Shown: piece after piece, positions 1 through 64,000 of the stretch
How the letters are laid out: the number at the start of each line of letters is the position of its first letter
Numbering within the stretch: position 1 is the stretch's first letter
Assembly: GCF_016865525.2 (NCBI RefSeq)
Contig: NZ_CP075169.1
Location: 4,836,337 to 4,900,336, forward strand
DNA: 64,000 nt
Direction of reading: 5' to 3'
From: Sodalis ligni
GTDB lineage: Bacteria; Pseudomonadota; Gammaproteobacteria; Enterobacterales; Enterobacteriaceae
Program-made: the position numbers and the translations under genes
The notes under the pieces: generated by a model
What the model saw: only the letters and a program-made list of their open reading frames with translations
Told to the model about the DNA's origin: nothing
Database searches by the model: none

Positions 1-312
1 TTTCGGCGCCTGGACGATAAGGGTAATATCGATGTTGCCCAGACGGTAGCCTTTGGCCCGGATGCGTTGCCAGGCCTCCCGCAGCAGCACCCGACTGTCG
101 GCGCCTTTAAACGCCGGATCGGTATCCGGAAACAGCTTGCCGATATCCCCCAGCGCCGCGGCGCCGAGCAGGGCATCAGTGGCGGCATGCAGCGCCACAT
201 CGCCATCGGAATGCGCCAACAGGCCCTGGCTGTAGGGTATGCGGACGCCGCCGATAACCAGCGGGCCGGGCCCGCCGAATTTATGCACATCAAAACCATG
301 ACCGATTCGCAT
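1..312 (-). CDS. ispF: 2-C-methyl-D-erythritol 2,4-cyclodiphosphate synthase (IspF), C-terminus cut off by window edge
   Basis: Fifth enzyme of the non-mevalonate (MEP) isoprenoid pathway; it cyclises CDP-methylerythritol 2-phosphate with loss of CMP. The first 104 residues are visible of about 159 usual for the family. They begin [10 protein letters not shown], with the metal-binding Asp8 and His10, and continue through the [12 protein letters not shown] region. The frame runs off the left edge with no stop seen. The start is the ATG at 310-312, preceded by a GGAGAA-like ribosome site. It lies 28 bp after ispD, as in the usual ispD-ispF pair. Only truncation by the window limits the call. 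Confidence 0.95.
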
Positions 313-340
313 TAACGGTTCTCCTTTTTATGCGGGCGCG

Positions 341-1066
341 TTAAAAATGCGCATTTTGCAAAGAGGGGGATAACAATCGGGAAAAATAGAATGCCGCCAA
401 CGCCAGATCTTCCGGGCGGGTAATTTTGATATTGTCCGAACGGCCGGGCACCAGCAGCGGCTGGTAACCGCAATGCTCCAGCGCCGACGCTTCATCGGTG
501 ATCACGGCGCCGTCGTTCAGCGCACGGGAAAGGCAGGACTTGAGCAGCGGCAGCGGGAATAATTGCGGCGTCAGTGCGTGCCAGAGATCCCGGCGCTCCA
601 CGGTATGATCGATGGTGGCGCCGCCGGGACCGGCGCGTTTCATGGTGTCCCTTACCGGCGTCGCCAGAATGCCGCCGACGACGGAGGACGCGGTAATCGC
701 CAGCAAACGCGCCAGATCGTCCTGGTGCAGACAGGGGCGGGCGGCGTCGTGTACCAGCACCCAGTCAGCGCCATGGGCCTGGTCCAGGGCGGCCATCACC
801 GAATCGGCCCGCTCCTTGCCGCCGATGACCCGGCTCACCCGCGGATTATCCGCCAGGGGCAGACGGGCGAAGCGCCGATCGTCCGCGCTCACCGCCACGA
901 TCACCTGGCGGATGCAAGGCTGGCGCAGCAGCGCCTCAACGGCATGCTCCAGCAAGGTTTTATCAGCGATGGTGAGATACTGCTTCGGACAGTCATTCTG
1001 CATGCGGCTGCCGATACCGGCGGCCGGCAAGATGGCGATAACATCGGGGAAAACTTCAGAGGCCAT
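341..1066 (-). CDS. ispD: 2-C-methyl-D-erythritol 4-phosphate cytidylyltransferase (IspD)
   Basis: Third enzyme of the MEP isoprenoid pathway: transfers CMP from CTP to methylerythritol 4-phosphate. The 241-residue protein (E. coli 236) has the nucleotide-binding PAAGIGSRM loop at residues 14-22 with the following KQY (28-30), the GGKERADSV segment at 82-90 and HDAARP at 106-111, all typical of the family. Its ATG shares one base with the stop of ftsB (TAATG), so the two are translationally coupled, and ispF follows. The extra C-terminal tail of a few residues is unremarkable. Confidence 0.97.
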
Positions 1067-1383
1067 TATTGATTATCTTGTGAAATCGGGGCGGCCGGCT
1101 GGCGTTTGGATTGATCCGGCACCAGGCGATAAAAACTTTCCCCCGGCTTTATCATGCCGAGTTCATTGCGCGATCGTTCTTCAATGGCCTCTTGGCCATC
1201 GTTGAGATCGTCGATTTCAGCAAACAGCTGATCATTGCGCGCTTTAAGCTTGGCATTACTGCCCTGCTGGACCGAAACGTCGTCCTGAACCCGGACTAAA
1301 TCATGAACACCGTTCTTTCCAAGCCACAAGGAATATTGCAGCCAGCCAAGCAGTACCAGTAATAGCAGCGTCACTTTCCCCAT
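1066..1383 (-). CDS. ftsB: cell division protein FtsB
   Basis: Small bitopic inner-membrane protein of the FtsQLB divisome subcomplex. From the chosen start it is 105 residues (E. coli 103) and begins [10 protein letters not shown], with one membrane helix at about residues 3-21 (ending WLQYSLW) followed by a periplasmic coiled coil at roughly 28-65 rich in Q, N, E and L. An upstream in-frame ATG would add 11 residues, but the ATG at 1381-1383 is directly preceded by a run of G that serves as ribosome site, and the shorter protein matches the family N-terminus. Stop overlaps the ispD start by one base. Confidence 0.95.
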
Positions 1384-1540
1384 CCCCCCCCCTAATAGAC
1401 TGCGCAATAATCCCATACCTGTTGACCGGACTCCCCCCCAGCCGATAAAATGACGTGCAAAACCGGCAAAAAGACGTTTTTCCGCCCTGATTGATGATGG
1501 CTATTTACCATTTGTTACCGGAACTCACCCAAAACGGCCA

Positions 1541-1894
1541 TTACCAGCCGGTGAGCAAGGAGAAAACCAGCCAGAAAAGGCTGAATACCGACAGGCCGCT
1601 TAGCAGTATCATCAGCAAGACCCGTGCCGCCAGCAGGGTGCCGATAATAATACCGATCAGGACCGATAGGGGCAGCAACGCCAGGAAGAACGGCCACGTG
1701 TAGAGCAGGAAAAACAGGGCGTTGGCGCCATAAACCATAATCGGCACGGCGAAGGCCACCCAATAAAAGAGAAAACCCGCCATGGCGCCCCAGAAACCAT
1801 AGGCCGGCTCCTCGGTTCCGCGTTCACCGCCACGGGCGCTGATAGGCTTCACCGTGACGGGTATGACGTGCTTGGACTGGGTAACATTCAGCAT
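1541..1894 (-). CDS. ygbE: DUF3561 family inner-membrane protein YgbE
   Basis: Function unknown. The 117-residue protein has a polar N-terminal ~35 residues, then about three strongly hydrophobic segments (near 36-55, 60-78 and 80-115), so it should be an integral inner-membrane protein. Position between ftsB and cysC is the same as ygbE in E. coli, and length and the membrane pattern agree. It lies 64 bp after cysC and 157 bp before ftsB, and could be read through from the cys operon. The name rests on synteny plus resemblance; no activity can be assigned. Confidence 0.85.
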   Translation of the reverse strand: MLNVTQSKHVIPVTVKPISARGGERGTEEPAYGFWGAMAGFLFYWVAFAVPIMVYGANALFFLLYTWPFFLALLPLSVLIGIIIGTLLAARVLLMILLSGLSVFSLFWLVFSLLTGW

Positions 1895-1958
1895 ACATCT
1901 TAATCCCTGGGCTCTAAATACACCGGCATGCTCCGAGACGCAGAGCCGACAAGATATC

Positions 1959-2567
1959 TCAGGGTTTGATAATAACGCGGCCGCGCAGCAGGTCTAATAA
2001 ATGGTCGGTCAAATATGTTACCAATTGTTGGCCGTCCAGATGAATTTCAGGCTGTTCCGGCGCTTCATAAACCGAGTCGATACCGGTGAAATCAGGCAGC
2101 TTGCCGGCGCGGGCTTTTTTATACAGCCCCTTCGGATCCCGTGCTTCGCACACCGCCAGCGGCGTATCCACGAACACTTCGATGAAACGTCCCGCCGGCA
2201 GCATATCGCGCACCATGCGCCGCTCGGCGCGATGGGGCGAAATAAACGCCGTCAGCACCACCAGACCCGCATCCACCATCAAGCGGGCGACTTCCCCCAC
2301 CCGGCGGATATTTTCCCGCCGGTCGGCGTCGTTAAAACCCAGATCCCGGCATAAACCGTGGCGGACATTGTCACCATCCAATAAATAAGTACTTACACCC
2401 GTCCGGTGCAATGCCTGCTCGAGAGCGCCGGCGAGGGTGGATTTACCAGATCCCGACAGGCCGGTGAACCAGATGACCACGCCCTGGTGCCGGTGCAGTT
2501 TCTCGCGATCTTCCCGCGCCACGGGATGATCGTGCCAGACGATATTCTCTTCCGCCGGGTCCGCCAT
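1959..2567 (-). CDS. cysC: adenylyl-sulfate kinase (APS kinase)
   Basis: Phosphorylates adenosine 5'-phosphosulfate to PAPS with ATP, the second step of sulfate activation. The 202-residue protein (E. coli 201) carries a P-loop GLSGSGKS at residues 36-43, the DGDNVRHGL substrate loop, ISPHRAERR around the phospho-acceptor serine region, and the [10 protein letters not shown] lid. It starts 2 bp after the cysN stop and is the last cys gene of the cysGDNC cluster. PAPS made here is the substrate of CysH encoded about 6 kb away. Confidence 0.97.
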
Positions 2568-2569
2568 GG

Positions 2570-3997
2570 CTATTTTCCCCCCATTAAATCACGGGCTCCC
2601 CAGTGGGGAAAATGTCGGCGGACCAAAGCGTTCAGTTCCAGTTCAAACTCGCTGTAAGGGGCCGGCTCCCGGTAAACGTCCGCCAGCGGTTCGCGGACCA
2701 TGCCGGCGCCGACGGTGACATTGCTCAGCCTGTCGATAAAAATCATGCCGCCGGTTACGGCGTTATGCGGATATTTGTCCAATACCATCGGCTCGTCGAA
2801 GGCCAGTTCCACCAAACCGATGCCGTTAAGGGGCAGGCTGTCCGCCACCCGCTGCGTCAGGCTGTTGATCTCCACCTGGTACTGGATGTTCTCCACCCGG
2901 GCCCGGGTCTTTTTACCGGCGATTTTAATATCGAAACTTTGCCCCGCCACCAGCGGCTGCTCGGTCATCCATACCACGTCCACGCTGGCGTTACGCACCG
3001 GCTGCAGTGTCTCTTTGGCATCCACGATGATATCGCCGCGGCTGATGTCCACCTCATCCGCCAGAACCAGGGTCACCGCCTCGCCCCACCAGGCCTCGGT
3101 CAAATCGCCGTCAAAGGTGACAATGCGGGCAATGGTGGAAGCGACGCCGGAGGGCAGTACTTTGATTGCCTGGCCGACCCGCAATACGCCTGAAGCGACG
3201 GTGCCGGCATAGCCGCGGAAATCCAGGTTGGGGCGGTTGACATACTGCACCGGAAAACGCATCGGCTGCTGTTCGTCCAGATGAATCACTTCCACCGTTT
3301 CCAGGACATCCAGCAGCGTCGGGCCTTTATACCAGGGCATGGTGCGGCTCGGCTGTGCCACGTTATCGCCGTCCAGGGCTGAAATGGGCACAAAGGTAAT
3401 GCTCAAGTCCACCGGCAGCTCTTCGGCGAACAGCAGATAATCCTGTTTGAACCGTTCGAAAACCGCCTGATCGTAGTTCACCAGATCCATCTTGTTTACC
3501 GCCACCACCAGATGGCGGATCCCCAGCAGCGTGCTGATAAAGCTGTGCCGCCGGGTTTGATCCAAGACACCCTTGCGCGCATCAATCAGCAGGACCGCCA
3601 AATCGCAGGTGGAGGCGCCGGTGGCCATATTGCGGGTATATTGTTCATGTCCCGGGGTGTCGGCAATGATGAATTTGCGTTTTTCGGTGGAGAAGTACCG
3701 GTACGCCACATCAATGGTAATACCCTGCTCGCGCTCGGCCTGCAGGCCGTCCACCAGCAGGGCCAGATCCAGCTTTTCCCCCTGGGTGCCCAGGCGTTTG
3801 CTGTCGGAGTGCAGGGTGGAAAGCTGGTCTTCATAAATTTGCCGGGTGTCATGCAACAGGCGGCCGATGAGGGTGCTTTTGCCGTCGTCCACGCTGCCGC
3901 AGGTGAGAAAACGCAGCAGGGTCTTATGCTGCTGTGCGTGAAGGTAGGCCTCCACACCGCCCTGCTCGGCGATTTGTTTAGCGATTACATCATTCAT
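2570..3997 (-). CDS. cysN: sulfate adenylyltransferase subunit 1 (GTPase CysN)
   Basis: GTP-hydrolysing subunit of ATP sulfurylase, which drives APS formation by the CysD subunit. Length is 475 residues, the same as in E. coli. The EF-Tu-like GTPase motifs are in place: G1 GSVDDGKS at 34-41, G3 DTPGH at 113-117 and G4 NKMD at 168-171, followed by two beta-barrel domains. It is 12 bp after cysD and 2 bp before cysC. As in other gamma-proteobacteria the kinase is a separate gene, not a CysNC fusion. Confidence 0.97.
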
Positions 3998-4009
3998 GGC
4001 GATGGCTCC

Positions 4010-4918
4010 TTAAAAATAACCCTGACGCTTTTTCAGTTCCATCGATCCGGATTGATCGCGGTCGATTACTCGGCCCTGCCGTTCGCTGGTGGTGGCCACC
4101 AGCATCTCCTCAATGATTTCCGGCAGGGTGCGGGCGTTGGATTCCACCGCGCCGGTGAGCGGCCAGCAGCCCAGGGTGCGAAAACGCACCATCCGCTGGG
4201 CAATCACTTCACCGGGTTGTAAATTGATGCGGTCGTCGTCCACCATCATCAGCATGCCGTCGCGTTCCAGGATTGGACGAGGCTTAGCCAGATAAAGCGG
4301 CACGATTTCGATATTTTCCAAAAAGATGTACTGCCAGATATCCAGCTCGGTCCAGTTGGAGAGCGGGAATACCCGGATGCTTTCCCCTTTGTTGATTTGG
4401 CCGTTGTAGTTGCGCCACAGCTCGGGACGCTGGTTTTTCGGGTCCCAGCGGTGCAGGCGATCGCGAAAGGAGTAAATGCGTTCCTTGGCGCGGGACTTTT
4501 CCTCATCGCGCCGCGCGCCGCCAAAGGCGGCATCGAAACCGTATTTATTCAGCGCCTGCTTCAGCCCTTCGGTTTTCATGATGTCGGTGTGTTTGGCGCT
4601 GCCGTGAATAAAGGGATTGATCCCCATGGCGACCCCATCCGGATTGCGATGGACCAGTAATTCAAGGCCATAGGCTTTGGCGGTATAGTCCCGGAACTCA
4701 TACATTTCGCGAAATTTCCAGCCGGTATCCACGTGCAGCAGCGGGAACGGCAGCGTGCCGGGAAAGAACGCCTTGCGCGCCAGATGCAGCATGACCGACG
4801 AGTCTTTGCCGATGGAGTACATCATCACGGGATTAGCGAATTCAGCGGCGACTTCACGGATGATATGGATACTTTCCGCCTCCAGTTGCCGCAAATGAGT
4901 GAGTCGTTGTTGATCCAT
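4010..4918 (-). CDS. cysD: sulfate adenylyltransferase subunit 2 (CysD)
   Basis: Catalytic PP-loop ATPase subunit of ATP sulfurylase; makes APS from ATP and sulfate together with CysN. The 302-residue protein (same as E. coli) has the PP-loop SIGKDSS at 35-41 and the downstream [16 protein letters not shown] segment typical of the family. It follows cysG by 10 bp, so transcription is expected from the promoter upstream of cysG. In E. coli K-12 cysD is itself the first gene of the operon. Confidence 0.97.
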
Positions 4919-4928
4919 ATTTACATCC

Positions 4929-6380
4929 TCAAGCCAGATTGACCAACGACGCGCGTTTCTGCGCCGCTAAAGCTGTTTGTCCGAACCAGGCGATTTCGTC
5001 ATGCAGGGAGACGACTTCGCCGATAATCAGCAAGGCCGGTGTCGGCGCCTGTTGCGCCAGGTCAGCGAGTTTTTCCAGCGTGCCGGTGAAAACCTGCTGA
5101 TCCGGCCGGGTGCCGCGGCCGATAACCGCCACCGGCGTGAGCGGCGATCGGCCGTGTTTGATGAGCTGCCGGCTGATTTCGGCCGCTTTCATCACTCCCA
5201 TATAAATCGCCAGCGTTTGCCGGCCGCGGGCCAGGGCCGGCCAATCCAGCTGTTCGCCCCCGGGGCGCAGATGGCCGGTGATAAAAGTCACGCTTTGGGC
5301 ATGATCCCGGTGGGTCAGCGCGATGCCGGCGTAGGCGGCGGCACCGGCGGCGGCGGTCACGCCGGGCACCACCTGGAATGGAATGCCGGCGGCGGCCACC
5401 GCCTGCAGCTCTTCGCCGCCGCGGCCGAATATAAAGGGGTCGCCGCCTTTGAGGCGCACCACCCGTTTGCCCTGCCGCGCATGAAGAATAAGCAGCCGAT
5501 TGATCTCTTCCTGGGCCATGGAGTGGGCGCCGCACCGTTTTCCCACGGCAATCCGCTCGGCATCGCGCCGCACCAGTTCCAGGATGTCCTCGCTCACCAG
5601 GTTATCGAACAGTACCACGTCCGCCTGTTGAATCAGTTGCAGGCCGCGCAGGGTCATCAGCCCGCTATCGCCGGGGCCGGCCCCCACCAGCGCAACGTCG
5701 CCCCCGGCTTCTGCTTCGGCGGTCAGGCCCTGTTGCAGCGCTTCCTCGGCATTGGCTGTCAGCCCTTGTTGCAAGACTTCCTCGGCATTAACAAGCTGCC
5801 CCTGCGCCACCAGGGTGGCGAAGCGGCCGTCAAGAGCCTTTTCCCAAAAACGGCGGCGCCCGGCAACCGAAGGGATATGCCGTTTGACCCGTTCACGCCA
5901 GGCACCGGCAATATCCGCCATCGGCCCGAGGAACGACGGCAGCAGCGATTCCAGCTTTTCCCGCAGGATACGCACCAGCACCGGCGCTTTCCCGCCGGAG
6001 GAGATGGCAACGGTTATCGGCGACCGATCGACAATGGAGGGAAAAATAAAGGAGCATAAGGGCTGGCAGTCCACCACATTGACCAATATCCGGCGCTTAT
6101 CGGCCGCGGCAAAGACCTCGGCATTGAGATCCCCATCATCGGTGGCGGCAATCGCCAGGAAAACGCCCTCCAGCATATCTTCGGAAAATTCCTGGCCAAG
6201 CCAGTGGATAACCTTCAACTGCGCCTGTTGTTCCAGTTCGGGCAACAGCCGGCGCGCAACCACCCTGACCTGCGCGCCGGCGCGCAGCAGCAATTGGATT
6301 TTACGCGCGGCAACATCGCCTCCGCCGACAACCAGCACAGGGCGTTGCCTGAGATCGGCAAACAGAGGTAAATAATCCAC
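4929..6380 (-). CDS. cysG: siroheme synthase CysG (uroporphyrinogen-III methyltransferase / precorrin-2 dehydrogenase / ferrochelatase)
   Basis: Trifunctional enzyme that converts uroporphyrinogen III to siroheme, the cofactor of sulfite reductase CysI. The 483-residue protein (E. coli 457) has an N-terminal NAD-binding dehydrogenase/chelatase domain (GGGDVAAR at 19-26, catalytic Asp104 in NVVDCQP, Ser128) and a C-terminal SAM methyltransferase domain ([16 protein letters not shown] from about 231, [13 protein letters not shown]). The linker holds a perfect-register 12-residue duplication, NAEE(V/A)LQQGLTA at 198-209 and 210-221, which accounts for part of the extra length. It leads the cysGDNC cluster, unlike E. 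coli K-12 where cysG is beside nirBDC. Confidence 0.96.
5718..5789 (-). repeat. in-frame 36-bp direct duplication in the cysG linker
   Basis: Two adjacent 36-bp copies encode [12 protein letters not shown] and [12 protein letters not shown] between the dehydrogenase and methyltransferase domains of CysG. The copies differ by several, partly silent, bases, so the duplication is not brand new. A third, degraded start (AEAEAG) follows. Being in the interdomain linker it should not disturb either active site. Confidence 0.85.
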
Positions 6381-6640
6381 GGCAACCTTTAACGATGTGA
6401 CTTAGCAATAAAATGACTATACGTCTTGCAGATAGGTTCTATTAAATTCTTAATTGGAATTACATTTGCTTTAATGGAATAACGCTGCAATTGACATACG
6501 GCCGCCGAAGCGCAACCAATCGTGCGGTAAGCGCCATAAGCCGGAGGGTACAAATTGTGTTAGCCCTGCGGGCGTTACATACTATACCCAGTGAGTAGCG
6601 GCAATACAGACAGCCGCATCGATTAACAAGGAAAAGGTTT
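6381..6640. promoter_or_regulatory. divergent promoter region between cysG and iap
   Basis: A 260-bp AT-rich gap separates cysG (minus) from iap (plus), so it must hold the cysGDNC promoter and probably an iap promoter. On the minus strand TATAGT near 6418 is a possible -10 with no good -35, as expected for a CysB-activated promoter. No CysB box can be assigned by eye because that motif is degenerate. A direct site is therefore not claimed. Confidence 0.45.
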
Positions 6641-7696
6641 ATGTTTCACCTCGGTCGCATTACGCGAACCAGGTTCGTGGGCCACAGTAAGCGCGCCAGG
6701 CTCGTTCTGGGCTTAAGCGGTTTGCTGACGGTATGTCTGCCGGCCTTCGCGGCGCCAGACCATTATGCGCAAGAGCAGATGCGCTATATCGCCACCTATT
6801 TCCCCGGGCGCATGGCGGGAAGTCCGGCTGAATTGATGGCTGCGGAATACCTGCAGCGGCGCCTGGCGCAGATGGGTTATCAAAGCAATCTGCGTACCTT
6901 TAATACCCGATACCAATTTCATGGCAGCGACGGCAAGGCCGACTGGCGCAAGATTTCCGCCACCTCGGTGATTGCCGCCAAAGCCGGCGCCACCGGCGGC
7001 GAAATCTTGGTCATTGCCCATTCAGATACGTTTATGCCGCGCAGCGACGGCGATCTGAATAACAATCTTGGGGGATTAACCTTGCAGGGGGTGGACGATA
7101 ATGCCTCCGGCGTCGGCGTCATGCTCGATCTGGCCCGGCGGCTCGGGCCGGTTCCCCTCGCGGTAGGGGTGCGTTTCGTGGCGCTCAGCGCCGGCGAACC
7201 CGAGACCCTGGGGGCCGAGGATTATCTACAGCGGATGACGCCGCAGGAAAAGCGCAATACTCTGTTGGTGATTAATCTTGATAGCCTGATCGGCGGCGAA
7301 AAACTGCGGGTGGACTACAGTCCGGACAGCGGCGACAGCCGTCTGCTGGGGCTGGTTAAAGACCTGGGAACCCGGGCGCGACAGGCGGGCATTCCGTTGA
7401 TACTCAATACCGGCATCCGCGCCGCCGCCGAATGCAGCACCGACGCCCTGCCCTTCGCCAAAGCCGGCTTCGCGGTACTGGATGTCGGTTCGGGCATCGC
7501 CGGAAACCGATGCCGTGAACGCAACGTCAGCCGCAATTTCCCCCACGGCATGGTGCGTTACCAGAGTCCCCTCGATAATCTGACCTACCTGGATCGCCAC
7601 CTCACCGGCCAAATGGGTAAACGCGCCCGGGATAGCTTGGCGCTGCTCGGACCGATGCTGGAAAGACTCACCGGGGCAGATAAGCCCAAGGGATAA
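6641..7696 (+). CDS. iap: M28-family aminopeptidase Iap (alkaline phosphatase isozyme conversion protein)
   Basis: Exported zinc peptidase; the E. coli homolog trims the N-terminal arginine of alkaline phosphatase. The 351-residue protein starts with a long basic n-region, a hydrophobic core (LVLGLSGLLTVCLPAFA) and a likely cleavage site near residue 38. Zinc-peptidase motifs follow: HSD at 127-129, VDDNASG at 151-157 and SAGEPETLGAEDY near 187, which are the usual M28 metal ligands and catalytic acid. A GGAAAAGG ribosome site precedes the ATG. It sits beside the cysGDNC promoter just as in E. coli. Confidence 0.93.
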   Translation: MFHLGRITRTRFVGHSKRARLVLGLSGLLTVCLPAFAAPDHYAQEQMRYIATYFPGRMAGSPAELMAAEYLQRRLAQMGYQSNLRTFNTRYQFHGSDGKADWRKISATSVIAAKAGATGGEILVIAHSDTFMPRSDGDLNNNLGGLTLQGVDDNASGVGVMLDLARRLGPVPLAVGVRFVALSAGEPETLGAEDYLQRMTPQEKRNTLLVINLDSLIGGEKLRVDYSPDSGDSRLLGLVKDLGTRARQAGIPLILNTGIRAAAECSTDALPFAKAGFAVLDVGSGIAGNRCRERNVSRNFPHGMVRYQSPLDNLTYLDRHLTGQMGKRARDSLALLGPMLERLTGADKPKG

Positions 7697-7753
7697 TCGC
7701 CGGCAACGGTGCGTGGTTCGCCCGCCGCCGGCTAACTTACACTTACCGGGGGA

Positions 7754-8014
7754 TTATTTAGTCCCAATGGCGTTACCGGACCAGAAAGGCGCGCCCATGC
7801 CCGTTTTCACCTCGCCGCTCATCTTTGAGGCCTGCGGCTGGGCGGCGGCGGTCTTTTGGCTTGCGGTGACGACCGGCGCGGGTTTGGGCCGTTTGAAATC
7901 ATCCATCATATTGCCGGTCCAGAACGGAGCAACGATCGGATCGGCGAAGACCACGTCTGAGAAAAGAATAGGTATTGCGATGAAAACGCCGGCGATACAA
8001 AATTTTATGTTCAT
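7754..8014 (-). CDS. small secreted protein with duplicated APFW(T/S)GN motif, function unknown
   Basis: I do not recognise this 86-residue protein. It begins MNIKFCIAGVFIAIPILF and has a convincing signal peptide with likely cleavage after VFA at residue 24. The mature ~62 residues are rich in Pro, Ala and Lys, and are bracketed by the same short motif near each end: APFWTGN at 29-35 and APFWSGN at 75-81. It is read toward iap (convergent) and lies alone in the iap-cysH interval. A TATAAC-type sequence and AT-rich DNA lie upstream. The signal peptide and motif symmetry make a real gene likely. Confidence 0.65.
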   Translation of the reverse strand: MNIKFCIAGVFIAIPILFSDVVFADPIVAPFWTGNMMDDFKRPKPAPVVTASQKTAAAQPQASKMSGEVKTGMGAPFWSGNAIGTK

Positions 8015-8722
8015 GATATAACCCGTCAGATTGAATGAATGTTAAAAGATAATGGCCAACGTAGTGCGGCATGCCGGCATGGCGTCATTTATCCGTCTGG
8101 CCGCTAGCGTTAAAAATGAAGGTAATCCGGCGCGTTGAAAAGTTCGTCCAGGTAACAATTTTCTTTGAGGTTTTCTGATATTTATTCAAAGACAGACTAT
8201 TTAGTGCCGTTATTATTCCATTAAAGAAAAATAATCCCTTGTAATGTAAGTTCTGCGTAAAAATCATGAAGAAATTAAGGATTAAGTATGATTTGTGTCA
8301 GACTTGGCAAGGCGGATGAATGAGCGTCCTGTCGCATCACAAGATAAGATATTAAGAAAATCATGGGCTTTCAATAGACATTGCAGCACAACTGGAAGCA
8401 GCGGGAAACAATCAGCAAATATAAGACCAAAAAAATTCATCTGCCTGTCACAAATAAGGCCGTTAGGCGGGGTTTGGGGAAAAGAGCATACGCAGATGCC
8501 GATTTTAACGATCGTACAATTATGAATAGCGACATATTAATTTACATGAGGTCATGATGAATGACCGGTAAAACCAAGGTACATAAAGATATATTTATTC
8601 TTAGATTTGTTTCAGTCAGTTATATTTAAACAAAGATTTATCATACTTCAGCATGCTGAATAATTCGCCACCAAGGCTCTGCAATAATTTAAACCTATAA
8701 ATAGATTAGCGGGATTTATTAA
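8015..8722. other. AT-rich intergenic DNA in the iap-cysH interval, no gene seen
   Basis: About 700 bp without a supported gene. It is clearly more AT-rich than its neighbours. The only open frame of note (8295-8525, 76 codons) lacks a ribosome site, domain resemblance and conserved character. In E. coli this interval holds the type I-E cas genes and a CRISPR array; no regularly spaced repeats are visible here. A short hairpin, GGTCAT-N5-ATGACC, occurs near 8550. Remnants of transferred DNA or an unannotated small RNA cannot be excluded. Confidence 0.6.
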
Positions 8723-8869
8723 TATACCCTAAATAATTCGAGTTGCAGGAAGGCGGCGACGCCGCGACAAATCTGCCGGGAACAGATTTGAACGCGATTC
8801 GTCGCGGCCCCGATAGGGGCGAGGCTCATGGATAAGCCGAGTATTGCCAACACACCTGCAACTTATACC
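8723..8869. repeat. ERIC-like element with non-canonical interior
   Basis: The outer ends read TATACCC...AGTTGCAGG and CCTGCAACT...TATACCG, an inverted repeat with the same ends as ERIC sequences. The interior differs from ERIC: it holds nested palindromes CGCGAC/GTCGCG around AAATCTG/CAGATTT, then GGCCCC/GGGGC and GGCT/AGCC hairpins. Length is about 147 bp against 126-127 for ERIC. It lies just 3' of cysH. Confidence 0.65.
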
Positions 8870-8903
8870 GTGAAAAGGCGGCACGGCAGGTTTTACCACG
8901 AAC

Positions 8904-9638
8904 TCAGCCCTCGTGCAGGCCGCATTCCCGCTTCAGGCCGAAAAAGCGGGTTTCCTCTTCGCTCATACCCGGCTCCCATTTGCGTGTGGTGTGGGTATCC
9001 CCCACCGAAAGATAACCCTGTTCCCACAGCGGATGGTAATCCAGGCCATGCTGCTTCAGATACTGGTACACCTGGCGGTTATCCCAGTCGATAATCGGCA
9101 GCAGCTTGAATACGCCGCGCTGGATAGCCAGCACCGGCAGGCGGGCGCGGCTGCCGGACTGCTCCCGGCGCAGGCCGGCCAGCCAGCTTTGCGCCTGCAG
9201 CTGGCTCAGCGCCCGGTTCATGGGCTCGACTTTATTCATTTGGTTATATTGCTCGATACCTTCCACCCCCTGCTCCCACAGCTTGCCGTAGCGGGCTTCC
9301 TGCCAGGCGGGGGACAGCTGTGCGCGAAAGACCTGCAGGTTAAGCTGCAATTTTTCGGTCAGGGCGTCGATAAACTGATAGGTTTCCGGGAACAAATAAC
9401 CGGTATCGGTGAGGATCACCGGGATATTCAGCCGTTGTCGGGTGACCAGATGCAGACACACCGCCGCCTGGATGCCGAAACTGGACGACAGCACCACTTC
9501 CCCCGGCAGGTTGTCCAGCGCCCAGCCCACCCTCTGTTCGGCGGTCAGCGCCTCCAGCCGAAGGTTGATATCGGCCAGGGCCTCCGTCTGTTGCGCCTTA
9601 TCCAGCGCGTTAAGGCTGTTCAGATTCAGTTCGGTCAT
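8904..9638 (-). CDS. cysH: phosphoadenylyl-sulfate (PAPS) reductase
   Basis: Reduces PAPS to sulfite with thioredoxin, the step linking CysDNC to CysIJ. From the chosen ATG at 9636-9638 the protein is 244 residues, exactly the E. coli length, and begins [10 protein letters not shown]; the open frame continues 45 codons upstream but overlaps cysI and has no family match there. It has the PP-loop-like SSSFGIQ at 51-57 and ends with the KRECGLH motif, whose Cys239 is the catalytic thiol. It starts 13 bp after the cysI stop in the cysJIH operon. Confidence 0.96.
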
Positions 9639-9651
9639 AGAAACCCCCGGG

Positions 9652-11352
9652 TTAATCGTAGAAGTCGCGGGCCGGATCGATAACCGGCTTGACGATACCG
9701 GCACGCAAGACAAAATCGCCAAAGGCTTCCTGCGGCTGGCGCTCGGCGGCCCAGCGGCCGGTCGTATCATCAATAATCTTTAAAATCTCGCTGTCGGTGA
9801 TATTTTCCCGGTACATGCGCGGAATACGCACACCGCTGCGATCGCCGCCCAGATAGAGGTTATAGCGGCCGACGGCTTTGCCCACCAGGCCGATTTCCGC
9901 CAGCATGGAACGGCCGCAGCTGTTGGGGCAGCCGGTCACCCTTAAAATGATCTCGTCGTTCGCCAGTCCGTGGGCCGACATGATCCCTTCCACTTGGGTC
10001 ACGAACCCCGGCAGAAAACGCTCCGCTTCCGCCATGGCCAGCGGACAGGTCGGGAACGCCACGCAGGCCATTGAGGCCTTGCGCTGCGGAGTCACGTCGT
10101 CATTGATCAGGCCGTATTGCCGTGCCAGCGCTTCGATTTTGGCTTTATCACGGGTCGCCACGCCGGCGACAATCAGGTTTTGGTTGGCGGTCAGCCGGAA
10201 ATCCCCTTTATGGATACGGGCGATCTCCGCCATCCCGGTTTTGAGCAATCGGTCCGGATAATCCAGTATACGGCCGTTTTCAATAAAGAGGGTAAGATGC
10301 CAGCGGTTTTCCACCCCTTTGACCCAGCCGAAACGATCGCCCCGTTCGGTAAAATGATAAGGGCGGATGGGTTCGAATTGAATGCCGGCGCGCCTTTCCA
10401 CTTCCGCTTTGAACGCCTCAACCCCCACCCGTTCCAAGGTATATTTGGTGCGGGCATTTTTGCGATTGGAACGGTTGCCCCAGTCGCGCTGGACGCCCAC
10501 CACCGCCTCGGCGAACGCCAGGGTGTGCTCCGCCGGAATGTAGCCGAATTCGCTGGCGGCGCGGGGATAGGTGGAGGTATCGCCATGGGTCATGGCCAGG
10601 CCGCCCCCCACCAGGACATTAAAGCCGACTAATTGCCCCTGTTCGCTGATGGCCACGAAGTTAAGATCGTGGGCATAGGCATCCACATCGTTCAGGGGCG
10701 GTACAACTACCGTGGTTTTGAACTTGCGCGGCAGATAAGCGGGCCCGAGAATCGGTTCGGAATCGGTGGTTTCGCTTTTTTCACCATCCAGCCAAACTTC
10801 GGCGTAGGCATGGGTTCTGGGCAGCAGATGCTCGGATATTTTTTTCGCCCATTCATAGGCTTGCTGATGCAGCACAGACTCCACCGGGTTGGCGCTGCAC
10901 ATCACGTTGCGGTTAACGTCGCCGGCGGTGGCGATGGAATCCAGTCCCAGCCGGTGCAGCATCTGATGCGCTTTCTTCAAATGGGGCTTAAGCACACCGT
11001 GGAACTGAAAGGTCTGGCGGGTGGTGAGACGAATGCTGCCGTACAGGGTATCCGAGGCGGCGAACTCATCGATGGCCAGCCATTGCTTAGGGGTGATAAT
11101 CCCCCCCGGCAGGCGGCAGCGCAGCATCATATTGATAAGCGGCTCCAGCTTCTGCTCGGCCCGTTCGGCACGCAGATCGCGGTCATCCTGCTGATACATG
11201 CCGTGAAAGCGGATCAGCTGGAAATTATCGCTGGTAAATCCGCCGGTTAACGTGTCGTTAAGATCTTCGGCGATGGTACCGCGCAGAAAATTGCTCTGCC
11301 CTTTTATCCGCTCATTATCGGACAGGGGCGGGGAAGGTTTTTTTTCACTCAT
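9652..11352 (-). CDS. cysI: sulfite reductase (NADPH) hemoprotein beta-component
   Basis: Six-electron reduction of sulfite to sulfide on a siroheme coupled to a 4Fe-4S cluster. The 566-residue protein (E. coli 570) has the two cysteine pairs that hold the cluster and siroheme: CVAFPTC near residue 430 and GCPNSCGR near 475. Conserved arginine/lysine-rich siroheme contacts ([19 protein letters not shown]) are present. Its start overlaps the cysJ stop by one base, so translation is coupled. Siroheme is supplied by CysG in the same window. Confidence 0.97.
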
Positions 11353-13157
11353 TAATAGACGTCCCGCTGATAACGGCGCTCAACGCGCAGTTCACTTAAA
11401 AATTCATCGGCCTGTTCAGTATCCATGCCGCCGTGTTCGGCCACCAGTTGCAGCAATGCCTGCTCGACGTCCTTTGCCATATGATTGGCATCGCCGCAAA
11501 CATAAATATGCGCGCCCTGCTGGAGCCAGCGCCAGACTTCCGCGCCTTGCTCACACAACCGATCCTGGACATAAATTTTCTGGGCCTGATCCCGGGACCA
11601 GGCGAGATCTATCCGGGTGAGCAATCCCTCTTTTTTATAGCGTTGCCATTCCACCTGATACAGGAAATCATCGGTAAAATGCGGGTTGCCGAAAAACAGC
11701 CAGTTCTTGCCGGTGGCGCCATCCGCTTCCCGCTGCTGCATAAACGCGCGAAACGGGGCGATGCCGGTGCCGGGACCAATCATGATGACCGGCGTGTCGC
11801 CGCTCTCGGGCAGGCGGAAATTATCATTATGCTCGATAAAAACGCGCACCTGACCATCTTCCGCCAGCCGATCCGCCAGATATCCGGACGCTCCGCCGGC
11901 GCGGGCCCGTCCGTCCACCTCATAACGCACGGCGGCGACGGTAATGTGCACCTCGTCTTCCGTCTCGGCCTGTGACGACGCGATGGAATAGAGGCGCGGC
12001 GTCAGCGGTCTGAGCAAGCCCAGCAGCTGCTCCGGGGTCAGCTCCGCCGGCGCCTGCCGGACCATATCCACGATGGGCGTGGTCTGGGCATAGTGCTGCA
12101 GCGCGGCTTTATCGGCCGTAAGGGACAGCAATCCCTCATCACGGGCCAGGGCGGCGTATTTTTCCACGATGACGGTGGTATTCTGGGTCAGTTCAATATG
12201 GCCGCGCAGGGCCTCCGCCAGGGGCATCAGCGTGCCGTCCACCTGCACCGGCTGCTCGCCTTTGAGCCACAGCAGTTCCAACAGCTCATCCACCAGGGCC
12301 GGGTCATTTTCAAACCAGACGCCCAGGGCATCACCCGGCTGATAACGCAGGCCGGAATCCCCCAGCGAAATTTCCAGGTGCCGGATATCTTTTACCGACC
12401 GGCGGCTGGTGATTTTTTGATTTACCGACAGCGTCGCCGCCAGCGGCTGCTCTTTGGTATAAGGCGTCGCATCCACTTGGTCCAGGGCGCCGCTCAGGGT
12501 CTGTTGCTGCCCCGCCGGGCTTTCCCGCGGGATCCGCTCTTTGAGCAGCGCTACGATATCCTTGCGCCAGGCTTCCGCCACGGCCTGATATTCCACATCG
12601 GCATCAACCCGGTCATGCAGCCGTTGCCCGCCGAGCTCCGCCAGGCGCTGATCAAAATCCTTGCCGATTTTGGCAAAATGCTCATATGAGGTATCCCCCA
12701 GACCGAATACGGCAAACTGGGTATCATCCAGGCGCGGCGCCTTTTTCGAAAACAGGTATTTATAGAGGGCCACCGCTTCTTCCGGCGGATCCCCCTCGCC
12801 CTGGGTGGAGGCGATAATCACCAGGAGCTTTTCCTGGGCGATATTCTTGAATCGATAGTCGCCGGCGTTCACCAGATTGACATCCAGCTGGGCGGCTATC
12901 AGGGCATCCCGCAGCTGTTCGGCCAGCCGCCGCGCATTGCCGGTTTGCGAGGCGGACAGCAACGTGACGGACTGAGCCTTGGGCTGGGCCGGCGCCGCGG
13001 CGGCTACCGCCGTGACCGGTTGCTGGACCTGCCCCCAAAAGTAACCGGATAGCCAGGCCATTTGCAAGGGTGAGAGGTCGCCGGTGGCGGCTTGCAAACG
13101 GGCCAATTGTTCCGGATCCAACGGGAGCAAAGAAGTGGGTGGAGCCTGAGTCGTCAT
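11352..13157 (-). CDS. cysJ: sulfite reductase (NADPH) flavoprotein alpha-component
   Basis: Electron donor of sulfite reductase: passes electrons from NADPH via FAD and FMN to CysI. The 601-residue protein (E. coli 599) has an N-terminal flavodoxin domain ([15 protein letters not shown] near 70, [12 protein letters not shown] near 115), an FAD domain (RLYSIASS near 390) and a NADPH domain ([12 protein letters not shown] near 460), ending in the family's RRYQRDVY tail. It is the first gene of cysJIH; its promoter must lie in the 345-bp gap shared with queD. Confidence 0.97.
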
Positions 13158-13502
13158 TGCTGCTGAATTTCCTTATGCTTACCGGGATAGCCGGGCATTT
13201 ATTATGGGATCGTTAGAGTTTGTAAGGTTACCCAGTGTGATGCAATCTATAAAAGATGCGATGGCAATAATAAATAACCAAATAGCCTAAAGAGTAATTT
13301 CGGTTAAACTTATCGATTAAAGTAATAACCCCCTGTCCGCTCCTGCCAAAAGGGATGGGGACGGTGACCGCAAGCGACGAAAATCCAGGACATGCGCCGG
13401 GCAAAGCGGTAAAAGTGCATTAGAATTGCGGCTAATTATTGCATGGCAAGATTTGCGGTATTTCTGTACCATGCAACGTTCGTTTTTTAAAGAGGCCCCA
13501 TC
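13158..13502. promoter_or_regulatory. divergent promoter region cysJIH / queD
   Basis: A 345-bp non-coding gap between two divergent transcription units. The half next to cysJ (about 13200-13325) is AT-rich, as expected for a CysB-dependent promoter; the half near queD is more mixed. A weak GAGG ribosome site lies before the queD GTG. No individual operator is clear enough to call. Confidence 0.45.
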
Positions 13503-13868
13503 GTGGTAACCACGTTATTTAAAGATTTTACCTTTGAGGCGGCGCACCGTCTGCCCCATGTGCCCGACGGCCATAAATGCGGCCGCCTGCACGGGCATTC
13601 GTTTATGGTGCGAGTGGAAATTACCGGCCCGGTGGATCCCCATTCCGGCTGGGTAATGGATTTCGGTGAATTGAAGACCCTGTTCAGCCCGGTGCTGGAA
13701 CAGCTGGATCACTATTATCTGAACGATATTCCCGGCCTTGAGAATCCCACCAGCGAAATCCTCGCCCGCTGGATTTGGCGCCAGCTGAAGCCGCGCTTGC
13801 CGTTGCTTAGCGCCATCATGGTGAAGGAAACCTGCACCGCCGGCTGTATTTACCGCGGTGAAGAGTAA
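13503..13868 (+). CDS. queD: 6-carboxy-5,6,7,8-tetrahydropterin synthase (QueD)
   Basis: Second step of queuosine (7-deazaguanine) synthesis: converts dihydroneopterin triphosphate to 6-carboxytetrahydropterin. The 121-residue protein has zinc ligands His15, His30 and His32 and the catalytic Cys26 in the [20 protein letters not shown] region, plus LDHYYLND and the CTAGCIYRG tail of the family. Initiation is at GTG 13503, after an AAAGAGG ribosome site. Its product is the substrate of QueE, encoded 2.2 kb away, and the gene is divergent from cysJ as in E. coli. Confidence 0.95.
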
Positions 13869-13880
13869 TAACCCCTTTAC

Positions 13881-13919
13881 CTCGCTGCTTTATCTCGCTG
13901 CTCTATCTCGCTGCTCTAT
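13881..13919. repeat. three tandem copies of a 13-bp unit
   Basis: CTCGCTGCT(T/C)TAT is repeated three times head to tail directly after the queD stop. The last two copies are identical. It is a short slippage-type repeat with no coding role visible. Confidence 0.8.
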
Positions 13920-13960
13920 CCCAACGACAGCACCCATGGCGATATGGAACACGCATTTCG

Positions 13961-14905
13961 TCATGGCTTGCGCGTCTGCGCCGGCGCAGCCATATCCCCC
14001 GGCGCCAGGGGCGAAGCCGGCAGCTTGATAAAGTCGATGAAGGCTCTTAGCGCCGCGGGCATATGCGGCTTGCTGGGATAATAGAGATAAAATCCCGCAA
14101 AGGGCTTGCACCAGCTCTCCAGCACCTGGATAAGCTCCCCGCTCTTTATGCGGGCCGCCACGAAGCTTTCGGGAAGGAATGCCAGCCCCGTGCCTTGCAG
14201 CGCCGCCGTCAGCAGCAGGTCCGTGTCGTTGGCGGTCACCACGCTATCCACATCGACGTCGATAGACTCGCCGTGACCTTCAAAGTGCCAGCGAAACAAA
14301 GCGCCGGTTTCACTCCACCGATAGGTTATGCACACATGATTGCGAATGTCCCGGGGCGTCTGAGGAAAGGATCGGCTCGAGAAATAAGCCGGTGTGCCGA
14401 CCACGGCCATCCGCAGATCCGGCGTCAACCTGACCGCAACCATATCCTGCTGTACCAAATCCCCCGAGCGAATTCCGGCATCGAAACCCCCGGCCACAAC
14501 GTCGGTGAGGTTGTCATCAATCACCAGGTCAAGCCTGACTCCGGGGTATTGCGACAAGAAGCCGGAGAGGCTCGGCGTTACGACAAGGCGGGCGGCGATG
14601 CGCGGCAGGTTCACGCGCACAACGCCCCTCGGCTGCACCTGATAGGCGCCCACATCCCGCACGGCGCCTTCCATGTCGGCGATGGCGGGGCGCAAACGGT
14701 CGGATAACGCCTGCCCGGCGTGAGTGGGCGCGACGCTCCGGGTTGTGCGGTTGAGCAGCCTCGCCCCCAGCCGCTCCTCTAGGGATCGGATGGTATGGCT
14801 AAGGGCGGAAGGGGATAAGCCCAGCCGCTTCGCGGCCCGCCGAAAGCTCCTTTCCTCCGCAACGGCCATAAAGGCCATCAGCTCGGCATATTCCGCTCCC
14901 TTCAT
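13961..14905 (-). CDS. LysR-family transcriptional regulator
   Basis: A 314-residue protein with the LysR plan: N-terminal winged helix-turn-helix (about residues 1-65, including FRRAAKRLGLSPSALSHTIRSLEERLGARLLNRTTR) and a C-terminal effector-binding domain of periplasmic-binding-protein fold. It is divergent from the oxidoreductase gene at 15061, the usual arrangement for a LysR regulator and its target, so it probably controls that gene in response to an unknown ligand. The pair sits between queD and queE, a variable spot in Enterobacterales. The last ~15 residues are rich in Ala/Pro and may be unstructured. Confidence 0.9.
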   Translation of the reverse strand: MKGAEYAELMAFMAVAEERSFRRAAKRLGLSPSALSHTIRSLEERLGARLLNRTTRSVAPTHAGQALSDRLRPAIADMEGAVRDVGAYQVQPRGVVRVNLPRIAARLVVTPSLSGFLSQYPGVRLDLVIDDNLTDVVAGGFDAGIRSGDLVQQDMVAVRLTPDLRMAVVGTPAYFSSRSFPQTPRDIRNHVCITYRWSETGALFRWHFEGHGESIDVDVDSVVTANDTDLLLTAALQGTGLAFLPESFVAARIKSGELIQVLESWCKPFAGFYLYYPSKPHMPAALRAFIDFIKLPASPLAPGDMAAPAQTRKP

Positions 14906-15060
14906 AGAGTTGTCTCACATTCACCAGTCTGTGCAAACTATACCGCATTATCATGCACAATCCAGCGTGTTAGATTGTGGGTACATTCATGCAGGGGCCT
15001 CTGAACAGCGGATAACACCGAGGAAAACCCTTAGCCCACAACCCGCAACGAGAGTGAGAA
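14906..15060. promoter_or_regulatory. intergenic region between LysR regulator and its likely target
   Basis: A 155-bp divergent gap. It holds several T-N11-A matches, the loose LysR half-site pattern, around the AT-rich stretch 14935-14985. A GAGAGTGAG ribosome site precedes the oxidoreductase ATG at 15061. The role as operator is inferred from gene arrangement. Confidence 0.4.
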
Positions 15061-16083
15061 ATGACTGAGACCATGAGACGCTGGGAGATGGACGCAATCG
15101 GTCTAAACAGGCTGGAACTGAGGGAAGTTCCGCTACCGAAGCCGGGACGGGGGGAAGTGCTGGTTAAAGTGGCGGCCGTTTCACTCAATTATCGCGATAA
15201 AATGGTGATCGAGAACGGCCGCGGCTTGCCCATTGCTTTTCCCTTCACTCCCGGCTCCGACCTGGCGGGAACGGTGGTCGCCCTCGGCGAGAGCGCCATC
15301 CGCTTTAGCATCGGCGACCGCGTGATTTCCGTCATTACGCCCGACTGGATCGACGGGGTCCGTAAAGGCAACGCCCGCACGCCATCCTACCGGACCCTCG
15401 GCGGCTATTACCCCGGCGTGTTGGCGGAATATGTCGCCTTCCCGGAAGCCTGGTTCGTCCGGGCGCCGGCTACGCTGGAGGATGCCCAGGCCAGCACGTT
15501 GCCCTGCGCCGGCCTTACCGCCTGGTTCGCCCTGGTGGAGCGCGGCCACCTGCGGGCCGGTGAAACGGTACTGGTGGAAGGTACCGGCGGCGTCGCGCTG
15601 TTCGGCCTGCAAATCGCCAAGGCCCATGGGGCCGAAGCGATCGTTTCCGGCAGCGCCGGCAAGCTCGCCCGCGCCAAGGCGCTGGGGGCGAACCATGTCA
15701 TCGATCGCAGACAGGATGATTGGGTGGAGGCGGTGCTCAAGGCAACCGGCGATCGCGGCGCCGATCACATTCTGGAGCTGGTGGGCGGTCCGCATCTCGG
15801 CAAGGCCGTGCAAGCCTCGGCGGTAGGCGGGCGCATCTCTTTAATAGGCGCGCTGGAGGGATTCGAGGCGACGACGCCGTCCGCGCCGTTAATGTTCAAG
15901 GACGTAACCATCCAGGGTATCGGCACCGGCCATCGCCGTGGGCTGGAAGACCTGGTGAGAGCCGTCGACGGGACCGGGCTGAAGCCGGTCATCGATAAGT
16001 GTTATCCCATGGCCTATCTGTCCGCGGCGCTGGAGCATCTCGACCGGGGCGCTTTCGGCAAGATAGTGATTGAGATGCCGTAA
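15061..16083 (+). CDS. medium-chain dehydrogenase/reductase, zinc-independent (quinone-oxidoreductase/alcohol-dehydrogenase-like)
   Basis: A 340-residue MDR-superfamily protein. It has the N-terminal GroES-like domain (LNYRDKMV, GSDLAGTVVALGE) and a Rossmann domain with VEGTGGVALFGLQIAKAHGA binding NAD(P). The catalytic zinc cysteine of classical alcohol dehydrogenases is absent at the LNYRD position, and the four-cysteine structural-zinc loop is missing, so it resembles zinc-free quinone reductase-like enzymes although databases often label them alcohol dehydrogenases. It is divergent from a LysR regulator. The substrate cannot be told from sequence. Confidence 0.88.
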   Translation: MTETMRRWEMDAIGLNRLELREVPLPKPGRGEVLVKVAAVSLNYRDKMVIENGRGLPIAFPFTPGSDLAGTVVALGESAIRFSIGDRVISVITPDWIDGVRKGNARTPSYRTLGGYYPGVLAEYVAFPEAWFVRAPATLEDAQASTLPCAGLTAWFALVERGHLRAGETVLVEGTGGVALFGLQIAKAHGAEAIVSGSAGKLARAKALGANHVIDRRQDDWVEAVLKATGDRGADHILELVGGPHLGKAVQASAVGGRISLIGALEGFEATTPSAPLMFKDVTIQGIGTGHRRGLEDLVRAVDGTGLKPVIDKCYPMAYLSAALEHLDRGAFGKIVIEMP

Positions 16084-16111
16084 AAATTTAAAACATTACG
16101 CACGCCATGAA

Positions 16112-16783
16112 TCAGGCAATATTCAGATATTTATGGGTTTGCATGGATAAGCGCCAGTTGCGGGCGATACAGGTTTCGATGCACAGCCGGGTGGCGGCTT
16201 CTTGTTGACTCACCGGCTGCAGGGCGATAATGCGCGGCTTGTCATCATCCAGCGTGGCCAGCAGCGCTTCCAGCTGTTCAATATCGCGCTCTCGCGCCAC
16301 CGGATGCTTGATTTCATCGGCACGCTGCAGCGCCTGCGGCAGGATCTCCAGCCCGCCGCGCATCCCCACTTTCGGCGATACCGTCACCCAGGTCTGGCTG
16401 GTGCAGCGCACTTCATGGGTGCCGCTGGTTTCAATCTGGCAGCTGTAACCCTGCTGCTCCAGCATCTGGGTCAGCGCAAAGAGATCGTGCAGGCAGGGTT
16501 CGCCGCCGGTTATCACCACATGGCGGGCGGTATAGCCCTGTTGCGTGATAATCTCCAGCATCTCCTCCGTCGATACCAGGGCCCATTTCGCGCTGTCCGC
16601 GGTTTTCAGCGGGATATCCCCCACCGGCACTTCCTCGAGGGGATCTTGTTGCCAGGTGTGTTTGGTATCGCACCAGCTGCAGCCCACCGGGCAGCCTTGC
16701 AGACGGATAAAAATCGCGGGCACGCCGGTGAAGTAGCCTTCACCCTGGAGGGTCTGAAACAGTTCGTTGAGCGGGTACTGCAT
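16112..16783 (-). CDS. queE: 7-carboxy-7-deazaguanine synthase (QueE), radical SAM enzyme
   Basis: Radical SAM enzyme of the queuosine pathway: ring contraction of 6-carboxytetrahydropterin to 7-carboxy-7-deazaguanine. From ATG 16781-16783 the protein is 223 residues, the E. coli length, beginning MQYPLNELFQTLQGEG. The SAM cluster motif is C31-X3-C35-X2-C38 (CPVGCSWC), followed by ITGGEPCLHDL. A seven-codon upstream extension (MTSIEKN) is possible but not supported by the family. It converges on the oxidoreductase gene (28 bp apart). Confidence 0.95.
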   Translation of the reverse strand: MQYPLNELFQTLQGEGYFTGVPAIFIRLQGCPVGCSWCDTKHTWQQDPLEEVPVGDIPLKTADSAKWALVSTEEMLEIITQQGYTARHVVITGGEPCLHDLFALTQMLEQQGYSCQIETSGTHEVRCTSQTWVTVSPKVGMRGGLEILPQALQRADEIKHPVARERDIEQLEALLATLDDDKPRIIALQPVSQQEAATRLCIETCIARNWRLSMQTHKYLNIA

Positions 16784-17047
16784 GTTTTTCTCGATTGATG
16801 TCACATCAAATAGGGCGCTGATTATTACAGATTAGGCGGCTTAGGCCAAACCCGCGATGATTTCCGGCATAAAGCGCGACATTCGGCGGATGTTATCTTC
16901 CACCGCTTCACCGGCGGGTCGAAATTGTGGCGGGCAGAGTAACACTAATCGATAACGGAAGGTAACACGTTAATTGCAAAGCGGCGGTTAAGGGATGTAT
17001 AGCGTTGGTAAGTAAGAGGATGATGAAAATTCTAAAAGAATGTGGCG
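16784..17047. other. non-coding DNA upstream of queE
   Basis: About 260 bp between the queE start and the palindromic element at 17048. It should hold the queE promoter, read on the minus strand. No gene, repeat or convincing factor site is visible. Confidence 0.5.
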
Positions 17048-17215
17048 CAGACGACTAACAAATATGCACGGAGTCAACAAGGCGGGACAGGATGCTGGAA
17101 GAGTAAACCGTCCACGCCATGGAATGGATGGCGTGGATCGAGCCTACAGGGACGGATTCACGGCGTGTTTACGATCTAGCATCCTGTCCCGACCGGGCAC
17201 TATGCCAGTAGGCTC
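17048..17215 (+). repeat. palindromic element, copy A (168 bp), 3' of eno
   Basis: Begins CAGACGACTAACAAA and ends GTAGGCTC; homologous along its length to the copies at 34971 and 41579. The outer stem is perfect: GGGACAGGATGCT at 17084-17096 pairs with AGCATCCTGTCCC at 17178-17190. Inside lie GTAAAC/GTTTAC and a CACGCCAT/ATGGCGTG stem. Its right end abuts the eno terminator hairpin. Unlike copies C and D, no duplicate of that hairpin is found on the left. Confidence 0.85.
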
Positions 17216-17216
17216 A

Positions 17217-17240
17217 AAAGCCCCACCACAATGGGGCTTT
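17217..17240 (-). terminator. rho-independent terminator of eno
   Basis: On the minus strand AAAGCCCC pairs with GGGGCTTT around an 8-base loop, followed by a short T tract. It lies about 20 bp after the eno stop, where a terminator is expected. Confidence 0.75.
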
Positions 17241-17259
17241 GACTACCGGCACCAAGATT

Positions 17260-20281
<3,022 letters not shown>

Positions 20282-20390
20282 GCTGAACCTGAGAATTAGG
20301 GTGTAAAGACGGAATAACCAAGACGGGAAAACAGTATACCTGAAGCGCTAATCGGCCACAAACGTTCGTTTTGCTAAATGCGACGCCGGC

Positions 20391-20532
20391 ACGGCAGTCA
20401 CATGCCGGGTCGGGACAGGATGGCAGGGTAGCTATCAGTAAACCCGCCGTAAATCCATCCATGGCGCGGACGGTTTACTCCTCTACCATCCTGTCCTCCC
20501 TATTGACGCCGAGTACGTACGTCAGCTGTCTG
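20391..20532 (-). repeat. palindromic element, copy B (divergent, shorter), 3' of mazG
   Basis: Read on the minus strand it starts CAGACAGCTGAC and contains the family core GAGTAAACCGTCCGCGCCAT. Its middle is shorter than in the other copies. The outer stem is GGACAGGATGG (20486-20496 complement) with CCATCCTGTCC (20412-20423 complement), so pairing is kept although the base pairs differ from copies A and C. It lies about 15 bp after the mazG stop and in the upstream region of pyrG. Confidence 0.75.
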
Positions 20533-20546
20533 CGAAGAACGCGTTG

Positions 20547-21359
20547 TTAGCCGGCGCTTTCCTGCTTTTTCACCTGCTGCCAGGCGGCTTCCATCTGGGT
20601 GAGAGAAGCCTGCTGCAGCGTCAGGCCCTGGGCGAGGATAATAGCTTCCACCTGGCGGAAGCGCCATTCGAACTTGCGGTTGGCCTTTTGCAGGGCGGTT
20701 TCGGCTTTTTTACCCAAATGGCGGGCAAGGTTTACCGTGGCGAACAGCAAATCGCCAAGCTCCTCCTCGAGTTTATCCTCATCCACCACCGCCTGGCGGG
20801 CTTCGTACATTACTTCCTCGATCTCTTCATGGACCTTGTCCACCACCGGGCCGAGTGAGGTCCAGTCAAAGCCTACCGCCGCGCAGCGCTGCTGGATTTT
20901 TTGCGCTTTCATCAGCGCCGGCAGGTTATCGGGAATATCGTCCATAGGCGACGTCCTGGCCTTTTCCGCCCGCTCCTGCGCCTTGAGGTTTTCCCACTGT
21001 CCCGGCCGGGCCGCTGAAATTTTGCCTTCGGCGTCCGGGAAAACGTGGGGATGGCGGTGCTCAAGCTTATCGCTGATGGCATCGCAGATATCGTCGAAAT
21101 CAAACAAACCCTGTTCCCGCGCCAGCTCGGCGTAAAACACCACCTGAAACAGCAAATCCCCCAGTTCGCTGCGCAAATCGTCATAATCGCCCCGGGCAAT
21201 GGCGTCCAGCACTTCATAGGTCTCTTCGAGAGTGTAAGGGGCCAGGGTATCGAAGGTCTGCCGCCGATCCCAGGGACAGCCGCCCCGCGGATCGCGCAGG
21301 CGGGTCATGATGCCCAGCAGCCGCTGCTGGGATGAAGAGGCGTTGACGATATCGGACAT
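20547..21359 (-). CDS. mazG: nucleoside triphosphate pyrophosphohydrolase MazG
   Basis: Hydrolyses NTPs/dNTPs to monophosphates and pyrophosphate; in E. coli it modulates (p)ppGpp-linked stress. The 270-residue protein (E. coli 263) has two MazG domains: an N-terminal one with GGCPWDRRQTFDTLAPYTLEE and ELGDLLFQVVFYAE, and a C-terminal one with EELGDLLFATVNLARH. The glutamate/aspartate clusters that bind magnesium are present. The start is 1 bp past the relA stop region (21361), fitting the relA-mazG operon of E. coli; no mazEF genes intervene here. Confidence 0.95.
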   Translation of the reverse strand: MSDIVNASSSQQRLLGIMTRLRDPRGGCPWDRRQTFDTLAPYTLEETYEVLDAIARGDYDDLRSELGDLLFQVVFYAELAREQGLFDFDDICDAISDKLEHRHPHVFPDAEGKISAARPGQWENLKAQERAEKARTSPMDDIPDNLPALMKAQKIQQRCAAVGFDWTSLGPVVDKVHEEIEEVMYEARQAVVDEDKLEEELGDLLFATVNLARHLGKKAETALQKANRKFEWRFRQVEAIILAQGLTLQQASLTQMEAAWQQVKKQESAG

Positions 21360-21360
21360 G

Positions 21361-23595
21361 TTATTCCCCGTGCAATCTGCGGGCGTCGATAACGTCCGGC
21401 AGCTGGTTCAGCTTGGACAGTACGCGCCCCAGCACCTGTAAATTATAAATTTCGATATCCATATCGATGGTGGCCAACTGCTGTTTGACGTCGCTGCGGC
21501 TGGCGACGCCCAGCACATTGACCTTTTCATTGGCCAGGATGGTGGTGATATCGCGCAGCAGGCCGCTGCGATCGTTGGCCACTACCCGCACCACCAGCGA
21601 ATAGCCGCTGGAGTAGCTTTCCCCCCAGACCGCGTCGACAATGCGCTCCGGCGCGTTGGCCTGCAGGTCCGCCAACTGTTCACAGTCGGCGCGGTGAATG
21701 GAAATGCCGCGGCCGCGGGTGATAAAACCGATAATATCATCGCCGGGAATCGGCTGGCAGCAGCGGGCGATATGGTGCAGCAAGTTGCCCACCCCTTCCA
21801 CCACTACCCGTCCGTTGTCCTTGGAGCGCGGCACCGCCGTGGCCTTGGGCGTCGTCAGCTGCTTGAGGGCCTCCCGATCCTGCTCTTCTGCGCTGGGCTG
21901 GTTGAGCTTGCCCTGCAGATAGTTGACCATCTGGTTGATGCGCACGTCCCCGCCGCCGATGGAGGCCAGCAGTTCATCCAGCGAGTTGACGTTATAGCGC
22001 GGCAACAGCAGCTTTTCCGCTTCCTTGATGCCAATGCCCAGATGCTCCAGCTCATCGTCCAGCAGCTGGCGGCCGGCCAGGATATTTTTGTCCCGATCCT
22101 GTTTGCGGAACCAGTTATGGATCTTCGAACGTCCCCGGCTGGTGGTGACATAGCCCAGGTTCGGGTTCAGCCAGTCGCGGCTGGGATTGGGATGCTTCTG
22201 GGTGATGATTTCCACCTGATCGCCCATACGCAGCTGATAGGTGAACGGCACGATGCGCCCGCTGATTTTGGCGCCGATGCAGCGGTGGCCCACATCGCTG
22301 TGGATATGGTAGGCAAAATCCAGCGGCGTGGAGCCGGCGGGCAGATCCACCACGTCCCCTTTGGGGGTGAAGACATAGACCCGGTCGTCGAACACCTGGC
22401 TGCGCACTTCGTCCAGTATCTCGCCGGAATCCGCCATCTCCTCCTGCCAGGCCAGCAGCTTACGGAGCCAGGCGATGCGCTCTTCATAGCCGGAACGCAC
22501 GCCGGTGGTGACGGTGCCTTCTTTGTATTTCCAGTGCGCGGCCACGCCCAGCTCTGCATCCTCATGCATCTGCCGGGTGCGGATCTGGATTTCCAGCGTC
22601 TTGCCGCGCGGTCCCAGCACCACGGTATGAATGGATTGGTAGCCGTTGGGTTTGGGGTTGGCCACATAGTCGTCGAATTCGTCGGGCAGATGGCGAAAAT
22701 GAGTGTGGACGATACCCAGGGCGGCGTAGCAATCCTGCAGCCGCTCCACCACCACCCGCACCGCGCGCACGTCGAACAGCTCATCGAATTCCAGCGACTT
22801 TTTCTGCATTTTGCGCCAAATGCTGTAGATGTGCTTCGGCCGGCCATAGATGTCGGCCTTGATGCCCTCTTCCTTCATGGCGCTGCGCAGCGAGGCGACG
22901 AAGTCCTCGATATACTGTTCGCGGTCTATACGGCGTTCATGCAGCAGCTTGGCGATGCGTTTGTATTCGTCGGGATGCAGATAGCGGAAGCAGAAGTCTT
23001 CCAGCTCCCACTTCAGTTGGCCGATGCCCAGGCGGTTGGCCAGGGGGGCGTAGATATTGGAGCTCTCTTTGGCCGCCAGCACCCGTTCGTCTTCCGGCGC
23101 GTCCTTCAGCTCCCGCAGATGGGCAATACGCTCCGCCAGCTTGATGACCACGCAGCGGAAATCCTCGACGATGGCCAGCAGCATGCGCCGGACATTATCC
23201 ACCTGCTCCGGCGCCATGGAGTCGTTATGGGTGGCCTTGAGCTGGCGGATGGCGTCCATATCCCGCACGCCGTGCACCAAATCGACGATTTTTTTGCCGA
23301 ACTGCTCCTCCAGCACCGACTCCGCCACCACATTGTCGTCCGCCAGGGGGAACAACAGCGCCGCGCACAGGCTGTCGCTGTCCATGCTGAGCATGGAGAG
23401 GATTTCCACCATTTCGATACCGCGCCATAATAACAGCGGGGCGTCGGGATGGTCTTTGCACTGCTGTTCGCAATAACGCCAGGTTTCGGCCAGCCGCTCA
23501 CTTGATTGCGGGTTGGAAAGACCCAGACTGGCTACCCAGTCTTCCGGGACAAACTCGCCCGCCGTATTCAAATGCGCACTTCTTACCGCAACCAT
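21361..23595 (-). CDS. relA: GTP pyrophosphokinase RelA ((p)ppGpp synthetase I)
   Basis: Ribosome-associated enzyme that makes (p)ppGpp from ATP and GTP/GDP when uncharged tRNA enters the A site. The protein is 744 residues, the E. coli length. Domains in order: degenerate HD hydrolase domain, synthetase domain (GRPKHIYSIWRKMQ, EFDELFDVRAVRV, NPKPNGYQSIHT), TGS domain (VYVFTPKGDVVDLPAGSTPLDFAYHIH), zinc-finger/helical region and C-terminal ACT domain (VRVVANDRSGLLRDIT). It lies 9 bp after rlmD and directly before mazG. Confidence 0.97.
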   Translation of the reverse strand: MVAVRSAHLNTAGEFVPEDWVASLGLSNPQSSERLAETWRYCEQQCKDHPDAPLLLWRGIEMVEILSMLSMDSDSLCAALLFPLADDNVVAESVLEEQFGKKIVDLVHGVRDMDAIRQLKATHNDSMAPEQVDNVRRMLLAIVEDFRCVVIKLAERIAHLRELKDAPEDERVLAAKESSNIYAPLANRLGIGQLKWELEDFCFRYLHPDEYKRIAKLLHERRIDREQYIEDFVASLRSAMKEEGIKADIYGRPKHIYSIWRKMQKKSLEFDELFDVRAVRVVVERLQDCYAALGIVHTHFRHLPDEFDDYVANPKPNGYQSIHTVVLGPRGKTLEIQIRTRQMHEDAELGVAAHWKYKEGTVTTGVRSGYEERIAWLRKLLAWQEEMADSGEILDEVRSQVFDDRVYVFTPKGDVVDLPAGSTPLDFAYHIHSDVGHRCIGAKISGRIVPFTYQLRMGDQVEIITQKHPNPSRDWLNPNLGYVTTSRGRSKIHNWFRKQDRDKNILAGRQLLDDELEHLGIGIKEAEKLLLPRYNVNSLDELLASIGGGDVRINQMVNYLQGKLNQPSAEEQDREALKQLTTPKATAVPRSKDNGRVVVEGVGNLLHHIARCCQPIPGDDIIGFITRGRGISIHRADCEQLADLQANAPERIVDAVWGESYSSGYSLVVRVVANDRSGLLRDITTILANEKVNVLGVASRSDVKQQLATIDMDIEIYNLQVLGRVLSKLNQLPDVIDARRLHGE

Positions 23596-23604
23596 ATCTT
23601 CTCC

Positions 23605-24939
23605 CTACTTTGCGAAGCCGTCTGTATCTTTGATAAATAACGCCATCGACTCAAGATGTCCGCTATGCGGAAACATATCCAGCATAGCCACGCGCGCCAG
23701 GGTATAACCCGACGCCAACAACGCTTTGCCGTCCCGTGCAAGCGTTGCGGGGTTACAAGAAACATAGACAATGCGCCGGGGCGACCAGCCGGCTATCAGC
23801 GGCATGACCACCGGCGCACCGGCACGGGCCGGGTCCAATACTATTTTATCAAATTTCCGCCGGGCCCAGGGCTGTTTTGCCACCTCGCCTTCCAGATTTT
23901 CATGGTAGAAAGTGACGTTGTTCACTAAATTCTGTTGTGCATTATATTGCCCATTCGCCACCAGCGCCGCAACCCCTTCGACACCGACCGCCTGCCCGCA
24001 GCGCTTGGCCAGCGGCAGGGTGAAATTACCCATGCCGCAAAACAGATCCAGTACGCTCTCCCCGGCCTGAGGCTCCAGCCATGCCAGCGCCATGGCGACC
24101 ATTTTCCGGTTTACCTCGTCGTTTACCTGTATAAAATCCCGCGGACTGAACCGCAGGGACAAACCGTCGATATGATAAACCGGCGGCGCGCCCCGCAGGC
24201 ATTCCAGGGAGTCGCCGTCGGCGGCCAGCCACATCATGGCCTGATGATGCTCGGCAAACTCCTCCAGCCGGCGCCGGTCATCGCCGCCAAGCGCGTCCAG
24301 ATGCCGCAACACCACCAGCGGCCCGTTATCCGCCAGCACCAGTTCCACATGTCCCAAACGCTTTACCCCGTTCAGCGTCTGCAAGCAGTGTTTCAGCGGC
24401 GCCAGCAACGCTTCCAGTGCGGGTTGCAGTATAGGGCAAGCCCGGATATCCACCACTTCGCTGGATTTTGCCTGGCGATAACCCATGGCCAGTTGGCGGG
24501 ATTTTTGCCGGTAATCCAGCGCCAGGCGGGCGCGGCGCCGGTAGCCGTAAGGGGCGCCCCCCAATACTTCCGCCGCCGGGATCGGCGCGCCGGTTTCCCG
24601 CGCCAGTAAATTCTCCAGGGCCGCCGCCTTGCTCCGCTGCTGCAAAGCCTGGGCGGCATGTTGCTGCTGGCAGCCGCCGCAGACGGTGAAATGCGGACAG
24701 CGCGGGGCCACCCGCTCCGCGCTGTCATTATCCCGGCGAATCACCCGCGCCCGGCCAAACTGGCGCCGGTCTTCGGTCATGCGCACCTCGGCCCGTTCGC
24801 CGGGCAGCAGTCCGGGAATAAAGAGTGTTTTCCCCTCGTGGCGCGCCACGCCCTGGCCGAAGGCGTCCAGTTCGTGACAGGTAACGCTGAGGGTTTGCTG
24901 TGTCGCCACGCGACGGTTTGCAGAGTAGAATTGCGCCAT
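23605..24939 (-). CDS. rlmD: 23S rRNA (uracil-1939-C5)-methyltransferase RlmD
   Basis: Methylates U1939 of 23S rRNA with SAM. The 444-residue protein (E. coli 433) has an N-terminal TRAM domain (about 15-70), the 4Fe-4S cysteines C81, C87 and C90 in [10 protein letters not shown] with a fourth near residue 168 (ACPIL), the SAM motif [14 protein letters not shown], and the catalytic cysteine in [11 protein letters not shown] near the C-terminus. The start [10 protein letters not shown] fits the family. It is divergent from barA with a 59-bp gap, the same as in E. coli. Confidence 0.96.
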
Positions 24940-24998
24940 AATTGCTGGTAAGGGATTTCCCGGATAGCCGATACGTCATTCTCCCATATTGGAACGCT

Positions 24999-27827
24999 AT
25001 GACCAACTACAGCTTGCGCGCGCGGATGATGATCCTGATCCTGGCGCCGACATTATTGATAGGTCTGCTGCTGAGCGCTTTTTTTGTTGTGCACCGCTAT
25101 AACGAACTGCAAAACCAGCTGGTGGAAGCCGGGGCGAGCATTATCGAGCCGCTGGCGGCGTCCAGCGCCAACGGCATGGCTTTGCATAACCGGGATGCCG
25201 TGCGCCATTTGATTGACATGCTGCACCGCCACCATTCCGATATTGTGCGCTCCATCAGCGTCTTCGACGCCGATAATGCGTTATTCGCCAGCTCGAACTA
25301 TCATCACAATCTCGGCCAGCTACAACTGCCGCCGGGAGCCCGTTTACCCGGCGAACTGACGCTGAACAGGCAAGACGGCGTGCTGGTGATGCGGGCGCCC
25401 ATCCTCGCCGGGGAAGACCTGCCCGACAGCGCCGATCGAGCCGCCGGACAGGCGCCGCCCCTGGGCTACATCGCCATCGAGCTGGATTTGGATTCGGTGC
25501 GCCTGCAGCAGTACAAAGAAGCCTTCGTTTCCACCCTGCTACTGCTGCTCTGTCTGTGTATCGCCATGCTGTTCGCCTATCGCCTGATGCGGGACGTTAC
25601 CGGCCCGATCCGCAATATGGTCAGTACCGTCGATCGCATCCGGCGCGGCCAGCTTGATAGCCGGGTGGAGGGTTATATGCTGGGGGAACTGGATATGCTG
25701 AAAAACGGCATCAACTCCATGGCCATGTCCCTGGCGGCGTACCATGAAGAGATGCAGCAGAACATTGATCAGGCCACCTCGGATCTGCGCGAGACCCTGG
25801 AACAAATGGAAATTCAGAACGTGGAGCTGGATTTGGCCAAAAAGCGCGCCCAGGAAGCGGTGCGCATCAAGTCCGAGTTTTTGGCCAATATGTCCCATGA
25901 ACTGCGCACACCGCTGAACGGGGTGATAGGTTTCACCCGTCAAACGCTAAAAACCCCCTTGTCCCCCACCCAGCGGGATTATCTGCAAACCATTGAACGT
26001 TCGGGCAATAATTTGCTCAGTATCATCAATGATGTGCTGGATTTTTCCAAGCTGGAGGCCGGCAAGCTTATCCTGGAAGCCATACCGTTCGCACTGCGGG
26101 CCACCCTTGACGAGGTCGTGGTCCTGCTGGCGCAGACCGCCCATGAAAAAGGGCTGGAAATCACCCTTAACGTACAGCGGGACGTGCCGGATCAGGTTAT
26201 CGGCGACCCGCTGCGTCTGCAACAGGTGGTGACCAATCTGCTGGGCAACGCCATCAAGTTCACCGAGCGGGGCAATATTGACCTGCGCATTGAGCAGCAC
26301 GGCGCGGATAACCGGCAAATGGAGCTGGAGGTGCAGATACACGATACCGGCATCGGCATCTCAGAGCGGCAGCAGTCGCAGCTGTTCCAGGCGTTTCGCC
26401 AGGCGGACGCCAGCATCACCCGCCGGCACGGCGGTACGGGGCTTGGGCTGGTCATCACCCAAAAGCTGATTAAGGAAATGGGCGGCGACATCGGTTTTCA
26501 CAGCGAAATCAACCGCGGTTCATCGTTCTGGTTTCATATTCCCCTGCAGCTCACGCATCCGGGCCGGCCTCACTCCGGGGATTTTGAACATCTGCGAGAT
26601 AAGCGGCTGGCGTATGTGGAAGCCAATCCCGCCGCCGCCCAGGCGACATTGGATATGCTGAGCGTCACTCCGCTGAATATCAGTTTCAGCCCGGCTCTGG
26701 CGCAGTTGCCGGCGGGGCACTACGATGTGTTGCTTATCGGCAAACCGGTAGCCCAGCGGACGCCGTTGATTGATATCAAACGTGAACTGGCGGAGGCCGC
26801 GCTCCTGGCGGACTGCATTATCCTGGCGCTGCCCAGCCAATCCATGGTGGAGGCGGAACAGATTAAGCGCATGGGCGCCTACGCCTGCCTGGCGAAACCG
26901 GTTTCAGCCAATCGCTTTTTGCCGTTATTGTGGAAAGAATCCCGTCCGGCGGCGGCGCGGATAAAACCGCCTTCCCCTTCCCGTCTCTCCCTGCGGGTGA
27001 TGGCGGTGGACGACAACCCGGCCAATCTCAAGCTTATCGGCGCGTTGCTGGAGGAGCAGGTGGAGCAGACGGTGTTGTGCGGCAGCGCCCGGGAGGCGCT
27101 GGCCTATGCCGAACTGCATCCGCTGGATATTGTGCTGATGGATATACAGATGCCGGAGATAGACGGCCTGCGGGCGGCTGAACTGCTGCGGGGGCTGCCG
27201 CTGCACGGACGTACCCCAGTAGTTGCGGTAACGGCGCATACGCTGGGCAATGAGCGGGCAGATCTGCTAGAGGCCGGCATGGACGATTATCTCGCCAAAC
27301 CCATTGATGAGAGCATGCTGCAGCAGCTGCTGGCACGTTATTCTTCGCACCCCGCCCCTGCGGCGGCGTCTTTCTCCCCGGCCGGCGCGGCGCCTGGTCA
27401 TGAGGCATCGGAGTCGGTTCAGCCGTCGGTGTCTCCCCGTGTGCCATCAGCGCAACCGGCGGTGCCGGAGGCGGGGGGGCAGCAGGATATTACTCTGGAT
27501 TGGCAGTTGGCCTTGCGTCAGGCCGCCAACAAAACCGATCTTGCGCAGGATTTGCTGGCTATGCTGGTGACTTTTCTGCCGGAGGTGAAGCAGCGGGTGG
27601 AGGCGCTGGTGGACGGCGGGGAGGATAAGGATATTTGTGCGTTGATCCATAAATTGCACGGCAGTTGCAGCTACAGCGGGGTTCCCCGGCTCAAGCAGCT
27701 TTGCGCCGGTATCGAACGGCAGTTGCGCGGTGGGGTGCCGGCGGCGGCGCTGGAACCGGAATGGTTGGAGGTGCTGGATGAGATCGAGAACGTGACGCTG
27801 GCGTCGGAGCCGTTTATCGCGGAGTAA
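24999..27827 (+). CDS. barA: hybrid sensor histidine kinase BarA
   Basis: Inner-membrane tripartite sensor kinase for the response regulator UvrY; the BarA/UvrY pair drives csrB/csrC small-RNA transcription. From ATG 24999 ([15 protein letters not shown]) it is 942 residues (E. coli 918); 19 upstream codons of the open frame do not fit the family. It has two membrane helices (about 9-31 and 170-195), HAMP, kinase domain with phospho-acceptor His300 ([10 protein letters not shown]), ATPase domain (GGTGLGLVI), receiver with Asp715 ([11 protein letters not shown]) and Hpt domain with His884 (IHKLHGSC). The receiver-Hpt linker is Ala/Pro-rich and explains the extra length. Confidence 0.96.
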
Positions 27828-28516
27828 GCACGGTTTCCCTTTAACGCGTTTGGTTTGACCACGGTGATGGCGGGCTTACCGCGCTGTGGGGCGCTCTGTC
27901 GGGCAGGAAAACCATGCCCGATTCGGCCCCATCAGCACGGTTTCCCTTTAACGCGTTTGGTTTGACCACGGTGGTGGCGGGCTTACCGCGCTGTGGGGCG
28001 CTCTGTCGGGCAGGAAAACCATGCCCGATTCGGCCCCATCAGCACGGTTTCCCTTTAACGCGTTTGGTTTGACCACGGTGGTGGCGGGCTTACCGCGCTG
28101 TGGGGCGCTCTGTCGGGCAGGAAAACCATGCCCGATTCGGCCCCATCAGCACGGTTTCCCTTTAACGCGTTTGGTTTGACCACGGTGGTGGCGGGCTTAC
28201 CGCGCTGTGGGGCGCTCTGTCGGGCAGGAAAACCATGCCCGATTCGGCCCCATCAGCACGGTTTCCCTTTAACGCGTTTGGTTTGACCACGGTGGTGGCG
28301 GGCTTACCGCGCTGTGGGGCGCTCTGTCGGGCAGGAAAACCATGCCCGATTCGGCCCCATCAGCACGGTTTCCCTTTAACGCGTTTGGTTTGACCACGGT
28401 GATGGCGGGCTTACCGCGCTGAGGGGCGCTCTGTCGGGCAGGAAAACCATGCCCGATTCGGCCCCATCAGCACGGTTTCCCTTTAACGCGTTTGGTTTGA
28501 CCACGGTGATGGCGGG
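27827..28516. repeat. tandem array 1: six full plus one partial copy of a 107-bp unit
   Basis: Units start (AGCACGGTTTCCC) at 27827, 27934, 28041, 28148, 28255, 28362 and 28469, exactly 107 bp apart; the last stops after ~48 bp. Units 2-5 look identical, the outer ones differ by single bases (GTGATGG for GTGGTGG, GAGGGGC for GTGGGGC). Each holds a hairpin: GGGGC/GCCCC outside, TCGGGCA/TGCCCGA inside around a GGAAAACC loop. The period is not a multiple of three, so it is not coding. It fills the whole gap between barA and garK, starting at the last base of the barA stop. Confidence 0.95.
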
Positions 28517-28525
28517 CCTGGCATT

Positions 28526-29668
28526 TCAGGGAAACCGCATCGCCAGTTTAACGGTGGCGGCGATATTGCGGGCGGTCATGCGCACGTTTTCCGCCGCGTT
28601 GTCCAGCGCTTCCTCCAGGGTGCATATCTGATAAATCACGCTGAATACCGCATCCAGGCCGTGCTCATGCACTACCGCTACATCGGCGGTGAGGCTGCCG
28701 GCGATGCCGATTACCGGTTTATTATAACGCTTCGCCACCCGCGCCACGCCGATGGGCACCTTGCCGTGTATGGTCTGGCTGTCAATGCGTCCTTCGCCCG
28801 TGATAACCAGCGTGGCGTCCCGCACCAGCGCATCCAGCCCCAGGGCTTCGGTGACGATTTCAATACCCTGGCGCAGTTCGGCGCCGCAAAATGCTTGTAG
28901 ACCCGCTCCCATGCCGCCGGCAGCGCCGGCGCCGGGAATATGTTCGACGTCTTTATCCAGATCCCGTTTAATGATCCTGGCATAGTTCTTCAGCGATGCA
29001 TCCAACACCTTTATCATATCCGGCGTTGCCCCTTTTTGCGGGCCGAACACGGCGGTTGCGCCATCGTCGCCGGTGAGGGGGCTGGTGACATCGCAGGCCA
29101 CCTCGAAACGGCAGTCGCGGATGCGGGGATCCAGGGCGCTGATATCGATGCGCGACAGCTTATCAAGCTCGCCGCCGCCATAGCCGATTTGTTTGCCCTC
29201 GGCGTCCAGCAGTCCGCCGCCCAGAGCCTGCACCATACCGGCGCCGCCGTCATTGGTGGCGCTGCCGCCGATGCCGATAATACAATGTTTGACACCGTGA
29301 TCCAGGGCGCAACGGATCAGCTCGCCGGTGCCGTACGAGGTGGTTAACAGCGGATTACGATCACAGGCGCGCACCAATTCCAGTCCGCTGGCGGCAGCCA
29401 TCTCTATAAACGCACTTTTTTTATCACCGGACAGGCCGAAAAAGCCGTCTACCTTTTCCCCCAGCGGTCCGGTGACCCGCACCTTGACAATTTCCCCCCC
29501 GGTGGCCGCCACCATCGCTTCCACGGTTCCCTCGCCGCCGTCCGCCACCGGCAATTTGACGTAGTGGGCATCGGGAAACACTTCGCGAAATCCCTTTTCA
29601 ATCTGCGTCGCGACTTCCAACGCGGACAAGCTCTCTTTATACGAATCCGGTGCGATTACTATTTTCAT
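28526..29668 (-). CDS. garK: glycerate 2-kinase GarK
   Basis: Phosphorylates D-glycerate to 2-phosphoglycerate, the last step of galactarate/glucarate breakdown. The 380-residue protein begins MKIVIAPDSYKESLSALEVA and contains GIGGSATNDGGAGM, the family's glycine-rich nucleotide region, and VITGEGRIDSQT, both signatures of the glycerate kinase 1 family. It is the distal gene of garP-garL-garR-garK, 82 bp from garR, the same order as in E. coli. A glxK paralog would look similar; the operon decides for garK. Confidence 0.93.
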   Translation of the reverse strand: MKIVIAPDSYKESLSALEVATQIEKGFREVFPDAHYVKLPVADGGEGTVEAMVAATGGEIVKVRVTGPLGEKVDGFFGLSGDKKSAFIEMAAASGLELVRACDRNPLLTTSYGTGELIRCALDHGVKHCIIGIGGSATNDGGAGMVQALGGGLLDAEGKQIGYGGGELDKLSRIDISALDPRIRDCRFEVACDVTSPLTGDDGATAVFGPQKGATPDMIKVLDASLKNYARIIKRDLDKDVEHIPGAGAAGGMGAGLQAFCGAELRQGIEIVTEALGLDALVRDATLVITGEGRIDSQTIHGKVPIGVARVAKRYNKPVIGIAGSLTADVAVVHEHGLDAVFSVIYQICTLEEALDNAAENVRMTARNIAATVKLAMRFP

Positions 29669-29750
29669 AGACTACCTGCGCCTGTTGAACTGGGGCCGAC
29701 GAAATGACTTTTTCGCCGCCTGATGGGGCGCCTCTCGGCGCCCGACCAAC

Positions 29751-30638
29751 TTACTGCCGTTTAACTTCAACCTTGGCCAGTTTTTCATAATAACAAGCCA
29801 ATGCGCTGTGATCCGCCGTGCCCAGATCGTCCTGCTTCAACGCCTGCATCATCTCCATCACCGCTGCGGTCAAGGGTAATTGCGCGCCCACGCCGTGGGA
29901 GGTATCCAATGCGTTGGCCAGATCCTTGATATGCAAATCGATACGGAATCCCGGTTTGAAATTGCGGTTCAGCACCATCGGCGCCTTGGCTTCCAGCACC
30001 GTGCTGCCGGCCAAGCCCCCGCGAATGGCCTGGAAGACCTTTTCCGGATCCACGCCGGCTTTGGTGGCCAGCACCAGGGCTTCGGACATGGCGGCGATAT
30101 TCAGCGCGACGATCACCTGATTCGCCAGCTTGGTGACGTTGCCCGCGCCGATATCACCGGTATGGACCACAGAGCCCGCCATGGCTTTCATCACGTCATA
30201 GTGGCTCTTGAAAACCGCTTCATCGCCGCCCACCATCACCGACAACGTTCCGTCAATGGCTTTGGGTTCGCCGCCGCTTACCGGCGCATCCAGCATGGCA
30301 ATATTTTTTTCCGCCAGGGCCGCGGCAATTTCGCGGCTGGCCAAAGGCGCTATGGAACTCATATCAATGACAACGCCGCCGGCCTTGAATCCTTCAATTA
30401 CCCCGTTTTCACCCAGCACCACTTCTTTTACATGGGGGGAATTCGGCAGCATGGTGATGATAACGTCGCTTTGTTCAGCGATGGCTTTCGGCGTGTCCGC
30501 CGAGCCGGCGCCGGCGGCAACCACTTCCGCCACAGCCTCTTTATTGCGATCCAGTACCACCAGATCATAGCCTGCTTTCAGCAGATTTTTACTCATGGGC
30601 TTGCCCATAATGCCCAGGCCGATAAATCCGATTTTCAT
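29751..30638 (-). CDS. garR: tartronate semialdehyde reductase GarR
   Basis: NADH-dependent reduction of tartronate semialdehyde (2-hydroxy-3-oxopropionate) to D-glycerate. The 295-residue protein has the NAD-binding GLGIMG at 7-12, the substrate motif DAPVSGGEPKA at 117-127 and the catalytic Lys170 in GNVTKLANQ, all typical of beta-hydroxyacid dehydrogenases. It lies 59 bp after garL and before garK; substrate is the aldehyde released by GarL. Confidence 0.95.
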   Translation of the reverse strand: MKIGFIGLGIMGKPMSKNLLKAGYDLVVLDRNKEAVAEVVAAGAGSADTPKAIAEQSDVIITMLPNSPHVKEVVLGENGVIEGFKAGGVVIDMSSIAPLASREIAAALAEKNIAMLDAPVSGGEPKAIDGTLSVMVGGDEAVFKSHYDVMKAMAGSVVHTGDIGAGNVTKLANQVIVALNIAAMSEALVLATKAGVDPEKVFQAIRGGLAGSTVLEAKAPMVLNRNFKPGFRIDLHIKDLANALDTSHGVGAQLPLTAAVMEMMQALKQDDLGTADHSALACYYEKLAKVEVKRQ

Positions 30639-30697
30639 GAAAATAACCTCTTAATTCATTAACTAAGGTTGGGGCGCGCCCGGCACGCCGCGGAAAA

Positions 30698-31468
30698 TTA
30701 TTTTTTAAATTTGTCGTACAGCGCCTGCGTACCGCTGCGAAAGACGCCTAAATCACTGCCCACCGCCACGAATCGCGCGCCCCATTCCAGGTAACGTCGG
30801 GCATCGGCTTCCGCCGGCGCCAGGATGCCGCTCGGTTTACCCAAGGCTTCGGCCCGGTCAAAAATATGGCGGATAACCCGCTGTACTTCCGGATGATTCG
30901 GTTGGCCGAGATATCCCAACGCCGCCGATAAATCCCCCGGACCGACAAAAATCCCGTCCACCCCGTCAACCGCGGTGATGGCGTCGATATTGTCAACGCC
31001 CTGCTGGCTTTCGATTTGCACCAGTACAGTGATGTTGTCGTTAATGGTGGAGAAATAGTCCGGTATGGTGCCGTAATTGTTGTTGCGATGGGCAACCGAC
31101 ACGCCGCGGATGCCCGCCGGGGGATAACGGGTGGAGGACACCGCACGTACCGCCTGTTCTTCGGTTTCAACGAACGGGATCAGGAAATTGTAAAAACCAA
31201 TATCCAACAGACGTTTGATAATCACCGGTTCATTGGTGGGGGGGCGGACGACCGGTGCGCTATGGCTTCCCTTCAGCGCCATCAGTTGGGGGATAAACGT
31301 CGTCACGTCATTGGGCGCATGTTCACCGTCCAATACCAGCCAGTCGAACCCCGCCAGACCAAGAACTTCTGTCGTGATCGGATTCGCCAGCGCGCACCAA
31401 CAGCCAATCAGGGTGTCTCCCTGCAGCAGGCTCTGACGAAAACGGTTTGGCAGTAGTGGATTGTTCAT
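30698..31468 (-). CDS. garL: 5-keto-4-deoxy-D-glucarate aldolase GarL
   Basis: Class II aldolase splitting 5-keto-4-deoxy-D-glucarate (and 2-keto-3-deoxyglucarate) into pyruvate and tartronate semialdehyde. The 256-residue protein, the same length as E. coli GarL, has the catalytic His50 (DGEHAPND) and metal ligands Glu153 (VQIES) and Asp179 (VGPGDLS) of the HpcH/HpaI aldolase family. It is preceded by garP by 61 bp in the garPLRK order. Confidence 0.95.
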
Positions 31469-31529
31469 AATTTACCTCTTAGCAAAGAAACAAAATGTGC
31501 TCGGGCCGCAGTCAACCGGCCCCCCTGAA

Positions 31530-32861
31530 TCAGGACTTGACCAACACCAGGCGTTTAATCTCGCCGACCACCACCAGGTAGCACAACATGGCCGCCAGGG
31601 CCGAACAGCCGACGAAAACCAATGCGGCGTTGAATGAATGCAACTCTTTAACCATATAACCGATGACCAGCGGCGTAACGATGGAGGCGACATTGCCGAA
31701 AACATTGAATACGCCGCCGCATAACCCGACGATCTCTTTTGGCGCGGTGTCGGAAATTACCGGCCAGCCCAGGGCGCCGAAACCTTTGCCAAAGAAAGCC
31801 AGCGCCATCAGCGCCACCACAATCACATTGTTGTTGGTGTAATTACATAAAATGACGCTGGTGGCCAGCAGCATTCCCACCACGATGGGGATCTTGCGCG
31901 CCGCCGTAAGGCTTAATCCCCGCTTGAGCAGGTAGTCGGACACTACGCCGCCCAGCACGCCGCCGGCGAAACCGCACAACGCCGGAATGGAGGCCACCAG
32001 GCCGACCTTCAATATCGACATACCCTTATCCTGCACCAGATAAATCGGGAACCAGGTAAGGAAAAACCAGGTAATGCTATTAATAAAATATTGTCCGAAG
32101 AACACACCCAGCATCATGCGATCGGTGAGCATCTGCTTGATATAATTCCACTTCGGGCCGTCCCGGTTGATAGAACCGGGGGCATCCATATCCACCACCG
32201 CGCCGCCGGCCGCCATATAATCCAATTCGGCGCGGGACACGCTGGGATGCTTATTGGGATTATGAAGATATTTCACCCAGGCGATGGTGAGGATAAAGCC
32301 AATCACTCCCATGACGGTAAAGACATGCATCCAGCCCAGGGCATAGGTTAACCAGCCCAGTAGCGGTGAAAAAATCGCCAGGGAAAAATACTGTGCAGAG
32401 TTGAAGATGGCCGAGGCGGTGCCGCGCTCTTTGGTGGGAAACCAGGCGGCGACGATGCGGGCATTGGCGGGAAATGACGGCGCTTCGGCAAAACCCAGCA
32501 TAAAGCGCAGCACAAACAGCGTGAACGCCCCGTAGGCTAGGGGAAACCAGCCGACAAATCCCTGCAGCAGCGTAAACAGCGACCAGAAAAACAAGCTGTA
32601 GGTGTAGACCCGCTTGGAACCGAAACGGTCCAGCAGCCAGCCGCCGGGAATTTGCATCACCAGGTAGGCCCAGCCGAAAGCGGAAAATATCTCGCCCATC
32701 TGGCCGGGATCAAGCCCGAGATCCTTGGCAACGCTGGTGCCGGCGATGGACAAGGTGGCCCGGTCGGCATAGTTGACGGCGGTCACCAGGAAAATGATCA
32801 ATAAAATAACGTAACGAACGTGAGATGTTGTTTTATGGGTAGCCAGAGGTGTAGTGCTCAT
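31530..32861 (-). CDS. garP: galactarate/glucarate MFS transporter GarP
   Basis: Proton-coupled uptake of galactarate/glucarate across the inner membrane (anion:cation symporter family). The chosen ATG at 32861 gives a 443-residue protein (E. coli 444) beginning MSTTPLATHKT; a TTG six codons upstream is a less likely start. About 12 hydrophobic helices are visible, with FLVTAVNYADRATLSIAG in helix 1, AFGWAYLVMQIPGGWLLDRFGSK before helix 3 and the GTASAIFNSAQY segment. It is the first gene of garPLRK and closely similar to the gudP product at 37015. Confidence 0.93.
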   Translation of the reverse strand: MSTTPLATHKTTSHVRYVILLIIFLVTAVNYADRATLSIAGTSVAKDLGLDPGQMGEIFSAFGWAYLVMQIPGGWLLDRFGSKRVYTYSLFFWSLFTLLQGFVGWFPLAYGAFTLFVLRFMLGFAEAPSFPANARIVAAWFPTKERGTASAIFNSAQYFSLAIFSPLLGWLTYALGWMHVFTVMGVIGFILTIAWVKYLHNPNKHPSVSRAELDYMAAGGAVVDMDAPGSINRDGPKWNYIKQMLTDRMMLGVFFGQYFINSITWFFLTWFPIYLVQDKGMSILKVGLVASIPALCGFAGGVLGGVVSDYLLKRGLSLTAARKIPIVVGMLLATSVILCNYTNNNVIVVALMALAFFGKGFGALGWPVISDTAPKEIVGLCGGVFNVFGNVASIVTPLVIGYMVKELHSFNAALVFVGCSALAAMLCYLVVVGEIKRLVLVKS

Positions 32862-33360
32862 AGAATATGCTCTCATCAAGGGAGTCTATTAAGAATGCAA
32901 AAATCAGGGTGATAATATTTTTGCGCTACGCGTCTATATATGAAGTTGATATTTTTCACTCAGTGATTTTATATTGTGCTGCTTTTACCGCAGCGCCAAA
33001 TCCATTCCTTTTTCCTTTCATTACAAAGGCAATGCTAGTATAAAAACAGCAGCACAAAATGGCATTATGCATCCGCCCAAGTATTTAACGTTAAAACTCA
33101 ATTTTTTTAGGCAAAAACATGACAAAACGCGTGCCGTATCACGTTATTGGCGACAGGTTTTTAACGCGGGAATAGCGACCAGCATCACTTTATGTATGTC
33201 ATTAGCACTATAATTAGCGCATTTACACGCTAAAATAGTTCAATTGCACAGTGCAAAACCCTACTAAAACCGCTTATACTATCGTTACACCCATACCGTT
33301 AGCGTTGATGCTCTGCTATTTCGAGGTTATGACCCTCAAGTAGTATTTACGGAGACATTT
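32862..33360. promoter_or_regulatory. divergent garP / garD control region
   Basis: A 499-bp AT-rich gap between garP (minus) and garD (plus); the 79-codon frame inside it (32974-33213) has no coding character. It holds a perfect 13-bp palindrome TTGCACAGTGCAA at 33244-33256, a candidate CdaR operator, and a weak CRP-like GTTGA-N6-TCACT at 32945-32960. An ACGGAGA ribosome site precedes the garD ATG. The factor assignments are inference from the regulon. Confidence 0.5.
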
Positions 33361-34935
33361 ATGTCATCAATTATCACCCACAATGTCGACAACGCATTGT
33401 ATATTAAAGTTCACGATACCGATAATGTTGCTATTATCGTGAACAATAACGGTCTGCCGGCCGGTACTAAATTTCCTGATGGGCTGGAGCTTGTCGAGCA
33501 TATTCCCCAAGGACATAAAGTCGCATTACATGATATTGCCAAAGGCGGTAATATTGTTCGTTATGGAGAAATCATCGGCTATGCCGTACGGGATATTAAA
33601 CAGGGCAGCTGGATAGACGAATCCCTGGTGGTATTGCCCGAGGCGCCGCCCCTTGAATCACTGCCCCTGGCCACCAAAGTACCGGCCCCGTTGCCGCCGT
33701 TGGAAGGGTATACCTTTGAAGGCTATCGCAACCCGGACGGCAGCGTCGGCACCAAAAATCTGCTCGGCATTACCACCAGCGTCCATTGTGTGGCGGGAGT
33801 GGTGGAGGTCGTGGTCAAGCTTATTGAACGGGATCTGCTGCCGAAATATCCCAATGTGGACGGCGTGGTGGGATTGAACCATTTGTACGGCTGCGGAGTG
33901 GCCATCAATGCCCCCGCCGCGGTGGTGCCGATTCGCACCATTCACAATATCGCGCTGAATCCCAATTTCGGCGGCGAAATCATGATAGTCGGCCTGGGCT
34001 GCGAAAAGCTGCAGCCGGAACGCCTGTTGACCGGCACCGAGGATGAAATTCCCATCGCGGTTGAGAGCGCGGGCGTCAGTATCACGCGGTTGCAGGATGA
34101 AAAGCACGTCGGCTTTAAATCCATGGTGGATGATATTTTGCAGGTGGCGGAAGAGCATCTGAAACGCCTGAATGCCCGCAAGCGCGAAACCTGCCCCGCG
34201 TCCGATCTGGTGATCGGCATGCAGTGCGGCGGCAGCGACGCGTTTTCCGGCGTTACCGCCAATCCGGCGGTGGGTTTCGCCTCGGATCTGCTGGTACGCT
34301 GCGGCGCTACGGTGATGTTTTCCGAAGTCACTGAGGTACGCGATGCCATCCATCTGCTGACCCCGCGCGCCGCCGATGAGCATGTAGGCCGCCGACTGCT
34401 TGAGGAAATGGCCTGGTACGACAATTATCTGAGCAACGGCCAAACCGACCGCAGCGCCAACCCCTCCCCAGGCAACAAAAGAGGCGGACTGGCAAACGTG
34501 GTGGAAAAGGCCCTGGGCTCCATCGCCAAATCCGGTACCAGCGCCATTGTGGAAGTGCTGTCCCCCGGCCAGCGCCCCACCAAACGCGGGCTGATATTCG
34601 CCGCCACCCCGGCCAGCGATTTTATCTGCGGCACGCAGCAGCTGGCGTCGGGCATTACCGTCCAGGTATTCACCACCGGCCGCGGCACCCCTTATGGCCT
34701 GGCGGCGATACCGGTAATTAAAATGGCCACCCGCAATGCCCTGGCGGATCGCTGGTATGATTTGATGGATATCAACGCCGGTACCATCGCCACCGGCGAA
34801 GCCACCATCGAAGACGTGGGCTGGCAGCTGTTCAACTTTATTCTGGACATCGCCAGCGGCCGCAAAAAAACCTGGTCCGATCAATGGGGCATCCATAACG
34901 CCCTGTCGGTATTCAACCCGGCGCCGGTGACCTGA
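33361..34935 (+). CDS. garD: galactarate dehydratase GarD
   Basis: Dehydrates meso-galactarate to 5-keto-4-deoxy-D-glucarate. The 524-residue protein (E. coli 523) has an N-terminal SAF-like domain (about 1-110), then the altronate/galactarate dehydratase core with [30 protein letters not shown] and [17 protein letters not shown]. The conserved cysteines and histidines expected to hold the iron are present. It is divergent from garPLRK and convergent with gudD, with the palindromic element C in its 3' region. Confidence 0.95.
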
Positions 34936-34950
34936 TAAACCATTAAACAG

Positions 34951-34970
34951 AGGCCGGCATTACCCGGCCT
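34951..34970. terminator. left copy of duplicated terminator hairpin (element C)
   Basis: AGGCCGGCATTACCCGGCCT, 15 bp after the garD stop. It is an exact copy of the hairpin at 35134 but lacks a T tract on the plus side, so it should not terminate garD transcripts. Confidence 0.8.
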
Positions 34971-35133
34971 CAGACTGCTGACAAACGCACTCGGAGTCAA
35001 TAAGGCGGGACAGGCTGCCAGAAGAGTAAACCGTCCGCGCCATGGATGGCGCGGATCGAGCCTACAAGGATGTATTCACGGCGTGTTTACGATCTGGCAG
35101 CCTGTTCCGACCGGGCACTTTGTCAATAAGCTC
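34971..35133 (+). repeat. palindromic element, copy C (163 bp), inside a split garD/gudD terminator
   Basis: Begins CAGACTGCTGACAAA and ends TTTGTCAATAAGCTC, the same termini and exact 163-bp length as copy D. Outer stem: GGGACAGGCTGCCAGA (35007-35022) pairs with TCTGGCAGCCTGTTCC (35093-35108) with one mismatch. Inner stems: GTAAAC/GTTTAC and CCGCGCCAT/ATGGCGCGG. Terminal inverted repeat TGACAAA/TTTGTCA. It is flanked by identical 20-bp hairpins. An internal short frame (MDGADRAYKDVF...) is shared by copies A, C and D but looks incidental to the palindrome. Confidence 0.9.
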
Positions 35134-35162
35134 AGGCCGGCATTACCCGGCCTTTTTGTTTT
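35134..35162 (+). terminator. right copy of duplicated hairpin; functional garD terminator
   Basis: AGGCCGGCATTACCCGGCCT at 35134-35153 is followed by TTTTTGTTTTT. This is a standard rho-independent terminator on the plus strand for garD. The copy at 34951 lacks the T tract, so garD mRNA should read through element C to end here. Confidence 0.85.
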
Positions 35163-35177
35163 TATGCCAATGCCGGA

Positions 35178-36503
35178 CTACCGCACCAGCGCCGGGCGTT
35201 TATTATCAAATGTCCAGTTGGGAATCAGGTATTGCATGGCGGCGGCATCGTCCCGCGCCCCCAGGCCGTGTTGTTGATAAAGCGCGTTGCCTTCCATTAC
35301 CCGAGCCATATCCAGCTCAATGCCCAGTCCTGGTTTTTCCGGTACCTTGACCTTGCCGCCGATAATTTGCAGCGGCTCTTTGGTGAGGCGCTGATCGCCT
35401 TCCTGCCAGATCCAATGGGTATCGATAGCGGTAATCTTACCCGGCGCGGCGGCGGCGACATGGGTGAACATCGCCAGGGAAATATCAAAATGGTTGTTGG
35501 AGTGCGAACCCCAGGTCAGTCCCCATTCGTGACAAAGCTGGGCAACGCTCACCGAACCCTGCATGGTCCAGAAATGGGGATCCGCCAGGGGAATATCCAC
35601 CGACTGCAGGGCCAAAGTATGGCCCATTTGCCGCCAATCGGTGGCAATCATATTGGTGGCGGTAGGCAAGCCGGTGGCGCGACGGAACTCCGCCATGACC
35701 TCTCGCCCGGAAAAGCCCTGCTCGGCGCCGCAAGGGTCCTCGGCATAGGCCAGCACGCCGCGCAGCTGTTTACCAAGAGTAATCGCTTCCGCCAGCGACC
35801 AGGCGCCATTGGGATCCAGGGTGATACGCGCCTTGGGAAAATGTTCCGCCAGGGCGGTTACCGCCTCGGCTTCTTCGCTGCCTGCCAGCACCCCGCCCTT
35901 AAGCTTGAAATCATTGAAACCATATTTTTCATAGGCGGCTTGTGCCAGGCGCACAATAGCCGCCGGGGTCATGGCGGTTTCGTGACGCAGGCGATACCAG
36001 CCACAGGGATCGTCCGGCTGGCTGCGATAGGCTAAATCCGTCCGCTTGCGGTCACCGATATAAAACAGATATCCCAGCATCTCCACGGCGTCCCGCTGCT
36101 GCCCCTCCCCCAGCAGCGCCGCCACCGGCACGCCGAGAAATTGCCCCAGCAAATCGAGCATCGCCGCTTCGATGCCGGTCACCACGTGGATCGTGGTACG
36201 CAAATCAAAGGTCTGTAATCCGCGACCGGCGATATCGCGATCCGCGTACCGCAACCGCACGGCCCGCATGACGTTTTTATATTCCCCCAGGGACTTGCCC
36301 ACCACCAGGCCGGCGGATTCCTCAAGGGTAAGACGTATCTTTTCGCCGCCGGGAATTTCCCCCACGCCGGTATGCCCGGCATTATCGGTAAGGATGACGA
36401 TATTGCGGGTAAAAAAGGGGCCATGGGCCCCGCTCAGATTCAATAACATACTGTCATGGCCGGCAACCGGAATGACTTTCATGGTGGTAATAGCCGGAGT
36501 CAT
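35178..36503 (-). CDS. gudD: glucarate dehydratase GudD
   Basis: Dehydrates D-glucarate (and L-idarate) to 5-keto-4-deoxy-D-glucarate. From ATG 36501-36503, after a strong AGGAGAGGAAGG ribosome site, the protein is 441 residues (E. coli 446). Enolase-superfamily catalytic residues are all present: Lys200-X-Lys202 (KLKGG), metal ligands Asp230 (DPNGAW), Glu255 (EDPCGAEQ) and Asn284 (TNMIATDW), and the general base His334 with Asp308 (SHSNNHFD). [12 protein letters not shown] marks it as GudD, not GudX. It is transcribed apart from gudP-gudX and converges on garD. Confidence 0.96.
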
Positions 36504-37014
36504 AATCCTTCCTCTCCTGATATTGATATTTAGGCGCAAGTGATAACAAGTTGGAATCGACTATAACGACACTTGTCGGCCCAGGCACTATGCAAATGCC
36601 TAAGCCACGAACGTATATCTCGTCAAAATCCAACATCCTGTTCCCCTGTGACGAAGGGATCCACCCTTCAGCCAACAGAGTGAAACCGGCGGCTTTTTGC
36701 CCTGAATAAACGCTACCGGCTTTTTTTCGCTGAATATTTACTCTATTTCACCATTGCGAACCTGATCACAAAACGCTTATTCAAGGTGATTGGGATCACA
36801 TGAGGCTGTTCTATCGCCTTAAAGCTTCCCCCTTTGTCAGCAGTCATTCAGTCAAAAGCACAATGTGCGGCGGAGTAACTCAATTTATACTCACTCCCTG
36901 ATGACCCGTTATTGATAGCCGCATCCATTTACCTACTCTACGAACGTTAAGCTCGAACAATCGCCGGATGCAGACAGATAAAAATTACCCTATACCCCAC
37001 AGGGGAGAGGAATC
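36504..37014. promoter_or_regulatory. divergent gudD / gudP control region with two CRP-like sites and a palindrome
   Basis: A 511-bp AT-rich gap. Two CRP-like sites are visible: TGCGA-N6-TCACA at 36755-36770 and GGTGA-N6-TCACA at 36785-36800, centres exactly 30 bp (about three helical turns) apart. A perfect palindrome GCACAATGTGC at 36858-36868 is a candidate CdaR operator. An AGGGGAGAGG ribosome site precedes gudP. Factor identities are inferred. Confidence 0.55.
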
Positions 37015-38352
37015 ATGGCTGAAAACTCAATTTCCGTTGCCACCCATAAAACCCATTCCAGGTTTTGGATACTGGCAATATTATTTATTATCAGTACCGT
37101 TAATTATGCCGACCGCTCAACCCTATCCATTGCCGGCCCGCATGTCGCCAGCGATCTCGGTCTGAATCCGCTGCAAATGGGCTATGTTTTCTCCGCGTTC
37201 GGCTGGGCTTATACCCTGGCGCAGCTGCCGGGCGGCTGGCTTCTGGATCGCTTTGGTTCTAAAATCGTTTATGGTAGCGCTGTCATTATCTGGTCAGTCT
37301 TTACTTTCGCCCAGGGATTTGTACATTTCTTCGCCACTGCGGCGCTGATGCTGTTTATTTTACGCTTTATGGTGGGATTTGCCGAGGCGCCGGTGATGCC
37401 AGCCAACAGCCGCATTGTTTCGGCCTGGTTCCCGGTCAGGGAACGCGGCACCGCCTCGGCGATTTTCAATATTTCCCAATACGCGGCGCTGGTGATCTTT
37501 AACCCGCTGCTGGGGTGGATAACCCAGGAAGTCAGCTGGGAATACGTTTTTATCGTGATGGGACTGGTGGGCGCAGTGCTTGGCCTGGTGTGGTTTAAAA
37601 CCATGTACAGCCCGTTAAATCATCCCCGGGTCAGTAAAGAAGAAGTAGAGTATATCCGGGCCGGCGGCGGCCTGGTGGATATGGATAACGATCCGGCGCT
37701 GCAAAAGAAAAGCGCCGGTCCGCAGATGGGCTATGTCAAGCAGCTGCTGTCGAGCCGGATGCTGCTGGGCATCTATCTTGCCAATTACTGCGTGAATGCC
37801 ATTACCTGGTTTTTTCTCTCCTGGTTTCCCATCTATCTGGTGAAAGGCCGGGGAATGTCCATCCTGGAGGCGGGTTTCGTCGCGGCCCTGCCGGCGATAT
37901 GCGGCTGTATCGGCGGCGTGCTGGGAGGCGTATTTTCCGATTATCTGCTCAACAAGGGCTATTCGCTGTCGGTGGCCCGCAAGACCCCCATCATTGTGGG
38001 TATGCTGATGTGTACCAGCATGGTGATTTGTAATTACACGACATCCGATGTGGTGGTCGTGGCGGCAATGTCTTTGGCGTTTTTTGGTAAAGGCATCGGT
38101 GCGCTGGGCTGGACGGTGAATGCCGATACCGCGCCGAAGGAAATAGTCGGCCTCAGCGGCGGGGTGCTGAATCTGGTGACCCAGATCGGTGCGATTACCA
38201 CCCCTATCGTCATTGGCTATATTTTGAACAAAACCGGTTCCTTCGACGGTGCTTTGCTTTATGTGGCCGGCAACGGCCTGGTGGTGATTTTGAGTTATCT
38301 GTTTATCGTCGGGAAAATCCAGCGCCTGGTGCTGAAACCCCTGGCGGCATGA
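37015..38352 (+). CDS. gudP: glucarate/galactarate MFS transporter GudP
   Basis: Inner-membrane symporter of the D-glucarate family, a paralog of GarP. The 445-residue protein has about 12 hydrophobic helices with the family signatures STVNYADRSTLSIAGP, AFGWAYTLAQLPGGWLLDRFGSK and RGTASAIFNISQY. It starts at an ATG after AGGGGAGAGG and is followed 53 bp later by gudX, so it is likely co-transcribed with it. GarP and GudP similarity means substrate preference rests on operon context. Confidence 0.92.
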   Translation: MAENSISVATHKTHSRFWILAILFIISTVNYADRSTLSIAGPHVASDLGLNPLQMGYVFSAFGWAYTLAQLPGGWLLDRFGSKIVYGSAVIIWSVFTFAQGFVHFFATAALMLFILRFMVGFAEAPVMPANSRIVSAWFPVRERGTASAIFNISQYAALVIFNPLLGWITQEVSWEYVFIVMGLVGAVLGLVWFKTMYSPLNHPRVSKEEVEYIRAGGGLVDMDNDPALQKKSAGPQMGYVKQLLSSRMLLGIYLANYCVNAITWFFLSWFPIYLVKGRGMSILEAGFVAALPAICGCIGGVLGGVFSDYLLNKGYSLSVARKTPIIVGMLMCTSMVICNYTTSDVVVVAAMSLAFFGKGIGALGWTVNADTAPKEIVGLSGGVLNLVTQIGAITTPIVIGYILNKTGSFDGALLYVAGNGLVVILSYLFIVGKIQRLVLKPLAA

Positions 38353-38405
38353 CGGTTTTTTGCTTTGGCCGCCAAGTGGGCGGCCAGGAATACGAGGAAT
38401 GAGTA

Positions 38406-39752
38406 ATGGATAAGTGCGATTTTTCCGGCGCGCCGACTGTCACCGATATGAAAGTGGTACCCGTGGCCGGCCATGACAGCATGCTGATGAATATCGGCGG
38501 TGCCCACGGCGCCTATTTCACCCGCAATATCGTCATACTGACCGATAATGCCGGGCATACCGGCGTCGGCGAGGCGCCGGGCGGCGAAGTCATCTTGAAT
38601 ACCCTGCTGGACGCGAGGCAGCGGGTCATAGGACAGAAGCTCGCCACGCTGAACCGGATTGTCTATGACGTGCATAAGGGCCATATCGGCCAGGACTTTG
38701 ATTCTTTCGCCCAGGGCGCCTGGACCTTTGAGCTGCGGGTTAACGCCGTGGCGGCGTTGGAAGCCGCGCTGCTGGATTTAATGGGCCAGCATCTAGGCGT
38801 ACCGGTGGCCGAACTGCTTGGCCCGGGCAAGCAGCGTAACAGCGTGCCGGTGCTGGGTTATCTCTTTTATGTCGGCGACAGAAATCGTACCGACCTGCCC
38901 TACGAGGCCGGCCCACAGCGCGCGTCCCATGACTGGTATCGGTTGCGCCGGGAAGAGGCCATGACCACTGAGGCTATTGTGCGCCAGGCCGAAGCCGCGC
39001 AGGATCGCTATGGCTTCAAGGATTTCAAGCTAAAAGGCGGCGTGCTGGCGGGCGAACAGGAGATTGAAACGGTCACCGCATTGGCCAGGCGTTTTCCCGA
39101 CGCCCGCATTACCATCGATCCCAACGGCGCCTGGTCACTGCAAGAAGCCATTCATCTGTGCAAAAATATGCGCGGCATTCTGGCCTATGCCGAGGATCCG
39201 TGCGGCGCGGAACAAGGTTTTTCCGGCCGGGAAGTGATGGCGGAATTCAAGCGCGCCACGGGCTTGCCGGTGGCAACCAATATGATAGCCACCAACTGGC
39301 GCGAACTCAGCCACGCGGTGCAGCTGAATTCCATTGATATTCCCCTGGCCGACCCGCACTTCTGGACATTGCAGGGGGCCATCCGCGTTGCGCAGCTATG
39401 CGACGAATGGGGGCTGACCTGGGGTTGTCACTCCAACAACCATTTTGATATTTCCCTGGCGATGTTTATTCATGTGGGCGCCGCCGCGCCGGGTAAACCC
39501 ACGGCGCTGGATACCCACTGGATTTGGCAAGAGGGACAGCATCTCACCAAAAATCCGCTGCAAATCGTCAACGGCGCGGTGGAGCTGAGCGATAAGCCGG
39601 GGTTGGGGGTCGAGATCGATATGGGACTTATCGAGAAGCAGCATGAGCTGTATAGGCGGATGCCTTCCGGCGCCCGAAATGATGCGGCCGCCATGCAGTA
39701 TCTGATCACGGGCTGGACATTTGATAAGAAGAGGCCGGCGCTGGTGCGGTAA
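38406..39752 (+). CDS. gudX: glucarate dehydratase-related protein GudX
   Basis: Enolase-superfamily paralog of GudD; the E. coli homolog has weak glucarate dehydratase activity. The 448-residue protein (E. coli 446) keeps the catalytic set: Lys208-X-Lys210, Asp238, Glu263, Asn292 and the general base His342 (CHSNNHFD). It differs from GudD at [17 protein letters not shown] in place of [15 protein letters not shown], which is the GudX pattern. It lies after gudP and before a stand-alone antitoxin-like gene. Physiological role is uncertain because gudD is present 1.9 kb away. Confidence 0.92.
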
Positions 39753-39822
39753 TAATGTGGGGGGGTAAGGCATGGCGCCCCCTCTATCTATGATCTATGG
39801 GTAGCAGATGACAGTTTAAGAT

Positions 39823-40116
39823 TTATTTACTGGCTGCAACAATGGTCATATTGATGCCGCATGCCGCAGCATAACGTTTTAACGTGTGATAAGAGGCTTT
39901 GGTAACATTTCGCTCCAGCCGGTTAATCGCCGGCGGGTTGACCCCCATCCGCTTGGCCACTTCCGCTTTGGTCAGTCCGGCGTTTTCCCGCCACTCGGTT
40001 AATTGTTCAAGCAACGCGTCTTCTTCCATCGCCTCCTGATAGGCGGCAACAGCTTCAGGCGTATTCAGCAAGCGTTTCATGACCTCGGCGTGTTTAATAG
40101 CGACTATCTTACTCAT
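39823..40116 (-). CDS. XRE-family HTH protein, orphan HigA-type antitoxin
   Basis: A 97-residue protein with a C-terminal helix-turn-helix (about residues 45-85, GLTKAEVAKRMGVNPPAINRLERN). Size and layout match antitoxins of RelE/HigB-type toxin-antitoxin pairs in which the toxin gene comes first. Its ATG overlaps the last codons of a frame that encodes only the C-terminal ~23 residues of such a toxin, so the toxin appears lost. It is convergent with gudX and unrelated in function to the sugar-diacid genes. It may still repress its own promoter. Confidence 0.8.
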   Translation of the reverse strand: MSKIVAIKHAEVMKRLLNTPEAVAAYQEAMEEDALLEQLTEWRENAGLTKAEVAKRMGVNPPAINRLERNVTKASYHTLKRYAAACGINMTIVAASK

Positions 40117-40177
40117 CAGTAAGTTCCTCCAACCGTTGCAATGCTAAAACGATTTCGTTTCGAGGGGTCTTCTCAGT
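40109..40177 (-). pseudogene. remnant of RelE/HigB-type toxin (C-terminal ~22 codons)
   Basis: Directly upstream of the antitoxin-like gene and overlapping its ATG, a frame reads TEKTPRNEIVLALQRLEEL and ends TDE-stop. The TP-x-x-EI-x-x-A-x-x-R-x-x-E pattern is the usual C-terminus of RelE/HigB-family toxins. In frame it is cut by TAA at 40178-40180, and no toxin body is found further upstream. It is best read as a decayed toxin gene. Confidence 0.6.
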
Positions 40178-40268
40178 TTATTAGCTCATAGAGAAACTTC
40201 CCTCAAGAGGAAATATTATCCTACAGACTAATTTATGATCACACTTAGAAAATTGTATTTATAGCCGA

Positions 40269-41426
40269 TCAGGCCTCATCATCCAGCTGCAGCGCGACAT
40301 AAAGCAGCAGGCGATCGTCGAAATTGGCCAGATCCAGGCCGGTCATTTCCGAAATGCGGTTCAGGCGGTACTCCAGGGTATTACGGTGGATGAACAGCGC
40401 CTTCGAGGTGGGGGTCGGCTGTACATTGTGGCGAAACCAGGCAATCAGGGTGCGGCGCAACAGGCCGTTATTGTCCATGGCCTTGAGTTTGGCCAGCGGG
40501 CGCACCAGTTCACTGGCCTGCCAGCCGCCGCGCAGGCTGTCCAGCAGTACCGGCAGCATCAGGTCCGGATAAAAATAGCAGCGCTGATCCGGCAGCCGCT
40601 GTTTGCCCACCGCCATGGTGGTGCGCGCGGTTCGCCAGGAGCGCGCAATACCGCCTGCGCCGGGGAAATAGTTGCCCAGCGCGATGCGCACCCGCAGACG
40701 GCTGCTTTCCGTCATGCGGGAAAACAGCGTATCGACCCGGCGGCGGTGTTCCTCCGCATCCCAGCGCCCATGTCCGTTCAGGGCCGGTTTCAGCACTACC
40801 ATTTCGGTAAGGGAGACGATGGCGATAAGGTTATCCCGTTCCGGAGTGGTCAGCAGGGTTTGCAACTGTTGCAGCTCCGCCATAGCGCTGTCCACGCCGA
40901 ACTGGCCGCTGTCCACTTCTACCACCGCCGCCACCCGCGGCTGGTTGATATCGATCCCTAACCGCTGCGCCCATTCAATTAACGCCGGCGTCACCTCTTC
41001 GGCGCGGATCAGGTTCAGCACCAGCTCTTCACGCAGCCGGCTGTCTTGCGCCAGCATATGCAGCAGCCGGGCCTGCTCCAGCATCATTTCCGCCGTCATG
41101 CACACCAGTTCGCCGTACTGGCGCAACTGGCTGGGATTGCCGGTCAGGCCGATAACGCCCACGATATTGCCGTCGATTTTCAGCGGCAGATTAATCCCTG
41201 GGCGGACACCGTGCAGATGACGCGCCACGCCATCGTCGATGTCCACCACCCGTGCCTGGGACAAGGCCAGCAGCGCGCCTTCGTGCAATTCACCGACGCG
41301 CTCTTCGTCGCCGCTGCCGATGATGCGGCCCCGGGCATCCATGACGTTGATATTGCTATCGATGATCTGCATCGTCCTTGCCACAATTTCTTGCGCCAAT
41401 CTCGCGTCGAGATGATATGTCGCCAT
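40269..41426 (-). CDS. cdaR: sugar-diacid utilisation regulator CdaR
   Basis: Activator of gar and gud operons in response to galactarate, glucarate or glycerate. From ATG 41424-41426 it is 385 residues, exactly the E. coli length, beginning MATYHLDARLAQEIVARTM; the open frame's 25 upstream codons do not fit. It has the N-terminal sugar-diacid recognition domain (NVMDARGRIIGSGD, GINLPLKIDGNIVGVIGLTG), a GGDEF-like middle region and a C-terminal PucR-type HTH (TSKALFIHRNTLEYRLNRIS). It lies next to degP as in E. coli, but here also next to its whole regulon. Confidence 0.96.
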   Translation of the reverse strand: MATYHLDARLAQEIVARTMQIIDSNINVMDARGRIIGSGDEERVGELHEGALLALSQARVVDIDDGVARHLHGVRPGINLPLKIDGNIVGVIGLTGNPSQLRQYGELVCMTAEMMLEQARLLHMLAQDSRLREELVLNLIRAEEVTPALIEWAQRLGIDINQPRVAAVVEVDSGQFGVDSAMAELQQLQTLLTTPERDNLIAIVSLTEMVVLKPALNGHGRWDAEEHRRRVDTLFSRMTESSRLRVRIALGNYFPGAGGIARSWRTARTTMAVGKQRLPDQRCYFYPDLMLPVLLDSLRGGWQASELVRPLAKLKAMDNNGLLRRTLIAWFRHNVQPTPTSKALFIHRNTLEYRLNRISEMTGLDLANFDDRLLLYVALQLDDEA

Positions 41427-41487
41427 CCTGTTCCCGCCCCTCATTAAGCCCTTTGCACTAGCATACCCATTGAGATGGCGACATTCA

Positions 41488-41503
41488 TTGTGCAAATGCA
41501 TAA
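41488..41503. promoter_or_regulatory. palindromic site upstream of cdaR, candidate CdaR operator
   Basis: TTGTGCAAATGCATAA is an imperfect palindrome about 62 bp upstream of the cdaR ATG. It shares the TTGTGC/TGCACAA-like halves with palindromes in the gar (33244) and gud (36858) control regions. Autoregulation of cdaR is plausible; the site is inferred by comparison of three regions only. Confidence 0.4.
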
Positions 41504-41550
41504 AGTGCGGGGTTACCCGCGTAAATTGTGCGAGATATCACATTCCAGGC

Positions 41551-41578
41551 AAAAAAAAACAGCGCCCGGAGGCGCTGT
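41551..41578 (-). terminator. left copy of duplicated hairpin; functional degP terminator
   Basis: On the minus strand CAGCGCCTCCGGGCGCTG is followed by nine T, a strong rho-independent terminator. It lies ~190 bp after the degP stop, on the far side of element D, so degP mRNA should include the element. Confidence 0.85.
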
Positions 41579-41741
41579 CAGACTGCTGACAAATGCACTC
41601 GAAGTCAATAAGGCGGGACAGGCTGCCAGAAGAGTAAACCGTCCGCGCCAGGGATGGCGCGGATCGAGCCTACAAGGATGTATTTACGGCGTGTTTACGA
41701 TCTGGCTGTCTGTCCCGACCGGGTCCTTTGTCAACAAGCTC
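41579..41741 (+). repeat. palindromic element, copy D (163 bp), inside a split degP terminator
   Basis: Starts CAGACTGCTGACAAA and ends TTTGTCAACAAGCTC, the same ends and length as copy C, about 90 percent identical by eye. The left stem arm GGGACAGGCTGCCAGA is kept, the right arm reads TCTGGCTGTCTGTCCC, so two pairs are lost. The CCGCGCC/GGCGCGG inner stem remains. It is flanked by two copies of an 18-bp terminator hairpin (41560-41577 and 41742-41759) differing at one base. Confidence 0.9.
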
Positions 41742-41767
41742 CAGCGCCCTGAGGCGCTGTTTTTTTA
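41742..41767 (+). terminator. right copy of duplicated hairpin with T tract on the plus strand
   Basis: CAGCGCCCTGAGGCGCTG followed by eight T, ending just inside the degP stop codon region. It would stop plus-strand transcripts only. Together with the left copy it represents a bidirectional terminator split by element D. Confidence 0.75.
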
Positions 41768-43195
41768 TTGCGCCAGCAGATAGATAGTGGTATCGCCGCG
41801 CTGTACGTTCAGGGCCAGCACCGAGGGCTTGGTATCGAGTATCTTGCGTAAATCCCCCATATTCTGCACCGGTTGCTGGTTAACGCCCAGGATGATATCG
41901 CCCTTTTTCAGGCCGATACGCGCCGCGGTGCTGCCGGGCTTGACGTTATCCACTTTCACCCCTTTCACATTGCCGGTTTGGGTATTGCTCAGATCCGCGC
42001 CTTCAATGCCGGTGAAAATATTGGATGAATCCAGCTGCGATTGAGTACTCTGTTCGAGGGTAACCACCACCGTCACCGGTTTGCCGTCGCGCAGCAAGCC
42101 CAGGGAGACTTTGGTGCCCACCGGCATTGAGCTCACATCGGCCCGGAAAGCGGCGAAGCTGCTGATGGCCTTGCCGTTCATGGTGACTATCACATCCCCG
42201 GCCTTCACCCCGGCCTTGTCAGCGGCGGATTTCGGCAGGACCTGGCTGACAAAGGCGCCGCGCTGGGCATCCACCTTCATGGCCTTCGCCAGTTCGGAAT
42301 TCAGCTCGGTGCCCATGATACCCACTTCGCCGCGCCTGACCTGGCCGTATTCAACCATTTGCGCAGTCAGGTTTTTCACCATGTTGCTCGGGATGGCGAA
42401 ACCGATGCCGATGTTGCCGCCGTCCGGCGCCAGGATGGCGGTATTGATACCGATCAGTTCCCCATTCAGGTTGACCAGCGCGCCGCCGGAGTTACCCCGG
42501 TTGATAGCCGCATCGGTCTGGATGAAATTCTCGTAATTCTCGATATTCAGGCCGCTGCGTCCCAAGGCCGAAACAATACCGGAGGTGGCGGTTTCCCCCA
42601 GGCCGTAAGGATTGCCGATGGCGACGGTGTAGTCCCCTACCCGCAGCTGATCCGAATCGGCCATTTTAATGGCGGTCAGGTTTTTGAAATCGATAAGCTG
42701 CACCAGGGCCAGGTCTGAACGGGGATCCTTGCCGATGATCTTGGCGTCGAATTTGCGCCCGTCATACAGCTGAACCTGGATTTTGTTGGCGTCATTCACC
42801 ACATGGTTATTGGTGACCACATAGCCTTTTTCCGCATTGATGATTACACCCGCGCCCAAGGCCATGAATTTCTCTCTGGCGGGAGGGGTATTATTGTCGC
42901 CGCCACCGTTGCCCTGGCATAGAGGTGAACCCTGGAAAGGCGAACCGTCTTGGCACAAAGGGGAATCCTGGCCGAAAAACTGCTGGAACTGCTCCGGTAC
43001 CCGCGACGAATTCACCGCCGTGCTGCCTTCCACGCTAATGCTAACAACCGAAGGCATTACCTGTTCCAGCATTGGGGCCAGACTGGGAAGCTGCTGGTTG
43101 GTCGAGGCGGTTTCCGCCGCAAAAGCGGAAACGGGGTTTAGCGCCAGCCCTAAACTTAACGCCATTGCACTTAGGACCAAATTCATTCTTTTCAT
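41765..43195 (-). CDS. degP: periplasmic serine endoprotease/chaperone DegP (HtrA)
   Basis: Degrades or refolds misfolded envelope proteins. The 476-residue precursor (E. coli 474) has a signal peptide cut near AFA-AE at residue 26, a trypsin-like domain with catalytic triad His131, Asp161 and Ser236 (RGNSGGAL), the LA loop with its two cysteines Cys81 and Cys93, and two PDZ domains in the C-terminal half. A sigma-E type promoter lies upstream. Its 3' end carries element D inside the terminator. Confidence 0.96.
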   Translation of the reverse strand: MKRMNLVLSAMALSLGLALNPVSAFAAETASTNQQLPSLAPMLEQVMPSVVSISVEGSTAVNSSRVPEQFQQFFGQDSPLCQDGSPFQGSPLCQGNGGGDNNTPPAREKFMALGAGVIINAEKGYVVTNNHVVNDANKIQVQLYDGRKFDAKIIGKDPRSDLALVQLIDFKNLTAIKMADSDQLRVGDYTVAIGNPYGLGETATSGIVSALGRSGLNIENYENFIQTDAAINRGNSGGALVNLNGELIGINTAILAPDGGNIGIGFAIPSNMVKNLTAQMVEYGQVRRGEVGIMGTELNSELAKAMKVDAQRGAFVSQVLPKSAADKAGVKAGDVIVTMNGKAISSFAAFRADVSSMPVGTKVSLGLLRDGKPVTVVVTLEQSTQSQLDSSNIFTGIEGADLSNTQTGNVKGVKVDNVKPGSTAARIGLKKGDIILGVNQQPVQNMGDLRKILDTKPSVLALNVQRGDTTIYLLAQ

Positions 43196-43266
43196 TTAAC
43201 GTTGTCTCGACTATTAGTATTAGTAGTACCAGATAATGATTCGAATCGACTGCCGTAGTCATTATG

Positions 43267-43293
43267 TGAGAGTAATGAAATAACACGAAGTTC
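43267..43293 (-). promoter_or_regulatory. sigma-E promoter of degP
   Basis: On the minus strand GAACTT (43288-43293) and TCTCA (43267-43271) are separated by 16 bases, matching the sigma-E pattern GAACTT-N16-TCTRA except for one base. It lies 72 bp upstream of the degP ATG, the expected place for this envelope-stress gene. Confidence 0.75.
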
Positions 43294-43362
43294 AGTAGAC
43301 TAAAAACCGCAATGGTAAATAAATATTGGCCGGCTTTACAAAACTCGGCAATGCCGTCCGGC

Positions 43363-44877
43363 TCACTCCGCCGCCATTAATCGGCGATATTCGTCCCAAG
43401 CATAAAGATCGGTCATACCACTAATATAGTCCTGAACCAACCGCGCCCGATAATAAAATTCCATCATCGATTGCTGTCGTTGAGGATACTGATTTAATTG
43501 AGCTACCGCTTCACCATATGCCAGGCGATGTTTAGTGGATAATTTGTGAAACAGCCGGGTGGGGATCATATAATCCCTGTGATAATCCTGGGCCACCAGT
43601 GCGCTGAACGCCTCCCACGGCATCTCAAGCAAGGGACTGTAGATTTCCAGCAGCCCGCTGATGACCCGGTAACCTTGCAGTTCAAGCTGCTCAACCTCCG
43701 GATGGTTAAAGACATGTTTGAATGCCACCCCTTTGAATATCTTCAGCAATTGATAAGCCGGGCTTGAGTCCTCCAATAATCCCTGATTAAAAGATCCGTC
43801 AAATATTGTCGCCAGATTGTCAAGAAAACGCTGTGCCGCATGGGGCACCAGACTGGCGACGGTATTAACCCGTAAATACATGAAAAACTGATCGCCGCTG
43901 CGTAACCCCTGACTGCGCATTATCTTGTCAAAAGCCTGTCCGATCACCTGCTGGAATAAATCGCCTTTCGTAACCTCGCCCCATTCCTGCAAAAGGTGGT
44001 TATATAATTGCTCTACGGTAAATATCTTTTTCTCCACTGCATCTTCCAGGTCGGCGATGCAATAAGAAATATCGTCAGCGGCTTCCATAATATAGGTCAG
44101 AGGAAACCGATGGTACTCCCCTAGCCCTAATTCATCGCGCAATGTCTTGATATACCCTTCTTCCGCCAGATAATAGCCCGGTTTTTTCATGAGATAGCTG
44201 AATTCCGCCGGCGCCGCGCCCTGCCAGTAAGCCGGGCGGGTGTATTTCAGGACACAGCCCACCTGGGCATAGGTCAGGTTTAGTTTGAGCAGACTGTGCA
44301 CCATGCGGATAGCCTGCGCATTGCCTTCGAAATGGCACAAATCGAGACGGATGCGGGAACGCAATTCGTTATCGTCGTTTTCACCGGCGCGCAGGCGCAA
44401 AATCTCCACCTGGCAGCGATCGTTGCCCTGGGCCTCATTGCCTAAACCGGCGATATCCAGACGGCGGCCGAACCAGTCGTTAATCGCCGCTTCGCCAAAA
44501 TGGCCGAACGGAGGGTTGCCGATATCGTGCATCAGGCAAGCCATTTCGACGATGCTTTCACAGGGAGCCTCCAGCTGTGACAGGCCCAGATCCTCGATAC
44601 GCCGTTCGCTCTTGAGCTGATGGAAGACCTCCTTAACGATATGCCGGCCCACCTGCTGCACCTCCAGGGAGTGGGTCAGCCGAGACCTCACCGCCGCATT
44701 GCGTTCAAGGGGGAAGACCTGGGTTTTCTGCTGCAGGCGGCGAATGGCGGCGGAGTTGATGATGCGTCCGCGATCGCTTTCAAACTGGCGGATAACGGCA
44801 TATTCGTCCTCGGCGATAATGGGTTGACCGGAAGGGCGCTGAAAACTCAGTTTCTTGCGAAAGTCGATCGCGGACAT
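43363..44877 (-). CDS. dgt: deoxyguanosinetriphosphate triphosphohydrolase (dGTPase)
   Basis: Hydrolyses dGTP to deoxyguanosine and triphosphate. With the ATG at 44875-44877 the protein is 504 residues (E. coli 505), starting MSAIDFRKK; the adjacent upstream ATG is also possible, and GGGGGAA precedes both. HD-domain metal ligands are visible in [15 protein letters not shown] and [15 protein letters not shown], with the [27 protein letters not shown] segment typical of the family. It is divergent from mtnN, and degP follows, as in E. coli. Confidence 0.95.
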
Positions 44878-45052
44878 CATGTTCCCCCAATGCTGTTCCT
44901 GAACTACCGTGATACCCATAGCAGGAGTTAAATGCAACCACGGCGGCAATTATTTCCCGTCCCCGGACATGATAGAATGCCGGAACTTACCCCAAGGGTA
45001 AATTAACATCCATCTTGGATATCAAAAATTGATTAACAGTAAGGGCAATGAA

Positions 45053-45754
45053 ATGAGAGTAGGCATTATCGGCGCGATGGAACAGGAAGTCGCCTTGCTG
45101 CGTGACCTGATTGAGGATCGGACCACCTGGCAAAAAGCGGGATGCGAAATCTACAGCGGCCGGTTGCACGGCATAGAAGTCGTGCTGCTGAAATCCGGCA
45201 TCGGTAAAGTTTCCGCCGCCCTGGGCACCGCGCTGCTGCTGGATCATTACCAGCCCGACTTCGTGATCAATACCGGCTCCGCCGGCGGATTGGCATCGTC
45301 CCTGGAGGTGGGGGATATCGTGGTGTCCACCGAGGTAAGATACCATGACGTGGACGTCACCGCCTTTGGCTACGAGCCGGGACAGATGGCCCAGTGCCCG
45401 GCGGCGTTTCCCGCCGACGCCTCGCTGGTGGCCCTGGCGGAAAAGTGCATCACCCGGCTGGATATGCGCGCGGTGCGCGGCCTGGTGGTGAGCGGCGATG
45501 CGTTTATCAACGGCGCGCAGCCCCTTAGCCGTATCCGCACCCTCTTCCCGCAGGCTATCGCGGTGGAAATGGAAGCCACGGCCATTGCCCATGTCTGCCA
45601 TCAGTTCGTGGTGCCCTTTGTCGTGGTGCGGGCCATTTCCGACGTGGCGGACCGGGCTTCCCACCTCAGCTTTGATGAGTTTTTGGCGGTGGCGGCCAAA
45701 CAGTCCAGCCGTCTGGTTGACACCATGATAGGCGCCCTGGCCGGGCACCAATGA
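45053..45754 (+). CDS. mtnN: 5'-methylthioadenosine/S-adenosylhomocysteine nucleosidase
   Basis: Cleaves adenine from methylthioadenosine, S-adenosylhomocysteine and 5'-deoxyadenosine; its S-ribosylhomocysteine product feeds LuxS. From ATG 45053 the protein is 233 residues (E. coli 232), beginning [16 protein letters not shown]. The catalytic aspartate is in VRAISDVAD and the substrate-binding glutamate in [12 protein letters not shown]. Eight upstream codons of the open frame are not used. Its stop overlaps the btuF start (ATGA), forming mtnN-btuF-yadS. Confidence 0.96.
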
Positions 45755-46611
45755 TATTATCGACGTCCCGGCGCGCCGGACTATTGCTGCTGCTGATACT
45801 CCTTGCGCCCTCGGCCTGGTCGGCGCACCGGGTGATAAGCCTGGCTCCCCATACCACCGAACTGGCCTACGCGGCGGGTATGGGCACGGTGCTGGTGGCG
45901 GCCAGCGCCTGGTCGGATTACCCGCCTCAGGCAAAAAAGCTGGAACAGGTGGCCTCCTGGCAAGGCATCAATCTTGAGCGGATTCTGGCGTTGAAACCGG
46001 ACCTGATCCTGGCCTGGCGCGGGGGGAATCCGCAGCGGCAGCTGGATCAGCTCGCGGCGTTCGGCATCCCGATACTCTATATCGATCCGCTTACGGTGGA
46101 GGATATCGCCAAAAGCCTGGACAGCCTGGCCGCCTATAGCCCCCATCCTGAGCAGGCTCATCAGGCGGCGCGGGAGATTCGCCAGCGGGCGGCGGATCTG
46201 AAAAAACGCTATGCCGCCAATCCGCCGATACGGGTGTTTATGCAGTTCGGCAATCAACCCTTGTTCACCGCCGGCAAGCGGACGCTGCAAAGCCAGATCC
46301 TGAACTTGTGCAACGCGCGGAATATTTTCGACGACAGCCCGGTGCCCTGGCCGCAGGTCAGCCGCGAACAGGTGCTGATCCGCAAACCGCAGGCCATCGT
46401 GACCGCCGGCGACGATGGTCGCATTCCCCTGGTTAAAGCCTTCTGGCAGCCGCAGCTGACGGTGCCGGTTATCGCCCTCAACGAGGATTGGTTCAACCGC
46501 AGCGGTCCGCGCATCATGCTGGCGGCGGAGCAGCTATGCCGAACGCTGGCGGCTCGCGATCGGCCGGGCGGGGAAAATCCCGCGGCCGTGAAAATTTCAG
46601 GTGTGCATTGA
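45751..46611 (+). CDS. btuF: periplasmic vitamin B12-binding protein BtuF
   Basis: Binds cobalamin in the periplasm for the BtuCD ABC importer. The 286-residue precursor (E. coli 266) has a signal peptide ([15 protein letters not shown], cleavage near residue 24) and a type III binding-protein fold with [17 protein letters not shown] and [14 protein letters not shown]. It overlaps mtnN at ATGA and yadS by one base. The C-terminal ~20 residues after LCRTLAARD are an extension without family match. btuC and btuD are not in this window. Confidence 0.93.
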
Positions 46612-47222
46612 TGTTGGCTATTTTGGATATTCTGGGTACGGCGGTTTTTGCCATTTCCGGCGTCCTGCTGGCGGGAAAGCTGCGCATGGACCCTTTCGGC
46701 GTGCTGGTGCTGGGAGTGGTGACGGCCATCGGCGGCGGCACCATCAGGGATATGGCCCTTAACAACGGTCCGGTATTCTGGGTGAGGGATCCCACCGATC
46801 TGGTGGTGGCGATGGTGACCTGTTTCGTCACCATCATGGTAGTAAGGCAACCCCGCCATTTACCGGCCTGGATCCTGCCGGTGCTCGATGCCATCGGGCT
46901 GGCGGTCTTTGTCGGCATCGGCGTGAATAAAGCCTTCGCCGGCGGCACCGGTCCGCTGGTGGCGGTGTGCATGGGGGTTATCACCGGCGTTGGCGGCGGC
47001 ATACTGCGGGACGTGCTGGCGCGGGAGATCCCCATGATCCTGCGTACGGAAATTTACGCTACCGCCTGTATTGCCGGCGGCATCGTCCATACCACCGCTT
47101 TTCATACTTTCCAGGTGGGCGCGCAGCACGCGTCGATAATGGGCATGGCCGTCACCCTGATTATCCGGCTGGCGGCCATCCGCTGGCATCTCAAGTTGCC
47201 GACCTTTGAACTGGAGAAATAA
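46611..47222 (+). CDS. yadS: TRIC-type membrane channel family protein YadS
   Basis: Small inner-membrane protein of the UPF0126/TRIC cation-channel family; exact role in bacteria is unclear. From ATG 46611 it is 203 residues (E. coli 207) with six or seven hydrophobic helices and the two inverted GGG repeats VVTAIGGGTIRDM and VITGVGGGILRDVLARE that define the family. The ATG shares a base with the btuF stop (TGATG). The open frame's 41 upstream codons overlap btuF and are not used. Confidence 0.92.
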   Translation: MLAILDILGTAVFAISGVLLAGKLRMDPFGVLVLGVVTAIGGGTIRDMALNNGPVFWVRDPTDLVVAMVTCFVTIMVVRQPRHLPAWILPVLDAIGLAVFVGIGVNKAFAGGTGPLVAVCMGVITGVGGGILRDVLAREIPMILRTEIYATACIAGGIVHTTAFHTFQVGAQHASIMGMAVTLIIRLAAIRWHLKLPTFELEK

Positions 47223-47376
47223 CCGCGGACGACTCAACGCGTTTGCAAGATGATGCGTCCGGGGCAAGGGTCGATAGGATTGAATGATCAGGCGGCATTA
47301 ACGGAGCCGATGCGCAGTGAATGCGCCGGCCCGCAGGATGATAATCAGGAATGGAGGCCGCGAGGGCCCCTGACGA

Positions 47377-47721
47377 TTAAATGCTGAAGGACGAGCCGCA
47401 GCCGCAGGTGGTTTTGGCGTTCGGGTTGTTGACCACAAAACGCGATCCTTCCAGTCCTTCGGTGTAGTCCACCGATCCGCCCACCAGATATTGCAGGCTC
47501 ATGGGATCCACCACCAGCGCCACACCCTGTTTTTCAATGGTCATGTCGTCTTCGTTAATCTTGTCGTCAAAAGTAAATCCATACTGGAAGCCGCTGCAAC
47601 CGCCGCCGGTAATGTAAACCCGCAGTTTAAGATTCGGGTTTTCTTCATCCGCGATCAGATTCTTGACTTTTTTTGCCGCCGAATCGGTAAATTGTAATGG
47701 CAATACCGCAGTTTCACTCAT
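47377..47721 (-). CDS. erpA: iron-sulfur cluster insertion protein ErpA
   Basis: A-type Fe-S carrier that delivers clusters to target proteins, including IspG/IspH of the isoprenoid pathway. The 114-residue protein (same as E. coli) has the three cluster cysteines Cys42 ([11 protein letters not shown]), Cys106 and Cys108 ([10 protein letters not shown]). It is convergent with yadS and divergent from hemL. In E. coli clcA lies between erpA and hemL; here it is absent. Confidence 0.96.
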
Positions 47722-48070
47722 TGACTCTCACTCCCAAACATGGCCGTCAGGCTGAAGGCAAAACAACCTGATTAGTAAAATCATTATCCGCTACCTGCCT
47801 TTAACGTTCAAGTATTGTCCATTGAGGATATTTTGTTTACCGCTGAGTGCTAACTCTTTTCCGACGCTGGGGTTAGCGCCCGCCACCCGGCCCTGCGGGC
47901 CAGGATCGACGAATAAAGCGGTTTCCCGCCTGAAAACTGCGTCACCGGCGGGGATTTCCCTGCGTTTTAGAGAAAAGTTTCGGCCTGCGAAGGCTCACAA
48001 AGATGTCTTATTGCGGGCCAGTTTATTACACTTACCGGGCCGATGTTTTTTTCCAACGAGGAACCGAGTA
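47722..48070. other. erpA-hemL intergenic region, no gene
   Basis: A 349-bp divergent gap where E. coli has the chloride/proton antiporter gene clcA. The hemL frame is open through much of it, but the stretch before 48071 is Arg/Pro-rich with no family match. It should hold the erpA and hemL promoters. No repeat or clcA remnant is recognisable by eye. Confidence 0.55.
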
Positions 48071-49351
48071 ATGAGCCATTCCGAAACACTGTACGCGCAG
48101 GCACAACAGTTGATCCCCGGCGGAGTGAATTCTCCGGTGCGCGCCTTCAACGGCGTGGGGGGAACTCCGCTGTTTATCGAGCGGGCGGACGGCGCCTGGC
48201 TGTACGATGTGGACGGGAAGGCCTATATCGATTATGTCGGCTCCTGGGGACCGGTGGTGCTCGGCCATAATCATACGGCGATACGCGACGCGGTCATCGA
48301 AGCGGCCGGCCATGGCCTGAGCTTTGGCGCGCCGACGGAAATCGAAGTGAAAATGGCCGCTCTGGTGACCGAGCTCGTGCCGTCAATGGATATGGTACGC
48401 ATGGTCAACTCCGGCACAGAAGCCACCATGAGCGCCATCCGCCTGGCGAGAGGCTATACCGGCCGGGATAAAATCATCAAATTCGAGGGCTGCTACCACG
48501 GCCATGCCGACGGCCTGCTGGTGAAAGCCGGCTCCGGCGCGCTCACCCTGGGCCAGCCCAGTTCTCCGGGCGTGCCGGCGGATTTCGCCAAGCATACCCT
48601 GACCTGTACCTTTAACGATACGGATTCGGTGCGCCAGGTGTTCGAACTGTATCCGCGGGAAATCGCCTGTATTATCGTCGAGCCGGTGGCCGGTAATATG
48701 AACTGCGTGCCGCCGCTGCCGGATTTCCTGCCGGGGCTGCGGGCACTGTGCGATGAGTTCGGCGCGCTGCTGATTATCGACGAGGTGATGACCGGTTTCA
48801 GGGTGGCGCTGGCGGGGGCGCAGTCGTATTACGGCGTAACGCCGGACCTGACCTGCCTGGGGAAGATCATCGGCGGCGGCATGCCGGTGGGGGCCTTCGG
48901 CGGCCGCCGTGAAGTGATGCAGGCGCTGGCGCCCACCGGCCCGGTCTATCAGGCCGGTACCCTGTCAGGCAATCCTATCGCCATGGCCGCCGGTTACGCC
49001 TGTTTGAATGAACTCACCAAGCCCGGTATCTACCAGACCTTGGCCGGCCTTACCGATCGGCTGGCGCAGGGGTTGCTGAACGCGGCGCGGGCCGAAGGCG
49101 TCTCCCTGGCGGTCAACCATGTGGGCGGCATGTTCGGACTTTTCTTTACCGACGCGCCTGCCGTGACCTGCTATAAGGACGTCATGTCCTGCGATACCGA
49201 ACGCTTTAAGCGCTTTTTCCATATGATGCTTGATGAAGGGATTTACCTGGCGCCGTCGGCTTATGAGGCGGGCTTTATGTCGCTGGCCCACAGCCACGAG
49301 GATATTGACCGCACGGTGGATGCCGCCCGCCGCAGTTTCGCCAGATTATAA
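48071..49351 (+). CDS. hemL: glutamate-1-semialdehyde 2,1-aminomutase
   Basis: PLP enzyme converting glutamate-1-semialdehyde to 5-aminolevulinate for tetrapyrrole synthesis, upstream of the siroheme made by CysG. From ATG 48071, after an ACGAGGAA ribosome site, it is 426 residues as in E. coli and begins [26 protein letters not shown]. The PLP-binding lysine lies in [17 protein letters not shown] near residue 265 and the cofactor aspartate in [12 protein letters not shown]. It converges on fhuC. Confidence 0.97.
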
Positions 49352-49437
49352 CCTGCGTTTAGACACAAACGGCGGTGAATTTTTACAGCTAAAAGGCTGC
49401 GGGACCGGGCCAGGACGGTGTGGCCCGAACCTGGGAA

Positions 49438-50235
49438 TCAATAGACAAAGCTGACCGGCGCGCCGCCGCCGGGATGCGGCAAAATGCCCATGGGAATGCC
49501 GTAGATTTGCTCCAGCACGTCCCCTTGCATTAACTCTTCCGGCGATCCCTGGGCAATGATTTCGCCGCCACGCAACGCCGCAATATGGTCGCAATAACGG
49601 GCCGCCATATTGATATCATGCAGTACGACGATAACCGTCAGGCCGCGCTCGCGGCTCATGCGTTTGATCAGCGCTAGGACATCCACCTGGTGGGCGATAT
49701 CCAGCGCCGAGGTGGGTTCGTCCAATAACAGGCACCGGCTGTCCTGCGCCACGGTCATGGCCAGCCAGGCGCGTTGGCGTTCCCCGCCGGACAGGCTGTC
49801 CACCAGCCGCTGCGCGAAGGATTGCAGGCCCACCAGCTTGATGGCGTCGTCCACATGTTCCCGGTCGGCGGTGCCGAAACGTCCCAGTGCACCGTGCCAG
49901 GGATACCGGCCCAATGCCACCAGCTCACGCACCGTCATGCCTTCCGCCGGCGGCAACTGCTGTGGCAAATACGCCACCTGCCGGGCAAACGCTTTGCTTT
50001 CCCAGGCCGACAGCGGTTTGTCATTAAGCCGGGCCACGCCGCCGGTGGCGTCCTGCTGGCGACCGAGGATTTTCAGCAGGGTGGATTTCCCCGAGCCGTT
50101 GTGGCCGATAAGGCCGCAAACCTTGCCGTGGGGGAAAGAAAATGAGAGGGGTTGAAGCAGTACCCGGCCGGGAACCGAAAAGCTGACCTGGTCTAAGACG
50201 AAATCTGCATGCTGTGATATGAGAGAATCTTGCAT
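49438..50235 (-). CDS. fhuC: ferric hydroxamate ABC transporter ATP-binding protein FhuC, orphan
   Basis: ATPase of the FhuBCD importer for iron-hydroxamate siderophores. The 265-residue protein (same as E. coli) has Walker A GHNGSGKST, the AYLPQQLPPAEGMTVRELVALGRYPWHGALGRF segment, signature LSGGERQRA and Walker B CLLLDEPTSALD, and ends in IYGIPMGILPHPGGGAPVSFVY, which identifies it as FhuC. In E. coli the order is mrcB-fhuA-fhuC-fhuD-fhuB-hemL. Here fhuA is missing on one side (replaced by tandem array 2) and fhuD and fhuB on the other (only 86 bp to hemL). The frame is intact; partners would have to be elsewhere. Confidence 0.93.
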   Translation of the reverse strand: MQDSLISQHADFVLDQVSFSVPGRVLLQPLSFSFPHGKVCGLIGHNGSGKSTLLKILGRQQDATGGVARLNDKPLSAWESKAFARQVAYLPQQLPPAEGMTVRELVALGRYPWHGALGRFGTADREHVDDAIKLVGLQSFAQRLVDSLSGGERQRAWLAMTVAQDSRCLLLDEPTSALDIAHQVDVLALIKRMSRERGLTVIVVLHDINMAARYCDHIAALRGGEIIAQGSPEELMQGDVLEQIYGIPMGILPHPGGGAPVSFVY

Positions 50236-50265
50236 AAGCCCAATCTTGTTTGCGCGGCTGATAAA

Positions 50266-50284
50266 GTTAATGAGAATTATTCAA
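50266..50284. promoter_or_regulatory. Fur box upstream of fhuC
   Basis: GTTAATGAGAATTATTCAA matches the 19-bp Fur consensus at about 13 positions. It lies 31 bp upstream of the fhuC ATG, where iron-repressed control is expected. It may have belonged to the lost fhuA promoter. Confidence 0.65.
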
Positions 50285-50370
50285 AGACGCAATCATAGAC
50301 ATAATGGATCGGGGACTGCAAGGAGAATCTCCCGTTGAGTTGCATGGCCCGCCCCGATTGAGGTCTGGGT

Positions 50371-50802
50371 GATGGCGGGCCTAGCGTGCCATGGGGCGCT
50401 CCGGCCGCCGCCTGACGGCGGCTTCGACCCCATTGGCGCGCTCTCCCTTTAACATGGTCGTTGCACGATCGATGATGGCGGGCCTAGCGTGCCATGGGGC
50501 GCTCCGGCCGCCGCCTGACGGCGGCTTCGACCCCATTGGCGCGCTCTCCCTTTAACATGGTCGTTGCACGTTCGGCGATGGCGGGCCTAGCGTGCCATGG
50601 GGCGCTCTCCCTTTAACACGGTCGTTGCACGTTCGGCGATTGCGGGCCTAGCGTGCCATGGGACGCTCTCCCTTTAACATGGTCGTTGCACGTTCGGCGA
50701 TGGCGGGCCTAGCGTGCCATGGGGCGCTCCGGCCGCCGCCAGACGGCGGCTTCGACCCCATTGGCGCGCTCTCCCTTTAACACTGTCGTTGCACGATCGG
50801 CG
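50371..50802. repeat. tandem array 2: 103-bp and 61-bp units between mrcB and fhuC
   Basis: Units starting GATGGCGGGCC (or GATTGCGGGCC) lie at 50371, 50474, 50577, 50638 and 50699, giving lengths 103, 103, 61, 61 and about 103. Full units contain a hairpin with outer TGGGG/CCCCA and inner GCCGCC/GGCGGC arms; the 61-bp units lack it, as if deleted between the flanking GCGCTC repeats. The common segments CTCCCTTTAAC and GATGGCGGGCCTA also occur in array 1. The array ends a few bases from the mrcB stop. It occupies the place of fhuA. Confidence 0.92.
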
Positions 50803-50806
50803 GCTG

Positions 50807-53341
50807 TTATTTCCCAAACATATCCTTTATCCAGCCGGCGACCCCATCGCTCTTTTCCGAGTCCTGGGCCGGTTGCTGCTGGGAAGGCTGTTGCGCCGGC
50901 TGTCCGTCGCCGGGCTGCGCCGGTACATTCGGCTGCTGGGCGATGGGCTGGCTGGCCTGGCATAACGACTGCGGATTATCGGTCCATACCGGGATTACCC
51001 GCATATTGCTGTCGCCGCCGCAGACAAAGTTGCCGGCATAATCGATGGAAATCTGATTGATACCCTCGGGCGGAATCAGATTCAGCGCCAGCGGAGGCTG
51101 GTTTTCCAGATAACGCCGATAGATGGTCAGCGCGCCGTTGGCGCCGGTTATCTTGGCCGGACCGTTATTGTCGCGGCCGACCCAGGCGATGGACACTTCC
51201 TTGCCGTCCACCCCGGCAAACCAGCTATCCCGCAGATCATTGGTGGTACCTGTCTTGCCCGCCAGATGGAAATTGGGGAATTTCACCGACAGCGAGCGCG
51301 AAGTGCCGCGCGCCACTACCTGCTGCATACCGTATAGGGTCAGGTACGCCGCCTGGGCCGGCACCACGCGTTCCGCCTGGGGGAAGCTCTGGTACAACAC
51401 CCGTCCGTCCTCGCTTATCACCGAACGCACCGCCGAAAGCGGCGCTTTGTTGCCGCCGCTGGCGATGGCCTGGTACTCTTGCGCCACTTCCATCGGCGTC
51501 AGGCTGATAGCCCCCAGCAACATCGACGGCACCGGGTTGATAACCTCTTTCGGAATGCCCAGTTTTTGCAAGGTGCCGCTGATATCCGTCAGTCCCACCG
51601 ACAGGCCCAGGTTCACCGTCGGCACATTCAGCGAATTGGCCAGGGCATCCACCAGCATCACCTTGCCGCGGAATTCACGATCGTAGTTTTTCGGCGCCCA
51701 TAGGGTGCCGTTGGGCTGCCGGAGGGAAATCGGCTCGTCCGCCAGCCAGGTATTAAGTCGGTATTTATCCGGCTGGCTCAGGGCGGTAAGGTAGGTGGCG
51801 GGTTTTGCCAGCGACCCCACCGGACGGCGAGCGTCCATGGCGCGGTTGAAACCGGCGAACTGGGGCTGCGATCCCCCCACCATGGCCCGAACCTCGCCGC
51901 TGAAGCGGTCCACCACCACCATCGCGCTCTCCAGGTCATTGACGCCCCTGGCGGCACGCAGCGCCGGAACGCCGTCTTCCACCGCTTTTTCCGCCGCATC
52001 CTGGGAAATGGGGTCCAGGGTGGTAAAGATTTTCACGCCGGACAAATCGTTATACTTGTCACCCAGCTTCTGCTGCAGTTCCTGGCGTACCATCTGCATA
52101 AACGCCGGCTGAGGCGTAATCACCCCGCCGCGCGGCTGTACCCCCAGCGGACGTGCGCTGAGCATGTTATACAAATCTCCGTCAATCACCTGCTGTTCCT
52201 GCAGCAGTCTCAACACCAGGTTACGCCGTTCCAGCGCCAGCTGCGGATTACGCCAGGGATTATACAGGGAGGCCCCTTTGACCATGCCCACCAGCAGCGC
52301 CTGTTGATCGAGGCTGAGTTCCTCCACCGGCCGGCCGAAATAATAGAGGCTGGCCAAGGGGAATCCGCGGATTTGCTCGCTGCCGCTCTGGCCGAGATAC
52401 ACCTCGTTAAGATAAAGCTCGAGGATGCGATCCTTGCTGTAGCGGTAGTCGAGGATCAGGGCCATATAGGCTTCATTAACTTTTCGCCACAGGGATCGCT
52501 CATTGGTCAAAAAGAGGTTTTTCACCAGTTGCTGGGTAAGGGTACTGCCGCCCTGCACCGCGCGGCCGGCGGTGATATTCGCCAGCAGCGCGCGGCCGAT
52601 GGAAGAGAGGCTGATACCGTCATGCTGATAAAAATGGCGGTCCTCGGTGGCAATCAGGGTGTCCACCAGCAAATCGGGGAAACCGGCGCGGGGCACAAAC
52701 AGCCGCTGCTCGCCGTTGGGGGATTGCAGCATGGTGATGAGCTTGGGATCGAGCCGGAAAAAGCCGAAGCTGCGCTGGGTATCCTGATTCTGGATTTCCA
52801 GCAGCTTATCGCGATCGAAGGTCAGGCGGGCGTGGATTTGTCCCTCTTTGCTGTCGGGGAAATCGAACGGGCGGCGTAGCATTTCGATACTATTGGCCCG
52901 CACGGTAAACTCCCCCGGACGGGTGATACGACTTACCTGGCGATATTGCATGCCTTCCAGCAGGTTGACCATCTCGTTCCTGTTATAGGGCATGCCCGGC
53001 TCGAGGTTAACCATACGGCCGTAGACCGCCGCCGGCAATTGCCAGACCTTGCCGTCGATTCGGCTGCGTACCTGGGCGTCGAGGTAGAATCCATAGCAAA
53101 CCAGTAAGATGATCAGCAGGATAAAAATCCTGATCATCCAGCCGAGCAGGCGCCTTCTTTTACGCGGCGGACGCGACTTCCCTTTATGCGGCGGCATTAC
53201 CTTTTCCTCTTCGTCGTCATAATCTTCCTGATCGTCTTCATCATCGTCGTCCCGGCGGCTGCGCACCGGTTGCCTGCGCGGCACTTTGCGATCGGACGGC
53301 CTTCCATGACGTCCGATTGGTTCACGGTCATCCCCAGACAT
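50807..53341 (-). CDS. mrcB: penicillin-binding protein 1B (bifunctional transglycosylase/transpeptidase)
   Basis: Polymerises and cross-links peptidoglycan; class A PBP. The 844-residue protein (E. coli long form also 844) has an acidic/basic cytoplasmic tail ([16 protein letters not shown]), a membrane helix at about 68-90, the UB2H domain for the activator LpoB, a GT51 glycosyltransferase ([34 protein letters not shown]) and a transpeptidase domain with SXXK (GSLAKPATY), SXN (ANSLNVP) and KTG (AGKTGTTND). The C-terminus is Gln/Pro-rich. Downstream lies tandem array 2. Confidence 0.97.
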
Positions 53342-53436
53342 CGTTGTTACTCTCCCTACTACCGACGGAATCCCCGCCTACTCTGTTCCACTGCCGCCAT
53401 CAGCGATAGAGGAAACCTCTGAAATTCAACTCGATA

Positions 53437-55896
53437 TTACTGATATTTCTTGGTGCGCCGGGTTGGCGCCGCCCGGCCGGGGTCATCCGGCCATACATGT
53501 TTGGGATAGCGGCCTTTCATCTCTTTTTGCACGTCGCGGTAAGCGCCCCGCCAAAATGCCGCCAGATCGCCGGTTTTCTGTAACGGATGCCGCGCCGGCG
53601 ACAACAGTTCCAGCACCAGCCCGACGCGGCCTTCCGCCAGCAGCGGCGTGCTCTGTTCTCCGAAAATCTCCTGCATCCGCACCGCCAGCACCGGCGGCTC
53701 GCCGTGGCGATAACGCACCGGCAGCCGGCTGCCGGTGGGCACAGTGTAATGGCTGGGCAATGCACTCTCCAGCCGCTGGCGCTGCGGCCAGTCCAATAGC
53801 CGCATCAGCGCCTCGCCAAGATTTACCTGCTGTAGGGCACGCACATCATGCACGCCGGCCAGGGAGGGCTGCAACCACCGCGGCAGCTCCGCCAGCAGCG
53901 CGGCATCGTCCACCGCCGGCCAGTCCGTTTCCGGCAGCCACTCACGGGCGCACAGCAGGCGCTGGCGAAGCTGCTGCGCCGGCTCATCCCAATTGAGCAC
54001 CGACAGTCCCTGCTCCGCGACCCAGTTCAACAGCGCCTGCTGCATCAGCTCGGCGGACGGCCTTGCCTGCGGTTGCTCAAGCAATACCAGGCTGCCGATC
54101 TGTTCCCGCCGCACCACCCGCAAACTGCCTTTCTCCCGGTCCCAGCGCATGGCGGTTTCCACGGTTATCCACTGTGGAAACCGAGCGATGAGCATAGCAA
54201 TATCCAGCGGCATCGCCAGCCGAATGGTGGCGTCGGGATTACGGCTCACCTGCAGCAGACCCGGCGCAATCAGCCACTCGGCGGCGGACAGGGCCTCGTC
54301 GGGCGGCAGCGCGGCCCCAAGCCCGTTGGCCAGCAGATAACGCCCCGAAAGGTTTCTGCGCCGGGCAATGCGATCCCGGAATCCCCATGCCAGCAGCGCT
54401 TCCGCCCGCCCGCCGTCCGGCGTGCCCCAGCGCGGCGACAGCCGGCCCGCCAGCTGTTTGGCGCGCCGCAGCCAGTGGGATTGCGGGCGGGCCAGGTAAT
54501 CGCGCAGATCGGGGGAACCGCTGCGGGGCGGCTCTTCGATAATCGCCGCCAGCAGCGCGGCCGTGGCCAGCCCGTCGTCGTGGCCTTCTCCGTGGCACAG
54601 CATGGCCGCCAGGCGCGGATCGCAGCCCAGCCGCCCCATAGCGCGCCCGACGGTGGTAAGCCGGCCGGCATCATCAATAGCGCCCAATTGCCGCAGGGTG
54701 TCGCGGGCCGCGGCCATCATCGGCTCCGGCGGACTGTCAAGCCAGCGGAGTTCCGACGCGTCCCGGCAGCCCCACAGCAGCAGTTCCAGATACATGCCGC
54801 ACAGGTCGCTGTGCAGGATTTCCGGCTGACCGTATTCCGGCGCCCGCTCGGCCTGCGGCTGACTGAACAGATGCCAGCAGATGCCCGGCGCCAGCCGGCC
54901 GGCGCGGCCGGCGCGCTGCGCCATGGAAGCCTGGCTGATGCGCTGGGTCTGCAGCCGGCTCAGGCCGCTGCGGGCATCGAAATCGGCTACCCGCTCCAGA
55001 CCGCTGTCCGCCACCAGCCGGATCCCCTCAATGGTCAGGCTGGTCTCGGCGATATTGGTGGCCAGCACTACTTTACGGCGTCCCTCCTCCGCCGGGCGGA
55101 TGGCCCGCTGCTGCTCGTCCAGGGACAATGCGCCGTACAGCGGACATAAATCCACATCCTCCGCCACCCGCTCCGCCAGCAAATCCCGCACGCGGCGTAT
55201 CTCGGCGACGCCGGGTAAAAAAAGCAGCAATGAACCGGAATGGAGCCGCAGCATGCGGTTCACCTCGGCGGCGATGGCCGGTTCCGGCCACCCCTGGGAC
55301 GGCAGCGGATGGTACGAGCGCTCCACCGGGAAACTGCGCCCGACGGAGCGGATAACCGGCGCGCCGGGCAGCAGCGACAGCAGACGCTCATCGTCAAGGG
55401 TGGCGGACATGATCAACAAACGCAGATCCCCGCGCAACCCCTGCTGCACATCAAGCAGCAGGGCCAGCGCCAAATCCGCCTGCAGGCTGCGCTCATGGAA
55501 CTCATCCAGGATCACCAGCGACACGCCGGGCAGCTCGGGGTCCTGCTGCAGCATTCGGGTCAGTATGCCCTCGGTCACCACCTCCAGCCGGGTCCCGCCG
55601 CCGATGCGGCTCTCGGCGCGCATACGGTAGCCCACGGTTGCGCCGACGCTTTCCCCCAGCTGCGACGCCAGCCGCAGGGCAATATTTTTGGTGGCCAGCC
55701 GCCGGGGCTCCAGCATTACTATTCGCCCCGGCAGCCCGCCACGGCGCAGTAATTCCAGCGGCAGCCAGGTGGATTTGCCGGCGCCGGTGGGGGCATGCAG
55801 CAGCACCTGGCCGGCGTCTCGCAACGCCGCCAGCAGTTCATCCACCACGGCGCTGACCGGTAATGACGTCACGTCGTCTCCGTTAAGGGTTAACAT
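53437..55896 (-). CDS. hrpB: ATP-dependent helicase HrpB
   Basis: DEAH-box helicase of unknown physiological substrate. The 819-residue protein has Walker A HAPTGAGKSTWLPLELL near the N-terminus, the DEFHERSL box, SATLDDERL, motif VI QRAGRAGRLAPG, the HA2 and OB-like regions, and the HrpB C-terminal domain (HPLQKTGDLAAFWRGAYRDVQKEMKGRYPKH). It is next to mrcB (95 bp) as in E. coli and divergent from thpR, with an ERIC element between. Confidence 0.95.
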   Translation of the reverse strand: MLTLNGDDVTSLPVSAVVDELLAALRDAGQVLLHAPTGAGKSTWLPLELLRRGGLPGRIVMLEPRRLATKNIALRLASQLGESVGATVGYRMRAESRIGGGTRLEVVTEGILTRMLQQDPELPGVSLVILDEFHERSLQADLALALLLDVQQGLRGDLRLLIMSATLDDERLLSLLPGAPVIRSVGRSFPVERSYHPLPSQGWPEPAIAAEVNRMLRLHSGSLLLFLPGVAEIRRVRDLLAERVAEDVDLCPLYGALSLDEQQRAIRPAEEGRRKVVLATNIAETSLTIEGIRLVADSGLERVADFDARSGLSRLQTQRISQASMAQRAGRAGRLAPGICWHLFSQPQAERAPEYGQPEILHSDLCGMYLELLLWGCRDASELRWLDSPPEPMMAAARDTLRQLGAIDDAGRLTTVGRAMGRLGCDPRLAAMLCHGEGHDDGLATAALLAAIIEEPPRSGSPDLRDYLARPQSHWLRRAKQLAGRLSPRWGTPDGGRAEALLAWGFRDRIARRRNLSGRYLLANGLGAALPPDEALSAAEWLIAPGLLQVSRNPDATIRLAMPLDIAMLIARFPQWITVETAMRWDREKGSLRVVRREQIGSLVLLEQPQARPSAELMQQALLNWVAEQGLSVLNWDEPAQQLRQRLLCAREWLPETDWPAVDDAALLAELPRWLQPSLAGVHDVRALQQVNLGEALMRLLDWPQRQRLESALPSHYTVPTGSRLPVRYRHGEPPVLAVRMQEIFGEQSTPLLAEGRVGLVLELLSPARHPLQKTGDLAAFWRGAYRDVQKEMKGRYPKHVWPDDPGRAAPTRRTKKYQ

Positions 55897-55986
55897 TTAA
55901 AGTCGGGCATTGTAGCATCGCTTGATTAAAGAACAGAACAATCGGCAACCGCGCAACATCCCCGCCACCGGATTTACCGCGGGGAT

Positions 55987-56112
55987 TATACCCGATACAT
56001 TTCGGGTTGCAGGCAGGCGGCAAGCGAGAGAACCCGATGAGCTTACATCAGTAAGTGATTCGGGTGAATGAACGTAGCCAACGCACCTGCAACTTGAAAG
56101 GTGGCGGGTATA
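55987..56112. repeat. ERIC element (126 bp)
   Basis: Starts TATACCC and ends GGGTATA, with the diagnostic centre GAGCTTACATCAGTAAGTGA and AGCCAACGCACCTGCAACTT. Length and sequence agree with the enterobacterial repetitive intergenic consensus. It lies 35 bp upstream of the thpR ATG and so would be part of, or overlap, that gene's leader or promoter. Confidence 0.93.
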
Positions 56113-56147
56113 TACTATTTTCCAGGATTTCGCGAGGTATATGCCTA

Positions 56148-56687
56148 ATGACCGACACCCGACGTCTGTTTTTTGCCCTGCCGTTGCCTGAAAATCTCCG
56201 GCAAGAGGTGATCCAATGGCGTGCCGCGCAGTTTTCGGCCGAGACCGGGCGACCGGTGGCCGCAGAAAATCTGCATCTCACTCTGGCGTTCCTCGGTGAG
56301 GTCAGCGCCAATAAAGAGCAGGCATTGCGCGCGGCCGCCGCCCGATTGCAACAATCGCTGTTTACGCTGACCCTGGATGATTGCGGTCATTGGCCGCGTC
56401 CGGGGGTAGTATGGCTCGGTTTGCGCAGCCCGCCGCGCGGATTGCTGCAACTGGCGCAATGGCTGCGGGCCCAGGCCGCCCGGAACGGCTGTTATCAAAG
56501 CCCTATGCCCTATCATCCGCATATATCGCTGCTGCGCCAGGCGTTTACCGGCGTATCCCTGCCCGCCGCCACGCCGGGCTGGCAAACGGAGGTCAACGCC
56601 TTCAATCTTTATCATTCGGCGTTTGAAAACGGACGTACCCGATATATGCTGCTGGAAAGCTGGCCGCTCGCGGCGCGACTCCCCTGA
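56148..56687 (+). CDS. thpR: RNA 2',3'-cyclic phosphodiesterase (2'-5' RNA ligase family) ThpR
   Basis: Opens 2',3'-cyclic phosphates on RNA; the E. coli homolog can also ligate tRNA halves through a 2'-5' bond. From ATG 56148 the protein is 179 residues and has the two family motifs HLTLAFLG (near residue 42) and HPHISLLRQ (near 124). A further 31 upstream codons of the open frame run into the ERIC element and are rejected. A CGAGGTA-type ribosome site precedes. It is followed by sfsA after 32 bp. Confidence 0.93.
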
Positions 56688-56719
56688 TCCGCCAACGGAA
56701 ACTCCTTAACGGAAAATCT

Positions 56720-57478
56720 ATGGAATTTACACCGGTTTTAAAACCCGCCCGCCTGGTACAACGTTACAAGCGGTTTCTGGCGGATGTGGTCACCCCCGAC
56801 GGCGAGGAGCTGACGATTCATTGCGCCAATACCGGCGCCATGACCGGCTGTGGGGCGCCCGGCGATCAGGTGTGGTATTCAACCTCGGATAATCGCAAGC
56901 GCCGATATCCCCACAGTTGGGAACTAACCCAAACCGCTTGTGGTCAATGGATAGGTGTAAATACGCTGCGGGCCAATTATTTACTGGGCGAGGCATTGGC
57001 TGCCGGCGCCATTCCGGAGCTGTCCGGTTATAACAGCTTCAGGGCCGAAGTGGCTTATGGCGCAGAAAATAGCCGTATTGACTGGTTATTAGCAGCAGAA
57101 AATCGCCCCAACTGCTATATTGAGGTGAAATCGGTAACATTGTTGCAGCAACAATGGGGATATTTTCCCGATGCCGTAACATTACGCGGACAAAAACACT
57201 TACGAGAATTACAAGCTATAGCGGAATCGGGGCAGCGCGCCGTGCTGTTTTTTACGGTGCTGCATTCCGGGATCACCAGGATGGCGCCCGCGCGGCACAT
57301 TGATCCGCTCTATGCAGAAATGTTATTGCAGGCGCAGCGCAGAGGCGTAGAAGTACTTTGCTACGGTGCGCAGTTATCTCCTGGCGGTATCAGGTTGCAT
57401 ACCCCGATACCGTTTTTTAATTTTGATGGCGATCCAAGCCGGGAAAAGAGCAAAAGGTCCCGTATTTCCTTGGCTTAA
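56720..57478 (+). CDS. sfsA: SfsA family protein (sugar fermentation stimulation protein A)
   Basis: DNA-binding protein of unclear function, first noted because extra copies restore maltose use in a crp-variant background. The 252-residue protein (E. coli 234) starts [23 protein letters not shown] and has the family's [18 protein letters not shown] and [16 protein letters not shown] segments, which include acidic and lysine residues resembling a nuclease fold. The last ~18 residues ([17 protein letters not shown]) are an extension. It lies between thpR and dksA as in E. coli. Confidence 0.94.
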
Positions 57479-57533
57479 CGGGTCGCCGAATACGCCTTTC
57501 TTCACATACTTGTCAAGTGGGCGTCAGGAATAA

Positions 57534-57562
57534 TTGCCAACCTTAGCGTCATCTGTTATTTA
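57534..57562 (+). promoter_or_regulatory. sigma-70-like promoter of dksA
   Basis: TTGCCA (57534-57539) and TATTTA (57557-57562) are separated by 17 bases. It lies about 60 bp upstream of the dksA ATG, and a small CCCCA-CGT-TGGGG hairpin follows in the leader. Confidence 0.5.
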
Positions 57563-57623
57563 TAGCGGCCTGTTTTTTCCCCACGTTGGGGATCGATAGT
57601 GCGTGTTATGAAGGAGAAGCAAC

Positions 57624-58079
57624 ATGCAAGAAGGGCAAGACCGTAAGACATCCTCCTTGAGCATTCTCGCCATCGCCGGGGTGGAACCATACCAGCAGAA
57701 GCCGGGTGAAGAGTATATGAACCCTGCCCAGCTGCTGCATTTCAGGCGTATTCTTGATGCGTGGCGCAATCAGCTCAGAGATGAGGTGGGGCGTACCGTT
57801 TCACATATGCAGGACGAGGCGGCCAACTTCCCCGACCCGGTCGACCGGGCGGCGCAGGAAGAGGAGTTCAGCCTGGAACTGCGCAACCGCGATCGGGAAC
57901 GAAAGTTAATCAAGAAAATCGAAAAGACCTTGAAAAAGGTGGAAGACAGTGATTTCGGCTACTGCGAATCCTGCGGGGTTGAAATCGGCATTCGTCGCCT
58001 GGAAGCGCGTCCGACAGCCGATTTATGCATTGATTGCAAGACACTTGCTGAAATCCGCGAAAAGCAGATGGCAGGTTAA
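57624..58079 (+). CDS. dksA: RNA polymerase-binding transcription factor DksA
   Basis: Binds the RNA polymerase secondary channel and, with ppGpp made by RelA, resets rRNA and amino-acid promoters. The 151-residue protein (as in E. coli) has a coiled-coil with the functional tip Asp71 and Asp74 ([11 protein letters not shown]), and a four-cysteine zinc finger Cys114, Cys117, Cys135, Cys138. A GAAGGAGAAG ribosome site precedes the ATG. gluQ follows by 82 bp, with an imperfect hairpin (CCGATGCC/GGGCATCGG) between. Confidence 0.97.
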
Positions 58080-58161
58080 GAATCAATCACGTTCACCGAT
58101 GCCTCTCAGGGAGCAGAGTGCGGGCATCGGGGTAACGCTACGGGTTCGCCTTTCCTCTTGA

Positions 58162-59079
58162 ATGTCTACACATAGCCTATATACGGGGCGTTTCGCCCCT
58201 TCGCCCTCCGGCGCGCTCCATTTCGGATCCCTGGTGGCCGCCCTCGGCAGTTATCTTCAGGCCCGTGCCTCCCGCGGACTGTGGCGGGTGCGTATCGAAG
58301 ACATAGACCCTCCCCGCGAAATTCCCGGCGCCGCCGATACCATCCTGCGCCAGCTGGCCGATTATGGCCTGCATTGGGACGGACAGGTGTGGTACCAGTC
58401 GCAACGCCGCGAGGCTTATCTCGACGTGCTGGCGGAGTTGAAGCGGCGCGGACTCAGCTATTACTGCCATTGTAGCCGCGCCCGCATCCAGGCCCTCGGC
58501 GGCCGCTACGACGGCCATTGCAGCGAGCTCGATTTGCCGGCGGAGCATGCCGCCATCCGTTTGCGCCAGACCCGTCCGGTAATGTCGTTTCGCGATGGCC
58601 TGCGCGGCGAAATTCGGGCCGACCCGGCGTTGGCACGGGAGGATTTTATCATCCGCCGCCGCGACGGGCTGTTCGCCTATAACCTGGCGGTGGTGGTTGA
58701 CGACGCGGCGCAAGGGATTACCGAAGTGGTGCGAGGGGCGGATTTGATCGAGCCTACCGTACGCCAATTGGCGCTCTACCGGCAATTGGGTTATAAAGAA
58801 CCGGCGTATATTCATTTGCCGCTGGCGCTGACGTCCTCGGGGATGAAGCTTTCCAAACAAAACCACGCCCCTGTGCTGCCCGGCGGCGATCCCCGCCCGA
58901 CCCTGCTGGCGGCGTTACGTTTTTTAAATCAACCGGTAGCGCAAGGGTGGCGGGATTTGACGCTGGAGAGTATGTTAGACTTGGCGATAGAACATTGGTC
59001 GCTGTCGGCCGTACCGTTATCGTCTTGCGCCATCGAACCGGTTACAGGCCCTGCCCCGTTCTCAAAAAACGCGGGGTGA
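58162..59079 (+). CDS. gluQ: glutamyl-Q tRNA(Asp) synthetase
   Basis: Truncated glutamyl-tRNA synthetase paralog that attaches glutamate to queuosine in tRNA-Asp. The 305-residue protein (E. coli 298-308) lacks the anticodon-binding domain. It has the HIGH-like motif [13 protein letters not shown], a zinc site with CHCS...DGHC near residue 100-115 and the KLSKQNHAP signature. It uses queuosine, whose synthesis involves QueD and QueE of this window. It lies in the conserved dksA-gluQ-pcnB order. Confidence 0.95.
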
Positions 59080-59138
59080 GCTATGATTAGCCGCTGTTAT
59101 TTGCTGCTACTGTTTATTTGTTACTATTGAGGTGTACT

Positions 59139-60554
59139 ATTTTTACCCGTGTAGCCAACTTCTGCCGTAAGGTGTTGAACCGTGAAAGCGCGGAGACGGC
59201 ACCAGAGGATAGACGCCCTTTGACGATTATCCCGCGCGACCAGCACTCTATCTCCCGCAAAGAGATCAGTGAAAACGCATTGAAGGTGCTTTACCGCTTG
59301 AACAAAGCCGGGTATGAGGCCTATCTGGTCGGGGGCGGTGTACGCGACCTGCTGCTGGGTAGAAAGCCGAAGGATTTCGACATTACCACCAATGCCACCC
59401 CCGAGCAGATGCGTAAGCTGTTTCGCAATTGCCGCCTGGTGGGCCGCCGCTTTCGCCTGGCCCACGTCATGTTCGGACCGGAAATCATCGAAGTCGCCAC
59501 CTTCCGCGGCCACCATTCGGCCCATGAGCCGGATGACGATGACGCGGCCTCACAGGCGCCGGTGGCTTCCCTGCAGGCCCATAACGGTATGCTGCTGCGG
59601 GATAACATCTTCGGCTCCATCGAAGAAGATGCCCAGCGCCGCGATTTCACCATCAACAGCCTGTATTACAGCGTGGCGGATTTCACCGTACGCGATTATA
59701 CCGGCGGTATGCGCGATTTGCAGGCGGGCGTCATCCGCCTGATTGGCGACCCTGAAACGCGCTACCGGGAAGATCCGGTGCGCATGCTGCGGGCGGTGCG
59801 CTTCGCCGCCAAGCTGAACATGACCGTGGATGCGGCTACCGCCGAGCCGATCCCGCGTCTGGCCTCCCTGCTGCGGGACATCCCCGCGGCGCGGCTGTTT
59901 GAGGAATCCCTCAAGCTGCTCCAGGCCGGTTACGGCGAACCCACCTACCGCCTGCTGTGCGAATACCAGTTATTCCAGCCGATGTTCCCCCTGATCAGCC
60001 GCAACTTCACCGAGCATGGCGACAGTCATATGGAACGCATGGTTACCCAGGTGCTGAAAAACACCGATCAGCGAATACAGAACGACAAACGGGTGAACCC
60101 GGCGTTTCTGTTTTCCGCCATGCTGTGGTATCCGTTGCTGGAACAGGCGCAAAAGCTGGCGCAGGAAGGCGGGCTGGTGTATTTCGACGCTTTTTCCCTG
60201 GCGCTGAACGATATTCTCGACGAACAATGCCGCTCCCTAGCCATCCCCAAGCGCCTAACGACGCTGATGCGCGATATCTGGCAATTGCAGTTGCGTCTGT
60301 CCCGGCGCCAGGGTAAACGCGCCTTCAAGCTGATAGAACATCCGAAATTCCGCGCGGCCTACGATCTGCTGGCGCTGCGCGCCGAAGTGGAAAACAGCGC
60401 CGAGCTGCAGCGTCTGACGCAGTGGTGGGGAGAATTTCAGGTTGCAGCGCCGCCCAGCCAGAACTCCCTGCTGGGCACCCTGAGCGAGGACGGTGCCGCC
60501 CATCAGCGTCCGCGCCGCCCCCGCCGCCGTACCCCCTATCGCGATCCCGCCTGA
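59139..60554 (+). CDS. pcnB: poly(A) polymerase I, with AUU start codon
   Basis: Adds 3' poly(A) tails that promote RNA decay and control ColE1-type plasmid copy number. The protein matches E. coli PcnB from the ATT at 59139 (codons for [14 protein letters not shown] onward), giving 471 residues (E. coli 465). TTGAGGTG forms the ribosome site 6-7 bases upstream of this ATT, and no ATG or GTG fits; a TTG at 59118 would overlap the ribosome site. E. coli pcnB is known to use AUU. Motifs: [10 protein letters not shown] and [12 protein letters not shown] of the nucleotidyltransferase head, and a basic Arg/Pro-rich tail. Its stop overlaps folK by one base. Confidence 0.93.
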
Positions 60555-61060
60555 TGACGCCGGTATGGCTGGCTATCGGCAGTAACCTGGCGGAACCCTT
60601 GCGCCAGGTTACTGCCGCCCTGGCGGCTCTGGCCGCGCTGCCCGACACCCGGTTAACGGCCTGCTCCTCCTACTACCGCAGCCGGCCGCTGGGACCGCAG
60701 GATCAGCCCGATTATCTCAATGTGGTGGTAGGGTTCGATACCGGGCTGTCCCCCGAGACGCTGCTGCAACATACCCAGACCATTGAACGGCAGCAGGGGC
60801 GCGTACGCAAGGCCAACCGCTGGGGACCGCGCACGCTTGATTTGGATATAATGCTGTTTGGCGACCTGCAAATCCATACCGAACGGCTGACCATACCGCA
60901 CTACGATATGCAAAACCGCGAATTCATGCTTTATCCGCTGGCGGAATTGGCGCCCGGACTGGTCTTCCCAGATGGACAGCGGCTTGCCGCCCTGCTTGCC
61001 CGTGTTCCGCTCAACGGCCTGGACTATTGGGATGACCTGCACCGAGTACAACGCTTCTGA
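60554..61060 (+). CDS. folK: 2-amino-4-hydroxy-6-hydroxymethyldihydropteridine pyrophosphokinase
   Basis: Transfers pyrophosphate from ATP to the pterin precursor of folate. From ATG 60554 the protein is 168 residues (E. coli 159), starting [23 protein letters not shown] signatures are RWGPRTLDLDIMLFGD, with its two metal-binding Asp, and YDMQNREFMLYPLAEL. Its ATG shares a base with the pcnB stop (TGATG). The open frame's 44 upstream codons are within pcnB and are not used. Confidence 0.96.
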   Translation: MTPVWLAIGSNLAEPLRQVTAALAALAALPDTRLTACSSYYRSRPLGPQDQPDYLNVVVGFDTGLSPETLLQHTQTIERQQGRVRKANRWGPRTLDLDIMLFGDLQIHTERLTIPHYDMQNREFMLYPLAELAPGLVFPDGQRLAALLARVPLNGLDYWDDLHRVQRF

Positions 61061-61251
61061 CCGACGGCCGCCCCCCCCTTATCACAATGCTTCCCTCATA
61101 ACCGATGACTTACGCCGCTCGCATCCGCTGGCCGGGCCGGATAATTTTCCGCACGTTTTATGCAGAGATCGCTATCACCGGTTAGCTGGTTCCTTTAGAA
61201 TAATCCGCCATTCCGAATTGTTTTGCCTATCCCGGCCAGACTGAGGTTGTG

Positions 61252-62046
61252 ATGAAAATGACCACCGTTTCCCATTTGCGCGCATGGAAACAGCAAAAGC
61301 GCAAATTTGCCTCCATTACCGCCTACGACGCCAGCTTTGCCCGTTTATTCGAGCAGGCGGGCATCCAGGTTATGCTGGTGGGGGACTCCCTCGGCATGAC
61401 TATGCAGGGCCATGACTCAACCCTGCCGGTCCGAGTGGAAGACATCGTTTACCACACCCGCTGCGTACGCCGCGGAGCGACGGCCTGCCTGCTGCTGGCT
61501 GATTTGCCGTTCATGAGTTACGCCACCCCGGAGCAAACCTATGACAGCGCAGCGGAACTGATGCGCGCCGGCGCCAACATGGTAAAACTGGAAGGCGGCG
61601 CCTGGCTGGCGCCCACCGTCAGCGGACTGACGGAACGGGCCGTACCGGTGTGCGGCCACCTGGGCCTGACCCCGCAGTCGGTGAACATCTTCGGCGGCTA
61701 TAAAATACAGGGCCGCGACGCCGACAGCGCCGAGCAGCTATACAACGACGCCCTGGCCCTGGAGCGGGCCGGCGCGCAACTGCTGGTGCTGGAATGCGTG
61801 CCGGTCCCGCTGGCGCAGCGGGTCACCGAGGCATTGTCCATACCGGTTATCGGCATCGGAGCCGGCAACGTCACCGACGGACAGATTCTGGTTATGCAGG
61901 ACGCACTGGGCATTACCGGGCAGGGTACGCCCAAATTCGCGAAGGATTTCCTTGCCAAGGGGGGAGATATCCGTTCAGCCGTCCGCTTGTATGCCGAAGA
62001 AGTGGAGCAAGGCCTTTACCCCGCCCCGGAGCATAGTTTTTACTAA
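61252..62046 (+). CDS. panB: 3-methyl-2-oxobutanoate hydroxymethyltransferase (ketopantoate synthase)
   Basis: First committed step of pantothenate synthesis: adds a hydroxymethyl group from methylene-tetrahydrofolate to ketoisovalerate. From ATG 61252 the protein is 264 residues, the E. coli length; a GTG one codon upstream is possible but less likely. Signatures include [21 protein letters not shown] with the magnesium-binding aspartates, GGYKIQGRD and [19 protein letters not shown]. panC follows after 17 bp. Confidence 0.96.
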
Positions 62047-62063
62047 TTGACAGGAGAGATGGC

Positions 62064-62918
62064 GTGCTAATTATCGAGACTCCGCCGCTATTGCGTCAAA
62101 CCGTCAAACAGTGGCGGCAGGAAGGTAAACGCATTGCGCTGGTTCCCACCATGGGCAATCTCCACGACGGCCATATGGCTCTGGTGGACGAGAGCCGGGC
62201 CCGTGCCGATATTGTGGTGGTCAGTATATTTGTTAACCCGATGCAGTTCGATCGCGCCGAAGATCTGGCGGCTTATCCGCACAGCTTGCAGGAAGACTGT
62301 GAAAAACTGACCCGCCGGGGTGTGGACATGGTGTTCGCCCCGGCGGCGGAGGTCATCTACCCGCGGGGCCTGGACAGCCAGACTTACGTGGATGTGCCGC
62401 GATTTTCCGGCATATTGGAAGGCGCCCTGCGGCCGGGCCACTTCCGCGGCGTGGCCACCATCGTCAGCAAGCTGTTTAATCTGGTGCAGCCGGACGTGGC
62501 CTGCTTCGGCCAGAAGGATTACCAGCAGCTGGCTTTGATCCGCCAGATGGTGGCGGATATGGGCTACGATATCGACATTGTCGGCGTGCCCACGGTACGG
62601 GCCGACGACGGCCTGGCGTTAAGCTCGCGCAACGGCTATCTCAGCGCCGAGGAGCGCCGGCTGGCGCCGGAGCTGCACCGGGTGCTGGAATCGGTGGTGG
62701 CCCGCTTGAAGAGCGGCGAACGGCACACCGGCGAACTGTTGGAAGACGCGGCAAACCAGCTGAAGCTGGCGGGGTTGACTCCGGACGCCCTGGATATCCG
62801 CGATGCGCTCACCCTGCGGCCGCTGACCGCCGAAAGCACCCGGGCGGTGATCCTGGTGGCCGCCTGGCTGGGCAAGGCGCGGTTAATCGACAATGCGCAA
62901 GTTGACCTGACACTGTAA
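62064..62918 (+). CDS. panC: pantothenate synthetase
   Basis: Condenses pantoate with beta-alanine (made by PanD, next gene) using ATP. The 284-residue protein (E. coli 283) begins at GTG 62064 after CAGGAGAG and reads [14 protein letters not shown]. It has the HIGH-like [29 protein letters not shown], the GQKDYQQL region and the KMSKS-equivalent [10 protein letters not shown]. panB and panC are likely co-transcribed. Confidence 0.96.
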
Positions 62919-63033
62919 AGGTGTTTGACTCTATACCCGTCATACTTGGAATTAGTTAGGGCATATATTGTTTGCACCGACCGAAATCTATATTTGAACT
63001 CCCCCTCGGGGGAAAGTACAAAGGCTTAACGTT

Positions 63034-63414
63034 ATGCTACGCACCATGCTACGAGGTAAACTGCACCGGGTTCATGTCACCCAGGCAGATTTACACTATG
63101 AAGGTTCTTGCGCCATCGATCAGGATTTTCTTGAGGCGGCGGGTATTCTGGAATACGAAGCTATCGATATTTACAACGTCGATAACGGCCAGCGTTTTTC
63201 CACCTATGCCATTGCCGCCGAACGCGGGTCGCGCATTATCTCGGTCAACGGTGCCGCCGCGCGTTGCGCCTGCGTCGGCGATCTGCTGATTATCTGCGCC
63301 TACGTGCAATTACCCGATGAAGAAGCCCGGCAACATCAGCCGAAAGTCGCCTACTTCGACGACGAAAACCAATTGAAACGGACCGCCAAGGCGGTACCGG
63401 TTCAGGTGGCCTGA
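63034..63414 (+). CDS. panD: aspartate 1-decarboxylase PanD (pyruvoyl enzyme precursor)
   Basis: Makes beta-alanine from aspartate for pantothenate. The 126-residue proenzyme (as in E. coli) is cleaved between Gly24 and Ser25 ([12 protein letters not shown]), Ser25 becoming the pyruvoyl group. The [19 protein letters not shown] core and the basic [11 protein letters not shown] tail are conserved. It lies 115 bp after panC; in E. coli an unrelated gene separates them. Confidence 0.96.
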
Positions 63415-63434
63415 CTTTTCACGTTATGTCGCCG

Positions 63435-63467
63435 CGGCGTCCCCTCTCTTCGGAATAAGGGACGCCG
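63435..63467. terminator. hairpin between convergent panD and yadH
   Basis: CGGCGTCCC pairs with GGGACGCCG across a 15-base loop. It sits 21 bp after the panD stop between convergent genes. There is no good T tract on either strand, so termination is only likely. Confidence 0.45.
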
Positions 63468-63483
63468 GTAAAACCCTCTCCCG

Positions 63484-64000
63484 TCAGGTACGCAACCCGC
63501 TTCCCCGCTGAATCAGAAACCAGCACAGCCAATAGAACCCCAGGATAAAAATAATCAGCACCGACAGGGTCAGCGCCAGCGGAACATCGCTGATGCCGAG
63601 AAAGCCGAACCGGAAACCGCTTATCATATACACGATGGGATTCAATTTTGACACCGCCTGCCAGAAAGGCGGCAGCAGGGTCAAGGAATAGAATACCCCC
63701 CCCAGGTAGGTTAGCGGCGTCAAGACGAAAGTGGGAATCAGGCTGATATCGTCAAAACTTTTGGCGAAGACCGCGTTTAGCAAGCCCGCCAGGGAGAACA
63801 GTACCGCGGTGAGCACCAAGGTAATGGTCACCACCCACCAGGAGTGGACATGGAAAGGCACAAAAAACAGCGACACCGCGGTCACCAGGATCCCGACGCA
63901 AATCCCGCGCGCCACCCCGCCCCCCACGTAGCCGGCAATAATCACATGGGTAGGCACCGGCGCCACCAGCAGCTCTTCGATATTGCGCTGGAATTTGGCG
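63484..64000 (-). CDS. yadH: ABC-2 type transporter permease YadH, N-terminus outside window
   Basis: Inner-membrane permease subunit of an exporter of unknown substrate, normally paired with the ATPase YadG. The visible 171 C-terminal residues (of about 256) start within AKFQRNIEELLVAPVPTHVI, then show about five hydrophobic helices, including IPTFVLTPLTYLGGVFYSLTLLPPFWQ, typical of the ABC-2 permease family. The frame is open to the right edge. Position beside panD agrees with yadGH in E. coli. Confidence 0.9.
   Translation of the reverse strand, partial: AKFQRNIEELLVAPVPTHVIIAGYVGGGVARGICVGILVTAVSLFFVPFHVHSWWVVTITLVLTAVLFSLAGLLNAVFAKSFDDISLIPTFVLTPLTYLGGVFYSLTLLPPFWQAVSKLNPIVYMISGFRFGFLGISDVPLALTLSVLIIFILGFYWLCWFLIQRGSGLRT

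What the first reader, a model, noticed from the sequence alone, without database searches (positions are those of the whole stretch)
34951..35162. 163-bp palindromic element lodged inside a terminator, with the whole hairpin duplicated on both sides
Seen: the 20-bp hairpin AGGCCGGCATTACCCGGCCT occurs identically at 34951-34970 and 35134-35153, with an exact 163-bp palindromic element between. The T tract is only on the right copy. This looks like a mobile element that recognises intrinsic terminators and duplicates the hairpin as its target site. As a result garD mRNA must carry the structured element in its 3' UTR. I know of no described element family with this target choice, but cannot search.
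Basis: partly seen in the sequence, partly recalled or inferred. Interest (0 to 1): 0.82.

Follow-up and report, generated by a model that had tools for sequence, protein, structure and literature searches.

The report
Jumping DNA that doubles terminator hairpins
A short DNA parasite of a known family (YPAL) sits in the stop signal of a sugar-acid gene and has copied the whole stop-signal hairpin to both of its sides; a gene-carrying jumping element with a matching end does the same on plasmids, which points to a candidate for the unknown enzyme that moves this family.

Summary
In detail: a 163-bp element (34971-35133) lies between two identical 20-bp hairpins after garD, the downstream copy keeping the T tract. 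The element belongs to a described family, YPAL/RU-2: the printed Y. pestis sequence has nearly the same ends and Rfam RF02770 matches at 88 bits. So "no described family" is wrong, but the target and duplication reading holds. Three congeners have one hairpin plus T tract after garD. Of 45 end-defined copies in this genome, 29 have a repeat of the flanks that mismatched pairs reach in 7 of 1980; in 24 of 26 testable copies its length equals the hairpin within 1 bp.

New here: the genome holds a defective IS1182-family insertion sequence with an end identical to the YPAL left end over 15 bp, also between duplicated hairpins. Full-length relatives on plasmids give three filled/empty pairs (500 of 500 bp) in which a terminator-type hairpin of 18, 20 or 28 bp is duplicated whole. 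Most likely YPAL is a MITE moved by this IS1182 group, which joins at the feet of a stem-loop; described IS1272 (same family) deletes or replaces the hairpin. Movement of YPAL by this enzyme is inferred, not shown.

The parts
34951..34970 (.). Left copy of the duplicated hairpin (target-site duplication); terminator-like on the minus strand
34971..35133 (+). YPAL/RU-2 element, 163 bp
34971..34985 (+). Left end CAGACTGCTGACAAA, 15 of 15 identical to the end of the IS1182-group insertion sequence
35119..35133 (+). Right end TTTGTCAATAAGCTC; the family consensus right end, read inward, matches the IS end at 11 of 15
35006..35022 (+). Left arm of the long outer stem; several pairs covary across copies
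35093..35109 (+). Right arm of the long outer stem
35032..35058 (+). Inner hairpin (positions converted from the alignment columns)
35060..35082 (+). Second inner hairpin (positions converted from the alignment columns)
35028..35133 (-). Match to Rfam RF02770 Ysr224, model 1-107 of 107, 88 bits
35134..35153 (.). Right copy of the duplicated hairpin; followed by the T tract, terminator-like on the + strand
33361..34935 (+). garD-like ORF (name as in the finding; not tested by a family search)
17048..17215 (+). Second YPAL copy in the window, 168 bp; hairpin only on the right (17217-17240), no duplication detected; lies 3' of an ORF that looks like eno (recognised by eye)
41579..41741 (+). Third YPAL copy in the window; 19-bp hairpin copies on both sides (41560-41578 and 41742-41760, 18 of 19 identical); lies 3' of an ORF that looks like degQ (recognised by eye)

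Best explanation
The element is a YPAL/RU-2 MITE, moved in trans by an IS1182-family DDE transposase whose insertion sequence has the same end (CAGACTGCTGACAAA). The transposase chooses its target by shape: a short, mostly G+C-rich stem-loop whose outermost duplicated pair is usually A-T. It joins the two element ends to the two strands at opposite feet of the stem-loop; gap repair then copies the whole hairpin, so a complete hairpin flanks the element on each side. Where the target is an intrinsic terminator, the T tract stays beyond the far hairpin, so termination is regained after the element and the upstream mRNA (here garD) gains a long 3' stem-loop. Shown by sequence: YPAL identity, duplication equal to hairpin, one hairpin at empty sites, shared end, exact whole-hairpin duplication by full-length IS copies. 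Inferred: that this transposase group moves YPAL, the joining at the stem feet, and read-through of the first hairpin.
For: YPAL identity. 45 copies: repeat score 8 or more in 29 against 7 of 1980 mismatched pairs; duplication length within 1 bp of the hairpin in 24 of 26. One hairpin in congeners at garD (3 congeners), at the L003 site (3) and the L005 site (2). IS1182-type IS in the same genome with the same end and a hairpin repeat identical at 21 of 22. A hairpin of score 6 or more starts 0-2 bp from 27 of 32 IS-type ends against 9 of 585 controls. Three filled/empty plasmid pairs at 500 of 500 bp with exact 18-, 20- and 28-bp hairpin duplications. First base of the duplication is A in 29 of 45 YPAL copies and in 36 of 44 IS ends read outward. 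YPAL left end equals the IS end at 15 of 15. 9 of 21 YPAL genomes also match the IS against 25 of 274 others, Fisher p 1.4e-4.
Against: The IS copy in this genome is defective, and no IS1182 transposase over the family cut-off was found in it or in five congeners. YPAL's right end matches the IS end at only 11 of 15, and I saw no similarity beyond the ends. The co-occurrence falls to 5 of 21 against 19 of 274 (p 0.019) with a strict cut-off and is not corrected for kinship. Not every copy shows the duplication: 16 of 45 YPAL copies score under 8; IS copies L156, L157 and L160 have unlike hairpins on their two sides, and two of eight plasmid sites (L273, L274) do not show a plain direct duplication. 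Congener G236 has two unlike hairpins after garD. No same-species empty site for YPAL itself could be had.
Confidence: 0.75

Rival explanations
1. YPAL goes into hairpins and duplicates them, but is moved by another transposase; the IS1182 group shares end and target by convergence or as a distant relative.
For: Right end 11 of 15; no IS1182 transposase over the cut-off in this genome or five congeners, although G297 has about as many YPAL copies.
Against: The left end is 15 of 15; the 15-mer scan of this genome brought up YPAL ends, remnants and this IS among the hits that I fetched and read (hits with two mismatches were mostly not fetched); the same unusual stem-loop duplication and A...T edges.
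Confidence: 0.2
2. The two hairpins were there before (a tandem hairpin) and the element went between them, or the hairpin is part of the element.
For: Congener G236 has two unlike hairpins after garD; G297 is filled, so the pre-insertion state of the closest relative is not seen there.
Against: Hairpin sequences differ from copy to copy; G141, G295 and G296 have one hairpin; three plasmid empty sites carry the hairpin once, with the rest 500 of 500 identical.
Confidence: 0.03
3. The repeat is kept mainly for a use as RNA (an sRNA such as Ysr224, or an mRNA stabiliser); mobility is secondary.
For: 9 of 38 pairs have changes on both sides that keep the pair; an Rfam sRNA family covers it; the three window copies lie 3' of ORFs.
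Against: Pairing can also be kept by copying from one source; minis of 58-71 bp without the long stem exist, and two of five have a flank repeat above the 99% point of the null (scores 16 and 6.5); the near-identical group L001-L005 (98.8-100%) at scattered places points to recent spread.
Confidence: 0.15

Closest known systems
YPAL / RU-2 (Yersinia palindromic sequences)
   Same: Nearly the same ends and core, about 165 bp, no TA termini, long stem-loop, duplication over dyad symmetry, multicopy
   Different: Another genus; here the whole hairpin is shown to set the duplication length, and a candidate transposase group is named
IS1182-family insertion sequences with CAGACTGCTGACAAA ends
   Same: Left end 15 of 15; hairpin target; whole-hairpin duplication
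   Different: About 1.6 kb and carries a transposase; YPAL has no such gene, and its right end matches at 11 of 15
IS1272 / TnSha1 (IS1182 family, staphylococci)
   Same: IS1182 family; targets hairpins, several of them confirmed terminators (PMC5678879, PMC4923244; passages)
   Different: Removes or replaces the hairpin and makes no duplication; whole stem-loop duplication appears there only as a hypothetical branch of a model (legend of Fig 13)
ERIC / RU-1
   Same: Intergenic enterobacterial MITE
   Different: 127 bp, TA termini (table in PMC2229807)
Rfam RF02770 Ysr224
   Same: Full-length match on the minus strand
   Different: Filed as an sRNA; the match suggests that it models part of a YPAL repeat (inference)

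Membership tests
YPAL/RU-2 | Length near 167-168 bp and the published end sequences | tested here: met
   163 bp; CAGACTGCTGACAAA and CACTTTGTCAATAAGCTC against the printed Y. pestis ...CAGACTGCTGACAAA and CACTTTGTCAATAACCTCA
YPAL/RU-2 | Target duplication of 3-26 bp that spans or adjoins dyad symmetry | tested here: met
   20 bp at the focal copy; 16-26 bp in the 26 clear copies; definition from PMC2229807
YPAL/RU-2 | Multicopy, internal inverted repeats, no TA at termini | tested here: met
   41 BLAST matches; arms 35006-35022 and 35093-35109; ends C...C
YPAL/RU-2 | Cotranscription with the upstream gene and effect on mRNA level | not testable with these tools
   No RNA data for this organism
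MITE of the IS1182 CAGACTG group | Shares terminal repeats with the autonomous element | tested here: inconclusive
   Left 15 of 15, right 11 of 15
MITE of the IS1182 CAGACTG group | Shares target and type of duplication | tested here: met
   Whole hairpin in both
MITE of the IS1182 CAGACTG group | Intact autonomous partner in the same genome | tested here: not met
   Only a defective copy; 0 of 6 genus genomes over the family cut-off. A partner may have been lost
MITE of the IS1182 CAGACTG group | Movement in trans by its transposase | not testable with these tools
   Needs a bench assay
IS1272-type hairpin replacement | Target hairpin deleted or replaced, no duplication | tested here: not met
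   Hairpin present twice in filled sites
ERIC/RU-1 | 127-bp length and TA termini | tested here: not met
   Length and termini differ (definition); no ERIC model was searched

The most novel reading that the evidence does not exclude
A distinct group of IS1182-family insertion sequences (ends CAGACTGCTGACAAA) recognises DNA stem-loops by shape and duplicates the entire stem-loop, so it can enter terminators without abolishing them; YPAL, described in 2006 without a known transposase, is its MITE. Whole-hairpin duplication is then another outcome of hairpin-targeted transposition beside the deletion or replacement known for IS1272.
Probability: 0.72. Interest if true: 0.7.

Novelty: new variant of a known kind. 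Interest (0 to 1): 0.6.

Why it matters
The repeat itself is a known family, but how it moves is open: PMC2229807 (passage) says that such repeats are thought to move by transposases without experimental support yet. The shared end and the hairpin duplication name a testable enzyme group with full-length copies, some on conjugative plasmids. A transposase that joins at the feet of a stem-loop and duplicates it whole would be guided by structure, with a duplication length set by the target and not by a fixed stagger. It would also explain how a parasite can live in terminators with little harm: the terminator is rebuilt on the far side.

Tried and rejected
ERIC was considered and dropped on length and termini. 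A single-strand (IS200/IS605 or RAYT type) mechanism was dropped because, as I recall, those make no target duplication, and the partner found is a DDE element. The sroD hit (17.7 bits, gathering score 50) I take as chance. No YPAL was found in the plasmid or phage collections, so the YPAL empty sites are congeners, with 81-90% flank identity at the sites that show a plain single hairpin. In G296 the downstream neighbour of garD matched on another contig, so that site is not fully syntenic. At the L004 site congener G297 has one hairpin, but a stretch like an element end (CAGACTGCCGA) follows it, so I do not count it as a clean empty site. The IS site in this genome had only a short partial match in one congener. 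At the L003 site G295 had no match, and G297's stretch ends soon after with a different hairpin; at the L005 site G295, G236 and G297 show no matching hairpin at the junction, G236 having one further on.

In one search the Pearson correlation of duplication and hairpin length is only 0.15, because of one outlier (L003) for which the script chose another hairpin; Spearman is 0.83. L020 and L021 have near-identical flanks and may be one event; they probably supply part of the null tail. Six of the 41 BLAST copies were left out of the 45 because one or both ends could not be placed; ten size variants were added. Of 31 loci from the two IS searches, 24 gave the 32 IS-type ends, picked by eye from the list; seven loci had no usable end. 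YPAL copies of other genera were read by eye and not scored; in 12 of the 37 loci listed there the two ends were not both found.

Literature: nine searches. None of their listings showed a paper that ties YPAL to IS1182 or reports whole-hairpin duplication by an IS1182 element; I saw listings and passages only, the library is open-licence, and De Gregorio 2006 (not held) and Siguier 2015 were not read.

Full report
What is there. The window holds a garD-like ORF (33361-34935), a 20-bp hairpin at 34951-34970, a 163-bp element at 34971-35133, the same hairpin at 35134-35153, and then a T tract. A terminator scan of 34880-35220 finds two sites: + strand at the right hairpin and minus strand at the left one (0.3 expected from shuffles). 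So garD, and the convergent ORF at 35178-36539, would each meet their terminator only beyond the element (inference).

What the element is. Table 1b of PMC2759123 (passages) prints a 168-nt Y. pestis RU-2 that begins ttCAGACTGCTGACAAA and ends GGGCACTTTGTCAATAACCTCA; the element here begins CAGACTGCTGACAAA and ends GGGCACTTTGTCAATAAGCTC, with a similar core. Rfam RF02770 (Ysr224) matches 35028-35133 on the minus strand over its full length, 88 bits against a gathering score of 70. PMC2229807 (passages) says that YPAL/RU-2 makes target duplications of 3 to 26 bp, that targets span or adjoin dyad symmetry, and that empty and filled sites were compared in Yersinia. That many YPAL targets overlap terminators is my recall of De Gregorio 2006, which is not held. 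PMC2847712 (one passage) lists 2 to 144 copies per Yersinia genome and 3 in E. coli.

Copies and their flanks. The genome (6.44 Mb, one contig, unnamed) has 41 BLAST matches. Both ends could be placed in 35 of these; ten size variants found through end-pattern scans (five of 239-242 bp, five of 58-71 bp) make 45. The flank-repeat score reaches 8 in 29 of 45, against 7 of 1980 mismatched left-right pairs. A hairpin of score 7 or more lies in the first 45 bp after the right end in 30 of 45 and in the last 45 bp before the left end in 21 of 45, against 61 of 1350 control stretches from the same loci. In the 26 copies with a repeat score of at least 10 and a hairpin score of at least 6, the repeat length equals the hairpin extent (its offset from the junction counted on both sides) within 1 bp in 24; repeat lengths are 16-26 bp. 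The first base of the right copy is A in 29 of 45 and the last base of the left copy is T in 33 of 45 (background 0.21 and 0.22). A T run at the right hairpin is seen in 10, an A run at the left one in 13, either in 21 of 45; for the T run alone the control is 18 of 405.

Empty sites for YPAL. After garD, congeners G141, G295 and G296 have one hairpin followed by at least six T; G236 has a different stretch with two unlike hairpins; G297 is filled. The named relatives Biostraticola tofi (L032) and two MAGs (L031, L033) also show one hairpin there (the MAG stretches look the same as G295 and G296). The G297 copy is 93.9% identical to the focal copy and equally to three others; in a tree it groups with other copies (support 0.78) while the focal copy groups with L002-L005 (0.95), to which it is 98.8-100% identical. 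So either both species were hit independently at this hairpin, or one site was converted; I cannot tell. At the L003 site G141, G236 and G296 show one hairpin, and at the L005 site G141 and G296 do. In other genera, YPAL matches were found in 21 of 295 family genomes, own and congeners included, and some copies have clearly repeated hairpins, for example L215, L235 and L236 (by eye).

The candidate enzyme. The scan with the YPAL left end hit a pair of inverted ends 1395 bp apart at G000:C1:839659-841053. Between them two ORFs match the start (3-158) and the end (315-487) of the NCBIfam IS1182 transposase model, neither over the cut-off, so the copy is defective. Its flanks are AGGAAGCCCAGAAGGGCTTCCT and the same with one change at the last base. 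A search with this IS matched 34 of 295 family genomes, own included. Of the six further loci in which I placed both ends, three (L153, L154, L159) have exact hairpin duplications of 24, 21 and 17 bp, and three (L156, L157, L160) have hairpins on both sides that differ from each other. L153 and L154 carry ORFs of 475 and 491 aa; in L159 the frame is split. At 32 recognisable ends from 24 of 31 loci a hairpin of score 6 or more begins 0-2 bp from the junction in 27, against 9 of 585 control stretches.

Exact filled/empty pairs. The plasmid collection has 1044 records with a match to L153's IS, 15 of them over at least 80% of it; the rows listed are mostly annotated as IS1182 family transposase. 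Three translated copies score 487-497 bits against a cut-off of 270. Of eight distinct plasmid sites that I read, six have exact hairpin duplications of 16, 18, 19, 20, 20 and 28 bp; L273 lies between inverted flanks and L274 between unlike ones. For three sites (18, 20 and 28 bp) I fetched an empty record: the joined flanks match it at 500 of 500 bases each, and at 499 of 500 for a second empty record of the third site; each empty stretch holds the duplicated sequence once. The left flanks of these sites occur in 949, 812 and 55 plasmid records, of which I read one, one and two as empty sites. At the 18- and 20-bp sites the pairing could run on into A and T tracts, yet the duplication stops after one A-T pair, so the joint lies at the foot of the G+C stem and not at the end of all possible pairing (read).

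Why I join the two. The YPAL left end equals the IS end at 15 of 15 bases and the consensus right end at 11 of 15. Target, variable duplication and A...T edges are shared. Among the end hits that I fetched and read I saw no other autonomous element. Against this stand the absence of an IS1182 transposase over the cut-off in this genome and five congeners and a co-occurrence that is only moderate: 9 of 21 YPAL genomes against 25 of 274 others (p 1.4e-4), or 5 of 21 against 19 of 274 with a strict cut-off (p 0.019), not corrected for kinship and with at most two candidates scored per genome.

Mechanism. PMC5678879 (passages) reports that IS1272, cited there as IS1182 family, replaces stem-loops, and in its model (legend of Fig 13) notes that joining at the 5' feet would duplicate the whole stem-loop. 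PMC4923244 (passages) finds TnSha1/IS1272 in hairpins with partial deletion, five of seven sites confirmed as terminators. Both cite Siguier 2015 (not read) for palindromic targets of some IS1182 members. Not all members behave so: ISPse1 is listed with a 4-bp duplication (PMC3281130). The group here fits the duplicating branch: recognition of a stem-loop (supported by statistics), joining at opposite feet (inferred from exact duplications), gap repair (standard for DDE elements, recall), regained terminator (anatomy), longer 3' UTR of garD mRNA (inferred).

RNA side. 32 copies share a predicted branched stem of 38 pairs, 9 of them with at least one sequence changed on both sides and still paired. 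Five variants of 58-71 bp lack the long stem; two of them have a flank repeat above the 99% point of the null, so the stem seems not to be needed for insertion (weak evidence).

Verdict. ORF names other than the transposases are by eye or from the finding.

Noticed in passing
G000:C1:5075982-5076335 (L028, L029): Two YPAL copies in tandem with three copies of related hairpins, as if a duplicated hairpin had been hit a second time.
   Followed up: partly
L131-L135 (G000, five sites): Five YPAL variants of 239-242 bp with about 78 extra bp in the inner hairpin that contain further small hairpins.
   Followed up: partly
L179:1490-1541 (G257): A 52-bp, nearly palindromic element made of two IS-type ends, next to hairpins; a minimal derivative of the IS.
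   Followed up: no
L111 (G000) and L193 (G297): A lone right end in this genome; a congener has what looks like the complete element between two hairpins at the same place, so this is probably a deletion remnant.
   Followed up: no
L257 (G297): After the single hairpin at the counterpart of the L004 site stands CAGACTGCCGA, perhaps the remnant of an older insertion in the other orientation.
   Followed up: no
L273 (Salmonella plasmid CP053580.1): The IS1182 copy lies between flanks that are inverted repeats of each other, a sign of a rearrangement between copies.
   Followed up: no
window:35028-35133 and Rfam RF02770: The sRNA family Ysr224 appears to model part of a YPAL repeat, so genome hits to it may be repeats and not dedicated sRNA genes.
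   Followed up: partly
window:17048-17215: A YPAL copy directly 3' of an eno-like ORF, with a hairpin on one side only.
   Followed up: partly
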